The translations under genes were made by a program, and so were the position numbers. From Insolitispirillum peregrinum (GTDB lineage Bacteria > Pseudomonadota > Alphaproteobacteria > Rhodospirillales > Rhodospirillaceae), in the NCBI RefSeq assembly GCF_900156605.1, contig NZ_FTOA01000004.1:186001-250000 (forward strand): a stretch of DNA of 64,000 nt. The letters are read 5' to 3'. How positions within the stretch are numbered: the stretch's first letter is position 1; each line of letters opens with the position of its first letter. The notes beneath the pieces are model-generated. The model had not been told where the DNA came from. It worked only from the letters and a program-made list of their open reading frames with translations, and did not search any database. Below are positions 1-64,000 of the stretch, piece after piece.

Positions 1-276
1 GGCAAAGGCGGCGTTTTCCGACAGGAAGCCATAGCCCGGATGCACCGCCTGTGCCCCGGTGCGCACACAGGCGGCCACCACCTTGTCCACCGCCAGATAG
101 CTGTCACGCGGCGGTGCATCGCCCAGAAACACCGCTTCGTCGGCCATCTGCACATGCAGGGCGGTGGCATCGGCTGACGAATACACCGCCACCGTGCGAA
201 TCCCCATCCGGCGCGCCGTCTTGATCACCCGGCAGGCAATTTCGCCCCGGTTGGCGATCAGAATTTTCTCAAACAT
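1..276 (-). CDS. mccA: Methylcrotonyl-CoA carboxylase biotin-carboxylase (alpha) subunit, partial
   Basis: These are the first 92 residues; the gene runs off the left edge. The protein opens [17 protein letters not shown] and has [10 protein letters not shown] near residue 80, the hallmark N-terminus of biotin carboxylases. In the family this subunit uses ATP and bicarbonate to carboxylate its own biotin, which the beta subunit then uses on 3-methylcrotonyl-CoA in leucine breakdown. The sequence alone would also fit a propionyl- or acetyl-CoA carboxylase. The substrate is inferred from the beta subunit and isovaleryl-CoA dehydrogenase in the same operon. Its ATG overlaps the last 8 bases of the hydratase gene, so the two are probably co-translated. 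Confidence 0.88.
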
Positions 277-1108
277 CCTGTTGATCCTTTTCCACCCGGC
301 CCGCTGCACGGCTCACCCACGACGGAACCCGTTTGGACAAAAAGGCCCGCAAGCCCTCCTGCCCCTCGGCCCCGACCCGTTGGCGCGCAATGCGGGCGGC
401 GGTTTCGGTAAGAAGCGGTGAAGACAACGGACGCCCGGCCACCGAGGCAATCAGGTCCTTGCTGGCTGACAGGGCCTGTGGCCCGCCCAGCAACAGCGCC
501 TTCACCCATGTTTCGACCTGTTCCTGCAGGCGATCGGGCGACACCACCGCCTGCACCAGCCCCAGCCGGAAGGCGTCGATGGCATCGAACCGTTCGGCAG
601 TCAGCATGTAGCGCCGCGAGGCCCGCACCCCGATGGCAGCAATCACATGCGGGGCAATGGTGGCCGGGATCAGCCCCAGCCGGACCTCTGACAGGCAAAA
701 GCTGGCGCTGTCGCTGGCCACCGCCATGTCACAGGCTGCCACCAGCCCGACACCGCCGCCAAAGGCCGCCCCCTGCACCGCCGCAATCACCGGCTTGGGA
801 CAGGTGGCGATGCTGGCCAGCATTTCGGCCAGTGCGAGGGCATCAGCGTGGTTTTCCTCCTCGCCATAGCCCGCCATCCGCTGCATCCACGCCAGATCGG
901 CCCCGGCGGAAAAACTGCGCCCGGCCCCGGTCAGGATCACCACCCGTACCGACGGATCGGCGGCAAAGCCGTCAAAGGCCCGCCGCAGGTCGGCAATCAG
1001 GAGATCATCAAAGGCATTGTGAATCGCCGGGCGGTTCAGGGTGACGGTCACCACCCCACGATCATCAGCGGAGAGCAACAGGGAGGATGGTGTTGGTTCA
1101 GTCATCAT
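269..1108 (-). CDS. liuC: Enoyl-CoA hydratase/isomerase, probable methylglutaconyl-CoA hydratase
   Basis: A 279-residue crotonase-fold protein (normal length about 260-280). The oxyanion-hole segments are visible (SAGADLAWM near residue 65 and [16 protein letters not shown] near residue 115). In leucine catabolism this family hydrates 3-methylglutaconyl-CoA to HMG-CoA. The position between the two methylcrotonyl-CoA carboxylase genes supports that assignment over a generic fatty-acid hydratase. I chose ATG 1108 (or 1105): a GGGAGGAGG ribosome site lies just upstream. A GTG at 1126 would overlap the mccB stop but lacks a site. No HMG-CoA lyase is seen in the window; it may lie to the left. Confidence 0.85.
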
Positions 1109-1122
1109 GCCTCCTCCCGCCA

Positions 1123-2733
1123 TCACATGCGGAACACGCCATAGCGGGTCGGCGGAATCGGGGCATTCAGCGCCGCCGACAGCCCCAACCCCAACACCCG
1201 CCGACTGTCTGCCGGATCGAGCAGGCCGTCATCCCACAGCCGCGCCCCGGCATAATAGGGATGCCCCTGCGTTTCATACTGCGCCCGGATCGGGGCCTTG
1301 AACGCCTCTTCCTCGTCCGTCGGCCAGTCCTGCCCGCTGGCGCTCATCGCCTCGCGCCGGACGGTGGCCAGCACGCCCGCCGCCTGTTCGCCGCCCATCA
1401 CCGAAATCCGGCTGTTCGGCCACATCCACAAGAAACGCGGCCCGAACGCCCGCCCGCACATGCCGTAGTTCCCCGCCCCGAACGAGCCCCCGATCACCAT
1501 CGTCAGTTTGGGGACCGTGGCGCACGACACCGCCATCACCATCTTGGCGCCGTCCTTGGCAATGCCGCCGCTTTCGTATTTGCGTCCGACCATGAAGCCG
1601 GTGATGTTTTGCAGGAACACCAGCGGAATGCCACGCTGATTGCACAGCTCGACAAAGTGCGCGCCTTTCAGGGCGCTTTCCGAAAACAGGATGCCGTTGT
1701 TGGCGACGATCCCCACCGGATAGCCGTACAGGTGGGCAAAGCCGCACACCAGCGAAGACCCGTACAGTGCCTTGAACTCGTCAAAGCGCGAGCCATCGAC
1801 AAGGCGGGCGATCACTTCGCGCACGTCATAGGGCTTGCGGCTGTCACGCGGGATGATGCCGTACAGCTCCGCCGGATCATACAGCGGCTCTTCCGACCGC
1901 TGGAGGGTCACGCCGGGGGTTTTGCGCCGGTTCAGCCCGCCGACAATCTGGCGGGCCAGCGACAGGGCATGGTCATCGCTGTGGGCGTAGTGATCGGTCA
2001 CCCCCGAGGTGCGGCAATGAACATCCGCCCCGCCAAGGTCTTCGGCGCTGACGATTTCCCCGGTTGCCGCCTGCACCAGCGGCGGCCCGCCGAGGAAGAT
2101 GGTGCCCTGTCCCTTGACGATGATGCTTTCATCGCACATCGCCGGAACATAGGCACCGCCCGCCGTACACGAGCCCATCACCACCGCGATTTGCGGAATG
2201 CCCGCCGCCGACAGGGTGGCCTGATTGTAAAAGATGCGGCCAAAGTGCTCCTTGTCGGGAAACACTTCGTCCTGACGTGGCAGGAAAGCCCCGCCGCTAT
2301 CGACCAGATAGACGCAGGGCAGAGCGTTTTCCGCCGCGATTTCCTGCGCCCGCAGGTGCTTTTTGACCGTCATCGGGTAATAGGTGCCGCCCTTGACGGT
2401 GGCATCATTGGCCACCACCACGCATTCCTGCCCGGCAATGCGGCCAATGCCGGTGATGATGCCAGCGGCAGGGACTCCGCCCGGCTCGTACAGACCGTGC
2501 CCGGCGAGCTGGCTGAACTCAAGGAACGGGCTGCCGACATCCAGCAACCGCCGGATACGTTCCCGTGGCAGCAGCTTGCCGCGCGCCAGATGCTTGTCGC
2601 GCGCCTTGCTGCCGCCGCCGTCCTTGATGGTGCGCACCACCGCCCGCAGGTCATCGACCAGCGTTTGCATGTGCGCGGCATTAGCCTGAAAGTCTTCGGA
2701 TCGCCGATTGACGGCGGACTTCAAAATGGTCAT
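1123..2733 (-). CDS. mccB: Methylcrotonyl-CoA carboxylase carboxyltransferase (beta) subunit
   Basis: A 536-residue biotin-dependent carboxyltransferase, the usual length of MCC beta. The two crotonase-like halves carry the glycine-rich CoA and biotin loops ([16 protein letters not shown] in the first half, [15 protein letters not shown] in the second). It transfers the carboxyl group from biotin to 3-methylcrotonyl-CoA, giving 3-methylglutaconyl-CoA. ATG 2733 is preferred: upstream residues of the open frame do not resemble the family and a GGAGAGG site precedes this ATG. The downstream hydratase follows within about 15 bases. Propionyl-CoA carboxylase beta is the main alternative; the leucine-pathway neighbours argue against it. 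Confidence 0.9.
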
Positions 2734-2902
2734 GGGGAAGCCTCTCCGCGTCCTGTCTTGAGACGTTTCCAGAAACGGGATCACCGTGGCGTGGACCGTC
2801 TGTGCGGTCCGGTGGTTGTTGCTGTGCGCCACGCGCCCCGCTGGCCTGCCCGCTTTTTTTATGAGTCTCGGGTCAGACCGGTATGCGCAGGAAAAGGAAG
2901 GC

Positions 2903-3322
2903 TCAGGCCTTCGGTCCGGGATTGTCCTCACGCGGGATCACCGGACCCCCGGCAGCCTTCCAGGCTGTAAAGCCGCCGCCCAGTTGCGCGACCGGCGACA
3001 GACCCATGTCCTGCATGGCCCGTGTCGCCAGGCACGAGCGCCAGGCGGAAGCACAATAAAAGACAAAGCTTTTGCCCGACCCAAAGATGTCCTTGTAGTA
3101 CGGGCTTTCCGGGTCAACCCAGAACTCCAGCATCCCGCGCGGAGCATGGAACGAGCCGGGGATCACCCCTTCGTGTTCCAGCTCGCGCACGTCACGGATG
3201 TCAACAAACACCACATCGGGATGGTTCAGCAGGGCCTTGGCCTCGTCGGCGGTCACCGTCTCGATCAGACGATAGCTCTCGTCCAGCAGAGCCTTGAAAC
3301 CTTTGGTCAGAGCCATTGCCAT
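2903..3322 (-). CDS. Rhodanese-like sulfurtransferase
   Basis: A 139-residue single rhodanese domain. The catalytic loop CASAWRS begins with Cys90, and the [23 protein letters not shown] block is the typical substrate-side strand of this fold. No signal peptide is visible, so it is expected in the cytoplasm. Such proteins move a persulfide sulfur between donors and acceptors; the partner is unknown. It sits in the leucine operon between the carboxylase beta gene and a DsbA-like isomerase gene. Rhodanese genes of this type often accompany acyl-CoA operons in alphaproteobacteria, but its role here is not evident. Translation may start at ATG 3322 or 3316. Confidence 0.8.
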
Positions 3323-3363
3323 CCCCTTGGTCTGTCAGAAAAAATCAGGCGTACAGAGTGGCC

Positions 3364-3972
3364 TTACCAGCCGCCGGTTTCAAGCCATTCCTCGACCATC
3401 CACAGGCGGTCGGCCCCCCAGAAGTGTTCGCCATCGACCACCAGCCACGGCGAGCCGAAGATGCCGCGGGAAACGGCCTCGTCGCACACCTCGCGCAGAC
3501 GGTTCTTGATCACCGGATCGGCCAGCGCCTGTTCCAGCGCCGCCCGGTCGATCCCCATGCGGGCGGCAATATCGAGCACCACCTCCGGCTCTCCGATATT
3601 TTTGCCCTGCTCGAAGTAGGCAGAATAGACCACGGCGGCGAAATCCACCGCCTTGGCCGGAGCATGCTCTTCCAGCCAGTAAAAGGCCCGCGAGGCGGCC
3701 ACCGCGCCAATCGGAAAGGTTTCCGGCTGGCGATAGGTGATGCCGTACAGGCGACAGAACCGCTCGACGTCGGTCTTCATGTAACTGAACTTCATCGCCG
3801 AGCTGGCCAGCGGCGCACCACCGCTTTCCTTCATCACCGCACCCAGCAGGAAAGGCCGCCAGAGCACCGTCCGGCCATGGTCTTCCGCGATGTTGTCAAT
3901 CTGCGTCGCGGCGATATAGCCATAGGGGCTGGAGAAATCGAACCAGAACTCGATCGGCGTCTTTTTCGCCAT
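3364..3972 (-). CDS. DsbA-family 2-hydroxychromene-2-carboxylate isomerase-like protein
   Basis: A 202-residue thioredoxin-fold protein of the GST-kappa/HCCA isomerase group. The N-terminal FWFDFSSPYGY matches the family motif in which a serine replaces the first cysteine of the DsbA CXXC and activates glutathione. No CXXC is present, so disulfide exchange is unlikely. The family isomerises hydroxychromene carboxylates or conjugates glutathione; the substrate here cannot be told. It lies in the leucine operon between the rhodanese and carbonic anhydrase genes, which suggests a detoxification or CoA-thioester side role (inference). Confidence 0.8.
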   Translation of the reverse strand: MAKKTPIEFWFDFSSPYGYIAATQIDNIAEDHGRTVLWRPFLLGAVMKESGGAPLASSAMKFSYMKTDVERFCRLYGITYRQPETFPIGAVAASRAFYWLEEHAPAKAVDFAAVVYSAYFEQGKNIGEPEVVLDIAARMGIDRAALEQALADPVIKNRLREVCDEAVSRGIFGSPWLVVDGEHFWGADRLWMVEEWLETGGW

Positions 3973-3998
3973 GGTGGCCTTTCCTTATCCGGGTGGGG

Positions 3999-4607
3999 TT
4001 ATTCAATACGAACGAACTGACCGTCGTCTTCGTTCAGGCGATACAGCGCGCCTTCCTTCATGTCGAACCACCAGCCGTGGACATTGAGATATCCGAGGTC
4101 GGCGGCGTTCTGCACAAAGGGGAAGCTGCGCAGGTTGCGGATCGACTGCCGCAGGGTGTCCTGACTGGCCTTGGCCGGTTCTTCGTCACCGACCGCACCG
4201 GCCATCATCGACATCCACGGCTGGATGAATTCACGGTCGGGCATGGTTTCATGCTTGGTGGCCGCCACCAGCGCACTGACCCCGCCACAGCTGGAATGGG
4301 CCAGCACGATGATGTCCTGCACCTTCAGGTCGCGCACGGCATATTCCAGCGCCGCCGAGGTGCCGTGATAGTGACCGTCCGGGGCATAGGGCGGCACCAG
4401 GGCCGCCACGTTGCGCACCACGAACAGTTCGCCCGGTTCGGCATTCATCAGGATCGCCGGGTCAACCCGGCTGTCCGAACAGGCCACCAGCAGGATTTCC
4501 GGCTTTTGGCCGCCCTCGACCAGCGAGGCCACGCGCTCGGGGCGCTGTTCGTAATAGATGGCGCGAAAACTACGAAAGCCAGCCACCATACGATCAATGG
4601 TCCGCAT
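3999..4607 (-). CDS. Beta-class carbonic anhydrase
   Basis: A 202-residue beta carbonic anhydrase. The zinc ligands are present: ACSDSR (Cys43, Asp45-Arg47 pair) and HSSCGG (His104, Cys107), counted from ATG 4607. It interconverts CO2 and bicarbonate in the cytoplasm. Its ATG overlaps the stop of the upstream SDR gene, so translation is coupled. The adjacent methylcrotonyl-CoA carboxylase consumes bicarbonate, so local supply of that substrate is a plausible reason for its place in this operon (inference). GTG codons at 4610 and 4613 are less likely starts. Confidence 0.9.
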   Translation of the reverse strand: MRTIDRMVAGFRSFRAIYYEQRPERVASLVEGGQKPEILLVACSDSRVDPAILMNAEPGELFVVRNVAALVPPYAPDGHYHGTSAALEYAVRDLKVQDIIVLAHSSCGGVSALVAATKHETMPDREFIQPWMSMMAGAVGDEEPAKASQDTLRQSIRNLRSFPFVQNAADLGYLNVHGWWFDMKEGALYRLNEDDGQFVRIE

Positions 4608-5296
4608 CACCACGGCAGTTCCTTTCCCTGATAATCGACAAACAAACCGGTCCGGTCGAGCGAGGTGGCAGCAATCGCTGCCCGCATGCCGCTGACGCTT
4701 TCCGGCGCATCCAGCATTCCGTCCGGGCCGCCCATGTCGGTGCGGACCCAGCCCGGATGCAACAAGACAACGGCAATGCCATCGGGCTTCAGGTCATGGG
4801 ACAGACCGGCCCCGACCATGTTCACCGATGCCTTGGAGGCACGGTAAATATAAGACCCACCCGGCATTTCACCGATGGACCCCATCCGTGACGAGACAAT
4901 CGCCACCGTTGCCGTCCCGCCAGCCGCCACCGCGGCCCGCAGGTTCGACACCAGCGCCTGAGTCACCGCCAGCGGGCCAAAGGCATTGACCTGCTGGGCG
5001 GCCAGAAAGGAGGCACAGTCAACGGTACCGAACGCCTGATGGGCGTGGGCACCGTAGATACCGGCGTTGTTGATCAACAGGTTGACCGGCTGACCAGCCA
5101 GCCTGTGTGCCAGAGCCGCCAGCGAGTCGGCGTCGGGCACCTCCAGCGCCTCGACCTCGACCCCCAACGCCTGCAAGGCAGGGGCCTGTTCCGGGGCACG
5201 GCAGCAGGCAATCACGCGCCATCCCGCATCGCGGTACTGTCGCGCAAATTCCAGCCCCAGGCCACGATTGGCACCGGTGATCAACACACAGGGCAT
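4607..5296 (-). CDS. Short-chain dehydrogenase/reductase
   Basis: A 229-residue classical SDR. It has the nucleotide-binding motif TGANRGLG at residues 7-14, an NNAG motif and the catalytic pair in YRASK, with the helper Ser in the VSSR segment upstream. It resembles the C-factor/CsgA-like subgroup (LITGANRGLGLEFARQY...). It oxidises or reduces an unknown alcohol/carbonyl with NAD(P). It lies in the leucine operon directly upstream of, and overlapping, the carbonic anhydrase gene. Nothing in the sequence indicates the substrate. The 141 bases between it and the thiolase gene hold no feature I can support. Confidence 0.85.
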   Translation of the reverse strand: MPCVLITGANRGLGLEFARQYRDAGWRVIACCRAPEQAPALQALGVEVEALEVPDADSLAALAHRLAGQPVNLLINNAGIYGAHAHQAFGTVDCASFLAAQQVNAFGPLAVTQALVSNLRAAVAAGGTATVAIVSSRMGSIGEMPGGSYIYRASKASVNMVGAGLSHDLKPDGIAVVLLHPGWVRTDMGGPDGMLDAPESVSGMRAAIAATSLDRTGLFVDYQGKELPW

Positions 5297-5437
5297 CGCT
5301 GTTTCCTTTCGTTACATCAGGCAGACCCGGATGGGGGGGAAGCATCGGAGTGCAGGCACCATACCTGTCTCTGATCCTCCCCGCCACGTCCTTGATTAAA
5401 ACGTCCTTGATGCAGACAGGGAAAGGGATCAGAGCCG

Positions 5438-6628
5438 TTACGAGGCCAGCTCCAGCGCCACCGCCGTTGCTTCGCCGCCGCCAATGCAGAGCGAGGCAAC
5501 ACCGGTCTTCAAACCATACTTTTTCAGTGCATTAATCAGGGTCACGAGGATACGTGCCCCTGATGCGCCAATGGGATGACCCAAGGCACAAGCCCCACCA
5601 TGCACGTTCACCTTTTCATGAGCAATTTGTAAATCATGCATGGCAGCCATGGTTACAACCGCAAAAGCCTCGTTGATTTCCCACAGGTCAACGTCAGCCA
5701 GCGACCAGTTGACCTTCGTCAGCAGCTTTTCCATCGCTCCCACCGGAGCGGTGGTGAACCACGCCGGGGCGCGGGCGTCGGTGGCATGGCCGAGGATGGT
5801 CGCCAGCGGGGTCAGACCGCGCCGGTCGGCTTCGGACCGGCGCATCATCACCAGCGCCGCCGCCCCGTCGGAAATCGACGAGCTGTTCGCCGCCGTCACC
5901 GTCCCGCCATCGCGGAAAGCGGCCTTCAGGGTCGGGATTTTGTCCGGGCGGGCGTTGCGCGGCTGTTCGTCGGCTTCGATCAGGGTGTCGCCCTTGCGGC
6001 CCTTGATCGCCACCGGCACGATTTCCGCCGCCGCCGTGCCGTCATTGGTCGCCTTCAGCGCCCGGTCCAGCGAAGCCAGCGCAAAGGCGTCCTGCTGTTC
6101 GCGGGTAAAGCCGTAATGGCTGGCGGTGTCCTCGGCAAAGGTGCCCATCAGGCGGCCCTTGTCATAGGCGTCCTCCAGACCGTCGAGGAACATGTGGTCC
6201 ATCACCCGCCCATGGCCCATGCGATAGCCGCCACGGGCCTTGTCCAGCAGGTAGGGGGCGTTGCTCATCGATTCCATGCCACCGGCGATCATCACCGAGG
6301 CCGACCCGGCCAGCAGCATGTCATGGGCAAACATCGCCGCCCGCATCCCCGATCCGCACATCTTGTTGATGGTGGTGCAGCCCGCCGCGTCAGGCACCCC
6401 GGCCCCGCGCGATGCCTGACGCGCCGGAGCCTGTCCCAGCCCGGCCGGCAGCACGCAGCCCATCAGCACTTCATCCACATCAGCAGCCGGAACCGCGGCC
6501 CGGTCCAGCGCGCCCTTGATCGCAATCGAGCCAAGCACCGGCGCGGTCACGCCCGACAATTCGCCCTGAAAGGCCCCCATCGGGGTGCGGGCAGCGCCAA
6601 CGATCACAATCGGATCAGCATGGGTCAT
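5438..6628 (-). CDS. Acetyl-CoA acetyltransferase (thiolase II family)
   Basis: A 396-residue thiolase of normal length. The acylated cysteine is Cys91 in KMCGSGMRA; the C-terminal ALGHPIGASGAR supplies the active-site His, and LCIGGGEA supplies the second Cys. It condenses or cleaves acetoacetyl-CoA in the cytoplasm. In a leucine operon the likely task is cleaving the acetoacetyl-CoA formed from acetoacetate, the end product of the pathway. A polyhydroxybutyrate role is possible, but no phaB or phaC is nearby. It follows isovaleryl-CoA dehydrogenase by about 120 bases. Confidence 0.88.
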   Translation of the reverse strand: MTHADPIVIVGAARTPMGAFQGELSGVTAPVLGSIAIKGALDRAAVPAADVDEVLMGCVLPAGLGQAPARQASRGAGVPDAAGCTTINKMCGSGMRAAMFAHDMLLAGSASVMIAGGMESMSNAPYLLDKARGGYRMGHGRVMDHMFLDGLEDAYDKGRLMGTFAEDTASHYGFTREQQDAFALASLDRALKATNDGTAAAEIVPVAIKGRKGDTLIEADEQPRNARPDKIPTLKAAFRDGGTVTAANSSSISDGAAALVMMRRSEADRRGLTPLATILGHATDARAPAWFTTAPVGAMEKLLTKVNWSLADVDLWEINEAFAVVTMAAMHDLQIAHEKVNVHGGACALGHPIGASGARILVTLINALKKYGLKTGVASLCIGGGEATAVALELAS

Positions 6629-6748
6629 TACAGTTTGTCCTGTCCAGGCGCCGCCAGTCAGGGCGGCGCGGTGGGTCTGTCCAAACGCCGCCGGTGAGGG
6701 CAGCGCAGTGATAAAAATGGCAGGGAACGGGCCGGTTCCCTGCGGATT

Positions 6749-7912
6749 TCAGGCGCTTTCGGTAAACAGCTCGCGCCCGATCAGCATCCGGCGAATCTCG
6801 CTGGTGCCTGCGCCGATCTCGTACAGCTTGGCATCGCGCAGCAGTCGCCCGGTGGGGTAGTCGTTGATATAACCGTTGCCGCCCAGCGTCTGGATTGCCT
6901 CCAGCGCCATCCAGGTGGCTTTTTCGGCGGCGTACAGAATGACCCCGGCAGCATCCTTGCGGCTGGTCTCGCCACGGTCGCACGCCCTGGCCACCGCATA
7001 GACATAAGCCCGGCAGGCATTCATGGTGGTGTACATGTCGGCCAGCTTGCCCTGCATCAACTGGAACTCGCCAATCGGCTGGCCAAACTGCTTGCGGTCA
7101 TGGACATAGGGCACCACCACGTCCATGCAGGCCTGCATGATCCCCAGCGGCCCGGCGGCCAGCACCGCCCGTTCATAGTCAAGACCGCTCATCAGCACCC
7201 GCACACCGCCGTTCAGCGCCCCAAGGATGTTTTCCTCCGGTACTTCGCAGTCTTCAAACACCAGTTCGCAGGTGTTGGAGCCACGCATCCCCAGCTTGTC
7301 GAGCTTTTGCGCGGTGGAAAACCCCGCCATGCCCTTTTCGACCAGAAAAGCGGTGATGCCCTTCGGCCCCGCCGCCGGATCGGTCTTGGCATAAACCACC
7401 AGCACGTCAGCATCGGGACCATTGGTGATCCACATCTTGTTGCCGTTCAGGACAAAGCGGTCGCCCCGCCGCTCGGCACGCAGGCGCATCGACACCACAT
7501 CCGACCCGGACCCCGGCTCGGACATCGCCAGCGCCCCCACCGCATCGCCTGCAATCAGGCGCGGCAGCCAGGTCTGCTTTTGCGTTTCGGTACCGTTGCG
7601 GCGAATCTGGTTCACACACAGGTTGGAATGCGCGCCATAGCTGAGGCCGACACTGGCCGAGGCGCGGGAGATTTCCTCCATCGCCACCACATGTTCCAGA
7701 TAGCCCAGTCCGGCCCCGCCGTACTCTTCCTCGACGGTGATCCCCAGCACCCCCAGATCGCCGAACTTGCGCCACAGGTCGGCGGGGAACTCGTTACTGC
7801 GATCAATTTCCGCTGCACGCGGCGCAATCTGGTCGGCGGCAAAGCGCGCCACACTGTCGCGCAGCATGTCTGCCGACTCTCCCAGATCAAAATTCAGGCT
7901 CGTAAAGCTCAT
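6749..7912 (-). CDS. ivd: Isovaleryl-CoA dehydrogenase
   Basis: A 387-residue acyl-CoA dehydrogenase, full length. FAD-binding segments ([21 protein letters not shown]) and the C-terminal [22 protein letters not shown] are present. The glutamate in [14 protein letters not shown] sits at the position used as catalytic base in isovaleryl-CoA dehydrogenases, unlike the late Glu of other family members. It oxidises isovaleryl-CoA to 3-methylcrotonyl-CoA and passes electrons to ETF. As first gene of the minus-strand operon it is preceded by a 394-base leader that contains a palindromic operator at 8086. Confidence 0.92.
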
Positions 7913-7932
7913 CTGTCAGCCTTTCTTTCCTG

Positions 7933-7986
7933 CCTGCCCGCCATCGGGCGGGTGGTTGCCCTGCCCGCCACCCGGCGGGTGGTTAC
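7933..7986. repeat. Two tandem 27-base GC-rich hairpin repeats in the ivd leader
   Basis: Two adjacent units, each beginning CCTGCCCGCC and followed by a GGCGGGTGGTT arm, differ by only a few bases. Each can form a short hairpin. They lie within 75 bases upstream of the ivd start codon and so fall inside its untranslated leader. A regulatory role is possible but unproven; slippage expansion is the simpler explanation. Confidence 0.6.
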
Positions 7987-8085
7987 GACGTCTCCCGGTC
8001 GGGGCGGCACTCTGGTTTTCCTGTCCTCCGGTTCCCATGTGGGTAACCGGGGCGAGCCTGCTCCCGTGCCCACCAAGGTACTTTC

Positions 8086-8099
8086 CGTTTACGTAAACG
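8086..8099. promoter_or_regulatory. Palindromic operator, likely for the leucine-catabolism regulator
   Basis: CGTTTACGTAAACG is a perfect 14-base inverted repeat about 175 bases upstream of ivd. Leucine/isovalerate operons in proteobacteria are commonly controlled by the MerR-type repressor LiuR, whose reported sites contain ACGT-centred dyads of this kind. The regulator itself is not in the window, so the assignment is by resemblance. Confidence 0.5.
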
Positions 8100-8306
8100 T
8101 CAATACAGTGTTCTTTACCCACCCCTCTTGTCCGATCCGACAGAGACGATGGCGGCCAGACCTATCCTTTCAGATAGGCTCTGGCGCGAATAAGCCCTTC
8201 CGTTCGTTCGAGATTGGCTTGATTTCCGACGGCAACTAGCGCAGGGTTCCCAGAGGCAAGGCCGATCTGTAACGAACGATGACATCCCCGGCACGTTCGG
8301 CGGCAT

Positions 8307-9701
8307 ATGGACACAGGCATGAGCAACAGGGCACGACTTTCAACGGCGATTCTGACCATTGGCGATGCCAGTGGTGACGGGCCCGTCCTGAAGCTGATTC
8401 CACCGCCGGTGAAATCCCTCGTCCGCACCACTGCCAACCGACTGACCGGCCAGCGGAAAGCTCGCCTGTTGCGGGTGGCGGCCGAGATTTATCCGATCCT
8501 GCAAAAGATCGAAGACCGCGCCCTGCCGGATTCGGAAAAAAAGCTGCAAGGCGTTCCCTTTCTGCAGGCACTGACCGACGACGAAAAGATCGAACGCGGC
8601 CTGCGGATGTTCGTCTCGGCGTGGAAGTCGAACATTATCCGCCTGAACGACGACAAGGGGAAACCGATTCCCCCCAGCAAGGGCCGGACGCACATGACCG
8701 CCTGCGGCCTGACCGTCGATCAGGCGCAGATTTTTTTCATCGACATGGCGCTGGAGCTGATCTTCAAGGCCAACTCCAAGGCCAAGCGGCAACTGCTGGG
8801 TACCATCCACAACCCGGCAGCAATCGGCAAGCTGCGGGTGATGTCGGTGTTCCAGCCGCTGGCCCTGACCGAACTGGTGATGGGGCTGGGCTATCAGGCC
8901 GGTGACATCCTGGCCGAAGCCAACCCCGATGTCCTGTACGCGCTGGCGATGCTGAAGGCATTCCACATGCGCGCCCTGCGACAGGCCTTTGGCGCGGGCT
9001 TCCGCAATGTCTTTGACTGGTCGCCCGACACCATCAAGGCCGTGGCCGAGAACTTCAACTGCGTCGAGCAGGTGCGCGATCTGGGAGATGCCATCGGGCT
9101 GATCCGCGACCCGCAGGCCCTGATCGTGCTGGGCAAGTGGGAAGTGCGCGACATCACCGACAAGGTGAACGAAGAACGCGCTGCCCGTGGCCTGCCGGAA
9201 GTCAAGGGCCATCGCTTTGAAACCGACATTGCCGCCGGACGGTCGATTCTGGGGCCCTATTTCAACACCCTGATCGAAAACCCGCCCGAGCTGCTGGTCG
9301 CCTTTGGCAAAATCGTCAGCCAGATTCGTCAGGCCGACAAAATCGCCCGCAAGGAGCGCATTGACGAAGTCCGCCTGTTCTGCGACCGGTTCATGGAATA
9401 CATCAGCACCGATACCATGAAGGCGCTGGGGATTGTCGGCGAAAAGCCAACCGGCTTTGGCGAAGCCCTGAACATCCTCGAAGGGCTGTTCTCCAAGCCC
9501 GGCCTTGGCCGCCGGTTCTTTGAAGGCCCGCTGCAAACCCCCGAAGGCATCAAGGCCATCGCCGGCCTGAAAGCCGACCTCGATGACATGCGCAAGCGCG
9601 GATCGATCAAGGGCGATGCGGAAATCGGCCAGTTGATTGCCAACTCGGACATTCTGGACCGCTGTATCGTGCCGTTCCTGAACTTCTCGATGAAGAATTA
9701 G
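8307..9701 (+). CDS. Conserved-looking protein of unknown function, 464 residues
   Basis: I do not recognise this family. The protein is soluble, mixed helical and charged, with no signal peptide, membrane segment or Cys-rich motif. It has several Leu/Ala-rich helices (ALELIFKANSKAKRQLLGT, residues 150-170) and a C-terminal stretch rich in Asp/Lys. Codon use matches its neighbours and the frame is open for its whole length, so it is a real gene. It is transcribed away from the leucine operon and stands alone, with a repeat downstream. Start may be ATG 8307 or 8319; neither has a strong ribosome site. Confidence 0.75.
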   Translation: MDTGMSNRARLSTAILTIGDASGDGPVLKLIPPPVKSLVRTTANRLTGQRKARLLRVAAEIYPILQKIEDRALPDSEKKLQGVPFLQALTDDEKIERGLRMFVSAWKSNIIRLNDDKGKPIPPSKGRTHMTACGLTVDQAQIFFIDMALELIFKANSKAKRQLLGTIHNPAAIGKLRVMSVFQPLALTELVMGLGYQAGDILAEANPDVLYALAMLKAFHMRALRQAFGAGFRNVFDWSPDTIKAVAENFNCVEQVRDLGDAIGLIRDPQALIVLGKWEVRDITDKVNEERAARGLPEVKGHRFETDIAAGRSILGPYFNTLIENPPELLVAFGKIVSQIRQADKIARKERIDEVRLFCDRFMEYISTDTMKALGIVGEKPTGFGEALNILEGLFSKPGLGRRFFEGPLQTPEGIKAIAGLKADLDDMRKRGSIKGDAEIGQLIANSDILDRCIVPFLNFSMKN

Positions 9702-9714
9702 GGGAAGACTTAGA

Positions 9715-9758
9715 GCATTGTGCGAAAAGTGGGAACCGGTTTTCGCAACAACAATGCG
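9715..9758. repeat. Short palindromic repeat (GCGAAAA...TTTTCGC family)
   Basis: A 44-base near-palindrome bounded by GCATTGT and ACAATGC, with core arms GCGAAAA and TTTTCGC around GTGGGAACCGG. The same core recurs at 17821, 17879, 17937, 26564, 41024 and 62287. It directly abuts the larger structured repeat that starts at 9773. Palindromes very like this are common between genes of other alphaproteobacteria. Confidence 0.85.
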
Positions 9759-9772
9759 GCACTACAAAAGGT

Positions 9773-9960
9773 TAGACCAGCGTGCGTTAAATCTGACGCC
9801 ACAGTACACGACAGTTGGTGGAGAATGGCGGACTGCCGTCCGCACCTGCCCGGGGGGACAAAGCCCCCAGACCCCCATTTTTTCTTTTACTATCAAAGAA
9901 ATGGGGTCTGGGTCATCAAGGCCCCAGCGAGGTTTTGAGCAGCGCTCCATGACCCTGTTT
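9773..9960 (+). repeat. Structured interspersed repeat, copy A
   Basis: It begins with the terminal sequence TAGACCAGCGTGCG, then CCACAGTACACGACAGTTGG, then GC-rich self-complementary blocks around an A/T-rich centre, and ends in GAGCAGCGCTCCATGA. It lies between two convergent genes. Copies at 17565, 29276, 35828, 37096 and 40117 share the body in either orientation. The right terminal repeat is absent here; the copy ends at the stop of the DUF3124 gene. Confidence 0.85.
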
Positions 9961-10498
9961 ACCGGCACGGCCCCAGCTCACTGGCCCGGCTGTTGAACGC
10001 CATCCCCTGACTGCCCTTACTGCCAACCATCACCGATTCCGTCACCGGCGGCAGCACCCCTGCCGGACCGCTCCACGCCAGCACCATGCTGGCGCCGGTG
10101 TGCTGCGGGAAATCGACATTGCGCAGGAACAGCTCCACCGCTCCCAGCGGCGGGATCACCTGCGGGGCTCCGTCGATAAAGTCCTTCAGCGGTTCGCCCT
10201 GATGACCAAACAACAGCGCCGAAGACACACTGAGCGGATGAGTCGGATTGGGGTTGCGCAGACTGATGGTCACCGCCACCGAAAACAGGTCGTTGTGCAA
10301 ATAGCGGATCGCCGAATAGATCGGCAGGAACTGACGCCCCTGCGCCGCATCCTTGCCATACTGGGCAGGAATGGCAATCGGCCCGCACAGGGCGCTACGG
10401 ACTTCGCTGGTCGTCGGCTCGGTGGCAGAGGCGGCTCCCCCCGTCAGCAGCAGCATCACAAGCAGACCTGCCGTGTACCCCAGACCTGTAAACCGCAT
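9959..10498 (-). CDS. DUF3124-like secreted protein
   Basis: A 179-residue exported protein. Residues 1-26 form a signal peptide (hydrophobic AGLLVMLLLTGGAASA, cleavage after ASA). The mature part has the DUF3124 pattern: a YSAIRY segment, SVAVTISLRNPNPTHPL, and a Pro-rich strand ending IPPLGAVELFLRN. The function of that family is unknown; a beta-sandwich fold in the periplasm is likely. ATG 10498 is chosen because the signal peptide starts there; the frame extends upstream without resemblance. Its 3' end touches repeat copy A. Confidence 0.75.
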   Translation of the reverse strand: MRFTGLGYTAGLLVMLLLTGGAASATEPTTSEVRSALCGPIAIPAQYGKDAAQGRQFLPIYSAIRYLHNDLFSVAVTISLRNPNPTHPLSVSSALLFGHQGEPLKDFIDGAPQVIPPLGAVELFLRNVDFPQHTGASMVLAWSGPAGVLPPVTESVMVGSKGSQGMAFNSRASELGPCR

Positions 10499-10574
10499 GG
10501 CAGGCTCCCTTGAAAAAGCAAACACCGTGCCCTGTTGTAGCGCACGGTGTTGGTGATTACCAATCCTGCACAAC

Positions 10575-10607
10575 AAAAACCCGGAGCCTGTACCAGACTC
10601 CGGGTTT
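10575..10607 (-). terminator. Rho-independent terminator of fabI
   Basis: A perfect 10-base stem (AAACCCGGAG / CTCCGGGTTT) with an 11-base loop is followed on the minus strand by a run of T. It lies 38 bases after the fabI stop codon. Confidence 0.9.
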
Positions 10608-10644
10608 CACACCTCACACGGACACGCCACAAGGCGAGTCCGGT

Positions 10645-11418
10645 TTAGCCCATGATGTTGTAACCGGCATCAATGAAGTGCACACCGCCGGTGATGTTGT
10701 GGGCTGCATCGGACACCAGGAACGAAGCATAGGCCCCGACGTCTTCGATGCTGACCAGAATGTGTTCCGGGGCCTTTTCCGCCGCCCGGGCCATCAGTTC
10801 GTCAAAGCGGTCAATGCCCGACGCGGCGCGGGTCTTCAGCGGGCCGGGCGACATGGCGTGGACGCGAATGCCCTTTTCGCCCAGCTCGGCGGCCATGTAA
10901 CGGGTGACGCTTTCCAGCGCGGCCTTCACCGGCCCCATGACGTTGTAGTGATCGACCACCTTTTCCGAGCCATAGAACGACACGGTCAGCAGAGTGCCAC
11001 CGTCCTTCATCAGCGGTTCGGCATAGCGGGCCATGCGGATGAACGAATGGCAGGACACATCCATCGCCATCGAGAATCCTTCGCGGCTGCAATCAACCAC
11101 GCGGCCATGCAGGTCTTCCTTGGGCGCAAAGGCGATCGAGTGCAGCACGAAATCCAGCTTGCCCCATTTCTGTTCGATCTGGGCAAACACGTCCTTCAGC
11201 TCGCCACTTTCGCGCACATCGCACGGTCCCATCAGTTCGGCAGACAGGGTCTCGGCCAGCGGCACGACATAGGGCTTGGCTTTTTCGTTCAGGAACGTAA
11301 CCGCCAGCTCGGCCCCCATGTCGCGGAAAACCTTGGCGCAGCCATAAGCGATCGACTGGTCATTGGCGATACCGACGATCAGGCCTTTTTTACCGTGCAG
11401 GGAAAACGGGTTGGTCAT
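10645..11418 (-). CDS. fabI: Enoyl-[acyl-carrier-protein] reductase (NADH), FabI
   Basis: A 257-residue FabI, the normal length. The SDR-type catalytic pair is YNVMGPVK (Tyr158, Lys165), with the second tyrosine at 149 in SFYGSEKV. The N-terminus KKGLIVGIANDQSIAYG is the FabI form of the dinucleotide-binding loop. It reduces trans-2-enoyl-ACP in the last step of each fatty-acid elongation round and is the target of triclosan-type inhibitors. It is a single-gene unit with its own terminator and a 200-base upstream gap that probably carries the promoter. Confidence 0.95.
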   Translation of the reverse strand: MTNPFSLHGKKGLIVGIANDQSIAYGCAKVFRDMGAELAVTFLNEKAKPYVVPLAETLSAELMGPCDVRESGELKDVFAQIEQKWGKLDFVLHSIAFAPKEDLHGRVVDCSREGFSMAMDVSCHSFIRMARYAEPLMKDGGTLLTVSFYGSEKVVDHYNVMGPVKAALESVTRYMAAELGEKGIRVHAMSPGPLKTRAASGIDRFDELMARAAEKAPEHILVSIEDVGAYASFLVSDAAHNITGGVHFIDAGYNIMG

Positions 11419-11673
11419 GGCGCCCTCGTGTTGGGAGAGTATTGGGGGAAGTGATGATGCAGTGCAGCATACGACACTCTCCCCGTCCCCGACAATGACT
11501 GTTCCATGAAAGGGTCTACTTAAAATAAGGAGATTGCAGTGCCATTACATGCAGTTCGCCTGATATTCAGGCAACACTCCCCTCCCCGTGCTGAACCGGT
11601 GTTTGCTTAATCTGACACCACTCTCGTGCTACCCTGCGGCGGTACCCGGACGATCCCCGCTTCAGGAGCCTCG

Positions 11674-13278
11674 ATGATCCCCAGCCCGCTTACCGCATCA
11701 GCGGACCGTCCGACGATCTTTGTCGCCATTGCCAGTTACCGCGACCCTGATCTGGCCGCCACCATGAGCGACCTGTTCACCAAGGCCGATGCCCCGGACC
11801 GCCTGCGGGTGGGCGTCTGCCTGCAATGGGTGCCAGAGGACGATACCGACTGTGCCCCCTGGCCGGACCGCCCTGCTCAGGTGCGGGTGCTGGAGGTCCA
11901 CGCCCGCGACAGTCAGGGGGCTTGCTGGGCCCGCTCCCGCACACAGGAGTTGATGGCCGGCGAAGACTATTATTTCCAGATCGACAGCCACATGCGCTTT
12001 GTCCCCGGCTGGGACAGCGTGCTACTGGCGATGCTGGCCGCCGCTCCGTCGCCGCGCGCGGTGCTGTCCACCTATCCCCTCAGCTTTGAGCCGCCATCGA
12101 CCTTCAGCCCGCCGCGCTATGTGCGGATTCATCCCAAGGGCTTTGATACCGACGGCATCTTGTTGCAGCGGTCCACCGGCGCCGCGATCGAGGATGCTCC
12201 CAAGGCACTGGAGCCAACCTGTCACCTCGGTGCCGGGCTGCTGTTTGCGGCGGCGGCGATGGTCAGGGACGTGCCCTATGATCCCTACCTGTATTTTCAG
12301 GGCGAAGAAATCTCGCTGGCGGTGCGGTTGTGGAGCCACGGCTGGGACCTGTTCACCCCCAATCAGGCGGTGGCCTACCACGACTACACCCCCCGACCGT
12401 CCCGACCGCGGCATTGGGAAGACCAGAAAGACTGGGCTGTCCTGCGCCAGCGAGCCGCCAAGCGGGTGCGTCACATGCTGGGCATGGAGCAATATCCGGC
12501 CAGCGCCGAAGACCCCGCCCTGCGCGACATTGACCGCTATGGACTGGGCCGCGTCCGTTCGCTGGCCTCCTATGAAGCGGCCAGCGGGATCGACTTCCGG
12601 GTGCGTCTGATTGATGGCAAGCCCGGCCTGTTGCCCGACCGCGAGCCCGAACAGCCGACCGAAAGCCAGAAACGGCAGAAAGTCTTTTCCGCCATCTGGG
12701 CCGGCAATGGCTGGCGGTGTGAGGAAACCCGCTCAGGCTCTGGCTCGACGATGGCCGCCACCGCCACCCTGCGCCCCCGCCTGCGCGATGCCTTGCGCTT
12801 TCTGAATGTGCAGGTGCTGGCCGATGCAGGATGCGGCGACGGCAACTGGATTGCCGACCTGCTCCCCGATCTGCGTCTGTATCTTGGCTTTGACATCGCC
12901 CCCGAGGCGGTCAGCCACCTCATGCAACGGTTTGCCGATCAGACAGCGGTGTTTACCCGTCAGGCTGATATCGTCAGCACCGTTTTGCCACGCTGTGATG
13001 CCATTTTGTGCCGCGACGTTCTGACCCATCTGCCGGTCGAAGCAGCGCTGGCCGCCCTGCGGGCCTTTCAGCGCAGCGGCAGCCGTTACCTGATCGCCAC
13101 CCACCACACCACCGAGCGCAACCAGTGGGTCACCACCGGCGGCTGGTATCCGACGGATCTGTGTGCAGCGCCCTTTTCCCTGCCAGAGCCAACCTTGCTG
13201 CTGCCCGAAGGTCTGACGGGCAGCAGCAAGGCTCTGGGAGTGTGGCCGTTACAGGAGCTTGCACCCCTCAAGCCCTGA
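11674..13278 (+). CDS. GlcNAc-type glycosyltransferase fused to a SAM-dependent methyltransferase
   Basis: A 534-residue two-domain protein. Residues about 10-300 match the GlcNAc-transferase family related to eukaryotic Skp1 modification enzymes: FVAIASYRDPDLAATM at the start, DSHMRFVPGWD as the metal/substrate loop, and YFQGEEISLAVRLW. Residues about 335-525 form a class I methyltransferase with motif I LADAGCGDGNW, preceded by SGSGST as in stand-alone relatives. No signal peptide or membrane segment is seen. It probably adds a sugar and then a methyl group to a polysaccharide or protein; the acceptor is unknown. ATG 11674 follows a CAGGAG site. It stands alone, with no glycan cluster nearby. 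Confidence 0.8.
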   Translation: MIPSPLTASADRPTIFVAIASYRDPDLAATMSDLFTKADAPDRLRVGVCLQWVPEDDTDCAPWPDRPAQVRVLEVHARDSQGACWARSRTQELMAGEDYYFQIDSHMRFVPGWDSVLLAMLAAAPSPRAVLSTYPLSFEPPSTFSPPRYVRIHPKGFDTDGILLQRSTGAAIEDAPKALEPTCHLGAGLLFAAAAMVRDVPYDPYLYFQGEEISLAVRLWSHGWDLFTPNQAVAYHDYTPRPSRPRHWEDQKDWAVLRQRAAKRVRHMLGMEQYPASAEDPALRDIDRYGLGRVRSLASYEAASGIDFRVRLIDGKPGLLPDREPEQPTESQKRQKVFSAIWAGNGWRCEETRSGSGSTMAATATLRPRLRDALRFLNVQVLADAGCGDGNWIADLLPDLRLYLGFDIAPEAVSHLMQRFADQTAVFTRQADIVSTVLPRCDAILCRDVLTHLPVEAALAALRAFQRSGSRYLIATHHTTERNQWVTTGGWYPTDLCAAPFSLPEPTLLLPEGLTGSSKALGVWPLQELAPLKP

Positions 13279-13307
13279 AACAGTCCTGATGATCACCGTA
13301 AAACCGG

Positions 13308-14348
13308 TCAGTTGTTGCTGGAATGCGGTGTCTGGACGATCACCCCATACCACCCCAGTCCGCGATAGGTCTCATAGCCCGGTGTCAGGGCATAGCCCAT
13401 CACCGCGCTGTCATGACGAACAGTATGGCCGATAGCCTGCTTGCTGGCGGGCAAGCCGACCCGTTCCGACAGAACGCCCTTGTTATCCGAAGAGGCAATC
13501 ACCAACCCGGTCGAATCGACCAGCAGGCAGCGGGTGGAGCTTTTTTCCTCTTCGCTCAGACGGACCCCTTGCACCACGGCGCGGGCTTGCGGTTCCCAGT
13601 CAAAGAAAATCGCCAGCACACCCTGCGGAGCCCCATCAACTTCGCCATCCTGCCGGATGGCCGTCGCATAGGTCGCCACCTGCGCCCCGCCCAACAGATC
13701 GGACGCGCAGACGTCATCAACGATAAAGTCCCCGCCATCGCGCGTGGCCATCGCCTGGGTGAACCAGCGTTCCTGCTGCACCGAACGGCCGAGGACTCCC
13801 GGATAGCGGTCCGGGCGGCCATTGGCAACAACACGACCGTCGGCATCAATCACCCACAGGTCCAGATAGACGGTATAGGATGACAGGATCACCCCCAGCC
13901 GCTGGGACGCCCGGCGGCTGGTCGCGGCAGAGGGCTGTTGCACGGCGTCAACCACCGCACTGTCGGTTGCCCACCACCGCACATCACAGGACCGCTCATA
14001 CAGGTTGCGGTCAATGATTTCGATCATGTTCAGGGCCAGATCAGCCAGGCGCGTTCCCCGCACGTGCTCGACCAGTCCACGCCCCAAGGACGACAGGTCA
14101 CTGGCGCTCCCGACCAGTTCCTGCTGCAACTCGTTGGCCACCGACGAGATGGCCTGCGAGATGGATTTCACTTCACTGGCCACCACCGCAAACCCGCGCC
14201 CATGGTCTCCGGCCCGGTGCGCTTCGATCAGGGCGTTCAATGCCAGCATCCGGACAGAACCAGTGATGGCATGAATTTGGCTCATTTTTGATTCAGTAAG
14301 GTAAGAAACTTTTTCCGCAAGTTCGACAATACGCTCTGCGTTAGACAT
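13308..14348 (-). CDS. Cytoplasmic chemoreceptor-like protein with C-terminal Cache domain
   Basis: A 346-residue protein with reversed domain order. Residues about 1-85 contain only the hairpin tip of a methyl-accepting chemotaxis domain (NALIEAHRAGDHGRGFAVVASEVKSIS), the part that contacts CheA and CheW. Residues about 110-340 form a Cache-like sensor (CDVRWWATDSAVV, WVIDADGRVVANG). There is no signal peptide or transmembrane helix, so sensing is expected in the cytoplasm. The methylation helices are essentially missing. A strong GGAGGGCC site precedes ATG 14348. The 260 AT-rich bases upstream to 14608 hold its promoter and the 3' flank of the kinase gene. Confidence 0.8.
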   Translation of the reverse strand: MSNAERIVELAEKVSYLTESKMSQIHAITGSVRMLALNALIEAHRAGDHGRGFAVVASEVKSISQAISSVANELQQELVGSASDLSSLGRGLVEHVRGTRLADLALNMIEIIDRNLYERSCDVRWWATDSAVVDAVQQPSAATSRRASQRLGVILSSYTVYLDLWVIDADGRVVANGRPDRYPGVLGRSVQQERWFTQAMATRDGGDFIVDDVCASDLLGGAQVATYATAIRQDGEVDGAPQGVLAIFFDWEPQARAVVQGVRLSEEEKSSTRCLLVDSTGLVIASSDNKGVLSERVGLPASKQAIGHTVRHDSAVMGYALTPGYETYRGLGWYGVIVQTPHSSNN

Positions 14349-14608
14349 CGGCCCTCCTAACGATTGGCGAGTGTTCTTTATAGACTTGGTTTGCCGTTAC
14401 CCGCCCGGTCTGCTGCATCCGTGAGGTCCGCACTGATACAACAACTGCCCATAAGTGTTTAAGCAAAAAATATGCCGCACTGCGGCAGAAGGCATAACAA
14501 AGGGTTAACAAAAGAGTGCCCGCGCATATGCCCGCCTTTTAGGCGGACCTGCCATATATATTCTCATAATAATATTATGGTATTTTATGAAACCATTTTG
14601 TGGGGCGT

Positions 14609-17353
14609 TTACCAGACCCGCACCGGAAAGCTCAGCCGGACCGTGGTCCCCTGCTCCAGCGCGCTGGTAATCTGCAGATCGCCGCCGTGCAGACGGACAA
14701 AGGCCACCGTCAACGGCAATCCCAGCCCGGTGCCTTCGTAACGGCGGGCCAGTCGGCTATCAATCTGCTGGAATGGCATCAGGGCGCGGGGGATGTCTTC
14801 GGCCCGCATGCCGATACCAGTGTCCTGCACCTCGATGATCAGGGTCCGGGCCTGTTCCGCCTCGGCTGCTGGCGGGCAAAAGGCCTTCAGCGTCACCGCC
14901 CCACCGGCGGGGGTGAACTTGATCGCATTGCCCAACAGATTGATCAGGATCTGCTTCAGGCGACGTGGTTCACCCCACATGTCGGGCAGGTTTGGTTCAA
15001 TCGTGCTGCGCAGCTGAATGCCGGCATCGCTGGCGCGTACCGACACCAGCCGCAGGGCACTGTCGGCAATGTCGGCAAAGGCCACCCGTTCGGGATGCAG
15101 GGTCATTTCCCCGGCTTCCACCCGGCTGACATCAAGAATGTCGTTGATCACGTCCAGCAGGTGACGACCGGATTCCAGAATGTTGTAGGCATATTCCTTG
15201 TAGGACGGCGGCGTGACCACCCCAAACAGTTCGGAATAAATCACCTCGGAAAAGCCGATGATCGCATTCAGCGGTGTCCGCAGTTCATGGCTCATGTTGG
15301 CCAGGAACTCGGTCTTGGCCCGGTTGGCCCATTCGGCCTGTTCCTTGGCCACGATCAGGTCATCCTCGGCCTTGCGGCGAGCGGTGATGTCACCCAGCGA
15401 CCCGGCCATCCGGTAGACATGCCCACGCGCATCCCGCACCGCCAGTCCACGATGCTGTACCCAGCGCAAGGCTCCATCGGCATCGGTGATGCGATAGCTG
15501 CAGGAAAAGAACGGGGTCAGCCCTTTCAGGTGTCGCCGCAACGCCTCGCGGAAGGCTGGCAGGTCTTCACGGCAGATCAGCGCCAGCCATTGTGATGGCT
15601 TTTGCACCGTCTGCGGATGAACCCCCAGAACGTCCCAGGTGTGCGGGCTGAAATAGACACAATCCGACCGCACATCCCAGTCCCAGATGGCTTCGTTGGT
15701 ACCGGAAATCGCCAACTGGTGACGTTCTTCGCTGGCACGCAGGGCGGCTTCGGCTTCCTTGCGCTCGGTGATGTCGCGCACCACCCCGGTGAACAGGATG
15801 CGCCCGCCAATCCGCAGTTCCGACACCGCCAGCTCGATCGGGAACACGGTCCCGTCCTTGCGCTGGGCCACTTCCTCGCGGCCAATGCCGATGATTTTCT
15901 TGTGGCCGGTTTCCAGATAGTTTTCCAGATACTGGCCATGCATCTGCCGTTGCCCGCTGGGGATCAGCATGTGGACCGGCTGCCCGGCCACTTCGGCAGC
16001 GGTGTAGCCGAAAATGCGTTCGGCAGCGGTGTTGAAACTTTCGATCCGGCCACGGTGATCAATGGTAATGATGCCATCGACCACGGTATTCATGATCCCG
16101 TCCAGCTGCCGTTCACGGGCCAGCGTCGCATCATTGGCTTGCTGAATCTCGCTGAGGTCACGCCCGACCACCATCAGTTCGCTGCCATCATCGCACAGCG
16201 GCAACACTGCCAGCTCCAGCGGAGCCATCACCGGCCCCACCGTTTGCCCCGTCGCCTGTTCCGGCAGACACATCAGCGGCACCCGGTGCCAGCGTTCAAA
16301 TTTTTTGGGGTCCTGCAACACCGCCCGCACCGTTGCCTGCTGATCCGGCGGCGCCAGATCGGCCAGCGCGCAGCCGATCAGGGTGTCTTCGCCATGCCCC
16401 AGAATCCGCAGCCCGGCCGGGTTGATATAGCCAATCAGACCATCTTTCAGCACACAGACCAGATCAGGCATCAGCTCGACCAGACGGCGGTGCCGCTGTT
16501 CGCTGTCGGCCAGCGCCTTTTCCGCCCGCCGCCGCAAGGTGATGTCGGATTCGATCGCCACCGCCCCGCCATCCGGCGTCCGTGCCTCACGCAACAGCAC
16601 CGTCCGGCCATCGGCATACTCGATTTCACGCGGCCCGCGCGGGGCGCGATGATCCAGCAGGCGCTGCTGTATCCATGGCTCGGGATGGGAGCGCGCCGAC
16701 GCAATCAGCCCGCTGTCCACCGCGGCCCGGACGATCTCTTCAAAGCTGGTGCCGGGCACCAGCAGGCTGCCCAGCCCCGGCAAGCCTTCCACAAAGCGCG
16801 CATTGCACAGCACCAGACGGTCATCGGCATCAAACAGGACAAACGCCTCGTTCATGCTGCCGATGGCCTGCCGCAGCCGGGCCCGCATGGCACGGGCTTC
16901 CTGCTCGGACTGCTCCAGCGTCTGGGCCTGCTGTTTGACGGTGCTGATATCGCTCAGCGTCAGTACCGTTTGCCCCTCGAGGGTGCGTGAAATCCGCTCG
17001 CGCAGCCAGCGGCCATTCTTCAGGGCATGGTCCAGCGGCTGGTTATGGCGCTTTTGATGGTGGTCCAGCCGGTGCTCGACAAAGAACGGGTCGGCAAAGG
17101 CCCCCCGCTCGGCCAGCAGCGACAGCAGGCTGGTGAACGGCAAACCGACCGGCAGCGCATGGTCCGGCAGGGACAACAGCGAGGCATACGACGGGTTGCT
17201 GTAGATCAGGTGATCATCGCTGTCAAAGACCGCCACCCCTTCGCTGACACTGCTGAGTGCCGCCGACACGATGGTCTGGAATTCATGGGAGGCCGTCGAA
17301 CGCGGCAAGCGCCAGAACGGCTTTTTGCCCGAAGATTTTTTCTGCACAGGCAT
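14609..17353 (-). CDS. Multi-PAS sensor histidine kinase
   Basis: A 914-residue soluble kinase. Domains in order: two PAS-7-type domains (residues about 30-270), a PAS (about 280-400), a FixL-like PAS (about 415-530, [18 protein letters not shown]), a PAS-3 with PAC (about 540-655), HisKA with the phospho-accepting His689 in [10 protein letters not shown], and an HATPase with N, G1 and G2 boxes ([23 protein letters not shown]). No membrane segment or receiver domain is seen. The signal is unknown; no response regulator gene is adjacent. ATG 17353 is preferred over an upstream in-frame ATG at 17455 because a GGGGAGGG site precedes it. Confidence 0.88.
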
Positions 17354-17564
17354 CCCTCCCCAACCCAAAGTCGTAACGATCGTCGTAGACACACGACCGT
17401 ACAGAGCCCTTGGCAGCTCTTTGACGGCCTCCAGCGTTTCACAAAGAGCCGCCAACAGGAATAAGGTTTTTCAGAAAATGACCAAAAGAATATACCCCAT
17501 CCCTGATGGTGGATAAAAGATGTACGACCATTCTCTTGCTGATGACCATCAACCGACCCGCGGC

Positions 17565-17794
17565 TAGACCAGCGTGCGCTAAATCTGATGCCACAGTACA
17601 CGACAGTTGGTGGAGAATGGCGGACTGCCGTCCGCATCTGCCCGGGGGACGATGCCCCCGGACCCCCATTTTTTCTTTCAATATCAAATCAGTGGGGTCC
17701 GTGGCCTAAAGGCCCCGGCGAGGTTTGGAGCAGCGCTCCATGATCTTTTTGTTTTGTGTCGTGTACTGTGATCTGATGCAAGCACGCTGGTCCA
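17565..17794 (+). repeat. Structured interspersed repeat, copy B, with both terminal inverted repeats
   Basis: This is the most complete copy. The left end TAGACCAGCGTGCG...ACAGTACACGACA is matched by an inverted right end TGTCGTGTACTGTG...GCACGCTGGTCC, about 38 bases each with a few mismatches. Between them lie hairpins (GGGGGACGATGCCCCC, GGCCTAAAGGCC, GGAGCAGCGCTCC). It sits between divergent genes (kinase and small peptide), unlike most copies. The 211 bases from 17354 to 17564 hold the kinase promoter region and nothing else recognisable. Confidence 0.85.
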
Positions 17795-17805
17795 GGATTT
17801 TGTTT

Positions 17806-17978
17806 TGCCGCATTGCTTATGCGAAAATCGGTTCCCACTTTTCGCACAACGCCGGTTTTTTCATGCCGCATTGCTTATGCGAAAACCGGTTCCCACTTTT
17901 CGCACAACGCCGGTTTCTTCATGCCGCGCTGTTTATGTGAAAACCGGTTCCCACTTTTCGCACAACGCTCCAGGGTTT
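17806..17978. repeat. Tandem array of three short palindromic repeats, period 58 bases
   Basis: The palindrome core GCGAAAA...TTTTCGC occurs at 17821, 17879 and 17937, an exact 58-base spacing. The units share linkers GCACAACGCCGGTTT and CATGCCGC. The array directly follows the right end of repeat copy B, as the single palindrome does at 41024. The arms are nearly perfect in all three, which suggests recent duplication. Confidence 0.85.
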
Positions 17979-18074
17979 GCCTGTTGGCACCGGAACAGGG
18001 TATGATACTTTATCCACGCCCATCCGGGCCTGTTCGGCTGGCCCACCGCACCAGCCCGTCATAAAGGAGGCTGC

Positions 18075-18227
18075 ATGGCTGAAGAAACCTGGAAACGCTC
18101 CTGCGGCGTCGGTTCTTCCCATGATGCCCCACTGAACAAAAGCAACCCTGCCGGGATTCTGGCCCCGGTGGGGCGTGATGCGATCACCGAACCGGAAATG
18201 GTGCCGGAATCCTGCTGCATTTCCTGA
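18075..18227 (+). CDS. Small 50-residue protein, unknown, C-terminal Cys-Cys
   Basis: ATG 18075 is preceded 4 bases away by a near-perfect AAAGGAGG ribosome site, the main reason to believe it is translated. The product is 50 residues, acidic, with no membrane segment; it has Cys10 and a C-terminal ESCCIS. I recognise no family. It lies 85 bases upstream of cheZ in the same direction and just after the tandem palindromes. A chance frame cannot be excluded; conservation would decide it. Confidence 0.45.
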   Translation: MAEETWKRSCGVGSSHDAPLNKSNPAGILAPVGRDAITEPEMVPESCCIS

Positions 18228-18311
18228 TGATTCAGGACCGGTGATTGTCTATATACTGAGACCAATGGCAACGCAGGGTTGACCCTGTGCATGAAGTGGG
18301 AGAAGTGGGCT

Positions 18312-19100
18312 ATGGATAGTCCGACCGGGATGCCGCGCAAGTTGTTTACCGCCGAACTGCAACGGCGTCAGAGAGGCAGCGGTGACGGTGGCGAACGCCA
18401 CGCCAGCAGCCCGTCCTTCTCTTCCGGGGATTCCGGACAGATGATGCGCGAGTTGCGCTCGATGAAAGAAGAGCTGCGCTCGCTTGACCATCTGTTGCGC
18501 GCCCACTTTGAACCGGCAGACGAAGTTGATGAAGATGCCCCCCAGGACGATCCGATCCTGCGGGAATACGAACGCCAGAAACAGGAAGTGATGATCCTGC
18601 GCACCGAGCTGCGGGCTTTGGCCAACTCGATTCAGGAGACCAAGCGCGAAATCGCCCACCTGCGTTCAAGCCACACCCAGGGCGACCGGCTGGTGGTGGT
18701 GGCCGGGGAACTTGATGCCATCGTCGGATCGACCGAACAGGCCACCGAAGGCATCCTTGATGCCGCCGAAAAAATCGACACCATCGCCCACACCCTGAAA
18801 GCTGCTGGCGACGACACCTATACGACCCGGCTGGCCGAAGACCTGACCGAGCACGTGATGGTGATCTTCGAGCACTGCAACTTTCAGGACATCACCGGTC
18901 AGCGCACCACCAAGGTGGTCAACACCCTGAAATTCATCGAAGACCGCATCGACAAGATGATCTCCATCTGGGGCCAGGACTCCTTCGCCGAACTGATCGG
19001 GGAAGAAGACCACAGCGAAGACGATGCACGCCTGCTCAATGGCCCGCAACTGGGGGCGGCTGCCATCTCGCAGGATGAAATCGACCGACTGTTTGATTGA
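18312..19100 (+). CDS. cheZ: CheY-phosphate phosphatase CheZ
   Basis: A 262-residue CheZ. The long central helices carry the phosphatase signature NFQDITGQRTTKVV, in which the Gln after DITG inserts into the CheY active site. The C-terminal SQDEIDRLFD is the conserved CheY-tethering peptide. It removes phosphate from CheY-P and so resets flagellar rotation. No other che gene is in the window, although chemotaxis-like signalling proteins flank it. ATG 18312 is chosen from the RKLFTAEL family start; a TATACT-like -10 lies near 18252. A strong terminator follows at 19153. Confidence 0.88.
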   Translation: MDSPTGMPRKLFTAELQRRQRGSGDGGERHASSPSFSSGDSGQMMRELRSMKEELRSLDHLLRAHFEPADEVDEDAPQDDPILREYERQKQEVMILRTELRALANSIQETKREIAHLRSSHTQGDRLVVVAGELDAIVGSTEQATEGILDAAEKIDTIAHTLKAAGDDTYTTRLAEDLTEHVMVIFEHCNFQDITGQRTTKVVNTLKFIEDRIDKMISIWGQDSFAELIGEEDHSEDDARLLNGPQLGAAAISQDEIDRLFD

Positions 19101-19152
19101 GACGGGGAGTGTGGGGCGCGCCTCCACACCTCGCCGATGCTGTGCCTATCGG

Positions 19153-19192
19153 GCAAAAGGCCCCCGTCCACAGAGGATCGGGGGCCTTTTGC
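19153..19192. terminator. Bidirectional terminator between cheZ and the convergent membrane protein gene
   Basis: A perfect 14-base stem GCAAAAGGCCCCCG / CGGGGGCCTTTTGC with a 12-base loop. The T-rich arm ends give U-tracts on both strands, so it can end both convergent transcripts. Confidence 0.92.
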
Positions 19193-19223
19193 TGGATAAA
19201 CAGACTCTATCTGGAAACAGTGC

Positions 19224-19979
19224 TCAGTGGGCAGTCTGCCCCTTCGCCGCCGCAGGAGCCGCCGGGCGACGCTGCGCCGACAAATCGAGACCTTCGCGGC
19301 GGATATCGGCCATCAGCGCGCGGGCATGTTCATCAAAGCACGCCTGACTGTAGGTATCGGCCCCGTGATGACGCAGGCTGTCCCGCACATCGCGCAGCCC
19401 GTAAATCAGGGTGCGCAGGAAATCGTCGCGGTCGTGGGCGCGGCTGGCGTCGGCAATGGCACCGTTCACCAGACGATCAACCAGCGCCACATCGGCCAGC
19501 GGATTCGGGTCGTCCTGGTACATCGCCACCCCGTGGAAACGGTCACGCAGGTGCGCCGTCACGCTGTCACTCAGCGAGGACATCCGGCGGGACAGACGGG
19601 CGATGTCACGATCCCGGCGGGCAATGATGCTGCGCATCACCGTCACCGCCAGCGTTACCACCAGCACCGCCACACACACCAGCCCGCTGGCCAGACGATA
19701 ATCACCATTCTGCGCCAAAGTCGCTGCTTCGCCGCAGGCCCAGCCACTGACCGCCGCACTGACCACCCCGACCCCCCGTGCAAACAACCCCGGAGCACTG
19801 AGGCACAGCAGCAGCGTCATCACCAGATAGATCCCCGCCCCAATGGCCGGAGCCGATCCGTCGATCACCGAAAAGCCCTCGCGGCCAATCGCACGCACCA
19901 CTGGAATGGCGAACAGGATACCGGTTCCGACCGCAGCCGAACCAAAGAGGATTTTCCCGAGCGGGCCAGTGATACGCAT
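19224..19979 (-). CDS. Inner-membrane protein of unknown function
   Basis: A 251-residue protein. Four hydrophobic segments lie in the first 130 residues (about 8-25, 45-62, 66-85 and 105-128), followed by a cytoplasmic, helical, Arg/Asp-rich tail of about 120 residues (RRDRDIARLSRRMSSLSDSV). I recognise no family. A membrane anchor with a soluble coiled tail would fit a structural or signalling partner. ATG 19979 follows AGGAG at good spacing. It is a single-gene unit convergent with cheZ. Confidence 0.7.
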   Translation of the reverse strand: MRITGPLGKILFGSAAVGTGILFAIPVVRAIGREGFSVIDGSAPAIGAGIYLVMTLLLCLSAPGLFARGVGVVSAAVSGWACGEAATLAQNGDYRLASGLVCVAVLVVTLAVTVMRSIIARRDRDIARLSRRMSSLSDSVTAHLRDRFHGVAMYQDDPNPLADVALVDRLVNGAIADASRAHDRDDFLRTLIYGLRDVRDSLRHHGADTYSQACFDEHARALMADIRREGLDLSAQRRPAAPAAAKGQTAH

Positions 19980-20229
19980 GGCAATCTCCTGTTTGTGTGC
20001 GGCGCGAGCCTCTGGGCTGGTTTCTGGGGGCATAGTGCTAAGGACTATGGTTCACTATACCCATGGCATGCCTTTTGTCGTGTGCTTTTCATCACAGACC
20101 ATGACTTTTGTGACGAAAAAAGACGGAATCCTGCGACCAGCCCGCCATACCCCGATACATTCCCGTTCCAGACGTGGCAGAAACGCTCTACCGTGGTCCG
20201 TCATTTCCGCCGTTTCAGGACCCCTGTTG

Positions 20230-21087
20230 ATGAGTTTTCTCGACCACATTCACGCCTGCAACCGCAAAGACCTGAGCCTTTTCAAGCCATTGATGATCAA
20301 TGAGCAGCGTGTGGGCTGGGTCCGGTCAACGTTTGAACCCGAACTTGCCCGTTTCCCGCAGGTGGTCCGACTCGATCACAACGCCGTGAGCCTGTCTCCG
20401 GCCCTGTCCAGCCCGGACCTGCGCAGCGCCGCCATCGCCGAGGTCTTTGCCACTCTGGCCAGCGAAGGCCGCTGTCCCCAGCCGCGCGGCGAACTGTACG
20501 CCTGCAAGACATCATGGTCCGCCCCCGAGCTGTTCCGCATCGATCGGGCGCAGGTGTCGTATCTGGGGATCAGGGCCTATGGGGTTCACATGAACGGTTG
20601 GGTGCAGACCGCCGATGGTCCGGCCCTGTGGATCGGGCGGCGGGCACTGGACAAAAAGGTCGCCCCCGGCAAGCTCGACAACATGGTCGCCGGTGGTCAG
20701 CCTGCCGGTCTGTCATTGGTGGAAAACCTTGCCAAGGAAGCCGCCGAAGAGGCCGATGTTCCGGCCGCGCTGGTCGCACAGGCGCGCGCCGTCGGGGCGG
20801 TTACCTATTGCATGGAAGGATCAGGCGGGCTGAAGCCCGACACCATGTTCTGTTATGATCTGGAACTTCCCGCCGACTTCACCCCGCGCAATACCGATGG
20901 TGAAATGGTCGGCTTTGAGCTGTGGCCAGTGCGCAAGGCGCTGGAGGTCATTGCCGCTGGCGATGATTTCAAATTCAACGTCAATCTGGTGATTGTGGAT
21001 TTTGCGCTGCGTCACGGCATTCTGACGCCGGACGACGAGCCGCACTATGAGGCGTTGCTGACCGGTCTGCGCCAGCCATTACCTTGA
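20230..21087 (+). CDS. Nudix hydrolase with DUF4743 N-terminal domain
   Basis: A 285-residue protein. The first ~115 residues match DUF4743 (FLDHIHACNRKDL...). The second half is a Nudix domain with box GGQPAGLSLVENLAKEAAEEADV shortened here to its key parts: AGLS, ENLAKE and AAEEADV. The pairing is typical of a group annotated as thiamine-pyrophosphokinase-like or Nudix 20/24 proteins that hydrolyse damaged thiamine diphosphate or other diphosphates. A thiamine link is only suggestive, although thiC lies 770 bases downstream on the other strand. ATG 20230 matches the family start. Confidence 0.82.
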   Translation: MSFLDHIHACNRKDLSLFKPLMINEQRVGWVRSTFEPELARFPQVVRLDHNAVSLSPALSSPDLRSAAIAEVFATLASEGRCPQPRGELYACKTSWSAPELFRIDRAQVSYLGIRAYGVHMNGWVQTADGPALWIGRRALDKKVAPGKLDNMVAGGQPAGLSLVENLAKEAAEEADVPAALVAQARAVGAVTYCMEGSGGLKPDTMFCYDLELPADFTPRNTDGEMVGFELWPVRKALEVIAAGDDFKFNVNLVIVDFALRHGILTPDDEPHYEALLTGLRQPLP

Positions 21088-21172
21088 AAAAAATCCCGGA
21101 CCCTGAACAAACCCCGGCGAGACGGGGCGCCATGCACTTCATCCCCTCTGCATGACGCCCTGGCACCGGTTC

Positions 21173-21592
21173 TTACTGGTCTTCGTCTTCCCGATTGGCG
21201 GGATCACCCATCACCACCGCTCCTAACGGCGGCAGCGGAGTGCTCACGTCAATGATGTCATCCAGAAGACCTGCACGAATGGCCATGGCAACCGCCTGAA
21301 CACGGTTGGCCGCACGCATTTTGCGTTGGGCATTGCGCAGATGACTGATGACGGTTTGGTCAGAGATTCCCAAAATAACGCCGGTTTCCCAGGCCGTTTT
21401 GCCTTCAGCAGACCAAGCCAGGCATTCCCGTTCACGCGCGGTGAGCGGGCGGCCCGACAGGGCTGCCATGGCAAGGGCTTTCTGACTGCTCGGGCGCTTG
21501 GGGGCCGAGTCCAGACCGGGGGTGGTCAGAAGATCATCCGGGGTCGTAGCCTTGGCATATTCGCGCCGAGCTATGTGCGCTACCATGCTCAT
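21173..21592 (-). CDS. LuxR-type helix-turn-helix regulator without sensor domain
   Basis: A 139-residue protein. Residues about 47-110 form a GerE/LuxR DNA-binding domain (LTARERECLAWSAEGKTAWETG, then SDQTVISHLRNAQRKM), the type seen in quorum-sensing regulators. The first 45 residues are too short for an autoinducer or receiver domain, so it is an orphan HTH protein. A GGGAG site 7 bases from ATG 21586 makes that codon a likelier start than 21592. A CATGATCATG palindrome at about 21615-21624, just upstream, could be a self-regulatory site (inference). Confidence 0.85.
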   Translation of the reverse strand: MSMVAHIARREYAKATTPDDLLTTPGLDSAPKRPSSQKALAMAALSGRPLTARERECLAWSAEGKTAWETGVILGISDQTVISHLRNAQRKMRAANRVQAVAMAIRAGLLDDIIDVSTPLPPLGAVVMGDPANREDEDQ

Positions 21593-21796
21593 ACTCCCTA
21601 AAAGGGGTTAACGACATGATCATGATAACCACTGTTCATTTGCGTTGTGAACGTCTGATTTGAAAAAATTCCAGTTTTTATCTTCTCGGTCTCGCCATGG
21701 GGTGTTTTCCAGAAAGAAAAACGCTCCCTGCGTTTATTGAAGTTTCCTAAATAGGAATAAAGGCTCATTTATACGCATTAATATCTCGCAAAAGTA

Positions 21797-21827
21797 TAAA
21801 ATCCGGGTGACACAATCGCCACCCGGA
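21797..21827 (-). terminator. Rho-independent terminator of thiC
   Basis: An 8-base stem TCCGGGTG / CACCCGGA with a 10-base loop is followed on the minus strand by TTTT. It lies 29 bases after the thiC stop. The AT-rich remainder up to 21592 shows no gene. Confidence 0.85.
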
Positions 21828-21855
21828 AGTTTTTTAGGGGTATTTGGCCGGTCCG

Positions 21856-23940
<2,085 letters not shown>

Positions 23941-23963
23941 ATGGCTTTAGAATGAGAGGCGTT

Positions 23964-24866
23964 CTACGACCTGTCAACCCCGCTCAGAACCGGCAGGCTC
24001 GCCACGAACGCCTGCGTTGCCGCTGCTTCATAGCGTTCCAGATGGCGGATCAGGGTAAAGGGGCGCGGGGCGACCGGCAGCGGCAGCGCATGCAGACGCC
24101 CGGCCGCCACATCGTCGGCCACCACCAGATCGGACAACCCGGCGGCACCGTGCCCACTGAGCAGGGCGGTCCGGATGGCCTCGCCATTCGGCAGGGTCAG
24201 CGTGATGCGCAAGCGGCGCAGGTCCACCCCCAACCCGTGCAACGCCTGTTCAAACTGGGCGCGGGTTCCCGAGCCATCTTCGCGGGCAATCCACGCCGCC
24301 TGCTCCAGCTCGGCAGCGGTCACCGTCGCCCGCCCGAACCACGGATGCCCCTGCCCGACGGCAATCACCAGCCGGTCCTCGGCACAGACCCGGCGGCTGA
24401 CGTGCGGATCATCCACCGTGCTTTCCAGCAGCCCCAGATCAACATCCCCGGCCAGCACCGCCGCCAGCACCTGACGGCTGTTGCCGATGGCCAGCGTAAT
24501 CGACACACCGGGATACTGTTCGGCAAAGCGGTGCAAGCGGGGCGGCAGCCAATAGGTTCCGGCGGTCTGGCTGGCGATGATCCGCATCGTGCCATGGCGC
24601 AGACCGGACAGGTCGGCCAGCTGCTGTTCAGCCCCGGCCACCTGTCGCAGGATCAGACGGGCCTGCGGGACCAGCAGACGACCGGCTTCGGTCAGGCTGA
24701 CCGACCGGCCAATGCGATGGAACAACGGCACCTGATGGGCCTGTTCCAGTGTGGCAATCGCACTGCTGACCGCCGGTTGGGTCAGGCGCAACCGGCGGGC
24801 GGCACGGGTAAAGTGCAACTCTTCGGCAACGGCCACAAAAATCCGCAGTTGCTCCAGCGTCATCAT
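23964..24866 (-). CDS. LysR-family transcriptional regulator (YeiE-like)
   Basis: A 300-residue LysR protein. Residues about 3-62 form the winged helix (FVAVAEELHFTRAARRLRLTQPAVSSAI) and residues about 90-290 the periplasmic-binding-like effector domain. It starts 7 bases after the stop of the YeiH-type gene and is co-directional with it, the usual YeiE/YeiH pairing. In enterobacteria that regulator answers sulfite; the effector here is not known. Its 3' end may hold the thiC promoter. Confidence 0.88.
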   Translation of the reverse strand: MMTLEQLRIFVAVAEELHFTRAARRLRLTQPAVSSAIATLEQAHQVPLFHRIGRSVSLTEAGRLLVPQARLILRQVAGAEQQLADLSGLRHGTMRIIASQTAGTYWLPPRLHRFAEQYPGVSITLAIGNSRQVLAAVLAGDVDLGLLESTVDDPHVSRRVCAEDRLVIAVGQGHPWFGRATVTAAELEQAAWIAREDGSGTRAQFEQALHGLGVDLRRLRITLTLPNGEAIRTALLSGHGAAGLSDLVVADDVAAGRLHALPLPVAPRPFTLIRHLERYEAAATQAFVASLPVLSGVDRS

Positions 24867-24873
24867 CCCCGCG

Positions 24874-26001
24874 TCACCCCATCATCAGGACACCCCCCAG
24901 ACTGAACAGGCTGATGAACACCGTCGCCAGCGCCGCCAGCAGCATCGGCCGCCCGCCCCGCCGCACCAGCGCCGCCGGAGCCGTCGCCAGTCCCATTCCG
25001 GCCAGTGCCACCGTCAACAGCCAGCGATCGACCGTCGCCACTCCGTCCAGCACCACAGGCGGCAGGATGTCACAGCTCGCCACCCCCACCAAGGCCAGAA
25101 AACCCAAAGCAAACCACGGGATGGTCACCCGCCGCCCGGCTCCCACGGCCTGCCCCGCCGACCGGGTCGGCCCAACCTGCCCCGCCGACCGGGTCGGCCC
25201 AACCTGCCCCGCCGACCGGGTCGGCCCAACCTGCCCCGCCGACCGGGTCGGCAAAGCCAGCAGCAGCACAAACACCACCGGTACCACCAGCACCACCCGC
25301 GCCAGCTTGGTGATGGTCGCCATTTCCCCCGCCTGCGGGCTGTACTGATAGGCGGCGGCGATCACCTGTGCGACCTCGTGAATGGCAACACCACTCCACA
25401 GCCCAAAGGCATGGTCGCCCAGCCCGATCAGCCCGGCCAGCAACGGAAAGCCCAGCATCGACAGGGTGCCGAACACCGTGACCATCGCCACCGCATAGGC
25501 CACGTCGGCATCATCGCCCTCGACCGCCGCATTGGCCGCCACCACCGCCGAAGCACCACAAATCGAGGTTCCCGCCGCAATCAGGCGGGTCAGGCGAGCC
25601 TCGACCCGCAACAGGTGTCCGCATCCCAGGGTAAAGACAAAGGTCGCGGCCACCGTGCCGACGATCAACGCACCACCGCTCCAGCCCAGTGCCTGCATCT
25701 GGCCGAGGGTAATTTGCAGCCCCAGCAGCGCCACCCCGATCCGCAACAGGCGTTTCATCACCAGCGCGATCCCCGGCGCAAACAGCGGCAGGCTGGCCAC
25801 CGGCTGTCGGCGGACACTGTTCAGGGCAATCCCCAGCACCACCGCCAGAATCAACGGACTGGCCCAGCCCAGAGCGGGCAGCCGGTGCAGTTCGCTGGCC
25901 CCGACCGCCAGCGCCACCGACAACGCCAATCCGGCCCACGGGCCGTAGCGACGGGGAGCATCAGCAGCGGGAACAGGACAAGCGGTAGGGGACGCGGCCA
26001 T
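24874..26001 (-). CDS. YeiH/UPF0324-family membrane protein (putative sulfate/sulfite exporter)
   Basis: A 375-residue integral membrane protein with about ten hydrophobic segments. The family signature PLFAPGIALVMKRLLRIGVALLGLQ is visible in part (KRLLRIGVALLGLQITLGQ near residue 90), as are GTSICGASAVVAANA and DHAFGLWSGVAIHEVAQVI. A loop near residue 245-285 contains four repeats of TRSAGQVGP. ATG 26001 follows GGAGG at 6 bases; a frame start at 26028 lacks a site. The export substrate is inferred from homologues only. Confidence 0.85.
   Translation of the reverse strand: MAASPTACPVPAADAPRRYGPWAGLALSVALAVGASELHRLPALGWASPLILAVVLGIALNSVRRQPVASLPLFAPGIALVMKRLLRIGVALLGLQITLGQMQALGWSGGALIVGTVAATFVFTLGCGHLLRVEARLTRLIAAGTSICGASAVVAANAAVEGDDADVAYAVAMVTVFGTLSMLGFPLLAGLIGLGDHAFGLWSGVAIHEVAQVIAAAYQYSPQAGEMATITKLARVVLVVPVVFVLLLALPTRSAGQVGPTRSAGQVGPTRSAGQVGPTRSAGQAVGAGRRVTIPWFALGFLALVGVASCDILPPVVLDGVATVDRWLLTVALAGMGLATAPAALVRRGGRPMLLAALATVFISLFSLGGVLMMG
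25150..25252. repeat. In-frame 27-base tandem repeat within the YeiH-type gene
   Basis: 3.8 perfect copies of a 27-base unit beginning CTGCCCCGCCGACCGGGTCGG, at 25150, 25177, 25204 and 25231. Each unit encodes nine residues (TRSAGQVGP) in a predicted extramembrane loop. The perfect identity, including silent positions, points to recent slippage. Confidence 0.95.
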
Positions 26002-26221
26002 CAGTGCCTCCGGGGTTTTCTTGATCAACGATCAAAACGTCTCCCTTGGGGATACTCCCGCCCACCCCTTGATAACCAATCTCTAATTTCATGGCGTTTG
26101 ATAAGGAAAATTTATCGTATATCCCTCTACCAACCACAAATACATCACGTATAATATAGCCACCCCGCCCTACCCCCCTGACCGGCGGCGCTCCGTTCAT
26201 GCACATCCATTCGGGGGTCCC

Positions 26222-26545
26222 ATGACCACATCGCACACCGCCGATGCCACAGACCAGCCTGCTGGCGGGCAGCGCTTTTTTGTCTCCTACAGCGGCGTCC
26301 GCCTGCCGTTCCGGCTGGTGACAGAGCTGACGCCCGCCGAAATCCACAACCGCAACACCTTTTTCCGCGCCGACTACGACGCTGCCGGGCGTCTGCTCGG
26401 CTTTGAGAAGGTGGTTTACGGCGAAGTGGCGATGTCGCACCGCTATCGCTATTACCCTTGCGGTGCCCTGCAACAGGCAGACATCACCAATCATGCCGAC
26501 GAGGAAACCACCGTGCTGGAGTTTCCCCAACCGGTCGCCGGATAA
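26222..26545 (+). CDS. DUF6156-like small protein
   Basis: A 107-residue soluble protein. FFVSYSGVRLPFRLV near residue 20 and FEKVVYGEVAMSHRYRYY near residue 60 are its most distinctive blocks and match what I remember of the DUF6156 family, whose function is unknown. The divergent gene is YeiH; the 220-base gap between them is AT-rich and should contain both promoters. It is followed by a short palindromic repeat and two further small genes. Confidence 0.65.
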   Translation: MTTSHTADATDQPAGGQRFFVSYSGVRLPFRLVTELTPAEIHNRNTFFRADYDAAGRLLGFEKVVYGEVAMSHRYRYYPCGALQQADITNHADEETTVLEFPQPVAG

Positions 26546-26563
26546 AGGATACGTCCTGTATCC

Positions 26564-26591
26564 TTGCGAAAACCGGTTCCCACTTTTCGCA
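26564..26591. repeat. Short palindromic repeat (GCGAAAA...TTTTCGC family)
   Basis: A solitary copy, TGCGAAAACCGG then TTCCCACTTTTCGCA, 20 bases after the DUF6156 stop. No larger structured repeat is attached. Confidence 0.85.
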
Positions 26592-26636
26592 CCCTGCTAA
26601 GGCTTGTTTTAAGAAAACGGCTCTAAGATATAGACT

Positions 26637-26666
26637 GGCTGACAGGGCTACCCCGCCCTGTCAGCC
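26637..26666 (+). other. Strong hairpin in the leader of the 122-residue protein gene
   Basis: A perfect 12-base stem GGCTGACAGGGC / GCCCTGTCAGCC with a 6-base loop, 37 bases before the start codon. It lacks a T-run, so it is not a typical terminator. An AT-rich GATATAGACT just upstream could be a -10 element, placing the hairpin at the very 5' end of the transcript (inference). Confidence 0.6.
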
Positions 26667-26702
26667 TTCCGCCCCATCACCGCACGCAGGAGCTTTCTGC
26701 CC

Positions 26703-27071
26703 ATGCACACCAGCCACCACCTGTCTGGCGACGATGCCACCGATCTGCGGCGCCGGACCCGCTTCATGGAACAGCTGGATATCGCCATCCGCTCGGCCAA
26801 CCGCGAACTGCTCAGCAAGGCCCTGCCCCAGCTCGACCACGACGCATTCTTTCGGCTGGCGGTCGGGGTGGCCAAAGTCCGCGCCAGCTATCTGGCGGCG
26901 GTAATGGCGGTGGACTGGCACGCCCCGTCTGCGGACGAAATCGCCCGACTGGCCGATCTGCGCGGCCAGTACGAGGAAGCCAAGGCGGGCTTTGATGCCT
27001 TGCGCCATGCCGTTGACCGTGGCTATGCCCCGCTGCATCTGGGCGAAACGCCCCACAGCGACGGCGAATAA
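26703..27071 (+). CDS. Small soluble protein, unknown, 122 residues
   Basis: An acidic helical protein with no membrane segment or Cys motif; it is rich in Arg/Glu/Leu (RRRTRFMEQLDIAIRSANREL). I recognise no family. The downstream zinc-ribbon gene starts 13 bases after its stop and the pair is probably one transcript. Codon use is normal for the window, and ATG 26703 follows GCAGGAG. A hairpin lies in its leader. Confidence 0.65.
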   Translation: MHTSHHLSGDDATDLRRRTRFMEQLDIAIRSANRELLSKALPQLDHDAFFRLAVGVAKVRASYLAAVMAVDWHAPSADEIARLADLRGQYEEAKAGFDALRHAVDRGYAPLHLGETPHSDGE

Positions 27072-27083
27072 GGAGAAACCCCG

Positions 27084-27293
27084 ATGGCCACCCACCGCCC
27101 GACCTATACGGTTCCGTCACCGGAAAAGCCTGCCGCGAAAAGCAGCCATGACGGTCAGGTCTGCCAGAAATGCGGCGCCATGTTCCGCTGGAAACGCACC
27201 CTCGAAGACGATCCCAACTCGCCGCTGACCCTGAAGCTGGTCGAGCCGTCGCGCAAGTGTGACTGCGGCTATGGCAAGGCCCGCCGCGCCTGA
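27084..27293 (+). CDS. Small zinc-ribbon-like protein, 69 residues
   Basis: Two Cys pairs, CQKCG near residue 28 and CDCG near residue 60, would fit a zinc knuckle. The spacer holds basic and aromatic residues (MFRWKRTLEDD). AAGGAG precedes ATG 27084. Its last 25 bases overlap the 3' end of the convergent TetR gene. No specific function can be given; nucleic-acid or protein binding is the usual role of such ribbons. Confidence 0.6.
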   Translation: MATHRPTYTVPSPEKPAAKSSHDGQVCQKCGAMFRWKRTLEDDPNSPLTLKLVEPSRKCDCGYGKARRA

Positions 27294-27952
27294 CCGCACA
27301 GATATCCAGCCAGCAGATCAACGATGGCCTGTCCGGCGGCCTCGGCAGAACACGGGGCACCCGGCGGGATCACAGCGGCATGGATCAACGATTCCATCGT
27401 TTGCACCATCACCCATGTCGCCAGCTCCGGGTCCTGCGGGACCACTTCGCTCCGGTGTTCGTCCAGCAGGGCGCGGATGCGCTGCCGGATGCCCTGATCG
27501 GTCGGGCTCTGGTCTGCTGGAGCGTCGAAAAACGGAAACTCCTTCTCCAGCACCCGGTGTAATTCTGGCGCGACCCGATGGGCCGCCAGCCACGCCTGGA
27601 CAAGAGATGCCAGTTTGCTGCGCAAATCCCGCGTGTCTGCCCCTGCCGCTGAAGGGCTGCCTAGGGCACGCTCCATTGCCGCATGCATCTCTGCCGCATG
27701 CCGCTCGTGCAGCGCCGTCAGCAGGGCATCCTTGTTGGGAAAATACTGATAGACCGATCCAACGCTGACGCCAGCGCGTTCCGCCACCAGATTGGTATTG
27801 GTTCCGGCATAGCCCCGTTCGGTCAGAACGCGAGCCGTTGCCTCCAGAATGGCCTCCACCAGAGCACGGGAACGGCTTTGACGCGGGATGCGGCGAGGCT
27901 GGGGCAAGGAGGGCATGGGGCTGTCCGAACGCGAGTTTGCAACAGGGATCAT
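27269..27952 (-). CDS. TetR-family transcriptional regulator
   Basis: A 227-residue regulator. Residues about 25-75 form the TetR helix-turn-helix (ILEATARVLTERGYAG, then VGSVYQYFPNKDALL); the rest is the ligand/dimer domain. It is divergent from an MFS efflux gene across 50 bases, a classic repressor/pump arrangement, so it probably represses that pump and itself. AAGGA precedes ATG 27952; an in-frame ATG at 27916 is possible. It overlaps the zinc-ribbon gene tail-to-tail by 25 bases. Confidence 0.88.
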   Translation of the reverse strand: MIPVANSRSDSPMPSLPQPRRIPRQSRSRALVEAILEATARVLTERGYAGTNTNLVAERAGVSVGSVYQYFPNKDALLTALHERHAAEMHAAMERALGSPSAAGADTRDLRSKLASLVQAWLAAHRVAPELHRVLEKEFPFFDAPADQSPTDQGIRQRIRALLDEHRSEVVPQDPELATWVMVQTMESLIHAAVIPPGAPCSAEAAGQAIVDLLAGYLCGQARRALP

Positions 27953-28002
27953 CCCTCATATCCTTCCAGATATCGAGCAAATACTCATGTTTGGAGGACG
28001 TG

Positions 28003-29214
28003 ATGTCCAACAAGTCTCAAAAAACAGTGTCCCCGGCAATTCCATCGCCGCCCGCCGCCAGCGTCTTTCTCAAGGTGCTGCCAATCACGCTGGCAGTGTT
28101 CATCGGGTTTCTGACCATCGGCCTGCCCTTGCCGGTTCTGCCCCTGCATGTCTCTGGTGTGCTGGGCATGGGCCCCCTGATGGTGGGGGCGGTGATCGGT
28201 ACGCAGTTTGTCGCAGCCCTGCTGTCCCGGGCCTGGGCCGGGGCACTGGCCGACACGCGGGGAGCCAAACGCGCGGTGGTGACCGGCTTTCTGGTTGCGT
28301 CCTGTTCCGGAGGAGCCTACCTCGTGTCGCTGTCTTTCCTCTCTTCGCCAGCACCATCGGTGTGGTGTCTGCTGGTGGGCCGGGTGTTGCTGGGGTGTGG
28401 TGAAAGCCTGATTGTCACCGGTGCCCTGAGCTGGGCGATCGGACTGGTTGGTCCGCAGAACGCGGGCAAAGCCATGGCGTGGATCGGGATGGCCATTTAC
28501 GGCGCCTATGCCGTCGGCGCTCCCGTCGGGATTGCCGTGCAGCGGGAAATCGGCTTTGCCGGCCTGTCGGTCGCGGCGATCCTCCTGCCGCTGATCGCAT
28601 TGGCACTGGTGGCCCGTGTACGGGCGATTGCCCCGGCTGCGGCGCAACGGATGCCATTCTATACCGTGCTGGGCGTGGTGTGGCAGGCAGGCACCGGGCT
28701 GGCGCTGTGCTGTGTCGGCTTTGGTGTGATCACCACGTTCATTGCCCTGCTGTTTGCGGCCCGTGGCTGGGACACTGCGTCGCTGACGTTCACCGCCTTT
28801 GGCCTCGCGTTCATTGCCGCCCGTGTGTTCTTTGCCCACCTCCCCGACGCCTTGGGGGGTGCACGGGTGGCGCTGGTCTGTGTCCTGATCGAAGCGCTGG
28901 GCCAGTTGCTCATCTGGGGCGCAGAGACAGCGGTGATGGCCCATATCGGCGCTGCCCTGACAGGATTTGGCTATTCACTGGCCTTTCCGGGCTTTGGGGT
29001 GGAAGCCGTCCGCCGCGCTCCACCCCAGAGTCGGGGGACGGCCATGGGGGCCTATGTTGCCTTCAGCGATGTTTCCCTCGGCATCACCGGCCCGCTGATG
29101 GGGGCCGTGGCCAGCGCATGGAGCCTGGACGCCGTTTATCTCGCCGGTGCCGGTGCGGTCGCCCTGTCTGCACTGGTGGCGGTGCGCCTGCTCACGTCCC
29201 CTCGTCCGGCCTGA
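28003..29214 (+). CDS. MFS transporter, probable drug or sugar efflux
   Basis: A 403-residue membrane protein with about twelve hydrophobic segments of the major facilitator type. It has the inter-helix loop RAWAGALADTRGAKRAV (a variant of GxxxDRxGRR) and resembles the YhhS/YfcJ efflux group. ATG 28003 follows GGAGG at 5 bases, although the frame is open further upstream. Divergent TetR control suggests it is induced by the compound it exports, which is unknown. Repeat copy C follows 60 bases after its stop. Confidence 0.85.
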   Translation: MSNKSQKTVSPAIPSPPAASVFLKVLPITLAVFIGFLTIGLPLPVLPLHVSGVLGMGPLMVGAVIGTQFVAALLSRAWAGALADTRGAKRAVVTGFLVASCSGGAYLVSLSFLSSPAPSVWCLLVGRVLLGCGESLIVTGALSWAIGLVGPQNAGKAMAWIGMAIYGAYAVGAPVGIAVQREIGFAGLSVAAILLPLIALALVARVRAIAPAAAQRMPFYTVLGVVWQAGTGLALCCVGFGVITTFIALLFAARGWDTASLTFTAFGLAFIAARVFFAHLPDALGGARVALVCVLIEALGQLLIWGAETAVMAHIGAALTGFGYSLAFPGFGVEAVRRAPPQSRGTAMGAYVAFSDVSLGITGPLMGAVASAWSLDAVYLAGAGAVALSALVAVRLLTSPRPA

Positions 29215-29275
29215 CAAGGACGAGACTCGTCCTGTACGCCGTACGGCACCCCAGAGCTGTGAACCTCAAACATGA

Positions 29276-29512
29276 GTCCACAGTACACGACAAGCAGAAA
29301 ACAGGATCATGGAGCGCTGCTCCACACCTCGCTGGGGCCAGTCGGCCCCAGACCCCGTTCCTTTGATCATAAAAGAAAAAAGAGGGGCCCGGTGGCATCG
29401 TCCCCAAGTGAACGGTCGCGGCCTCAGGCCCTGAATGGGTTTGGGCGATAGCCCATTCTTTTCCACAAATTGTCGTGTCCTGTGGCATCAGGTTTAACGC
29501 ACGCTGGTCTAA
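29276..29512 (-). repeat. Structured interspersed repeat, copy C
   Basis: In reverse orientation it has both end regions: CCACAGTACACGAC on the left and the full GTCGTGTCCTGTGG...CGCACGCTGGTCTA terminus on the right. The body hairpins GGAGCGCTGCTCC and GGGGCCAGTCGGCCCC are present. It lies between the convergent MFS and ctaB genes. Its right end runs into ctaB and supplies that gene's stop codon. Confidence 0.85.
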
Positions 29513-30471
29513 AACAACCCCATCAGGTGGCGGTCGGCAATCACCGCCAGAAAGACCCCGCACAGGTATTGCATCGAGCCAAAGAAGGTCCGCCGTGCCC
29601 ACAGTGGCCCCGGTTCCCGTGCCAGTCGCCACGACAGCCACAGGAAATGACCACCAAAGGCCAGCGACAGCACGCCATACACCACCCCCAGTTCCCCCAG
29701 CAGCCACGGCAGCAGGGACGACAGCACCAGCAGCACCGAATTGACCAGAATCCAGCGGGCGCAGCGGACGGTTCCGATCAGCACCGGCAGCATCGGCACT
29801 CCGGCGCGGGCGTAATCGTCTTTCAGCAGGATCGCCAGCGCCCAGAAATGCGATGGCGTCCACAGGAACAGCGTCACCGCCATCAGCGTTGGCAGCAGCC
29901 ATTGCTGCGGGTCGGCGGCGGCGGCTCCGGCCAGCAAGGCAAAGCTGCCTGCGGCACCACCGACCACGATGTTCAGCCAGGTGCGCCGCTTCAGCCAGAC
30001 GGTATAAACCACCCCATAGATGAACGCCCCCAGAAACAGGTGCAGGGCGACCACCCAGTTGAACAGCCCGGCCGCCATGGTCAGACCCGCCACCAGCAAC
30101 ACCGCTGCCACCCAGACCGCCGACCATGGATTGCCAAGACTGCCGCGCGCCAGCGGACGGCGGGCGGTTCGTGTCATCAGCCGGTCCAGATCACGATCAT
30201 AAAAATGGTTGAACACCGACGATGATGACGAGCCCAGCATCATCGCACAGCCCAACCCCAGCAACGCCCAACCATCGATCTGTGGCGCGATGGCACCATA
30301 ACCGACCATGGCGGTGATGCCGATCATCATGCCGATACGCATCTTGCACAATTCGAGATACTGGCGGAGCACCCCCGCCGCCGCCATCGCCCGGCTACCC
30401 GGCGGCAAGCCGGATCGTGGCGGACGCTTGACGTAACGGACCCAATCGGTAAAGCCGGGACTGTGGCGCAT
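29509..30471 (-). CDS. ctaB: Protoheme IX farnesyltransferase (heme O synthase)
   Basis: A 320-residue UbiA-family membrane prenyltransferase with about nine membrane segments. The first Asp-rich motif is NHFYDRDLDR; the second region holds DDYARAGVPMLPV. It adds a farnesyl group to heme B to make heme O for cytochrome oxidases. GGGAGG precedes ATG 30471. The TAG stop lies within the terminal sequence of repeat copy C. A 51-residue membrane peptide is encoded 42 bases upstream. No cytochrome oxidase subunit gene is in the window. Confidence 0.92.
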   Translation of the reverse strand: MRHSPGFTDWVRYVKRPPRSGLPPGSRAMAAAGVLRQYLELCKMRIGMMIGITAMVGYGAIAPQIDGWALLGLGCAMMLGSSSSSVFNHFYDRDLDRLMTRTARRPLARGSLGNPWSAVWVAAVLLVAGLTMAAGLFNWVVALHLFLGAFIYGVVYTVWLKRRTWLNIVVGGAAGSFALLAGAAAADPQQWLLPTLMAVTLFLWTPSHFWALAILLKDDYARAGVPMLPVLIGTVRCARWILVNSVLLVLSSLLPWLLGELGVVYGVLSLAFGGHFLWLSWRLAREPGPLWARRTFFGSMQYLCGVFLAVIADRHLMGLF

Positions 30472-30513
30472 GGTGGCCTCCCAGATAGAAACCAGAGCCA
30501 GAGAGAATGGATG

Positions 30514-30669
30514 TCAGTGATAGGCTTTGCCGTGGACCCGGGCGAGAAACTCGTCGGCTCCATGGGTGCCGACCTTGGCAATGATGCTGCCGTAGGCCAG
30601 CAAAGCCAGCAGGGCAAACAGGACCCCCAGCATGATGCGGCGCAAAACGGCACGGGGAGGATGTGGCAT
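30514..30669 (-). CDS. Small single-pass membrane protein, 51 residues
   Basis: It starts MPHPPRAVLRRIM and has one hydrophobic helix at about residues 12-31 (MLGVLFALLALLAYGSIIA), positively charged on the N side and so probably N-in. It lies 42 bases upstream of ctaB in the same direction, so the two are likely co-transcribed. Small single-helix proteins are often found in heme A and cytochrome oxidase operons, but I cannot assign this one to a family. The ribosome site is weak. Confidence 0.55.
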   Translation of the reverse strand: MPHPPRAVLRRIMLGVLFALLALLAYGSIIAKVGTHGADEFLARVHGKAYH

Positions 30670-30874
30670 GACGACCCCCACTTAAAGACCACTCATTCAG
30701 GTAGGAAATTATCTGGTCATTCCTCTCACCAGAAACAAGACAGGGTCTGGACTCTGGTGTTTCTCATCCCCAAATGTCAGACTACGCAAAGGGGAAATAT
30801 GTGGCGTTCCCGGTACCACCCCCGCTACCGCTGTGTCACCGCACGTTTCCATATCGGATTCAGGAGGCTGGACC

Positions 30875-31705
30875 ATGGCAACAACCGACACGCAGGAAAA
30901 ATTTACCCGTCCGTTCCACCACGATTCCAACCGCTACTGGTTCGGAGATCGCGCTCCGCCGCCAGTCAATCAGGTGACCGTCGATGAGTCCGCCCACTGG
31001 CTGGCCATGGGCTGGTCCGATTTATGGGCCGCCCCCCGTGTCAGCCTGTCCTATGGCGCGGTGTTTGTGGTAACCGCCTATCTGATCTTTTTCGGCCTGT
31101 CGGCGGTGGGGATGGAGTCGCTGATCCTGCCGATGACCGCCGGTTTCATGCTGGTTGGCCCGCTGGCCGCCGTCGGCCTGTACGAAGTCAGCCGCCGCCA
31201 CGCCTGCGCCGAAGACATCACCCTGCGCGAGGCCTTTGCCACCTTTTTCCGCCGCAGTGACCAGTTGCTGGTGGTCGGCCTGACCCTGATGGTGATGATG
31301 CTGGCGTGGTTCATGGTCGCCCTGCTGATTTTCGCCAGCTTTTACCATTCAGCGCCTCCCAGCATGGACCGCTTTTTCAGCGATATCCTGATGGCCCCAC
31401 AGGCTCCACTGTTCCTGCTGGTCGGCACGGTGGCCGGGGGGGTAATCGCCGCTGCGGTGTTCACCCTGACCGCCATCTCGGTGCCGATGCTGGTCGACCG
31501 CGACGTGTCTGCCGTCCATGCGATGGCCTGCAGCGTCCGCGCCGTCAGCCGCAACTGGAAAGTGATGATCGGCTGGGCGGCGATGATCGTGCTGGTGACC
31601 GGCTTTGGACTGGCGACGTTCTTTGTCGGACTGGCGATCACCCTGCCGCTGGTCGGCCATGCCACCTGGCACGCTTACAAGGCGATCATTGTCGATAATG
31701 GCTGA
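30875..31705 (+). CDS. DUF2189-family membrane protein
   Basis: A 276-residue protein. A polar N-terminus of about 50 residues (AHWLAMGWSDLWAAPRVSLSYG at its end, the family entry block) precedes about six membrane segments. The domain is DUF2189, of unknown function and often found near cytochrome oxidase or respiratory genes. CAGGAGG precedes ATG 30875. It is divergent from the ctaB pair and convergent with tusA; the 205-base upstream gap should contain both promoters. Confidence 0.8.
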   Translation: MATTDTQEKFTRPFHHDSNRYWFGDRAPPPVNQVTVDESAHWLAMGWSDLWAAPRVSLSYGAVFVVTAYLIFFGLSAVGMESLILPMTAGFMLVGPLAAVGLYEVSRRHACAEDITLREAFATFFRRSDQLLVVGLTLMVMMLAWFMVALLIFASFYHSAPPSMDRFFSDILMAPQAPLFLLVGTVAGGVIAAAVFTLTAISVPMLVDRDVSAVHAMACSVRAVSRNWKVMIGWAAMIVLVTGFGLATFFVGLAITLPLVGHATWHAYKAIIVDNG

Positions 31706-31715
31706 TCACGGTTGG

Positions 31716-31991
31716 TTATTCCGCACGAGAGGCGGGCAAGGGAGAGATCCGGTGACAGACCGTCTCTCCCTTGTTGCGTCCGGGCTGCTCCTGTTGCGCC
31801 AGCAGGGTCAGCCCCCGCCCGGCGCAGAAATCGCGCACGGTGGCAATCGCCGCCGGGTCGTCGGTCAGCAGCTCGACCACCGCATCGTCGGCCAGCCCCT
31901 GCAAGGCTTTTTGCAGGCGCAAAATCGGCAACGGGCAGACCAGACCACGGGCATCAATCACCAGCGGAGACGCAACAGCAGACAAAGACAC
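31716..31991 (-). CDS. tusA: TusA-family sulfurtransferase
   Basis: A 91-residue TusA-like protein. The catalytic cysteine is in the CPLP motif near residue 19 (DARGLVCPLPIL). It carries a persulfide sulfur between donor and acceptor proteins in the cytoplasm. It is divergent from soxX across 108 bases, and TusA-type carriers are known partners of sulfur oxidation in several bacteria. A role in thiosulfate metabolism is therefore plausible, but a tRNA-thiolation role is not excluded. Confidence 0.88.
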   Translation of the reverse strand: MSLSAVASPLVIDARGLVCPLPILRLQKALQGLADDAVVELLTDDPAAIATVRDFCAGRGLTLLAQQEQPGRNKGETVCHRISPLPASRAE

Positions 31992-32099
31992 CGGGAAACC
32001 TCGTGCAGACCAATCGTCGATAGGACTTTAGCATAACAGACCGCCCGCCGCCGCTGCGCTACTGTTTGTCAGAATGCCGGAAACAGGGGCAAGGAATCG

Positions 32100-32582
32100 A
32101 TGCGGCACAACCAGCGGCTTGACAGGATCGTGCTCGGCCTGCTGCTGACCCTGCCGTCAGTGGCCCATGCGGACGAGCAGGTCCGTCAGCCGGGACTGGT
32201 GCCCTATCTGGTCAGCGGCGACGGTATTGCCGCTCCGCTGACCACGACTCCCGGTGATCCACAACGCGGGCAGGCAATCGTTGCCGGACGCACACAGGGC
32301 AACTGCCTGACCTGCCACCGCGCCCCGATTCCCAACGAAGACTTTCAGGGCCAGATCGGCCCCGATCTGCGCGGCGTCGGGCGGCGGCTGTCGCTGGCCC
32401 GGCTTCGCCTGCGGGTGGTCGATGCCCGCCGCCAGTCCCCCGACAGCGTGATGCCCCCGTTCTATCGCACCGGCGACGCGGTGCAGGTGGCTCCGGCCCA
32501 GGCCGAGACGCCGCTGCTGACGGCCCAGCAGGTGGAAGATGTGGTGAGCTATCTCGCCAGCCTGACGGAGACCTCGCCATGA
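32100..32582 (+). CDS. soxX: Sulfur-oxidation c-type cytochrome SoxX
   Basis: A 160-residue monoheme cytochrome. Residues 1-24 are a signal peptide (VLGLLLTLPSVAHA). The heme site is CLTCH at residues 69-73, and the Met of SVMPPFY is the likely sixth ligand. With SoxA it forms the periplasmic SoxAX enzyme that oxidatively attaches thiosulfate to the SoxY cysteine. It opens the soxXYZAB operon; its stop overlaps the soxY start by 4 bases. Confidence 0.93.
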   Translation: MRHNQRLDRIVLGLLLTLPSVAHADEQVRQPGLVPYLVSGDGIAAPLTTTPGDPQRGQAIVAGRTQGNCLTCHRAPIPNEDFQGQIGPDLRGVGRRLSLARLRLRVVDARRQSPDSVMPPFYRTGDAVQVAPAQAETPLLTAQQVEDVVSYLASLTETSP

Positions 32583-33037
32583 CCCCACCCCCTGTGAGCC
32601 GTCGGACCCTGCTGGCGGCGGCCCTCGCCTGCCCCTTGCCGCTGCTGTGGTCGCGTCTGGCGCGGGCCACGCCGTCGCAGGCTCAGGCGCTGATTGCCGG
32701 TCTGCAACAAGGGGCGACCCTGCTGTCTTCGTCACTGATCCGACTGGAAGCCCCCGAACTGGCCGAGAACGGCAACACCGTTCCCTTTGGCATCACCGTT
32801 GACAGCCCGATGACCGCCGACGATCACCTGCAACGGCTGCACATCATTTCCGAGGTCAACCCGCTGCCCGAGATTGCCACCATCCATGTGACTCCGGCCC
32901 TCGGCGTGGCACAGGTGCGCACCCGTATCCGGCTGGCCGCCACCCAGACCGTGCTGGTGGTGGCGGTGTTTTCCGGCCAGCGGGTGGCAGTGGCCGGGCG
33001 CGAGGTCAAAGTCACCATTGGCGGCTGCGGCGGATGA
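32579..33037 (+). CDS. soxY: Thiosulfate-oxidation carrier subunit SoxY
   Basis: A 152-residue protein. The N-terminal SRRTLLAAALACPLPLLW is a Tat-type signal for export in folded form. The C-terminus ends GGCGG, with Cys150 as the covalent carrier of sulfur intermediates. It pairs with SoxZ in the periplasm. Its position between soxX and soxZ is canonical, and its ATG overlaps the soxX stop. Confidence 0.93.
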   Translation: MTPPPVSRRTLLAAALACPLPLLWSRLARATPSQAQALIAGLQQGATLLSSSLIRLEAPELAENGNTVPFGITVDSPMTADDHLQRLHIISEVNPLPEIATIHVTPALGVAQVRTRIRLAATQTVLVVAVFSGQRVAVAGREVKVTIGGCGG

Positions 33038-33050
33038 CAGGAGAACTTGC

Positions 33051-33386
33051 ATGACCGACGCCCTCGGCTCCCCCCGGCTGAAAGTCCCCGCCAGCGTGCG
33101 CAGAGGCGAGGTCTTTACGGTCAAAAGCATTCTCGCCCACCCGATGGAATCGGGCCTGCGCAAGGACGAGCACGGCCTGTTGATCCCGCGCCGGATTGTG
33201 CGGCAGGTGACGGTTTCCCTTGATGGTCAGGAGCTGATGCGCGCTGACTGGAACCCCGGCATCTCGGCCAATCCCTATTGGGAATTTGCCCTGAAAGCCG
33301 ACCATGGCGGCCTGCTGGTGATGGAGTGGCATGATGATGACGGCAGCCTTTACCGTGCCGAAGTGGCGGTTACGGTGGTTCCTTGA
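33051..33386 (+). CDS. soxZ: Thiosulfate-oxidation carrier subunit SoxZ
   Basis: A 111-residue protein without signal peptide, as is normal because SoxZ is exported attached to SoxY. Segments PRLKVPASVRRGEVF and PYWEFALKADHGG are family blocks. ATG 33051 follows CAGGAG. The last 56 bases overlap the frame that opens the soxA gene. Confidence 0.92.
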   Translation: MTDALGSPRLKVPASVRRGEVFTVKSILAHPMESGLRKDEHGLLIPRRIVRQVTVSLDGQELMRADWNPGISANPYWEFALKADHGGLLVMEWHDDDGSLYRAEVAVTVVP

Positions 33387-34176
33387 TCTGCTGGCCTTGA
33401 CCCTGTGGAGCAGCACGGTGCAGGCGGCGGAGGTGGCCTTGCCGTCGTTGCCCACCGACCTTGCCGCCTATCGCATCGGCCAGAGCTATTCCGGCCTGCT
33501 GATCGCCGACCCGACCACCCGCGAGATGGAATGGGACGACGTTGCCAACCCCGGTATGTTGTGGGTGGAACGGGCGCAAGCCCTGTGGGAACAGCGCGAC
33601 GGGCAGGCTGGCAAGGCCTGCGGTGACTGTCACCATGCGCCCGCATCCCTGCGCGGTGCGGCCACGGGCTATCCGCAGGTGGCAGCCGATGGCAAAACCC
33701 TGCACACCCTCGAAGACCGCATCAACCAGTGCCGCCAACAGCAGATGCAGGCCGCTCCGTGGCCCTATGACAGTGATGCGCTGGTGGCGATGACCACGCT
33801 GGTCAAGGGCCAGTCGCGCGGTTTGCCGATGGCGGTGCGCATTGATGGTCCGGCTGCCCGATGGTTCCGGCGGGGCGAACAGGTCTATCAGCGCCGGATC
33901 GGCCTGATGCGGCTGTCCTGTCATGACTGCCACGTCACGCTGGAAGGCGCCTCGTTGCGTGCCGAACAGCTGTCGCAGGGCCAGAGCAACGGCTTTCCCA
34001 CCTATCGCCTGAAATGGCAAGACCTCGGCTCGCTGCAACGGCGGTTCCGCGAGTGCAACAGCAACATCAAGGCCGAGCCGTTGCCCTATGGTGATCCCGA
34101 CTATCAGGCGCTGGAGCTGTATCTGGCGTGGCGCGGCAACGGCCTGCCGATCGAAACCCCGGCGGTGCGCAAATGA
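33331..34176 (+). CDS. soxA: Diheme cytochrome SoxA
   Basis: A 281-residue diheme subunit of the SoxAX complex. Two heme sites are present: CGDCH (residues 97-101) and CHDCH (197-201). Cys134 and Cys242 (FRECNSN) fit the axial thiolate ligands, the latter being the persulfide-carrying cysteine. A signal peptide covers about residues 12-32. Unlike single-heme SoxA proteins, the first site is intact. Three consecutive ATGs (33331-33339) lie inside soxZ; any could be the start. Confidence 0.93.
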   Translation: MMMTAAFTVPKWRLRWFLDLLALTLWSSTVQAAEVALPSLPTDLAAYRIGQSYSGLLIADPTTREMEWDDVANPGMLWVERAQALWEQRDGQAGKACGDCHHAPASLRGAATGYPQVAADGKTLHTLEDRINQCRQQQMQAAPWPYDSDALVAMTTLVKGQSRGLPMAVRIDGPAARWFRRGEQVYQRRIGLMRLSCHDCHVTLEGASLRAEQLSQGQSNGFPTYRLKWQDLGSLQRRFRECNSNIKAEPLPYGDPDYQALELYLAWRGNGLPIETPAVRK

Positions 34177-35810
34177 GACTCAGCCGCCGCGACTTTCTCG
34201 CCACCCTCGCCGCCTGCGCCCTGCCGCTGCACAGCGGGCGGGCTGCCGGGCCGGGACTCGATGACCTGCTGGCCTTTCCGGCGCTCGGGCAAGTGACCCT
34301 GCTGCACCTGCCGGACCTGCACGCCCAGTTGACCCCGCTGTACCTGCGCGAGCCGCTTCCCGATCCACAATTTGCCGCCCAACTGGCCGGGCTGGCCGAC
34401 GACAGTCCGCTGGCCTATGCCCTGCGCCCCGACCGCTTTGAACAGTTGGCCGCCAGTTATGGCCGTCTGGGTGGCGTGGCCCACCTTGCAACCCTGATTG
34501 CCGCCATCCGCGCCGAGCGACCGGGGCGGACCCTGCTGTTTGACGGCGGCGACAGTTGGCAAGGATCGTATGGGGCGTTGCAGTCGCAGGGCGAAGAGAT
34601 GCTGACGGTGATGCAGGCCTTGGGCATTGACGCCATGACCGGCCACTGGGAATTCACCTATGGCGCCGAGCGGGTGCAGGCGTTGTTTGCCCGCCTGCCC
34701 TGTCCCTTTCTGGCGGGCAACGTGCGCGACACCACCTGGAACGAGCCGGTGTTCACCCCGTGGACGCTGTTCGAGCGCGGCGGCCTGCTGGTGGCGGTGA
34801 TCGGGCAGGCCTATCCCTACACCCCGATTGCCAACCCGCGCCACCTGATCCCCGACTGGTCGTTCGGCATCCATGAAGACCTGCTGCGCCAGCACATTAC
34901 CGAGGTACGGGTGCAGGGGGCTGATCTGGTGGTGTTGCTGTCGCACAACGGGCTGGCGGTTGATTGTGCTCTGGCCGGGCGGGTGGCCGGGCTGGACGTA
35001 ATTCTCAGCGGTCACACCCACGAGGCCCTGCCTGCGGCGATTCGGGTGGCCGACAGCCTGATCATCACTGGCGGCTCCCATGGCAAAGTGCTGGCCCGGC
35101 TGGATATCGAGGTGCAGAACAAGCGCATCAGCGCCTTTCGCTTTGCCCAGATTCCGGTGCTCAGTGCCGCCCTTCCGGCGGACCCGGCGATGGCGGCGCT
35201 GGTGGCCTCGTTGCGCCAGCCGCACGAAGCCCATCTGCGCCAGCCGGTCGGCCATACCAGCCACTGGCTGACCCGGCGCGGCACGCTGGGCGGCAGCTTT
35301 GATCATTTGCTGTGCGCCGCCCTGCTGGAGCAGCACGACGCCGAAATTGCCCTCTCCCCCGGCTTTCGCTGGGGCGGCTGTGTGCCCGCCGGGCAAGAGA
35401 TCACCCGCGAAGACCTGTATAGCCAGACCGCCATCACCTACCCCGCCAGTTACCGGCGGCAGATGAGCGGGGCACAGATCAAAGGGATTCTGGAAGACGT
35501 GGCCGACAATCTGTTCCACCCCAACCCCTATTACCGGCAAGGCGGCGACATGGTGCGCACCGGTGGGCTGTCGTACCGGATTGATCCCCGCCAGCCGATC
35601 GGACAGCGGATTCAGGATCTCAGACTGGCCCGCAGCGACAGCCCGCTGATGGCAGAGAGATCATATGTGGTGGCAGGCTGGGCCAGCGTGGCAGCGGACG
35701 GAGCTGATGGCCCGCCGATGTGGCAAGTGGCCGAGGCCCATCTACGCCATCGGCCAGAGGTCGAGCCGTCATCGTTGGGAGAGGTGGCCTTGATCGCTCC
35801 CTCTCCCTAA
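34173..35810 (+). CDS. soxB: Thiosulfohydrolase SoxB
   Basis: A 545-residue dimanganese enzyme of the 5'-nucleotidase superfamily that removes the terminal sulfone from SoxY-bound thiosulfate as sulfate. A Tat signal is present (SRRDFLATLAACALPLHS). Metal-site motifs are DLHAQL (residues about 48-53), FDGGDSWQG, GHWEFTYG, LLSHNG and SGHTHE. ATG 34173 overlaps the soxA stop (ATGA). It ends the operon; no soxCD genes follow, so sulfur may be delivered elsewhere. Repeat copy D lies downstream. Confidence 0.94.
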   Translation: MRLSRRDFLATLAACALPLHSGRAAGPGLDDLLAFPALGQVTLLHLPDLHAQLTPLYLREPLPDPQFAAQLAGLADDSPLAYALRPDRFEQLAASYGRLGGVAHLATLIAAIRAERPGRTLLFDGGDSWQGSYGALQSQGEEMLTVMQALGIDAMTGHWEFTYGAERVQALFARLPCPFLAGNVRDTTWNEPVFTPWTLFERGGLLVAVIGQAYPYTPIANPRHLIPDWSFGIHEDLLRQHITEVRVQGADLVVLLSHNGLAVDCALAGRVAGLDVILSGHTHEALPAAIRVADSLIITGGSHGKVLARLDIEVQNKRISAFRFAQIPVLSAALPADPAMAALVASLRQPHEAHLRQPVGHTSHWLTRRGTLGGSFDHLLCAALLEQHDAEIALSPGFRWGGCVPAGQEITREDLYSQTAITYPASYRRQMSGAQIKGILEDVADNLFHPNPYYRQGGDMVRTGGLSYRIDPRQPIGQRIQDLRLARSDSPLMAERSYVVAGWASVAADGADGPPMWQVAEAHLRHRPEVEPSSLGEVALIAPSP

Positions 35811-35827
35811 AGCAGTGAGCACAAAGT

Positions 35828-35983
35828 GGGACACAGTACACGACAGTTGGCAAGAAAGTGCAGGCTGCCGCCTGAACTGCTCGGGGGCCAATGCCCCCGA
35901 CCCCCCATTTTCTTTGAAAATTAAAGGAATGGGGTCCGGGGCCTCAAGGCCCCGGCGAGGTTTGGAGCAGCGCTCCATGACTG
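35828..35983 (+). repeat. Structured interspersed repeat, copy D
   Basis: It begins at the inner end sequence GACACAGTACACGACAGTTGG and ends GGAGCAGCGCTCCATGA. The outer terminal GACCAGCGTGCG is missing on both sides. Hairpins GGGGGCCAATGCCCCC and GGGGCCTCAAGGCCCC are well conserved. It lies between convergent soxB and nrdB, and could end both transcripts. Confidence 0.8.
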
Positions 35984-35985
35984 CA

Positions 35986-36945
35986 TTACTCGAACGCGTC
36001 TTCCCAGGTGCCCTGCGTGGCGGCCTTGGAATATTCGGTGGCGCGGTTTTCAAAGAAGTTGGCGTGTTCCACCGCGTTCAGCATCGCGTCCAGCCACGGC
36101 AGCGGGTTCTTTTCCACCCCATAGCGCGGCACCAGCCCCAGCTGGGTCAGGCGGCGGTCGGCGATATAGCGCAGGTACAGCTTGACGTCGCCGGGGGTCA
36201 TGCCTTCCACCGCGCCCATTTCAAAGGCGAGGTCAATGAAGGCGTCTTCGTGGTGCAGGATGGTTTCGCAGGCTTCGTACAGGTCGTTGGCCAGCGCCTC
36301 CTGATCGACGTCGGGATTTTCGGCGAGGAAGGTCTTGTACAGGCGGATGATCGAGTTGCAGTGCAGGGTCTCGTCACGCACCGACCATGTCACGATCTGC
36401 CCCATGCCCTTCATCTTGTTGAAGCGCGGGAAGTTCATCAAGATCGCAAAGCTGGCGAACAGTTGCAGGCCTTCGGTAAAGGCCCCGAACACCGCCATGG
36501 TGCGGGCGATGTCTTCCTTGGTATCAACGCCCCACACCTGCATGTAGTCGTACTTGTCCTTCATTTCCTTGTAGTGGAGGAAGGCCTGGTATTCGACTTC
36601 GGGGATGCCGATGGTGTCCAGCAGGTGCGAATAGGCGGCAATATGGATGGTTTCCATATTGGAAAAGGCCGCCAGCATCATCTGGACTTCGGTCGGTTTG
36701 AACACGCGGGTGTAATGCCGCATGTAGCAGTTGTTCACTTCGATATCCGACTGGGTAAAGAAGCGGAAAATCTGCGTCAGCAGGTGGCGTTCGGCTTCGC
36801 TCAGCTTGTGGTGCCAGTCCTTGACGTCATCGGCCAGCGGCACTTCTTCCGGCAGCCAGTGAATCTGTTGCTGGGTCAGCCACGCGTCATAGCACCAGGG
36901 ATAGCGGAACGGTTTGTAGACCGGCTGGGCATCAAGCAAGGACAT
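35986..36945 (-). CDS. nrdB: Class Ia ribonucleotide reductase small (beta) subunit
   Basis: A 319-residue ferritin-like radical subunit. Metal ligand helices appear in SNMETIHIAAYSHLL (Glu-x2-His) and VRDETLHCNS (Asp-Glu-x2-His). It generates the tyrosyl radical passed to the alpha subunit to make deoxynucleotides. ATG 36945 is chosen because the family begins MSLLDAQPVYKPFRYPWCY; upstream sequence does not match. It follows nrdA in the same direction, but repeat copy E lies between them. Confidence 0.93.
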   Translation of the reverse strand: MSLLDAQPVYKPFRYPWCYDAWLTQQQIHWLPEEVPLADDVKDWHHKLSEAERHLLTQIFRFFTQSDIEVNNCYMRHYTRVFKPTEVQMMLAAFSNMETIHIAAYSHLLDTIGIPEVEYQAFLHYKEMKDKYDYMQVWGVDTKEDIARTMAVFGAFTEGLQLFASFAILMNFPRFNKMKGMGQIVTWSVRDETLHCNSIIRLYKTFLAENPDVDQEALANDLYEACETILHHEDAFIDLAFEMGAVEGMTPGDVKLYLRYIADRRLTQLGLVPRYGVEKNPLPWLDAMLNAVEHANFFENRATEYSKAATQGTWEDAFE

Positions 36946-37095
36946 GATCGTCTCACGGTGGGATGGGAAAGACAGAAAACCGTTGGCCGGTTTTCGCAAA
37001 AAATACGACAGGAGAAAACCGGGAGCAGGCCGCGGCCCGCTCCTCGATTCCGCGATCGCTTTGTCGTGCCATGTCACAGGACGCGACAGCAAGGA

Positions 37096-37258
37096 AACAA
37101 GGACGTGGAGCGCTGCTCCACACCTCGCTGGGGCCTTCAGGCCCCAGACCCCATTCCTTTGAATTCAGAGAAAAAATGGGGGTTCGGGGGCATTGGTCCC
37201 CGAACGGGTTCGGGCGGTAGCCCGCTCTTGTTACTCAACTGTCGTGTACTGTGGTTAT
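37096..37258 (-). repeat. Structured interspersed repeat, copy E, between nrdA and nrdB
   Basis: Reverse orientation. GGAGCGCTGCTCC and GGGGCCTTCAGGCCCC hairpins are followed by the A-rich centre, GGGGGCATTGGTCCCCG and GTCGTGTACTGTGG. The outer termini are lost. It is the only copy inside what should be one transcript (nrdA then nrdB), so it is expected to sit in the mRNA and may lower nrdB expression. Confidence 0.8.
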
Positions 37259-37271
37259 TTACCGCACGGGC

Positions 37272-39146
37272 TTACTGGCAGGCCAGGCACTCTTCGTAAT
37301 CGGTGCTGTTCGAGCTGTCGTTGGCCGCCGCAATCGGGCCGGTGGGGCTGGCAATGCCCGCCACCTGCGTCGGGGCGGTCCCCAGACCGCCAGGAATGCT
37401 GACCGCCTGCGACGAGATCACTTCCGCCCGCTGGATCGACTTCGAGCGGCAGTAGTACAGGCTTTTCACGCCCTTTTTCCACGCCTGCAGGTGAATCTGG
37501 TGCAGGTCGCGCTTGTGCACGTCAGCCGGCAGGAAGACGTTCAGCGACTGCGCCTGATCAATGAAGGCGGCACGGTCGGCGGCATGCTCAATCACCCAGC
37601 GCTGATCCAGCTCGAAGGCAGTCTTGAAGATGTCCTTCTCGTCCTGGGTCAGGAAGTCGAGGTGCTGCACCGAACCTTCGTTGACGGTGATCGAGGTCCA
37701 CACCTCTTCGTTGTCCTGCCCGCGCTCGGCCAGCAGGGTCTTGAGGTACGGATTGCGGACGTTGAACGAACCGGACAGCGTCTTGTGCATGTAGCTGTTG
37801 GCGGCCATCGGCTCGATGCCCGGGCTGGCCCCGCCGCAGATGATCGAAATCGAGGCGGTCGGCGCAATGGCGGTCTTGTTGGAGAAGCGTTCCATGAAAC
37901 CGTAATCGGCAGCATCCGGGCACGGGCCACGTTCCATCGCCAGCGCCTTCGAGGCGGCATCGACGCCTTCCTTCAGGTGCTTGAACACCATCTTGTTCCA
38001 CACCTTGGCCATCGCCGATTCGAACGGCACGCCCTTGGCCTGCAGGAACGAATGGAAGCCCATCACCCCCAGCCCGACCGAGCGTTCGCGCATCGCCGAG
38101 TACTTGGCCTTGGCCATGCTGTCCGGGGCGCGGTCGATGAAGTCCTGTAACACGTTGTCGAGGAAGCGCATCACGTCTTCAATAAAGCGCGGGTCTTCGC
38201 GCCATTCGAGGAAGGTTTCCAGGTTCAGCGACGACAGGCAGCACACCGCCGTGCGGTCCTTGCCCAGATGGTCGCGGCCGGTCGGCAGGGTGATTTCGGC
38301 GCACAGGTTCGAGGTCTTGACCGTCAGCCCGGCCAGCCGGTGATGTTCGGGCAGGCTGTTGTTGACGGTATCGGAATAGACGATGTACGGCTCGCCGGTT
38401 TCCACCCGCGCCAGCAGGATGCGAATCCACAGCGCGCGCGCCTTCACCCGCCGCATCACCGACCCGTCACGCGGGCTGATCAGCGGCCATTCGTCGTCCT
38501 TTTCCACCGCCCGCATGAAGGCGTCGGTCAGCAGGATGCCATGGTGCAGGTTCAGCGCCTTGCGATTCGGGTCGCCACCGGTCGGACGGCGCAGTTCGAT
38601 GAATTCTTCGATTTCCGGGTGGTTGACCGGCATGTACACCGCCGCCGAACCACGGCGCAGCGAGCCCTGGGAAATGGCCAGCGTCAGGCTGTCCATCACC
38701 CGGATGAACGGCACCACGCCCGAGGTCTTGCCGACCGCGCCGACCGGCTCGCCAATCGAGCGCAGGTTGCCCCAGTAGCTGCCGATCCCGCCGCCCTTGG
38801 AGGCCAGCCAGACGTTTTCCGTCCACAGATCGACAATGCCGTTCAGGCTGTCTTCGGCTTCGTTCAAAAAGCAGGAAATCGGCAGGCCACGGTTGCTGCC
38901 GCCATTCGACAGCACCGGCGTGGCCGGCATGAACCACATTTTGGAAATGTAGTCATAGATGCGCTGGGCGTGGGCATCATCGTCGCCATAGGCGCTGGCC
39001 ACGCGGGCAAACAGATCCTGATAGCTTTCACCCGGCAGCAGGTAGCGGTCTTCGAGCACGGCCTTGCCAAAGGTGGTCAGCAGGCTATCGCGGGAGGGGT
39101 CCGTCTGCACACGCGGATGATGAGCGATCTGAACGACGTTGAGCAC
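37272..39146 (-). CDS. nrdA: Class Ia ribonucleotide reductase large (alpha) subunit
   Basis: A 624-residue catalytic subunit. The radical-chemistry cysteines appear in ISCFLNEAEDS, NLCAEITLPT and VCCLSSLN; the C-terminus EECLACQ carries the CxxC pair that accepts electrons from thioredoxin. It lacks the N-terminal ATP-cone found in many class Ia enzymes, so activity control by dATP may be absent. GTG 39146 is chosen because CAGGAGG precedes it by 7 bases and upstream residues do not match. NrdR-type boxes lie upstream at 39299. Confidence 0.92.
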   Translation of the reverse strand: MLNVVQIAHHPRVQTDPSRDSLLTTFGKAVLEDRYLLPGESYQDLFARVASAYGDDDAHAQRIYDYISKMWFMPATPVLSNGGSNRGLPISCFLNEAEDSLNGIVDLWTENVWLASKGGGIGSYWGNLRSIGEPVGAVGKTSGVVPFIRVMDSLTLAISQGSLRRGSAAVYMPVNHPEIEEFIELRRPTGGDPNRKALNLHHGILLTDAFMRAVEKDDEWPLISPRDGSVMRRVKARALWIRILLARVETGEPYIVYSDTVNNSLPEHHRLAGLTVKTSNLCAEITLPTGRDHLGKDRTAVCCLSSLNLETFLEWREDPRFIEDVMRFLDNVLQDFIDRAPDSMAKAKYSAMRERSVGLGVMGFHSFLQAKGVPFESAMAKVWNKMVFKHLKEGVDAASKALAMERGPCPDAADYGFMERFSNKTAIAPTASISIICGGASPGIEPMAANSYMHKTLSGSFNVRNPYLKTLLAERGQDNEEVWTSITVNEGSVQHLDFLTQDEKDIFKTAFELDQRWVIEHAADRAAFIDQAQSLNVFLPADVHKRDLHQIHLQAWKKGVKSLYYCRSKSIQRAEVISSQAVSIPGGLGTAPTQVAGIASPTGPIAAANDSSNSTDYEECLACQ

Positions 39147-39298
39147 TACGAAGCCTCCTGAACCGAAGAAATTGGCGCCCTGCTTACGGAATCCTCCCCC
39201 TGCCGCCGGAAAGGGCCCTGCGGAGGAGTGGACAGGAAGGCATGGTGCCTGGGTGTATCTGTTCTGACGAGCGAGCCGTGCGGTGACGCACTGCACCC

Positions 39299-39345
39299 GA
39301 TCCATATATGGGACGCCAACGGGGGTCGTCATCAATATGTTGGGG
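39299..39345 (-). promoter_or_regulatory. Pair of NrdR-like boxes upstream of nrdA
   Basis: Two partly palindromic boxes, centred on CCATATATGG (39302-39311) and CAATATGTTG (39333-39342), lie 31 bases apart centre to centre. NrdR sites come as two 16-base boxes about three helical turns apart with core C-A-ATATAT-T-G. Both spacing and core fit. They lie 155-200 bases upstream of the nrdA GTG. Confidence 0.6.
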
Positions 39346-39569
39346 CTGGGCTCCTTTCGACGGCGGGCATATTGACGCTTTGATGACGGCAACGCAAGCC
39401 TTCTTGCAGCCCGGCACAAAGGAACTAAGGGTGAACAAAATATCCTTTTCAGGCCATCGGCAAGGGGAAAGCAAGGCGTTCTCTGGTGTTGGCTGGCCGT
39501 TCACATTTTTCTGCCGGGTGAATTTTTTTCTGCCTGCGGTGGGGAGGGCTGATGGTCCTTAGGGACGAT

Positions 39570-39622
39570 GGCGCACAAAATGCGCTTTTGTCACTTGCCA
39601 TGGCGCACACTGTGCGTATAAT
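39570..39622 (+). promoter_or_regulatory. Sigma-70-like promoter with two palindromic operator-like sites
   Basis: TTGCCA (39595-39600) and TATAAT (39617-39622) are 16 bases apart. The spacer holds GCGCACACTGTGCG. About 30 bases upstream GCGCACAAAATGCGC repeats the same half-site. This would place two binding sites in tandem, one inside the promoter, suggesting repression of the downstream gene at 39808. Confidence 0.6.
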
Positions 39623-39807
39623 TGCTGCTACAAGATGACGGCCAGCCATTCCAGGCTACCCCCTAATCTACCCCACCGTCATCACGGTCCCGCATACCCG
39701 TTGTTTCCGGTTCCGCCTCACCCGTCCCCGCCTGCACAAAAACCGCCAGAACGGTCCAGATGTCAGGGGAAACAGACCACGAGGCCATCTGCAGGGAGGA
39801 TCACACC

Positions 39808-40113
39808 ATGAGCGCCACCATTATCTACCCCGTTGCCTTTCAGCGCAGTGGTGTTGATCACACCTCGGCAGTCATTCAGAGCGCAAGCCGGGCAACCACC
39901 GACGTTCTGGCCGACATGCAACGCGCCAGCCAGGCGTCGGCCCGCCATCTGGATGGGGCCACCCGCGAAATCGCCCTGATGCGGCGGCAGGAAGACCAGT
40001 TGGCCCGCCATGCCGATGACATAACCCAAACCTCGCAGAATCTGGGGGCGCAGATGCAGCGCCTGATCGAAGAAACCCGCCGGATGGTGTCCTACCTGCG
40101 GGCCGATCATTAG
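39808..40113 (+). CDS. Small helical protein, unknown, 101 residues
   Basis: A soluble, strongly helical protein with a probable coiled coil over residues 25-95 (ASRATTDVLADMQRASQAS, then LDGATREIALMRRQEDQLA). No membrane segment, Cys motif or recognisable family is seen. GGGAGGA precedes ATG 39808 by 8 bases. The strong promoter and twin operator-like sites upstream argue that it is expressed and regulated. Repeat copy F begins within 5 bases of the stop. Confidence 0.65.
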   Translation: MSATIIYPVAFQRSGVDHTSAVIQSASRATTDVLADMQRASQASARHLDGATREIALMRRQEDQLARHADDITQTSQNLGAQMQRLIEETRRMVSYLRADH

Positions 40114-40116
40114 AGT

Positions 40117-40303
40117 AACGAAAGGAGGTGGAGCGCTGCTCCACACCTCGCCGGGGCCTTGAGGCCCCGGACCCCATTGACTTGATTCTTAAAGAAAAAT
40201 GGGGGCTTGGGGGCATCGTCCCCAAACGGGTTCGGGTGGTAGCCCGCACTGATCCCACCAACTGTCGTGGACTGTGGCGTCAGATTGAACGCACGCTGGT
40301 CTA
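40117..40303 (-). repeat. Structured interspersed repeat, copy F
   Basis: Reverse orientation. The left end is GGAGCGCTGCTCC, preceded by AACGAAAGGAGG; the right end is complete, GTCGTGGACTGTGG...GCACGCTGGTCTA. It lies between two convergent genes of unknown function. Confidence 0.85.
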
Positions 40304-40353
40304 ATGGCGCATCATGCTCTTTGGTGTAAGAAGCCCCCGAACGGACAGCGACC

Positions 40354-40917
40354 TTACGGAGATGCCACCATCACATCCTGCACCCCGCCTTCTGCTGTTG
40401 CCGCCGAGGCCAGAATGCGGTTTTCCTGTTTCAGGACCACCTGCAGGCTGTTGCCCGCCGGGCTGTGGATTCGGCAGCGGACCTTTTCCCCCACCAGCCG
40501 TTTTTGCACCGGCCCGGAGCCTTCCAGCGGCGTTTCCCGCGTGCTGCCCATGCTGTCGAGGACTTCACACAGCCCCTGAAACGCGACGCTTGTCTGCCCA
40601 CTGCGCGCGGGAACGCTAATTTCCAGAATATAGACCTGTTCCTTGCTGCTGGCCTGCGCCAGCACCGCCGCGCCATTTCCGCCCTGCGCCACGCTATAGG
40701 GCGTTTCGGCCAGGGTCTGGGCAGCATAGCTGTGTCCGGAGGCCCTGACCGAAGAGACGGCCAGCGCCCCCTGTCCATCCGAGGCTTCCACCCGCTGCGG
40801 CAGGCAATAGACAACAGAGCCAACGGCGATGCACAGCGCCAGCGCGGCCACGCTTCCGGCAGGCTTCACCCACCACGGAAGCAGAACATGTACCCGGTTT
40901 GCATTCCCGTCTGTCAT
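40354..40917 (-). CDS. Single-pass membrane-anchored protein of unknown function
   Basis: A 187-residue protein with one hydrophobic helix at about residues 20-40 (VAALALCIAVGSVVYCL) and a soluble domain outside the membrane. The domain contains Gly/Ser/Ala-rich beta-type segments (TSVAFQGLCEVLDSMG) and two cysteines. No family is recognised. ATG 40917 is chosen because the upstream frame runs through the solo repeat end. Convergent with the 101-residue gene; a repeat separates them. Confidence 0.65.
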   Translation of the reverse strand: MTDGNANRVHVLLPWWVKPAGSVAALALCIAVGSVVYCLPQRVEASDGQGALAVSSVRASGHSYAAQTLAETPYSVAQGGNGAAVLAQASSKEQVYILEISVPARSGQTSVAFQGLCEVLDSMGSTRETPLEGSGPVQKRLVGEKVRCRIHSPAGNSLQVVLKQENRILASAATAEGGVQDVMVASP

Positions 40918-40956
40918 GGCCCCCCGTCCCCCGACATACTCCCGCTCTCCCAGCCA

Positions 40957-41057
40957 AGACCAGCGCGCGTTAAACCTGACGCAGGCACGCTGGTCTAACA
41001 TTTTGTTCTGTCGCATTGTTTTTGCGAAAACCGGTTCCCGCTTTTCGCACAACGCTC
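40957..41057. repeat. Bare pair of repeat termini joined to a short palindrome
   Basis: AGACCAGCGCGCGTTAAACC is followed almost at once by the inverted GGCACGCTGGTCTA, with no body between them. Then, after TTTTGTTCTGTCGCATTG, comes the palindrome GCGAAAACCGG...CTTTTCGC. The same order of terminus, linker and palindrome is seen at the right side of copy B. It looks like a copy that lost its body. Confidence 0.75.
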
Positions 41058-41447
41058 CAGGCCACGCCTGTCGAAACCTGTCGCCATCAGACCAACCCTG
41101 ACCCGCTCACACCCCCCAGAGAAACAGGAGGGCGAGGAAAAGCGGCATGGATTCTGTAACAGGTATAATTCCCGCATAAGGCGAATTGATAAAGAAAATA
41201 CTACAGAATATCTCTCTCAAGACACAGAACCGGACAGCAACACCGAAAGCCTCACCTCCTTGGCAATCCCGCATGGTTACGGGGGCTTCAGACGTTCCAT
41301 CCACAAGATACCCACACCCTTATCCCGACAGTTATCCGGTGATTCTGTGGATAACCTGCCTGTGGATACCCCGAAAAAGAAACAACGGGCCAAAGGGGAA
41401 CTTTGACCCGTTGTTCTCTGTACCGCGCCGTAGCAAGGGAGGGAAAG
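41058..41447. other. Intergenic region downstream of the quinoprotein dehydrogenase gene
   Basis: A 390-base gap. Apart from the terminator at 41381-41415 I see no gene, repeat or RNA. A 93-codon frame on the plus strand (41186-41467) runs through the terminator and into the dehydrogenase gene, and has no ribosome site, so I do not call it. Confidence 0.6.
41371..41415 (-). terminator. Rho-independent terminator of the quinoprotein dehydrogenase gene
   Basis: A 15-base stem with one internal mismatch pair (AACAACGGGCCAAAG / CTTTGACCCGTTGTT) lies 33 bases after the stop codon. On the minus strand it is followed by TTTCTTTTTC. Confidence 0.88.
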
Positions 41448-43220
41448 TTACGACGGAGACAGCTTGAACACCCAGACGCTGCCGCCCTGGTTGATATCCT
41501 TCACCGCCTTGGCGACTTCACCGCCCCACAGGGGCACAGCACCGCCCCAGCCGGACAGCACCGCCACATACTGGGCACCGTCATCGCCTTCCCAGGTGAT
41601 CGGCGAACCGACAACGCCCGAGCCGGTGTTGAACTTCCAGACTTCTTCGCCGGTCTTGGCGTTAAAGGCCTTCAGGTAGCCTTCCGGAGTGCCGGTGAAC
41701 ACCAGGTTGCCCGCAGTGGTCAGCACACCGCCCCACAGCGGGGCCTTGTTCTTGGCTTCCCAGACGATTTTCCCGCTCTTGGGATCAACGGCGCGCAGGA
41801 CACCGATGTAATCGTCATAGGCGGGCTTGATGGTAAAGCCGGCCCCCAGATAGGCCGCACCCTTTTTGTAGGTGGTGTTTTCGTTCCAGATCTCCATGCA
41901 CCATTCGTTGGCCGGGACATAGAACAGGTCGGTATCCGGGCTGTAGGCCATCGGCATCCAGTTCTTGCCACCCAGGAACGACGGGCAGTTGTTGACCGCC
42001 TTGCCCTTTTCGCCCTCCTTGGCCTCGGCCGGATTGCCGGGACGGCTTTCTTCGACGTACTGCGGGCGGCCGGTCTTCATGTCGAAGCCCTTGGCCCAGG
42101 TGATCTTGTTGACGAACGGCGTCGCCGACAACAGGGTGCCGTTGGTACGGTCGGCAACAAAGAAGAAGCCGTTGCGGTCGGCCTTGGCCCCGGCCTTGAT
42201 CACCTTGCCGTCCTTTTTCAGGTCAAACGAGATGAACTCGTTGACGCCGTCAAAGTCCCAGCCGTCATGCGGGGTGGTCTGCAGGTGCCACTTGATTTCG
42301 CCGGTATCGGGATTGATCGCCAGCGTCGAGGACGAATAGAGGTTGTCGCCCGGACGCAGGTGGCTGTTCCACGGGGCCGGCTGGCCGGTGCCAAAGAACA
42401 GGCTGTCGGTTTCCGGGTCATATGTCCCGCCCAGCCAGGGGGCAGCCCCACCGTATTTCCACATGTCGCCCGGCCAGGTGGCATTCAGCTTGCCGGTCAT
42501 CGTTGACGGCTTGCCGTTCAGCTCGCCCATGTGGCCTTCGACGGTCGGACGCGACCACAGCAGTTCGCCGGTTTCGGCATCGCGGGCTTCAACCTTGCCG
42601 ACCACGCCGAATTCACCACCGGACACGCCGGTGATCACCTTGCCCTTGACGATCAGCGGTGCCGCCGTCATCGAATAGCCGTCCTTGAATTCCGCAACGG
42701 CTTTTTTCCAGATCACCTTGCCGGTCTTGGCGTCCAGCGCCACCAGCTTGGCATCCAGCGTGCCGAAGTACACCTTGTCGCCATACAGCACCGCACCACG
42801 ATTGATCACATCGCAGCAGGGCATGATGCCTTCGGGCAGGCGGGCGTCGTATTGCCACAGCTCGTCGCCGGTTTTCACGTCGATGGCAAACAGGCGGGAA
42901 TACGAGGCGGTGACATACATCACCCCGTCGCGGACCACCGGCTGGGCTTCCTGACCACGCTGTTTTTCCCCGCCGAACGAGAACGACCAGGCAGCGTGCA
43001 GGTTTTTGACGGTATCCACATTCAGGGCCTTCAGCGGGCTGAACCGCTGGCCCTGCGTCCCCATTCCGTAGGTCACCACGTCCTTGGGGGTCTTGGCGTC
43101 GTTGAGAATGTCCTGATCGGTGACCCCGGCAGCCTGTGCTGCCAGAGGGGCGCTGACCGCCAGAACGGTGGCCAGCGCGAAGCCGCTCAATGCGGTCTTG
43201 AAGCGAGCGTAGTGAGTCAT
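41448..43220 (-). CDS. PQQ-dependent alcohol dehydrogenase, lanthanide-type
   Basis: A 590-residue periplasmic quinoprotein with an eight-bladed propeller (repeated AxDxKTGKxxW/GELLW blade motifs). Signal peptide at residues 1-30 (ending AAQA). Adjacent Cys135-Cys136 form the redox-linked disulfide ring beside PQQ. The catalytic Asp322 is in GWDFDG; two residues on, Asp324 is the extra ligand found in XoxF- and PedH-type enzymes that use lanthanides rather than calcium. It oxidises primary alcohols and passes electrons to cytochrome c550. Whether the main substrate is methanol or ethanol cannot be told. pqqEDCBA lies upstream. Confidence 0.9.
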
Positions 43221-43298
43221 GGCTTTCTCTGATTACCTCCCCAGGTTCTTGATCGAGCCGTCTTTCTTGCAGAAAATGGTATCAACAACAGGCACGAT

Positions 43299-43426
43299 AA
43301 AAGTATCACTCAGGACAAAATGTCCCCGCATACAGACAATCCACGCAGGATTAATTCTGCATTTTCAGTGATCACTGATGTGATGGTAGAGGATTTACTT
43401 TTCGGCTCCATTGCCAAAAAGTATCA
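43299..43426 (-). promoter_or_regulatory. Palindromes and direct repeats upstream of the dehydrogenase gene
   Basis: The 218-base region holds a perfect 14-base palindrome TCAGTGATCACTGA (43365-43378), a 13-base dyad GGACAAAATGTCC (43313-43325) and two copies of AAAAGTATCA 118 bases apart (43299-43308 and 43417-43426). Such an arrangement suggests binding sites for a regulator of dehydrogenase expression. No known site is matched. Confidence 0.5.
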
Positions 43427-43438
43427 TACGCGCCGCCT

Positions 43439-44575
43439 CTACCGTGCAGTGTCGGTGAATGTCCGATAGGTCATGGTGTTGATGTTGGCGGCGGCCTCTT
43501 GCTCGGCCATCGCCCGCACGCTGGCATGCAGCGGCGACTGTTCACAGGTCGGGTCCATCGCGTCGGCCTTGCCCGCCAGCGCCAGCGCTTGGCAACGGCA
43601 TCCGCCCCAGTCGGTTTCCTTGTGCTCGCACGACCGGCAGCCCTTGGGCATCCAGGCATCGCCGCGATAGGCAGCAAAGGCGCTGCCATGCAGCCAGATG
43701 TCTGCCAGCGAACGGTCGCGGATGCTGTCAAACGACAGGTTCTTCAGGGTTTCGGCGGCGTGGCAGGGCAGAATCGTACCGCTGGGGGTGACGTTCAGGA
43801 ACTGGCGTCCCCAGCCCCCCAGACAGGCTTTCGGGCGTTTGGCGTAATAGTCGGGAATCACATAGTCGATCGCCAGTTGCCCCTTCAGCCGCGCGCGCGC
43901 TTCGGTGACAACGCCGGTCATCCACGCCAGTTGCTGCGGGCTGGGCATCAGCGCCGCCCGGTTCAGCAGGCCCCAGCCATAATACTGCACATTGGCCACC
44001 TCGATCCGGCGGGCACCGATCTGTTGCGCCACCTCGAACATCTGCGGCAGGCGTTCAACGTTATGGCGGGTGATCACCGCGTTCATCGTCAGGGCCACAC
44101 CGGCCTGTTTCAGGGCGGCAGCGGCGGCATACTTGCGCGCCAGCCCGCCCTTGAAGGCGGTGATCAGGGTGCTGCCCTCTTCGGTGATGTCGGGAAACCC
44201 GATCTGGGCATGTTCCAGCCCGGCCTCGGCCAGCCTGTCGGCCATCGCCTGATCGACCAGCACGCCAGAGGTGATCAGGTTGGTATACAGCCCCTGTTCC
44301 ACCGCATGGCGGACCAGCACCGGCAGATCCCGGCGGGCGGTTGGTTCGCCACCGGAAAAATGCACCTGCAGCACTCCCAGCCGGGCTGCCTGACTCAGCA
44401 GGTCCTGCCACTCGGCGGTGGACAGCTCGTGCGAGGCCCCTTCCAGCGCCACCGGGTTGGAGCAATAGGAGCAGCGCAACGGGCAGCGGTGCGTCAGCTC
44501 GCACAGCATCGCCAGCGGCGGTTCAATCGCAACGGCAGCGGCCTCGACTGGCGGGGAACCCGGAACAGCATTCAT
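43439..44575 (-). CDS. pqqE: PQQ biosynthesis radical-SAM protein PqqE
   Basis: A 378-residue radical-SAM/SPASM enzyme. CPLRCSYCSN near residue 30 is the CxxxCxxC cluster site; the C-terminal cysteines (CRSCEHKETDWGGCRC) bind the auxiliary clusters. It makes the first carbon-carbon bond between Glu and Tyr of PqqA, with PqqD presenting the peptide. Its ATG overlaps the pqqD stop. A frame start at 44599 would extend into pqqD and is not needed. Confidence 0.95.
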   Translation of the reverse strand: MNAVPGSPPVEAAAVAIEPPLAMLCELTHRCPLRCSYCSNPVALEGASHELSTAEWQDLLSQAARLGVLQVHFSGGEPTARRDLPVLVRHAVEQGLYTNLITSGVLVDQAMADRLAEAGLEHAQIGFPDITEEGSTLITAFKGGLARKYAAAAALKQAGVALTMNAVITRHNVERLPQMFEVAQQIGARRIEVANVQYYGWGLLNRAALMPSPQQLAWMTGVVTEARARLKGQLAIDYVIPDYYAKRPKACLGGWGRQFLNVTPSGTILPCHAAETLKNLSFDSIRDRSLADIWLHGSAFAAYRGDAWMPKGCRSCEHKETDWGGCRCQALALAGKADAMDPTCEQSPLHASVRAMAEQEAAANINTMTYRTFTDTAR

Positions 44576-44856
44576 GTGGTGACAAACCCCCGCTCGCACA
44601 AATCCTGCAACAATGCAACCACATCCGGGCCGACCACCTCGACCGGCGCCTGATAATCCGTGGCCAGCCGGTCAATGATCGTTGCCAGCGGCGTGGCACC
44701 GTCACAGCATTTCAGCACATCGACCGCCACCTCGTCGGGCAGAAGCATCCGTTCCGGTGCCATCACCACCCAGCGTTTGCGGATGGCATCAAAGCGCAGC
44801 TTCACATGGTCAGCCAGTCGCGGCTGGCTGGTATCACTGACAGCAGACCGAGCCAT
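44572..44856 (-). CDS. pqqD: PqqA-binding chaperone PqqD
   Basis: A 94-residue peptide chaperone (RiPP recognition element) that binds PqqA and delivers it to PqqE. The family blocks KLRFDAIRKRWVVMAPERM and the winged-helix part LLQDLCERGF are visible. Its start overlaps the pqqC stop by one base and its stop overlaps the pqqE start by four, so the three genes are translationally coupled. ATG 44856 is chosen over upstream codons inside pqqC. Confidence 0.93.
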   Translation of the reverse strand: MARSAVSDTSQPRLADHVKLRFDAIRKRWVVMAPERMLLPDEVAVDVLKCCDGATPLATIIDRLATDYQAPVEVVGPDVVALLQDLCERGFVTT

Positions 44857-45641
44857 TATCGCGTCTCCCCTTCCCCCGGCACCCATGCCCCCGGCGGGAC
44901 CATCCCCGGCGCGACATAGGCGGCATACAAGGCATCGAGTTGCGACCACAGCACGTTGCACTTGAAGGTCAGGGCATTGAGCACCCCGTTCTGTTCGTCC
45001 ACGGTACGGGCGTTTTTCAGCACGTAGTCCAGCGCAAAATCACAGTCCCGCGGTGCCTGCGTCAGCCGCTTCTGGAAATAGGCCATCACCGTGTCATTGG
45101 TGAAATCGTAATGCTCCAGCATGCCTGCAATGCGCTCGGCGTGAATTTTCGGCGCGAACAGTTCGGTCAGGCATGAGGCGATGGCGGTCAGGCCGGGGTT
45201 GTCCCACACGAAGCGCACATAGGCTTCGACAGCAAAGCGGGTGGCGGGCAAAGCGCCCTGCTGGCTGGTGACGTAATCGCGGTCAAAGCCCAGACTGTCA
45301 GTCAGTACCAGCCAGCGTTCGATGCCGCCCTGATCGTCCAGATGGCCGTCATGGTCCAGAATGCGCTGCATCCACGCCCGCCGCACCTCGCGGTCTTCGA
45401 TTTTGGCCAGCACCGCCCCGTCCTTGCGCGGGATACAGGCCTGATAGCAATAGCGATTGAGCGCCCACGCCCGCACCTGATCCAGCGAGCACTGGCCACT
45501 GTGCAGCATTTTGTGGAACGGGTGCAGGTTGTGGTATCGCTGCGCGCCAATCGCCCGCAGGGCGGCTTCCAGTTCGGCGGGAGACATCGGGTCGGCGTCA
45601 CGCGGGCGGGGACGGGTCATCAGCGGCATCATGTGAGTCAT
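44856..45641 (-). CDS. pqqC: Pyrroloquinoline-quinone synthase PqqC
   Basis: A 261-residue heme-oxygenase-fold oxidase that performs the last ring closure and oxidation of PQQ without a cofactor. RYHNLHPFHKMLHSGQ and NRYCYQACIPRKD near the N-terminus are characteristic. The start overlaps the pqqB stop. Several ATGs near the start (45641, 45632, 45629) are possible; the first is given. Confidence 0.95.
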   Translation of the reverse strand: MTHMMPLMTRPRPRDADPMSPAELEAALRAIGAQRYHNLHPFHKMLHSGQCSLDQVRAWALNRYCYQACIPRKDGAVLAKIEDREVRRAWMQRILDHDGHLDDQGGIERWLVLTDSLGFDRDYVTSQQGALPATRFAVEAYVRFVWDNPGLTAIASCLTELFAPKIHAERIAGMLEHYDFTNDTVMAYFQKRLTQAPRDCDFALDYVLKNARTVDEQNGVLNALTFKCNVLWSQLDALYAAYVAPGMVPPGAWVPGEGETR

Positions 45642-46561
45642 ACCCTTACCTCCAGCCCGTCATGGGCCACCTGCCACCCGGCACTTTCCACCGCACAGCG
45701 TGCCGCGCTGCCGGGGGTCCACACCGGGTTGGAATTGTTGATGTGAATGTAGATTTTGCGGGCCACCTGCAAATCGGCAAAGGCCGCCAGCGACCCCTCC
45801 GGCCCGCTCATCGCCATGTGCCCCATGCGGGCGGCGGTCTTGCTGCCCAGACCGTGGGCGATCATTTCGTCGTCGGTATAGGTGGTGCCGTCAAAGAACA
45901 CCAGCTCGGCCCCGCGCAGACGGTCGGCCAGTTCGGGCGGCAGCGACGCACAGCCGGGAATGTAGAAAAAGCTGTTGCCGTCGGCATCGCTGACCTTCAG
46001 GGCAATGGTGTCTTCCGGCACGCTGCCATAGTTGGCGGCGGTCGGGTCTTCCAGCCACAGGGCGATCTTGCCCGGCACACAGAATGCCTCGACCGTCAGC
46101 CCGGCCGGGCGGCCATCGGGCAGACACAGCGTCACCGGCTGGTCCAGCGCCAGCGGACACCGCTGCACGTACTGGGGATTGAGCACATTGAAAATCGAAT
46201 TGGCGTGTAACACCCCCAACACGCGCTGACTGGCGTAAATCGCCAGCGGATGACTTTCGCGCAGGGTCAACAGGCCGGTCACGTGGTCCACGTCGGCATT
46301 GGTCAGCACCGCACCAACCACCGGACTGTGCCGCTTGCCCGCCTGTGGCTGCGGATGCAGCGCCGGGGTGTTGAGGATTTGCTGTCGCAGGTCGGGACTG
46401 GCGTTCAGCAGGAACCAGTGTTCGCCATCGGCACTGACCGCCAGAGACGACTGGGTAAACGAACGGGCGCTGTGAAAGGCGCTCTGACACTGGTCACAGG
46501 CGCAGTTCCACTGCGGAAAGCCACCACCGGCCGCTGCTCCCAGCACGATAACGTGCACCAT
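45638..46561 (-). CDS. pqqB: PQQ biosynthesis protein PqqB
   Basis: A 307-residue metallo-beta-lactamase-fold protein. AAAGGGFPQWNCACDQC at the N-terminus is the PqqB signature, including a structural zinc site (CACDQC), and TNADVDHVTGL is the active-site loop. It hydroxylates the tyrosine-derived ring of the precursor. ATG 46561 is chosen on homology and the GGGAG ribosome site. A terminator-like hairpin separates it from pqqA. Confidence 0.94.
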   Translation of the reverse strand: MVHVIVLGAAAGGGFPQWNCACDQCQSAFHSARSFTQSSLAVSADGEHWFLLNASPDLRQQILNTPALHPQPQAGKRHSPVVGAVLTNADVDHVTGLLTLRESHPLAIYASQRVLGVLHANSIFNVLNPQYVQRCPLALDQPVTLCLPDGRPAGLTVEAFCVPGKIALWLEDPTAANYGSVPEDTIALKVSDADGNSFFYIPGCASLPPELADRLRGAELVFFDGTTYTDDEMIAHGLGSKTAARMGHMAMSGPEGSLAAFADLQVARKIYIHINNSNPVWTPGSAARCAVESAGWQVAHDGLEVRV

Positions 46562-46637
46562 CGCTCCCTCTCCTGTCGGAGTGCGGGCGAATGAACCCAT
46601 TCGCAACAACACTTGTGGGACTGTGATCAACAGGCAG

Positions 46638-46680
46638 AAAAAAAGACGCCCCCGGTCGGGGACAACGCACGGGAGCGCCC
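46638..46680 (-). terminator. Attenuator-like terminator between pqqA and pqqB
   Basis: On the minus strand GGCGCTCCCG pairs with CGGGGGCGTC (10 pairs, two G-U) and is followed by a run of seven T. It lies 30 bases after pqqA and 77 before pqqB. Partial termination here would make pqqA mRNA exceed pqqBCDE mRNA, as seen in other pqq operons. Confidence 0.75.
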
Positions 46681-46709
46681 CTTTTTCGCAGGAATGGTCG
46701 GCTGGCGTA

Positions 46710-46790
46710 TCAGGCGGTTGCGCACATATAGCCGTTGATTTCCATTCCCACCGAGATCTCGACAACACGCGGGGTCTTCCAGGTACGCAT
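46710..46790 (-). CDS. pqqA: PQQ precursor peptide PqqA
   Basis: A 26-residue peptide, MRTWKTPRVVEISVGMEING then YMCATA. The conserved Glu17 and Tyr21 (E-x3-Y) are the residues joined to form PQQ; the N-terminal half is the leader recognised by PqqD. GGAGGACTCT precedes the ATG. It is the first gene of pqqABCDE and far too short for automatic gene finders, but the motif is unmistakable. Confidence 0.96.
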   Translation of the reverse strand: MRTWKTPRVVEISVGMEINGYMCATA

Positions 46791-46877
46791 AGAGTCCTCC
46801 TTGCTGATGCCCAGCCCTGTTTTGGCGGCTGGCTCTGTGTTCACCCTCAAAGGCTAACAAGCCTGCGCGCCCTGTGC

Positions 46878-47846
46878 CTATTCGACCTTGGTAGCAGATG
46901 GCTGTAACTGCCCCCGCAACAGCGCCGGATAGAGGTGCACCACCGACCGTTCAAACTCGGCCCGCGTCAGGCTGAGAGCGGCAAACCGCTCGGGGATCGG
47001 CAGACGAAACACCTCGGCCTCGGACAATCCCTGCCGGGCCGCCTGCCGCAGCGTTCCATCCAGCCAGCGCAGCCAGTCGGCGGTCTGGTGCAACGGCCCG
47101 GCATCCTGCGCCACCGGCCCGTGCCCCGGCACCACCACCTTGAACTTCAGCGCCTCCAGCGCCTCCAGCGCCGCCAGCCAGGGGGCGATGTCGGCGTGGG
47201 GGGTGGTCGGCGTGCGGTCGTGGAACACCAGATCGGCGGCATACAACACGCCGGTGGTTTCATCGAACAGCGCCACATCGCTGTCACTGTGCCCGGCCAG
47301 CGTCAGATAGTGCAGACGATGACCGCCAACCACCGCCGTATGGGCCTGCAATACCGTCTTTGGCACCACCGGTTCGGTATCGAGCATCCAGTTGCCGAGC
47401 AGGCGATACATGTTGGTGGTGAAGTCTTCCCCGGCAGCCGAAATCCCGGCGATGGTCTCGGCGGTGGCGGTCAGCGTCTCGGGGGCAAAGGCCTGATTGC
47501 CGAGGAAATGGTCGGGGTGCAGGTGGCTGTTGATCACCTGCACAATCGGCTTGCCGCCGCTGGTGCGGTCGATCAGGGCATGGAACTGTTCGCCAAACAG
47601 CCGCGACGGGCCGGTGTCGAGGACGATCACTCCCTCATCGGTGACGATAAAGGCGCTGTTGACCATCAGACCACCATTGTTGCGGCTGAAGTCTTCGGTA
47701 GAGCCTTCGACCACATAGGAGCCATCGGCAATCTGCCGTGCCGTCAGGTGATAGTCGCGGCGGACCGGATCGGGAGGCTCGGCGTGAGCCCTGCCGACCG
47801 TCATCGCCAGCAGTGCCAGCCCCGCCCATGCTGCGCGCCAGTTCAT
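46878..47846 (-). CDS. Quinoprotein relay system zinc metallohydrolase
   Basis: A 322-residue metallo-beta-lactamase-fold protein. Signal peptide at residues 1-22 (AWAGLALLAMTVGRAHA). The zinc motif is HLHPDH (INSHLHPDHFLGN), with further ligands in LAGHSDSD and VPGHGPV. It fits the 'quinoprotein relay system zinc metallohydrolase' family that accompanies PQQ dehydrogenases with a fused SoxYZ-like carrier. The substrate is not established. It starts within 4 bases of the SoxYZ-like gene's end. Confidence 0.85.
   Translation of the reverse strand: MNWRAAWAGLALLAMTVGRAHAEPPDPVRRDYHLTARQIADGSYVVEGSTEDFSRNNGGLMVNSAFIVTDEGVIVLDTGPSRLFGEQFHALIDRTSGGKPIVQVINSHLHPDHFLGNQAFAPETLTATAETIAGISAAGEDFTTNMYRLLGNWMLDTEPVVPKTVLQAHTAVVGGHRLHYLTLAGHSDSDVALFDETTGVLYAADLVFHDRTPTTPHADIAPWLAALEALEALKFKVVVPGHGPVAQDAGPLHQTADWLRWLDGTLRQAARQGLSEAEVFRLPIPERFAALSLTRAEFERSVVHLYPALLRGQLQPSATKVE
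46880..46892. promoter_or_regulatory. Recurrent motif site 1 (upstream of pqqA)
   Basis: ATTCGACCTTGGT, about 90 bases upstream of the pqqA start codon and inside the last codons of the metallohydrolase gene. The same 13 bases occur at 50086, with close relatives at 56295 and 56970. Confidence 0.45.
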
Positions 47847-48670
47847 TGGCCGCCCTCCTGTGGTGACGGTGGCAGACTCGCCGCCACCAGATTGCCGTCA
47901 CTGTCGCCCCCCTCCAGCCGCCAGACGGTTTTCCCCGGCTGGGCCGGGCGCAGGTCGAGGGCGAACAGCGGGTTTTCCGCCACTGGCTCGGCGGGCAACA
48001 GCTCGGCCAGCGGCGTGCCGTCCTGATCGCGCAGCACCAGCCGGGTCAGGTAAAAGGCCGGAATGCCTGGAGCCAGTCCGGTGTCCATCGGATGGATCAG
48101 CGACACCTGTAACCGTTCGCTGCCATCGGCGCGCGGCCAGCGGTGATAGGTCGCCTCGTTGAGATGGCTTTCCCATGCCCGGCTGCGTTGTCCGGCGCTG
48201 GGGGTGGTACAACCGCCACCCGCCGCATCGGCCCACTGGCCGCCGACATGCCACACCCCATCCGCCGTGCGGGCGGCGGCCCGGATCGGGGTGGCCTCCT
48301 GCACCTTGAACGACAGGCCAATGCGCGGGCGGGCCGACAGCGGGCGATAGGTCAGGATGCGCGGAATCGGGTTGTGGTCGGCAAACACCACGATTTCGCT
48401 GACCGGCCCGACGCTGTCATCGACCTCGACCTCAATCGGTACCTGCATGGTGTTTTCCACCCGCGCCGCCGTGATCACCCGCACCGCCGGGTCAAACACC
48501 ACCGGCTGCCCGGCCAGCACTTCCTGATGCACGCTGTCCCACATCACCGAGGCCAGCGGGTCGGCCTGCCCGGCATGGGCGCTTGCCACTCCCCAGACCA
48601 CCGAAACAGCCACAGCCCATCCCGGCAAGGACCGGGACAGGCTGTTACAGCAGACGTTCTTTTCCCCCAT
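47843..48670 (-). CDS. Quinoprotein dehydrogenase-associated SoxYZ-like carrier protein
   Basis: A 275-residue fusion. After a signal peptide (residues about 10-34), residues about 40-155 resemble SoxY and end in the carrier-type GGGC (AAGGGCTT, Cys near residue 154); residues about 160-260 resemble SoxZ (HPMDTGL block). It is one polypeptide where the Sox system uses two. It should carry a covalent intermediate on the cysteine, possibly turned over by the adjacent metallohydrolase. Family role is known only by association with PQQ dehydrogenases. Confidence 0.85.
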   Translation of the reverse strand: MGEKNVCCNSLSRSLPGWAVAVSVVWGVASAHAGQADPLASVMWDSVHQEVLAGQPVVFDPAVRVITAARVENTMQVPIEVEVDDSVGPVSEIVVFADHNPIPRILTYRPLSARPRIGLSFKVQEATPIRAAARTADGVWHVGGQWADAAGGGCTTPSAGQRSRAWESHLNEATYHRWPRADGSERLQVSLIHPMDTGLAPGIPAFYLTRLVLRDQDGTPLAELLPAEPVAENPLFALDLRPAQPGKTVWRLEGGDSDGNLVAASLPPSPQEGGQ

Positions 48671-48691
48671 GGCTGCTCTCCCGAGTTCTGA

Positions 48692-49537
48692 TTACTCGTT
48701 CACCTTTTGATAGGTCAGACCGTGCTTTTGAAAAATCGCCGTCATGGTGCCATCGGCCACCATCGCCGCCACCACATCGCCAACGGCATAGGCCAGATCA
48801 CGGGAATCAACCTTCACCGCCATCCCCAACGGCCACGACTGCATCGACAGTCCCGGGGTGCCGGGGATGCTGAGCACCATTTTTTGCCGCTGCTCCGGCG
48901 TCAGGTGGCGCAGGGCGTCTTCGATCTGCGAGCGCGGCCCCATCAGGGCGGTAACGTCGCCGCTGCCGATGGCACGGGCGGCGTCGGCATAGGTCAGATA
49001 GCGGTGGGTGCTGTCGCGCATCGAACCGCCAAAGGCCCCGGACAGGTACAGGTCAGACAGGCTGTCCAGCTCGACCCCCACCCGCTCCTCGCTCAGTTCG
49101 ACCACGCTCAGGGTGGGCCGGGCGCGGGCAACGGCAAGGGTTTCCTGATAATAGGGCGAAAACAGCACCGCCATGTCGTTGCGTGCCCCCAGATTCAGGT
49201 CATAGGGGATGTGCATCATCACGTCGGCCACCACCCCGCCGGTCACCGGCCCCCGCCACACGCCGTTGCGTAAATCATCATCGACGTCTTCGTCGGCGGT
49301 GATTTCAAGGATACTGGGGGTCAGCGTCATGCGGTGGGCGATTTCACGCCCGATATCGACATCCACCCCCACCACCTGACCCTTTTCCACGCTGGAAAAC
49401 GGCGGGAAGTCACGATAAACGCCAATGGTCAACGTACCGCGCTCGCGCACCGTATCCAGCGGAGCCGCCTGCGCGGCCCCGGCCAGAGCAACACCGAAGC
49501 AGAGGACAGCGCCCGTCAGGACGCGCTTAATCCACAT
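48692..49537 (-). CDS. XoxJ/MxaJ-like periplasmic binding protein of the quinoprotein dehydrogenase
   Basis: A 281-residue solute-binding-fold protein with signal peptide (residues 1-24, ending AQAA). RGTLTIGVYRDFPPFSS and VGVDVDIGREIA are type-3 binding-protein blocks. In methylotrophs XoxJ activates or assembles the XoxF dehydrogenase. No transporter genes accompany it in this direction. Its start overlaps the cytochrome c550 stop by 11 bases, so it belongs to that operon. Confidence 0.85.
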   Translation of the reverse strand: MWIKRVLTGAVLCFGVALAGAAQAAPLDTVRERGTLTIGVYRDFPPFSSVEKGQVVGVDVDIGREIAHRMTLTPSILEITADEDVDDDLRNGVWRGPVTGGVVADVMMHIPYDLNLGARNDMAVLFSPYYQETLAVARARPTLSVVELSEERVGVELDSLSDLYLSGAFGGSMRDSTHRYLTYADAARAIGSGDVTALMGPRSQIEDALRHLTPEQRQKMVLSIPGTPGLSMQSWPLGMAVKVDSRDLAYAVGDVVAAMVADGTMTAIFQKHGLTYQKVNE

Positions 49538-49985
49538 GCTTGGACTCGATGTAGGTGCGGATCGACCACAGGGCTTCGCGCGGCAACACGCCATCGAACA
49601 CCGGCATGTAGGTGATGCCGTTGCGCACCGCTCCCGACTGCATGCGCATGATGAACCAGCTATCGCCTTCATCGCCAAGGTCCAGCTTGCGCAGGTCAGG
49701 GGCAATACCACCCGAGATCACTTCCAGACCGTGGCAGCGGGCGCAGTTCTGGTTATAGCCCGAGGCCCCGACTTCCAGCGCCCGCTTGTTGCCGCGATAG
49801 GGGTTTTCCGACTCCCACTCTTCGCCCAGCTTCGGCAGGCCGGAAATGTCCACCGGCTGCGGCGTCACATCGCCGTGGGCACTGGCCGGAGTGTTGAACA
49901 GCGACGCGGCCCCAAGGGCGAGCACCCCGGCCACAGCCGACAGGGACAACAGGCGGCGCAAAGGCGCGGTGAGGGTATGAGTCAT
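49527..49985 (-). CDS. Quinoprotein-associated cytochrome c550
   Basis: A 152-residue periplasmic cytochrome. Signal peptide at residues 1-36 (ending ASA). One heme site CARCH near residue 81; the Met in NGITYMPVFDG is the likely sixth ligand. It resembles PedF/ExaB-type c550 proteins that take electrons from PQQ alcohol dehydrogenases and pass them to the oxidase. It is the first gene of the minus-strand operon (c550, XoxJ-like, SoxYZ-like, metallohydrolase) and divergent from the PQQ-associated ABC set. Confidence 0.88.
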   Translation of the reverse strand: MTHTLTAPLRRLLSLSAVAGVLALGAASLFNTPASAHGDVTPQPVDISGLPKLGEEWESENPYRGNKRALEVGASGYNQNCARCHGLEVISGGIAPDLRKLDLGDEGDSWFIMRMQSGAVRNGITYMPVFDGVLPREALWSIRTYIESKHVD

Positions 49986-50085
49986 CGCAGTACGTTCCCA
50001 TCCACAGAATGTTCGGAGATATGGCCGGTTCGTTTGCTGGCGGCCTGTTCTGTCTCTGTTGTGAGCAAAGGCAGCATCGCCTTCC

Positions 50086-50098
50086 ATTCGACCTTGGT
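50086..50098. promoter_or_regulatory. Recurrent motif site 2 (c550 / ABC divergent promoter)
   Basis: ATTCGACCTTGGT, identical to site 1; here it is part of a dyad CGACCTTGGTCG. It lies 100 bases from the c550 start and 89 from the start of the divergent binding-protein gene. Confidence 0.5.
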
Positions 50099-50186
50099 CG
50101 CATGGAGGGGAATCCGGGGGGCTTTTACCATTCCCCCACAAGCGACCCCTCAGAGGTCGCAGCATGACCGGAGAGAGAGGCGACGG

Positions 50187-51353
50187 ATGAGGGGTCTGTT
50201 TTTATTCCTGTTGCTGGTCTGGAGCCTGAGCACGCCCCCGATGGCGCAGGCGGAAGAGGCGTTGAAAATCGGCTGGCTGGGGCAGGCGGTGGAACAGCCG
50301 CCGCTGCTGGCCAACCTGCCACCACCGCCTGATGACGAAGGGCTGAGCGGTGCCAGGCTGGGGGTCAACGACACCAACACCACCGGCAAGTTCCTCAAGC
50401 TGTCCTATCAGCTGGAGGAGGTCTCCCTGCCGGTCGACGCCGACCCGGCTGACGGCGTGCGCCAACTGGCCGCCCGGGGAGTGTCGCTGGTGGTGACCGG
50501 CCTGACCGGCGAGGCGCTCGACAAGGCCCTTGCCGCCCCCGAAGCGGCAAAGATGACCTTTTTCAACGCCTTTGCCGCCGATGACCGCCTGCGCGGTCCG
50601 GCCTGCCGTCCCAATCTGTTGCACACCCTGCCCAGCCGGTTCATGCTCGCCGACGGGCTGGCGCAAAGCATGATCGTCAAGAAATGGACCCGCTGGCTGC
50701 TGGTCACCGGCCCGACCCCGCAAGACGCCCTGTTTGCCGCCGCCATCAAGCGGTCCGCCCAGCGCTTTGGGGCCAAAATCGTCGAAGAAAAGCGGTGGAC
50801 CGGCGACGCCGACCTGCGCCGGACTGCGCAAACCGAACTGATCGCCTTTACCCGCAGCAAGGACTACGACGTGGTGGTGGTGTCGGACGAGGCGGGGGAC
50901 TTTGGTGATTACCTGCTGTTCAACACCGATTTGCCGCGCCCGGTGGCCGGAACGCAGGGACTGACCCCGATGGCGTGGCACTGGCTGATGGAAACCTGGG
51001 GATCGGGGCAACTGCAAAACCGCTTTCAGGACCTCGCCCACCGCCCGATGGGCTCGCGCGACTGGGCCGCCTGGGTGGCGGTGCGGGCAGTTGGGGAAGC
51101 CAGCGTGCGCAAAAAGACCCTCGATCCGGCAATAATTGCTACCACCCTGCACGAGCCTGATTTCACCGTCGCCGGATTCAAGGGCGTGCCGCTCAGCTTC
51201 CGCCCGTGGAACGGCCAGTTGCGCCAGCCCATTCTGGTCGGCTGGGCGCGGGCACTGGTGACCGTTTCGCCGCAGGACGGCTTTTTACACCCGACCAACG
51301 AGCTGGACACCCTCGGGCTGGACCGCCCGGAAAGCACTTGTCCGCAAAAATAA
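50187..51353 (+). CDS. PQQ-associated ABC transporter substrate-binding protein
   Basis: A 388-residue exported protein with signal peptide (residues 1-22, ending MAQA). The fold is a branched-chain-amino-acid-type periplasmic binding protein (VNDTNTTGKFLKLSYQLEE, then LVTGPTPQD). It matches the family 'ABC substrate-binding protein, PQQ-dependent alcohol dehydrogenase system'. Despite the name, the ABC pair downstream is of the ABC-2 exporter type, so its ligand and role are open. ATG 50187 is chosen by the signal peptide. Confidence 0.85.
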   Translation: MRGLFLFLLLVWSLSTPPMAQAEEALKIGWLGQAVEQPPLLANLPPPPDDEGLSGARLGVNDTNTTGKFLKLSYQLEEVSLPVDADPADGVRQLAARGVSLVVTGLTGEALDKALAAPEAAKMTFFNAFAADDRLRGPACRPNLLHTLPSRFMLADGLAQSMIVKKWTRWLLVTGPTPQDALFAAAIKRSAQRFGAKIVEEKRWTGDADLRRTAQTELIAFTRSKDYDVVVVSDEAGDFGDYLLFNTDLPRPVAGTQGLTPMAWHWLMETWGSGQLQNRFQDLAHRPMGSRDWAAWVAVRAVGEASVRKKTLDPAIIATTLHEPDFTVAGFKGVPLSFRPWNGQLRQPILVGWARALVTVSPQDGFLHPTNELDTLGLDRPESTCPQK

Positions 51354-51386
51354 GCCACAAAAAACCATCAGGGAGACCCCACCACC

Positions 51387-52361
51387 ATGACATCCTTCCG
51401 CACCGCGTTGTTGTGTGCCGTCAGCCTGCCGTACCTGCTGATTGCCCCCGCCGAGGCCTATACCGTCTATGTGTCGAACGAAAAGGACAACACCCTGTCG
51501 GTGATCGACGGCACCACGCTGGAGGTCACCCAGACCATCAAGGTCGGTCGCCGTCCGCGTGGGATCACCCTGTCGGCCAAACACGACAAGCTGTACATCT
51601 GCGCCTCGGACAGTGACACCGTGCAGGTGCTGGATATCGCCACCGGCAAGATTCTCTACAACCTGCCCTCTGGCGATGACCCGGAACAGTTCGCCCTGTC
51701 GCCCGATGACCGCCACCTGTACATCTCGAACGAAGACAACGCCGCCGTCACCGTGGTCGATACCGAAACCCGCAAGGTAACGGCGCAGTATGATGTCGGC
51801 GTTGAACCCGAAGGCATGGCGGTCAGCCCCGACGGCAAATGGGCGGTCAACACCTCGGAAACCACCAACATGGTGCACTGGATCGACACCGCCAAAGGGG
51901 CGGTGGTTGACAACACGCTGGTCGGCCAGCGTCCGCGCCATGCCGAGTTTACCCATGACGGGAAACAGTTGTGGGTGTCGTCGGAACTGGGCGGCACGGT
52001 GACGGTGCTGGATGTCGCCACCCGCCAGCCGGTCAAGACGTTGACCTTCAGCATCAAGGGAGTGAAGAAAGACCAGATTCAGCCGGTCGGCATCCGCTTT
52101 ACGCCCGACAATGTGCTGGCCTTCATCGCCCTCGGCCCGGCCAACCATGTGGCGGTGGTCGATGCCCACACCTACGAGGTCAAAACCATGCTGCTGGTCG
52201 GGCGGCGGGTATGGCACATGGACATCAGCCCCGATGGCAAGCGCCTGTTCACCAGCAATGGCGTTTCCGGTGACGTGTCGGTGGTCAATCTGGAGGACAT
52301 GACGGTGGTGAAGTCGGTGAAGGTTGGCCGCTATCCGTGGGGGGTGGCGATTGTCCCCTGA
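51387..52361 (+). CDS. PQQ-associated YVTN-type beta-propeller protein
   Basis: A 324-residue periplasmic protein with signal peptide (residues 1-24, ending AEA). Seven propeller blades carry the YVTN-like repeats (YVSNEKDNTLSVIDGTTLE, then KLYICASDSDTVQVLDIAT). It fits the 'PQQ-dependent catabolism-associated beta-propeller' family. The function is unknown; a periplasmic scaffold or PQQ/alcohol handling role has been suggested only by context. GGGAG precedes ATG 51387. Confidence 0.88.
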   Translation: MTSFRTALLCAVSLPYLLIAPAEAYTVYVSNEKDNTLSVIDGTTLEVTQTIKVGRRPRGITLSAKHDKLYICASDSDTVQVLDIATGKILYNLPSGDDPEQFALSPDDRHLYISNEDNAAVTVVDTETRKVTAQYDVGVEPEGMAVSPDGKWAVNTSETTNMVHWIDTAKGAVVDNTLVGQRPRHAEFTHDGKQLWVSSELGGTVTVLDVATRQPVKTLTFSIKGVKKDQIQPVGIRFTPDNVLAFIALGPANHVAVVDAHTYEVKTMLLVGRRVWHMDISPDGKRLFTSNGVSGDVSVVNLEDMTVVKSVKVGRYPWGVAIVP

Positions 52362-53124
52362 TGGCAGCAACGATTCTGCCCCGCTGGCGGTGACCGGGCT
52401 GTCCTTTCGCTATGGCGAGCGGGTGGCGCTGGATGAGGTCAGCCTGAGCGCCGAGGCCGGACGGTTCACCGCCCTGCTGGGGCCAAACGGGGCGGGCAAA
52501 AGCACCCTGTTTTCCCTGCTCACCCGCCTGCTGATCAGCCGACAGGGGCAGATTCGCATTGCCGGGCACGATCTGGAACGGCAACCGCGCGCGGCCCTTG
52601 CCGCGCTGGGGGTGGTGTTTCAGGATGCCACCCTTGATCTTGATCTGACGGTGGCGCAGAACCTGCGCTACTTCTCGCGCCTGCACGGTCTGCCGCCCCG
52701 GCAGGCCGAGCAGCGGGCCGAAGAAGAACTGACCCGCCTCGGCCTGTGGGAACGGCGCAACGAAAAGGTTCGCGCCCTGAATGGCGGCCATCGGCGGCGG
52801 GTGGAAATCGCCCGCGCCCTGCTGCATCGTCCGGCAGTATTGATTCTCGACGAACCAACCGTCGGCCTTGATCCCCCCACCCGTCGCCTGCTGGTCGATC
52901 ACATTCACCAACTGTGCGCCACCACCGGCATGGCAGTGCTGTGGGCCACCCATCTGATTGACGAAGTGGACCCAATCAGCGACCGGGTGGTGATCCTGCA
53001 CCGGGGCCGGATTCGCGCCGCAGGTGACGTGCCGGTGGTGCTGGCCGCCGCCCACAGCGACAGCCTGGCCGACGCCTTTCGCCACTTCACCCCCGAGTCC
53101 CCCCCGGCACAGGAGGCGTGCTGA
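52351..53124 (+). CDS. PQQ-associated ABC transporter ATP-binding protein
   Basis: An about 257-residue ATPase. Walker A GPNGAGKST (residue about 38), signature LNGGHRRRVEIARAL (LSGGQ altered to LNGGH) and Walker B VLILDEPTVGLD are present. It matches the ATPase of the PQQ-linked ABC-2 system. No ATG exists near the start in this frame; TTG 52351, overlapping the propeller gene's end, is my choice and GTG 52390 the alternative. The stop overlaps the permease ATG. Confidence 0.82.
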   Translation: MSPDGSNDSAPLAVTGLSFRYGERVALDEVSLSAEAGRFTALLGPNGAGKSTLFSLLTRLLISRQGQIRIAGHDLERQPRAALAALGVVFQDATLDLDLTVAQNLRYFSRLHGLPPRQAEQRAEEELTRLGLWERRNEKVRALNGGHRRRVEIARALLHRPAVLILDEPTVGLDPPTRRLLVDHIHQLCATTGMAVLWATHLIDEVDPISDRVVILHRGRIRAAGDVPVVLAAAHSDSLADAFRHFTPESPPAQEAC

Positions 53125-53915
53125 TGCCCTGGCTGTTGGCCCTGCGCGGCATCGTTGGCCGTGAAATCCTGCGCTTTCTGCACCAGCGGGAACGGTTTCT
53201 CGGCGCGCTGGTGCGCCCGCTGATCTGGCTGCTGGTGTTTGCCGCTGGCTTCCGCGCCGCGCTGGGGGTGGCGATTGTGCCGCCCTACCAGACCTATATC
53301 CCCTACGAGGTGTACATCGTTCCCGGCCTGCTGGGGATGATCCAGTTGTTCAACGGCATGCAAAGCTCGCTGTCGATGGTCTATGACCGCGAAATGGGCT
53401 CGATGCGGCTGTTGCTGACCAGCCCGTTGCCGCGCTGGTGGTTGCTGGTCTGCAAACTGGTGGCCGGGGTGGCGGTGTCGCTGCTGCAATGCTGGGCCTT
53501 TTTGCTGATCGCCACCCTGTTCGGCATCGAACTGCCGGGGCCGGGCTGGCTGACCGTGCTGCCCGCGCTGATCCTGAACGGCATCATGCTGGGGGCGCTG
53601 GGGCTGGTGCTGTCATCGACCATCCGCCAACTGGAAAACTTTGCCGGGGTGATGAACTTTGTGGTGTTCCCGCTGTTCTTCTGCTCCCCGGCGCTCTATC
53701 CGCTGTACAAGATGCGGGAAAGCTCTGAAACGCTGTACTGGATTTGCGAGATCAACCCGTTCGGCCACGGCGTCGAGCTGATCCGCCATGCGCTTTATGG
53801 GCAGGTGTCATGGCCCGACCTCGGGATGGTGACGGCGGTGGCGCTGGTCCTGCTGGCGCTGGCGGTGCGCGGCTATGATCCGCGCCGGGGACTGATGAAG
53901 CGCAAGGGGGGATAA
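53124..53915 (+). CDS. PQQ-associated ABC-2 type permease
   Basis: A 263-residue membrane protein with six hydrophobic segments. The ABC-2 block is YDREMGSMRLLLTSPLPRWW. It matches the PedC-like permease of PQQ-dependent alcohol catabolism. With the ATPase it should export something across the inner membrane; the substrate is unknown. AGGAGG precedes ATG 53124, which overlaps the ATPase stop. It is convergent with the second ABC set, 3 bases away. Confidence 0.87.
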   Translation: MPWLLALRGIVGREILRFLHQRERFLGALVRPLIWLLVFAAGFRAALGVAIVPPYQTYIPYEVYIVPGLLGMIQLFNGMQSSLSMVYDREMGSMRLLLTSPLPRWWLLVCKLVAGVAVSLLQCWAFLLIATLFGIELPGPGWLTVLPALILNGIMLGALGLVLSSTIRQLENFAGVMNFVVFPLFFCSPALYPLYKMRESSETLYWICEINPFGHGVELIRHALYGQVSWPDLGMVTAVALVLLALAVRGYDPRRGLMKRKGG

Positions 53916-53918
53916 TTT

Positions 53919-54500
53919 TTACAGCGCCACCACCCGATCAACCAGCGCCAGATCATCCGGGCTGTGGGTGGCCATCAGCAGGGTAAACGGGCGGCGCTGG
54001 CGTTCGCTGCGCAGCAACGCCCGCATCGCCTCGGCGGTGGTTTGATCCAGCGAGGCAAAGGCTTCGTCGAGAATCAGCAGGTCGGGCTGCATCACCAGCG
54101 CCCGCGCCAGCGCCGCCCGGCGCTGCATCCCCAGCGACATCTGCGCCGGATAGAGGTCTTCCGCCCCCGCCAGCCCGACCGCCTGCAACATCGCCGCCAC
54201 CGCCTCTGCTCCGCCGGGAGGCTGGCACAACAGCAGCGATTGCCGCGCCGTTCGCCACGGCAACAGGCGGGGTTCCTGAAACACCATTGTGACTCGCACA
54301 GCCTGATCAAGCTGCCGCTGACCATGAAAGTCCCTGTCCAGCCCGGCGACAATGCGCAGCACTGTTGACTTCCCGCGCCCCGACGGTCCGGTCAGCGCCA
54401 CCGCTTCGCCCGCCCGCACACAAAGGGCAAAGCGTTGCAGAATCAGCCGGTCACCGAACTGCTTGCGCTCGATCGTCAGATCAACCCCGCCACCGCACAC
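53919..54500 (-). CDS. NitT/TauT-type ABC transporter ATP-binding protein
   Basis: A 193-residue ATPase, shorter than the usual ~250. Walker A GPSGRGKST, Q-loop VFQEPRLLPWRTA, signature MSLGMQRRAALARAL and Walker B LLILDEAFASLD are present. It is the SsuB/TauB/nitrate type. GTG 54500 is preferred: GGGAGG lies 6 bases upstream, whereas ATG 54527 lies deep in the permease gene. Its 3' end meets the ABC-2 permease gene. Confidence 0.83.
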   Translation of the reverse strand: MCGGGVDLTIERKQFGDRLILQRFALCVRAGEAVALTGPSGRGKSTVLRIVAGLDRDFHGQRQLDQAVRVTMVFQEPRLLPWRTARQSLLLCQPPGGAEAVAAMLQAVGLAGAEDLYPAQMSLGMQRRAALARALVMQPDLLILDEAFASLDQTTAEAMRALLRSERQRRPFTLLMATHSPDDLALVDRVVAL

Positions 54501-55224
54501 AGCGTGCCTCCCATCGCCGCAGGACACCCCATTCCACCGCCTGAATCACCGCGATGAACGCCAGCGAGTAGGCCAGAATGCCCGCCACATCGAACACCTG
54601 AAACAGCAGGTGAATCTGAAAGCCGACTCCGTTGGAGCGACCGAGCATTTCCACCACCAGCACGATTTTCCAGATCAGCGCCAACCCTGACCGCGCCGCC
54701 GCAAACAGATAGGGCACCAGATGCGGCAGCAGGATATGGCGCAGCCGCCGCCAGCGGCTCCACTGAAAGACAATCGCCATCTCCTCCAGCGCCGGATCGA
54801 GCGCCCGGCTGCCTTCGCGCACCGTTACCGCCACATGCGGCAGCTTGTTCAGCGCCACCGCAAAGACGGCGGCGGCTTCGGTCAGGCCGAACCAGATGTA
54901 GGCGAGGATGATCACCACCAGTGCCGGCAGATTGAGCAGCACCAGCAACCAGCCGCCAAACAGCCGGTTGATCAGCGGCGACCTCCCCAGCAGGCAGCCG
55001 ACCGCCGTTCCCAGCGACATCGCCAGCACGAAACTGACCACCACCCGCCCCAACGTTGCCGCCAGATGCCGCCACAGCTCGCCGCTGGCCGCCGCTTTTT
55101 CCAGTGCCGCCAGCACCGCCAGCGGCGTCGGCAGATGGGCCTGCGGCCAGTGCCCGGCAGCTCCGGCCCACAGGGCCAGCGCCAACACCGCCGCCAGTAT
55201 CCCCGGCAAACTCCGGTTAAGCAT
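54481..55224 (-). CDS. NitT/TauT-type ABC transporter permease
   Basis: A 247-residue membrane protein with about six segments. The EAA loop block EEMAIVFQWSRWRRLRHILLP is visible in part. It resembles SsuC/TauC permeases for sulfonates or nitrate. The start is uncertain: ATG 55224 (MLNRSL) overlaps the binding-protein stop; ATG 55251 would lie further inside that gene. The 3' end overlaps the ATPase start. Confidence 0.82.
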   Translation of the reverse strand: MLNRSLPGILAAVLALALWAGAAGHWPQAHLPTPLAVLAALEKAAASGELWRHLAATLGRVVVSFVLAMSLGTAVGCLLGRSPLINRLFGGWLLVLLNLPALVVIILAYIWFGLTEAAAVFAVALNKLPHVAVTVREGSRALDPALEEMAIVFQWSRWRRLRHILLPHLVPYLFAAARSGLALIWKIVLVVEMLGRSNGVGFQIHLLFQVFDVAGILAYSLAFIAVIQAVEWGVLRRWEARCVRWRG

Positions 55225-56233
55225 GCCAGTGCGCCATGCTGTTGCCATCAAGGGTCAGCGGGGCAAACATCGCCGGGTCCAGCGCGCTCACCGCGCCGGT
55301 CACCGCCTCGCCGCCCAGCGCGCGCAGCAGGGCAAACTGCTGGCTGCACGCCTGCTGCTGCGCCTCGCCCCACGGAGCCGGAATCCCGGCCCGCCAGCCT
55401 TGCCGCAGGCCAATCGCCACCGCCGGGCTTTCGGCGGCCATCTGTTGTTCCAACCCCAGCCACGCCGCATCATCATCACGCAAGCGGCGGCGGGCGGTCA
55501 GCAGCGCCTCGTAGAACTGCCGCAGGGCCGATGCGTTCGGGCGGCTCCAGTCCTGCCGCACCACATAGCCCAGCCACGATGGCGTCACCGCTTGCCCGCT
55601 CAGGGTTTGGGCGCACTGCTCCACCGAGGCCAGCACCCGGAACCCCTGCGCCTGCAAGCGCACCACGTAGGGCCAGAAGGTCAGCACCGCATCCAGCGCA
55701 CCATCGGCCATCTGCGCCGACAACAGCGGCGGAGCGGCAAACACCACCGTCGCCGCGCTGTCGAGCGCAATGCCCTGTTGCTTTGCCAGCGCGTTGACCA
55801 CCAGCCAGCTTTTGTCCAGCGCCCCGCCCGCCACGCCGATTCGCTTGCCAGCCAGATCGGCCAGCGAGGCAATCGGAGCCTCGGAGCGCACCACCAGCGC
55901 CCCCAGTGCCGATGAATAGGGCAGAAAGTGCAGGGGCTGTTCCTCGGCATGGCTGCGCGCCGCCCACAGCCAGTCGGACACGATGGCATCGACCGCCCCG
56001 CCCAGCAGGGCAATCTTTCCGGCCTGCGGGCTGGCCAGCGGCATCACCTCCAGCCGCACCCCCAGCGCGCCCGGATCGGTGCGGTCGGGCAGGCTGTCCA
56101 CTTCCCACGACGCAGTGCCGGTGGCCAACAGCCCCAACCGCAGCACCGGCGGCGGGGCCGCCGCAGCCCGGCCAGGACGCAGCACCAGCGGTGCGGCCAG
56201 CGCCGCCTGTATCACGGTGCGACGGGTGATCAT
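55217..56233 (-). CDS. NitT/TauT-type ABC transporter substrate-binding protein
   Basis: A 338-residue exported protein. A Tat/Sec-like signal (TRRTVIQAALAAPLVLRPG, then AAAA) covers residues 1-26. The mature part is an NMT1/SsuA-type binding fold (GGALDKSWLVVNALAKQQ). Ligands of this group include sulfonates, nitrate, riboflavin or thiamine precursors; none can be picked here. AAGGGGGGAAG precedes ATG 56233. It is divergent from the Cx3CW protein gene across 141 bases holding motif site 3. Confidence 0.83.
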   Translation of the reverse strand: MITRRTVIQAALAAPLVLRPGRAAAAPPPVLRLGLLATGTASWEVDSLPDRTDPGALGVRLEVMPLASPQAGKIALLGGAVDAIVSDWLWAARSHAEEQPLHFLPYSSALGALVVRSEAPIASLADLAGKRIGVAGGALDKSWLVVNALAKQQGIALDSAATVVFAAPPLLSAQMADGALDAVLTFWPYVVRLQAQGFRVLASVEQCAQTLSGQAVTPSWLGYVVRQDWSRPNASALRQFYEALLTARRRLRDDDAAWLGLEQQMAAESPAVAIGLRQGWRAGIPAPWGEAQQQACSQQFALLRALGGEAVTGAVSALDPAMFAPLTLDGNSMAHWHA

Positions 56234-56294
56234 GGCTCTTCCCCCCTTACTTTTTTCTGCCGTCCACCCTACGCCAGCCATGGAGAGGGCAACC

Positions 56295-56307
56295 ATTCGA
56301 CTTTCGA
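56295..56307. promoter_or_regulatory. Recurrent motif site 3 (ABC / Cx3CW divergent promoter)
   Basis: ATTCGACTTTCGA, sharing the first nine bases with site 4 and preceded by CC as site 2 is. It lies 62 bases from the binding-protein start and 68 from the Cx3CW protein start. Confidence 0.45.
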
Positions 56308-56374
56308 GGGATGGCGGTTCGCCCGGCCTGTCCTAAACTGTGTTTTTCCCCTTGCAGCAAGGGACTCCCCCGCC

Positions 56375-56932
56375 ATGCTCCGTCTGTTGCTGTCTGTCCT
56401 TACGGTCCTGATCCTGCTGCCGGTCAGCTCCGGCAGAGCGGTTGACATCCCTGACGGCTACCGCGCACCGCCCTATCTGGCCGCCACCCCCGACCACCTG
56501 CCCGGCGCCACCACCATCACCGCCGCGCAGGCACTGGCCTTGCAGGAACAAGGCGCGGTGCTGATTGATGCCTCGCCCCTGACGCTGGGCAGTTATGGCG
56601 AGCAGACCGACCAGTGGATTGTGAAGGCCGACCACCCGTCGATTGCGGGCAGTGTCTGGCTGCCCAACGTCGGGGAGCAACAGCCCTCCCCGGCCATTGA
56701 ACGCTGGTTTGCCGCCGAACTGGCCCGTCTGAGCGAGGGTCGCCGTGACGCACCGCTGGTGTTCTTTTGCCGCCCCGATTGCTGGATGAGCTGGAACGCC
56801 GGACGCCGCGCGCTGTCGCTGGGCTATCAGCAGGTTTACTGGTACCGCGACGGCATTCCGGGCTGGGAACTGGAGCTGTACCCGCTGGTTCCCACCGCCC
56901 GGCCGCAGCCGTTTTATGATGTTGCTCCCTGA
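56375..56932 (+). CDS. PQQ-dependent catabolism-associated cysteine-motif protein (rhodanese-like)
   Basis: A 185-residue exported protein with signal peptide (residues 1-22). The fold is rhodanese-like; the active loop reads FFCRPDCWMSWN with Cys132 and Cys136-Trp137. The family is named for a CXXCW motif, but the two cysteines here are three residues apart (CRPDCW). It is linked to PQQ dehydrogenase loci. A sulfur or thiol-redox role in the periplasm is likely (inference), perhaps with the SoxYZ-like carrier. Confidence 0.85.
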   Translation: MLRLLLSVLTVLILLPVSSGRAVDIPDGYRAPPYLAATPDHLPGATTITAAQALALQEQGAVLIDASPLTLGSYGEQTDQWIVKADHPSIAGSVWLPNVGEQQPSPAIERWFAAELARLSEGRRDAPLVFFCRPDCWMSWNAGRRALSLGYQQVYWYRDGIPGWELELYPLVPTARPQPFYDVAP

Positions 56933-56969
56933 TTGCTGCTTATAGGCGGCCTGCCGTCCTCCTCATTCA

Positions 56970-56982
56970 ACCAAAGTCGAAT
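56970..56982 (-). promoter_or_regulatory. Recurrent motif site 4 (upstream of the aldehyde dehydrogenase gene)
   Basis: On the minus strand ATTCGACTTTGGT, extended to the dyad ATTCGACTTTGGTTGAAT. It lies 118 bases upstream of the aldehyde dehydrogenase start. Confidence 0.5.
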
Positions 56983-57100
56983 TTCGCCCGCCGCCTGCCA
57001 GCGCAATGATGCTCGGGACATTTCAAGGGGCGAGGCGCACTGCTGACCCGATCCCCAACCCAACCGCGTATACAACCAACCGAAAACAGGGACGAACGTC

Positions 57101-58621
57101 ATGCTGAATCAGGCTCTGGAAAAGATTAAGGCCGCCATTACGCTGCGCCCGCGCTATGGAAACTTCATTGGCGGCGAATGGGTTGACCCGGTGAAGGGCC
57201 AGTACTTCACCAACATCAGCCCGGTGAACGGCCAGCCGATCTGCGAAATTCCGCGTTCGACCTCCGAAGACATCGAAAAGGCGCTGGACGCCGCCCACGC
57301 TGCCAAGATCGCCTGGGGCAAGACCCCGGTCGCGGCCCGCGCCAACATCCTGCTGAAGATCGCTGACCGTCTGGAAGCCAACCTCGAAACCATCGCGATG
57401 GTCGAGACGCTCGATAACGGCAAGCCGATCCGCGAAACGATGGCCGCCGACATTCCGCTGGCGATCGACCACTTCCGCTACTTTGCCTCCTGCGTCCGCG
57501 CTCAGGAAGGCTCGCTGGCCGAAATCGACGACGACACCGTTGCCTATCATTTCCACGAGCCGCTGGGCGTGGTCGGTCAGATCATCCCGTGGAACTTCCC
57601 GATCCTGATGGCCGCCTGGAAGCTGGCTCCGGCCCTTGCCGCCGGCAACTGCGTGGTGATGAAGCCCGCCGAGCAGACCCCGTGGTCGCTGCTGGTGCTG
57701 GCCGAGCTGGTCGGTGACCTGCTGCCGCCGGGCGTGCTGAACATCGTCAACGGCTTTGGCATCGAAGCGGGCAAGCCGCTGGCCTCGTCGAACCGGATTG
57801 CCAAGATCGCCTTCACCGGGGAAACCTCCACCGGTCGCCTGATCATGCAGTACGCCTCGGAAAACATCATTCCGGTGACGCTGGAACTGGGTGGCAAGTC
57901 GCCGAACATCTTCTTCCCCGACATTTTCGACGCCGACGACGACTTTGCCGACAAGGCGATGGAAGGCTTTGCCCTGTTCGCCCTCAATCAGGGTGAAGTC
58001 TGCACCTGCCCGTCGCGTGTTCTGGTGCACGAAAAGATTTTCGACGAGTTCATGGACCGCGCCGTGACCCGCGTGAAGGCGATCAAGCAGGGCAACCCGC
58101 TCGATCCGTCGACCATGATCGGGGCGCAGGCCAGCGTCGACCAGCTGGAAAAGATCATGTCCTACATCGACATCGGCCAGCGCGAAGGCGCCCAGCTGAT
58201 GACCGGTGGCAAGCAGGCCAAGCTGGGTGGCGAGCTGGACGGCGGGTTCTATGTCGAACCGACCATCTTCGTCGGCAGCAACTCGATGCGCATCTTCCAG
58301 GAAGAAATCTTTGGCCCGGTGGTGTCGGTGACCAAGTTCTCGTCGATGGAAGAAGCCCTGCACATCGCCAATGACAGCGCGTTCGGTCTGGGTGCCGGGG
58401 TGTGGTCGCGCAACGGCAACGTCGCCTACCGCATGGGCCGCGAAATTCAGGCCGGTCGCGTGTGGACCAACTGCTATCACCTGTACCCGGCCCACGCCGC
58501 CTTTGGCGGGTACAAGCAGTCGGGTATCGGCCGCGAAACCCACAAGATGATGCTCGACCACTATCAGCAGACCAAGAACCTGCTGGTCAGCTACAGCGCC
58601 AAGGCCCTCGGGTTCTTCTAA
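57101..58621 (+). CDS. exaC: Aldehyde dehydrogenase (ExaC/AcoD-type)
   Basis: A 506-residue NAD-dependent dehydrogenase. Catalytic Cys301 (GEVCTCPSR) and Glu262 (TLELGGKSP) are in place, and the Rossmann GETSTGRL loop is near residue 240. It oxidises acetaldehyde or related aldehydes from the periplasmic alcohol dehydrogenase to acids, in the cytoplasm. The paired Cys301-Thr-Cys303 is typical of this group. A DUF779 gene follows, as in other acetaldehyde dehydrogenase loci. Codon use is strongly biased, suggesting high expression. Confidence 0.9.
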
Positions 58622-59001
58622 AGCCGGAGCTGCCGTGGGGGATGGCCCGCCAGCCCTCCCCCACAGATGGTACAATGGGTGCCGACAGGGTGTGATCCAG
58701 CCCTGATCCCTTCCCGGATCGAATGGATTTCAGGACCATCACGGGTCTTTCAGGCGGTGCGGTTGCCGTTTCCCGACGGCAATCAGGGGGTACAGCCCGA
58801 AACGTGGTGTTGATGGGCAGAGCAGTAAGCGCAAACGTGGGCACCGGTTTTGCGCCCGATCGCTGCGTCACTGCTCTGGCGTGTTACAGCAGACAGGGGT
58901 CACGCATGCCTCCTGTTTGCCAGCCTCATCGGGGCTATTCTCTCAAAAGACTGGGGCGGGCATCTGTGGTGCCCGCCTTTTTTTCTCTACAGGAGTCTTT
59001 C
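58622..59001 (+). other. Region between the aldehyde dehydrogenase and DUF779 genes
   Basis: A 380-base gap. A degenerate relative of the short palindrome (GCGCAAACGTGG / CACCGGTTTTGCGC, 58829-58855) and the strong terminator at 58955 are the only recognisable elements. The frame open upstream of the DUF779 gene shows no protein-like bias, so no gene is called. Confidence 0.6.
58955..58984 (+). terminator. Rho-independent terminator in the DUF779 gene leader
   Basis: An 8-base stem GGCGGGCA / TGCCCGCC with a 7-base loop, followed by seven T. It ends only 17 bases before the DUF779 ATG, and the ribosome site AGGAG (58991) lies just after the U-run. Confidence 0.88.
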
Positions 59002-59424
59002 ATGAGCACCACTGACACGGCCTCTTTCACGCCACCCCCGCGCGTTCTCGCCACCCCGCTGGCGCTGGAATGGATCAAGACGCTGAGCGACAAGCACGGC
59101 CCGCTGATGTTCCACCAGTCCGGCGGTTGCTGTGACGGCTCGGCCCCGATGTGCTACGTGCAGGGAGAGTTCAAGGTCGGCGAGCGGGACGTCTGGCTGG
59201 GCGATATCGGCGGCTTTCCGGTTTATATCGGCTGGTTGCAATTCGAATACTGGCAACACACCCAGTTAATCATCGACGTTGTACCGGGGCGCGGGGCCAG
59301 TTTCTCGCTGGAAATCCCCGAGGGCATCCGTTTCCTGACCCGATCCCGCGTGTTCACCGATGAAGAATCGCTGGCCCTTGATGCCGCCGGCCCTGCCCCC
59401 CGCGGTGCCCATCACGGGGTATGA
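59002..59424 (+). CDS. DUF779 protein associated with acetaldehyde dehydrogenase
   Basis: A 140-residue protein of DUF779. SGGCCDGSAPMC near residue 40 is the family Cys motif, which could bind metal; LQFEYWQHTQLIIDV is the other block. DUF779 genes commonly lie next to ExaC/AldB-type dehydrogenases; the function is unknown. AGGAG precedes ATG 59002. A terminator lies immediately upstream, so its expression probably needs read-through or a promoter within about 300 bases. Confidence 0.85.
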   Translation: MSTTDTASFTPPPRVLATPLALEWIKTLSDKHGPLMFHQSGGCCDGSAPMCYVQGEFKVGERDVWLGDIGGFPVYIGWLQFEYWQHTQLIIDVVPGRGASFSLEIPEGIRFLTRSRVFTDEESLALDAAGPAPRGAHHGV

Positions 59425-59598
59425 GGAACTGCTTTGCCGTTTGTCTTCTGATGGTCATTCCTGTTCAGGAAAAGCACCCTGATCGTTGAAGCAGTGGTGG
59501 ATTTTTAAGCATGAAGAGGGCACTCTACAGCCATCCTCCTTAAAACGATGGTCCTAATGCAACAAGGCCAGGGAGGGGGGGGAGAGCGGAGGGCGCCG

Positions 59599-62280
59599 AT
59601 GGCAGAGATTTGGAATCCCGACCATACCGACCGGCATCTGCGACGGGCGATGGTCCTTTTGGGATGCGCGGCCGTACTGTTCGTGGTGATCAGTGTTCTG
59701 CAAATCCTGACTGTCCGCGACGGCGTGCGCCGCACCACCCACGACCTGGTCGAACAGAACATCATTGCCAGCCAGCAGGACCTGCAGAAAAGCATGGAAC
59801 TGCTGGTCAGCGATTACAGCTATTGGGATGAAGCGTTCGACACCATCACCCAAAGTCTTAATCCCGACTGGCTGCACAGCAATTATGGTCCCGACCTGAC
59901 CAGTTCCTATCAGGTCAGCGCCGTTTATCTGGTCTATCCACGCGGACCGATCCGGCAATTTGCCAACGATGCCATCGAGGATATCGACAGCAGCACGCCA
60001 GCAGCAATGACCCTGATCGGGTCCTTGCGCGATCTGGCATCACAAAGCCGCCTCATCACCCCCAACATCACCGGCCGCCCGGCGACCAGCTCGGGATTTT
60101 TGCTGATTGATGGCGTTTTGTATGTTGCCGCCACCTCGGAACTTCGCCCGGCCGTCAACGTCCGGGTGTATGACCGGGAAAGCGTACCCAATGTGGTGTT
60201 CCTCCGCCCGCTGAATACCGCCTGGCTGGAACAGCTGACCTCGCGCCTGTCCTTGCCCCATGCCAGTCTGGTCCGCATCACGCCCACCGAAACCACCGTC
60301 CTGCTGCACGCCCACGATAGCATGCACCCGGACAATGGTTCGCCGCTGACCCACGCCCTGTTCACCAACCCAAAGGACTTGCTGAAATCGTCGGTGGTCT
60401 TTGCCAATCCGCAAGGGCTGGAAATCGCCCGGCTGGAATTTGTGCCGCCAGACATGGCCCCGACGCTGGTGTCACCGACCGCCCTGATTGGCATTTTTGC
60501 CAGTTGCGCCCTGTTGCTGGTCGGTGCCCTGTTGATGCGCCAGATGAGCCGGACATCGCGGGTGGTCGCAGCCCAGAACGAACGCCTGCATTACGAAGTG
60601 ACCTGTCGGGTGGCGGCGGAAAAGGAATTGCTGCGCCATCAGGAGCATCTGGAAGAAACCGTCGCCCAGCGCAACACCGCCCTGTCGCGCGAAGTTGAAC
60701 GGACCCATGCCCTGCTGCACGATCTGGAAAACTCGCTGCAACGGGTGCAACGGATCATCGACACCTCGAACGAGGGCTTTGTCCATCTCGATCAGGCCGG
60801 ACGGGTGATCGGGATCAATCAGGAAGCCCTGCGCCTGCTGGGCTACAGCGCGACCGAGATGATGGGAAAATCGCTGGAGCCCATCCTGACCCCCGAGGGG
60901 CTGGCCATCTTCCACGAACAGATGCGCCTGCGCAGCTCGACGCAGTTCCGCTCCTACACCCTGACGTTCCATCACAAGGATGGAACACCGGTACAGGTTG
61001 ACGTCATGGCGTCGAGCGAATTTGACAACGGCAGCCTGAGTGGATCCTTCGCCTTCTTCCGTGACATCCGCGAACGGCTCCATCAGGAAGAAACCCTGAA
61101 GGCCGCACAGTTGAGTGCACAAACCGCCAATCAGGCCAAATATGCCTTCCTGACCCGCATGAGCACCGAACTGCGGACCCCGCTGAACGCCATCATGGGC
61201 TTTACCCAACTGCTGCTGACCAGCACTCCGCCACTGCCGCCACGACAGCGCGATCAGGTGGTCCGCGTCCATCAGGCGGGCGAAGCCCTGCTCTGTCTGG
61301 TCAACGAAACCCTCGATTTTTCCCGCATCGAAAGCGGGCAAGTCATCCTGAAACTGGAAAATGTCGCCCCGGCGGTGATTCTGGCCGAGTGTGCCCGTCT
61401 GGCCGGAGTTCTGGCCGAGCAGATGGAGGTCACCATTCACCTGCCGGGAGAAGAGGGCGACTCGCTGGCGCCTGCTCTGGTGCGGGCCGATCAAAGCCGC
61501 CTGCGCCAGATTCTGCTCAATCTGATCAGCAACGGCATCAAGTACAATCGTCCGGGCGGCACCGTCACCCTGTCCGCCGGACCTCTGAACCGGCAGTTCT
61601 ATCGCCTGCGGATCGAAGACACCGGCTGCGGCATCCCCGAGAGCCTGCTGCCCCACCTGTTCGAGCCGTTCAACCGCCTTGGACACGAAAACTCCAGCAT
61701 CGAGGGTACCGGTATCGGTCTGGCAATCAGCAAAAAGCTTGTCGAAGCCATGGGTGGTCGCTTGCTGGCCGAACCGCAGGAGCAGGGCATGCTGTTTGCC
61801 GTTGACCTGCCGCTCGCCACCTCGCCGTCTCGCATCACCCCATCGTCCCACACCACCAACGAGGCCTCTCCGGCCCTGTCCGGCGGCGTGATCGTGCAAG
61901 CCAGAACGCCCCCCGCGCAAGTGCTGATCATCGAGGACACCCCCGGAGACCGGGCTTTTCTACAGCAGGTTCTTGGCCCTTACCCCAGCTATCACGTTCA
62001 CGCGGCCAGCTCCTGCGCTCAGGCTGTTCCCCTGATCGAAATGGCTCCGCCGGACCTGTTGATCGTCAGCCTGCCAGCCGAAACAATGGCCGAGGAAGCC
62101 GTCGCCCAGGAAATCAGATCCCTCCTGTCGCTGGAAAACTGCCCCTTGCTGGCCTTGCTCCCCCGCACCCGTGGGGCCGATCTGGCGCGCCTGAAGCAAC
62201 TGGGCATCACCGCCAGCCTCGGCAAGCCCATCCAGCCCCTTGCCTTGCTACGGGAAATCGAGCGGTTGCTGTCTGCCTGA
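59599..62280 (+). CDS. Hybrid sensor kinase lacking both phosphorelay residues
   Basis: An 893-residue membrane protein. TM1 is at about residues 17-36, a CHASE4-like sensor at about 45-290 and TM2 at about 295-315. A PAS lies at about 375-495, a HisKA-like helix at 505-575, an HATPase with N (NLISNGIKYN), G1 (DTGCGI) and G2 (GTGIGLA) boxes at 610-745, and a receiver at 775-890. The H-box reads MSTELRTPLN, so Thr523 replaces the phospho-His. The receiver strand reads DLLIVSLP, so Ser824 replaces the Asp; Lys of LGKPI remains. It can probably bind ATP but not relay phosphate by the usual route. GGAGG precedes ATG 59599. Confidence 0.88.
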   Translation: MAEIWNPDHTDRHLRRAMVLLGCAAVLFVVISVLQILTVRDGVRRTTHDLVEQNIIASQQDLQKSMELLVSDYSYWDEAFDTITQSLNPDWLHSNYGPDLTSSYQVSAVYLVYPRGPIRQFANDAIEDIDSSTPAAMTLIGSLRDLASQSRLITPNITGRPATSSGFLLIDGVLYVAATSELRPAVNVRVYDRESVPNVVFLRPLNTAWLEQLTSRLSLPHASLVRITPTETTVLLHAHDSMHPDNGSPLTHALFTNPKDLLKSSVVFANPQGLEIARLEFVPPDMAPTLVSPTALIGIFASCALLLVGALLMRQMSRTSRVVAAQNERLHYEVTCRVAAEKELLRHQEHLEETVAQRNTALSREVERTHALLHDLENSLQRVQRIIDTSNEGFVHLDQAGRVIGINQEALRLLGYSATEMMGKSLEPILTPEGLAIFHEQMRLRSSTQFRSYTLTFHHKDGTPVQVDVMASSEFDNGSLSGSFAFFRDIRERLHQEETLKAAQLSAQTANQAKYAFLTRMSTELRTPLNAIMGFTQLLLTSTPPLPPRQRDQVVRVHQAGEALLCLVNETLDFSRIESGQVILKLENVAPAVILAECARLAGVLAEQMEVTIHLPGEEGDSLAPALVRADQSRLRQILLNLISNGIKYNRPGGTVTLSAGPLNRQFYRLRIEDTGCGIPESLLPHLFEPFNRLGHENSSIEGTGIGLAISKKLVEAMGGRLLAEPQEQGMLFAVDLPLATSPSRITPSSHTTNEASPALSGGVIVQARTPPAQVLIIEDTPGDRAFLQQVLGPYPSYHVHAASSCAQAVPLIEMAPPDLLIVSLPAETMAEEAVAQEIRSLLSLENCPLLALLPRTRGADLARLKQLGITASLGKPIQPLALLREIERLLSA

Positions 62281-62282
62281 GC

Positions 62283-62314
62283 ATTGTGCGAAAAGTGGGA
62301 ACCCCTTTTGCGCT
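62283..62314. repeat. Short palindromic repeat, degenerate copy
   Basis: GCATTGTGCGAAAAGTGGG is intact on the left, but the right arm is altered to CCCCTTTTGCGC. It lies between the kinase stop and the convergent HD-GYP gene. Confidence 0.75.
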
Positions 62315-62321
62315 CACTACT

Positions 62322-63503
62322 CTATAAATCGTCGTCGTGGTCAAAAATGCGTGCAAACTGCTGTTCAATCCGCGCAAAGGCGGCCAACAGCACCGGGTCA
62401 AAATGCTGGGGACAGGAATAGCCATCGCCCTGCAACAGAACCCGCAGGGCAGCCTGATGATCCAGACGGGCTTTATAGGGTCGTTGCATGCGCAGGGCAT
62501 CATAGACATCACAGAGGGCGGTCAGACGGGCCGAGAGGGGAATGTCCTCCCCCCGTAGCCCTTGCGGGTAGCCCGAGCCATCGAAATGCTCGTGATGACT
62601 CAGCGCGATTTCGGCGGCCAGTTGCAGGACCGGATGCTGCGTTCCCTCCAGCAGGCCATGGCCGATGGCCGCATGCCCCCGCATGATGGTCATTTCCTCG
62701 GGGCTGAGCAGGCCGGGCTTGTTGATCAGCCGGTCCGGAACGCCGATCTTGCCCAGATCATGCAGCATCGCCGCCCATCCCAGGCGCTCGCTCTGTGCCG
62801 ATGGCAGACCAATTTCGTCAGCCAATAAGCGCACGTAACGGCCAACACGCTGGCAATGCGCCCCGGTTCCGTCATCGCGCAAACGGGCACAGGCCACCAA
62901 ACGTTCCAGTAAAATGGATTCCGCCTGCGAGAGGTCGCCCTGTTGCGATACCGTTGTCGCCAGCAGGGGCGAGGCGGGAGCGAGAGAGGCGGGGACGGGA
63001 GAGGCGGGGCCAGCCGGTTGATCAAGACGGTTCTGCAAACAGACGATCCGTTGACGCTGTCCGGCAGCATGAACCGCCCGCATCAGGGCCGCCAACAACC
63101 GCCCGTGATCGATCGGCTTTTGCAAAATGTCATGCACCCCCAGCTCACCGGCCTGCCGCCACAGGTCGGGGGAGCAACTGCTGCGACCAGTCATCATCAC
63201 CGCCTCCAGCGCTGTCCCCTGCGCCTTCAGGTGCTCCAGCAGGTCGAAGCCGGTCATGCTGGTCAGGTGGATGTCAACCAGTCCGACATGAATATCGGGA
63301 TTGGCGCTGAGGGCATCGAGTGCCTGTCGCACGCCATGACACAGGATCGGGGTATAGGAAGACTCCTGCAAAAAATCCCGCAGAAACTCTCCGACATTCG
63401 GATCGTCCTCAATCACCAGAACAGCGACAGGAGCAAAGAGTGATCGCACAGCACAGCCCAGTTCGTGACGGTATCTCCCGCATGACGGACCATGTGGAGC
63501 CAA
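62322..63503 (-). CDS. Response regulator with HD-GYP phosphodiesterase domain
   Basis: A 393-residue protein. The N-terminal receiver has the acid pair VIEDDPN, phospho-Asp in LVDIHLTSMTG and Lys in LQKPI. A linker leads to an HD-GYP domain at residues about 205-385: HCQRVG, MLHDLGKIGVPD and HHEHFDGSGYP, the metal and GYP motifs of cyclic-di-GMP phosphodiesterases. It should hydrolyse c-di-GMP on phosphorylation. No ATG is available: TTG 63503 and GTG 63449 are the candidate starts. It is convergent with the kinase gene. Confidence 0.85.
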   Translation of the reverse strand: MAPHGPSCGRYRHELGCAVRSLFAPVAVLVIEDDPNVGEFLRDFLQESSYTPILCHGVRQALDALSANPDIHVGLVDIHLTSMTGFDLLEHLKAQGTALEAVMMTGRSSCSPDLWRQAGELGVHDILQKPIDHGRLLAALMRAVHAAGQRQRIVCLQNRLDQPAGPASPVPASLAPASPLLATTVSQQGDLSQAESILLERLVACARLRDDGTGAHCQRVGRYVRLLADEIGLPSAQSERLGWAAMLHDLGKIGVPDRLINKPGLLSPEEMTIMRGHAAIGHGLLEGTQHPVLQLAAEIALSHHEHFDGSGYPQGLRGEDIPLSARLTALCDVYDALRMQRPYKARLDHQAALRVLLQGDGYSCPQHFDPVLLAAFARIEQQFARIFDHDDDL

Positions 63504-63599
63504 TCTATCCGGTGATATCCATTAAACAGCCCATAGCTGAACAGAAACTGAAATGAAGGACAAGCACAACCACAAGATAATTTCGTTCCAGAGCTGTGA

Positions 63600-63660
63600 G
63601 CCTTAAATGTGAAACCACAGGACACGACAAAAAGAAAACAGGGTCATGGAGCAACACTCG
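63600..63660 (-). repeat. Fragment of the structured interspersed repeat (copy G)
   Basis: CCACAGGACACGACAAAAAG and AAACAGGGTCATGGAGC match the left side of copy C, including the flanking GAGCTGTGA. The rest of the element is missing, cut off at the Lrp-family gene. Confidence 0.7.
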
Positions 63661-63667
63661 ATGGTCG

Positions 63668-64000
63668 TCAGCCTGCCGTTGGCAGCGCCGTTTCATCCTT
63701 ATAGCTGTCCATCACGAAATGGGATCGAAAGCGAATCACATTGGCATCGTTGGTGAACAGGCGCTCGCACAGCCGTTGGTAATCCTTCATGTCGCGCAAT
63801 GACAGAATCAGCACCACATCCGGCTCGCCAGTCACCGCCCATGCCGACAGCACCGCCTGTTCCTGCCGCACGCGTGCAACAAAATCCCTGCGCTGAGGCC
63901 CGCCGTGGTGATCCAGCATCACCTCGACCATCGCCCGCAACCCCTGTCCGACCTTTTCACCGTCCACAAGGGCAACGGTGCGCAGGATGATGCCGTCTTC
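63668..64000 (-). CDS. Lrp/AsnC-family transcriptional regulator, partial
   Basis: The C-terminal 110 residues of an Lrp/AsnC regulator; the gene enters from the right edge. Only the RAM ligand-binding part is present (AVTGEPDVVLILSLRDMKDYQRL and TNDANVIRFRSHFVM); the helix-turn-helix would lie beyond the window. Proteins of this family sense amino acids and often control their breakdown or efflux. It could regulate a divergent or adjacent gene outside the window. Confidence 0.8.
   Translation of the reverse strand, partial: EDGIILRTVALVDGEKVGQGLRAMVEVMLDHHGGPQRRDFVARVRQEQAVLSAWAVTGEPDVVLILSLRDMKDYQRLCERLFTNDANVIRFRSHFVMDSYKDETALPTAG

Follow-up and report, generated by a model that had tools for sequence, protein, structure and literature searches.

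What use is an ATP site to a sensor kinase from which the acceptor histidine, the receiver aspartate and the receiver's switch residue have all gone? Trans-phosphorylation, phosphatase action and conformational switching are candidate uses. The question is raised by a gene of Insolitispirillum peregrinum at positions 59599..62280 of the plus strand of the window (the whole 64,000-nucleotide stretch analysed), which codes for an 893-residue pseudo-hybrid histidine kinase, P0001. The natural kinases DivL, RetS and CCNA_03265, each defective in a single step of the phosphorelay, show that two-component folds are reusable as contact-based regulators. Similar pseudokinases are already known, and P0001 combines the loss of both phosphorelay residues; its value is limited to that of one gene in one genome with a hypothetical partner.

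An earlier note on this DNA had reported an unbroken frame in which both residues are replaced. The frame, its coordinates and the two codons stand as given there (ACC at 61165-61167 and a Ser codon at 62068-62070), and there are zero internal stops across the 893 codons. The domain order, according to Pfam, is CHASE4-PAS-HisKA-HATPase-receiver. Beginning at the N-terminus, a hydrophobic segment (residues 17-37; 59647..59709) that is likely transmembrane by hydropathy is followed by the CHASE4 extracytoplasmic sensor domain (residues 63-220; 59785..60258; PF05228, 51.2 bits), a second such segment (residues 295-313; 60481..60537), a PAS domain (residues 382-490; 60742..61068; PF00989, 54.5 bits) and the HisKA/DHp domain (residues 514-580; 61138..61338; PF00512, 59.7 bits). 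The HATPase_c/CA domain (residues 631-740; 61489..61818; Pfam, 91.5 bits) and a receiver-like domain (residues 774-887; 61918..62259; recognised by profile and predicted structure) complete the protein. The presence of HisKA, HATPase_c and receiver in a single chain is the layout of a hybrid histidine kinase. In a structure model of the DHp, CA and receiver domains (mean pLDDT 84.8, pTM 0.52), each cytoplasmic domain is a confidently predicted fold; because of the pTM value, their mutual arrangement is unsure.

The H-box reads MSTELRTPLN, and the core alignment bears out the earlier reading that Thr523 (ACC; 61165..61167) takes the place of the phosphorylatable His of a functional hybrid kinase; the histidines nearest to it are residues 495 and 558. 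Of the E-x-x-T-P motif (61168..61182) the sequence retains E524, T527 and P528. The core alignment comprises 167 rows out of 208, once sequences identical to P0001, duplicates and anything shorter than 80% of the length had been removed, and includes DivL sequences added deliberately for their non-His H-box. Its His column holds 133 His, 29 Tyr, 1 Cys, 1 Ala and 3 gaps, the Ala (row L163) being an alignment slip, since the H-box of that row has His on reading. At 28 of the 30 positions with at least 80% conservation P0001 keeps the consensus, the only exceptions being His to Thr523 and an N-box Ala to Gly646. The ATP-binding boxes, which had been described as intact, are all present (N, G1, F and G2) apart from this one N-box change; as judged from sequence, then, the nucleotide-binding boxes of the CA domain are conserved. 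A hydroxyl residue lying exactly at the acceptor place, together with the kept Glu524 and ATP-site residues, could mean that Thr523 is itself the phosphoacceptor of a Ser/Thr-type kinase built on the histidine-kinase fold. We consider this very improbable, as the pseudo-receiver offers no Asp to accept the phosphoryl group and the Tyr of DivL at the same site is not required as a kinase site (PMC4211667).

In the receiver, Ser824 (AGC; 62068..62070) stands on a column that is 98% Asp among 133 rows (out of 147 after similar pruning, with those shorter than 90 residues removed), and the phosphorylatable Asp of a functional hybrid kinase is thereby missing as well. The earlier description of this site as SLP in place of DxP was right about the phospho-Asp column but wrong in its register: the conserved Pro column falls on residue 828, which is Glu here. 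Leu854 (62158..62160) occupies the switch position (59% Thr, 38% Ser), and the same alignment also shows losses at columns 832 and 855, where 96% of the rows have Gly and 77% have Ala, respectively. The acid pair E779 and D780, Lys876-Pro877 and much of the receiver core are kept. The domain scores 24.6 bits with the Pfam Response_reg model, below the cut-off of 30.2 bits, and 81 bits with a profile built from the receivers of relatives; its model shows receiver-like, alternating strand-helix secondary structure with high pLDDT. On these columns it is a predicted pseudo-receiver, degenerate at several positions and not at one. The spread of the losses also bears on whether a sequencing or assembly error lies behind one or both codons, as might be suspected of substitutions known from one genome only. 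Such an error is highly improbable: four other conserved receiver positions also differ, and the assembly, of 25 contigs, has a listed completeness of 100% and contamination of 0.14%. As neither substitution can arise by fewer than two base changes, one wrong base call would account for neither site.

Thr in the H-box is very rare. In the I. peregrinum genome 66 of the 69 HisKA matches have His; in the other three the residue is Thr (P0001), Tyr (a DivL-like kinase) or, in a GAF kinase aligned by eye, Glu. Among 317 genomes of the order, the H-box pattern in its ACN form is found in only one, that of P0001; the CAY form has 1271 places (a sum of hand-typed counts) across 125 order genomes and is present in 101 of these. 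A class-wide scan for non-His forms, blind to codons starting with C, returned mostly Tyr of the DivL type (86 of 89 places, tallied by eye). A scan of the phylum for the Thr form (398 genomes) gave, besides P0001, one place in genome G823, MSTELSTP, with Ser for Arg; both patterns require an otherwise canonical H-box. Searches of the genome itself and of the 317 order genomes, and the pattern scans of class and phylum, gave no ortholog that shares the two substitutions; a single lineage may thus be alone in having lost both residues. In the same genome a paralog of the sensor part, which could have been a natural heterodimer partner, was not seen at E 1e-5, and the best match to this part among the 317 order genomes is 29% identical. 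The earlier note would take homologues in close relatives that have His and Asp as refuting its reading; G021/G035 and G010/G028 do have His, and G010/G028 the receiver Asp, but these are only distant proteins from other genera, with 37-43% identity along the part that matches and a sensor that matches weakly or not at all.

For a tree of the core, 78 of 138 rows were used, namely those with the best scores and three Tyr rows; of the DivL rows fetched by pattern, only two had been retained before this selection. All 74 non-DivL homologs in it have His. The three Tyr rows form a clade (SH-aLRT 99) with P0001 outside it, at an unresolved fork. Membership of P0001 in the DivL family is rejected on this placement, on its Thr in place of Tyr and on its CHASE4 and receiver domains; a separate DivL-like kinase, L122, with the H-box MSYELRTPLT, is present in the same genome.

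The main rival reading of these data is a young pseudogene, which would have lost function via the receiver and then the His, and in which stops and frameshifts have not yet gathered. It would account for the want of an ortholog with the same changes, for the His kept by relatives in other genera and the Asp in both aligned receivers, those of the two best-scoring relatives that have one, for the multiple receiver losses and for a receiver segment whose codon usage fits the neighbours less well (0.12 vs 0.31-0.38 for the rest of the gene). The terminal branch of the P0001 core is also long, 0.91 vs a median of 0.48; however, His-bearing rows at the same fork likewise have branches of 0.64-1.41. 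The CA domain and the remainder of the H-box are conserved, and each of the gene's four segments has the usual GC content at the three codon positions, neither of which is favourable to decay. Conserved receiver sites are lost at 5 of 12 positions (chosen by us, at least 75% conserved, with Glu/Asp and Thr/Ser pooled). In a rough simulation of random decay to this extent, starting from the present sequence and omitting indels, the gene remained stop-free in 0.15-0.45% of runs and at most two core sites were lost in 1.2-1.9%, which argues that wholly neutral decay to such receiver loss would rarely leave an open frame. We hence regard the pseudogene as unlikely, albeit with a chance that is far from negligible. 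The simulation gives no date for the loss of the His; the receiver may have decayed first, with the kinase still active.

We favour instead, at slightly better than an even chance, a phosphotransfer-dead pseudo-hybrid that acts by protein contact, through heterodimerisation, phosphatase action on a partner, or both. With both phosphate-carrying residues lost and the ATP-site residues and predicted fold kept, the kinase is probably a silent partner controlling another signalling protein. To this extent the suggestion of the earlier note, a pseudokinase working via a partner, is the likeliest reading, given the open frame, the normal codon-position composition and the kept core. The membrane sensor would retain the shape of a hybrid histidine kinase while being unable to run a phosphorelay itself: we infer that CHASE4 and PAS remain responsive to a signal and shift the DHp-CA core, which would in turn act on another protein by contact. 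This could be by forming a heterodimer with one of the cell's normal hybrid kinases, of which C10:271781, C15:401787 and C13:340125 are the closest to P0001, or, alone or along with this, by transmitter-phosphatase action on the receiver of the partner; the pseudo-receiver may serve as a docking or inhibitory domain.

Precedents exist for the elements of this contact-based model. A ChrS pseudokinase heterodimerises with HrrS (PMC9491836). Phosphatase activity with Thr at the His site may be a function of P0001; that of VicK needs the Thr and Pro of E-x-x-T-P (PMC3582566). Against it, certain EnvZ variants from which phosphatase activity was expected did not outperform a catalytically dead control in mammalian cells (PMC8971529). 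DivL resembles P0001 in its HisKA-HATPase core with a non-His phospho-site in an otherwise kept H-box, which is Tyr or, in Magnetospirillum magneticum, Ala, and it signals without kinase activity (PMC4211667). It differs in having Tyr or Ala rather than Thr, several PAS domains as input and no receiver. CCNA_03265 (CC3162) of Caulobacter crescentus is, like P0001, a hybrid kinase without the conserved His in its HK domain; it differs in keeping the receiver Asp, and a nearby His was considered by the authors (PMC11481889), the closest in P0001 being residues 495 and 558. RetS of Pseudomonas aeruginosa is a hybrid kinase without autophosphorylation, as is predicted from sequence for P0001, and controls another kinase, inhibiting GacS both through contact and through HExxT phosphatase activity; it is nevertheless the reverse of P0001 in keeping the H-box and a working receiver Asp with a degenerate ATP domain (PMC5992135), where the boxes of P0001 are conserved. 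ShkA and CikA share with P0001 a pseudo-receiver in a hybrid kinase. Theirs holds back autophosphorylation, which in ShkA it does by binding to the HisKA domain; in contrast to the prediction for P0001, both autophosphorylate, and ShkA has a true receiver as well (PMC12632262). Among the literature aimed at His-less or doubly deficient kinases, in which subscription papers were mostly outside the search, no hybrid kinase lacking both residues was found.

The kept ATP site could also point to an obligate trans-kinase, whose CA domain would pass phosphate from ATP to the His of a heterodimer partner alone, the chain itself never carrying any. All the nucleotide-binding boxes are there, as is Glu524 beside the acceptor site, and the 66 His-bearing HisKA matches of the same genome could supply a partner. 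Histidine kinase dimers are mostly homodimers, the partner is hypothetical and nucleotide binding is a prediction from the boxes, all of which count against this reading and make it improbable in our estimation, more so than the pseudogene. Were it true, P0001, with the acceptor His and receiver chemistry of its own gone, would feed an extracellular signal into another kinase.

The genes around the kinase bear on what it might control. It lies directly downstream of an exaC-DUF779 pair, in the region of the PQQ alcohol oxidation genes. The pair consists of an ExaC-type acetaldehyde dehydrogenase (57101..58621, plus strand; NF050026, 937.5 bits vs a cut-off of 900) and a DUF779 gene (58723..59424, plus strand; PF05610, 155.3 bits). 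By location only, alcohol oxidation is the first candidate pathway. On the other side, a REC-HD-GYP regulator (62322..63503, minus strand; Pfam and the ORF list) had been put forward in the earlier note as a possible partner, and P0001 might be its dedicated allosteric regulator, as the genes are adjacent, 41 bases apart, and the HD-GYP receiver retains an Asp by eye. The two lie on opposite strands, tail to tail, and neither an HD-GYP homolog nor a full-length kinase ortholog was found at 20 exaC-DUF779 loci of relatives (20 of the 58 other order genomes with DUF779), although the pair could lie elsewhere in those genomes. In view of this orientation and lack of a shared neighbourhood we reject the link, and a dedicated role of this kind appears very unlikely.

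ErcS and ErcS'/PedS1 of Pseudomonas are hybrid kinases too, and their genes likewise accompany those for PQQ alcohol oxidation; a PedS1-PP_2683 heterodimer has been proposed (PMC12997753). P0001 was not assigned to NahK/ErcS, as it scores 114.8-116.4 bits with NF041832 vs a cut-off of 400, a generic C-terminal match; another kinase of the same genome, C15:516918, passes that cut-off with 466.7 bits.

A scan upstream of the kinase gave no sigma-70-like promoter, the sigma-70 model saying little in this organism. The real start of the DUF779 gene is probably near 58999, by eye; in the codon-composition analysis and in the comparison of exaC-DUF779 loci this gene was read out of frame, and its own rows there do not count. 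A second in-frame ATG lies at 59548, upstream of the kinase ATG at 59599, and the latter is preceded, as read by eye, by the purine-rich stretch AGCGGAGGG.

The ORF at 59599–62280 on the plus strand is as read in the earlier note and encodes 893 residues with no internal stops. Pfam matches delineate a CHASE4 domain (residues 63–220), a PAS domain (382–490), the HisKA (DHp) domain (514–580), the HATPase_c (CA) domain (631–740) and a receiver, the last a weak match (775–887; cut-off 30.2 bits, score 24.6). Hydropathy places hydrophobic segments on either side of the CHASE4 domain (17–37 and 295–313), a predicted layout as in membrane sensors. The H-box, MSTELRTPLN, is confirmed to carry an ACC codon at 61165–61167, which puts Thr523 at the phospho-His position; since the closest His residues are 495 and 558, helix 1 has no nearby substitute. 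Across the kinase core, 28 of the 30 positions with at least 80% conservation are kept in an alignment against 167 homologous rows, the two deviating ones being Thr523 itself and an N-box residue, Gly646, that replaces Ala; Gly recurs at this position in 8 other rows of the 167. The E-x-x-T-P part of the H-box is preserved and, in both the alignment and a reading of the sequence, the ATP-binding boxes are as intact as had been claimed.

The receiver, previously described as having SLP for DxP, is more extensively altered. A profile made from relatives matches residues 774–887 at 81 bits, and column conservation computed on 133 aligned rows places Ser824 (AGC, 62068–62070) on the phospho-Asp column (98% Asp), in agreement with that description. 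Glu occupies both the Pro (85%) and the Gly (96%) columns, Leu the switch column (97% Thr/Ser) and Pro the Ala column after the switch (77%); hence, the description understates the change. The acid pair and Lys-Pro are retained. About 6% of the receivers in a representative bacterial set are pseudo-receivers, as given in section 4 of PMC12632262, and this half of the finding is therefore common. In a structure predicted for residues 376–893 from 25 aligned sequences, the DHp, CA and receiver-like domains are each modeled with good confidence (mean pLDDT 84.8 overall), their arrangement being unsure because the pTM is 0.52. Histidine kinases and plant phytochromes dominate the first 50 PDB fold matches of this model, which include ShkA at rank 18, GacS at 27, RetS at 28 and DivL at 29.

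The H-box was inspected in all 69 HisKA matches of the source genome: 66 have His and one, the protein under study, Thr. One has Tyr, a DivL-like kinase with MSYELRTPLT (L232:978–3458, on contig C17, HisKA match 552786–552989), and one has Glu by eye, a GAF-like HisKA-HATPase protein with LAESFNTPL (L231, complement of 1149–2501, on contig C15, HisKA match 166137–166343). The ACN version of the H-box pattern was found in the source genome alone among 317 genomes of the order, and the CAY version at 1271 places in a search of 125 genomes of that order, 101 of which contain it. A scan of 385 genomes of the class for non-His codons not beginning with C before E-x-R-T-P-[L/F]-N, tallied by eye, returned 89 places in 88 genomes: 86 Tyr, one Cys, one TAG and the Thr of our protein. 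The aligned Tyr places, which read like what we take to be the DivL motif, served as the positive control. The Cys lies in a DivL-like H-box, VSCELRTPLN (L182, G318:C101:11281–11309), and the TAG precisely at the Tyr position of another (L179, G620:C187:2354–2382), where it may reflect a sequencing error, a broken gene or read-through. At phylum level (398 genomes), the Thr version occurs in the source genome and in G823, where the sole other match, MSTELSTP, has Ser for Arg (L203, G823:C373:3625–3647).

Searches with the sensor part recovered 5 of the 73 family genomes (E 1e-5) and 10 of the 317 order genomes (1e-6), the source genome counted in both. The best sensor matches, in genomes G021 and G035 (29% identity in the sensor), have kinase parts at 43% identity that carry [10 protein letters not shown] and terminate without a receiver. 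Both the His and the receiver Asp, whose presence in close relatives was to count against the earlier proposal, are found in G010 and G028, but these are other genera at 37–38% identity from PAS to receiver. In a 78-row tree, all 74 rows besides our protein and three Tyr rows carry His, including L060, which has the highest core identity (51% over 236 columns). Our protein falls outside the Tyr clade, among His rows at an unresolved fork, on a terminal branch of 0.91 against a median of 0.48. The double loss is thus derived; as far as the compared genomes, all of other genera, go, it appears private to the Insolitispirillum peregrinum lineage.

To the chief rival reading, a young pseudogene, we give about one chance in four. 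GC by codon position (0.65/0.44/0.75) has a similar shape in all four segments of the gene and in neighbor genes. The receiver fits the codon usage of the neighbors less well than the other segments (0.12 versus 0.31–0.38), a value no poorer than that of the HD-GYP gene (0.11). A rough simulation of neutral change was stopped once 5 of the 12 conserved receiver sites were altered; the 893 codons stayed stop-free in 0.15–0.45% of runs, a conservative figure because indels were left out, and at most 2 of 30 core sites were lost in 1.2–1.9% of runs (mean loss 11). These figures speak against the gene having decayed wholly neutrally from the time the receiver broke; they leave the His loss undated, and a recent loss in a kinase with a dead receiver would look alike. 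The codons of Thr523 and Ser824 differ from any His or Asp codon, respectively, by two bases or more, a point against base-call error and, to a mild degree, against the changes being very recent.

The most likely reading, to which we give roughly even chances, is a pseudo-hybrid kinase acting by contact, in line with the pseudokinase working through a partner proposed earlier. To judge by its residues, the protein lacks both acceptors while retaining those of the ATP site and E-x-x-T-P; it would be unable to carry phosphate and would act on a partner. RetS, incapable of autophosphorylation, is reported to inhibit GacS by three routes: its own receiver Asp takes phosphoryl groups, its HExxT motif acts as a phosphatase toward the receiver of GacS, and autophosphorylation is blocked (PMC5992135). 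Our protein could use only the second and third of these routes. The phosphatase activity of VicK is described as requiring the Thr and Pro of E-x-x-T-P and also ATP (PMC3582566), which would give a purpose to the retained ATP site. In mammalian cells, several variants of EnvZ from which phosphatase activity was expected reportedly did not outperform a catalytically dead control (PMC8971529), which may be taken as a caution for the phosphatase idea. DivL is presented as a His-less kinase fold that can serve as input for a phosphorylated regulator (PMC4211667). For ChrS, an evolved pseudokinase is reported to heterodimerize with its paralog HrrS (PMC9491836).

The suggested partner, the neighboring REC-HD-GYP regulator, found no support: its gene lies on the opposite strand, tail to tail with the kinase, and HD-GYP matches (E 1e-8) occurred at 0 of 20 DUF779 loci, sampled from 58 other genomes of the order with DUF779. 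ExaC was near DUF779 in all 20, kinase-part matches were present at 4 (24–31% identity, query 488 to 883 at most) and the sensor was covered at none; hence, the kinase lies outside any conserved neighborhood in that sample. Upstream are genes for PQQ alcohol oxidation (a PQQ alcohol dehydrogenase, pqqE, pqqC, pqqB, and PQQ-associated ABC parts with a beta-propeller), a CXXCW protein, the ExaC acetaldehyde dehydrogenase and then DUF779, and it is location only that suggests a kinase role in alcohol oxidation. Pseudomonas PQQ alcohol clusters are described as including hybrid kinases, two of which are proposed to form a heterodimer (PMC12997753). The DUF779 stop is 174 bases from the kinase start on the same strand, and the terminator scan gave no hit on the plus strand of this gap. 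Because a strong hairpin resembling a terminator, with a run of T, lies between exaC and the DUF779 gene (58953–58979), DUF779 and perhaps the kinase may form a transcript separate from exaC.
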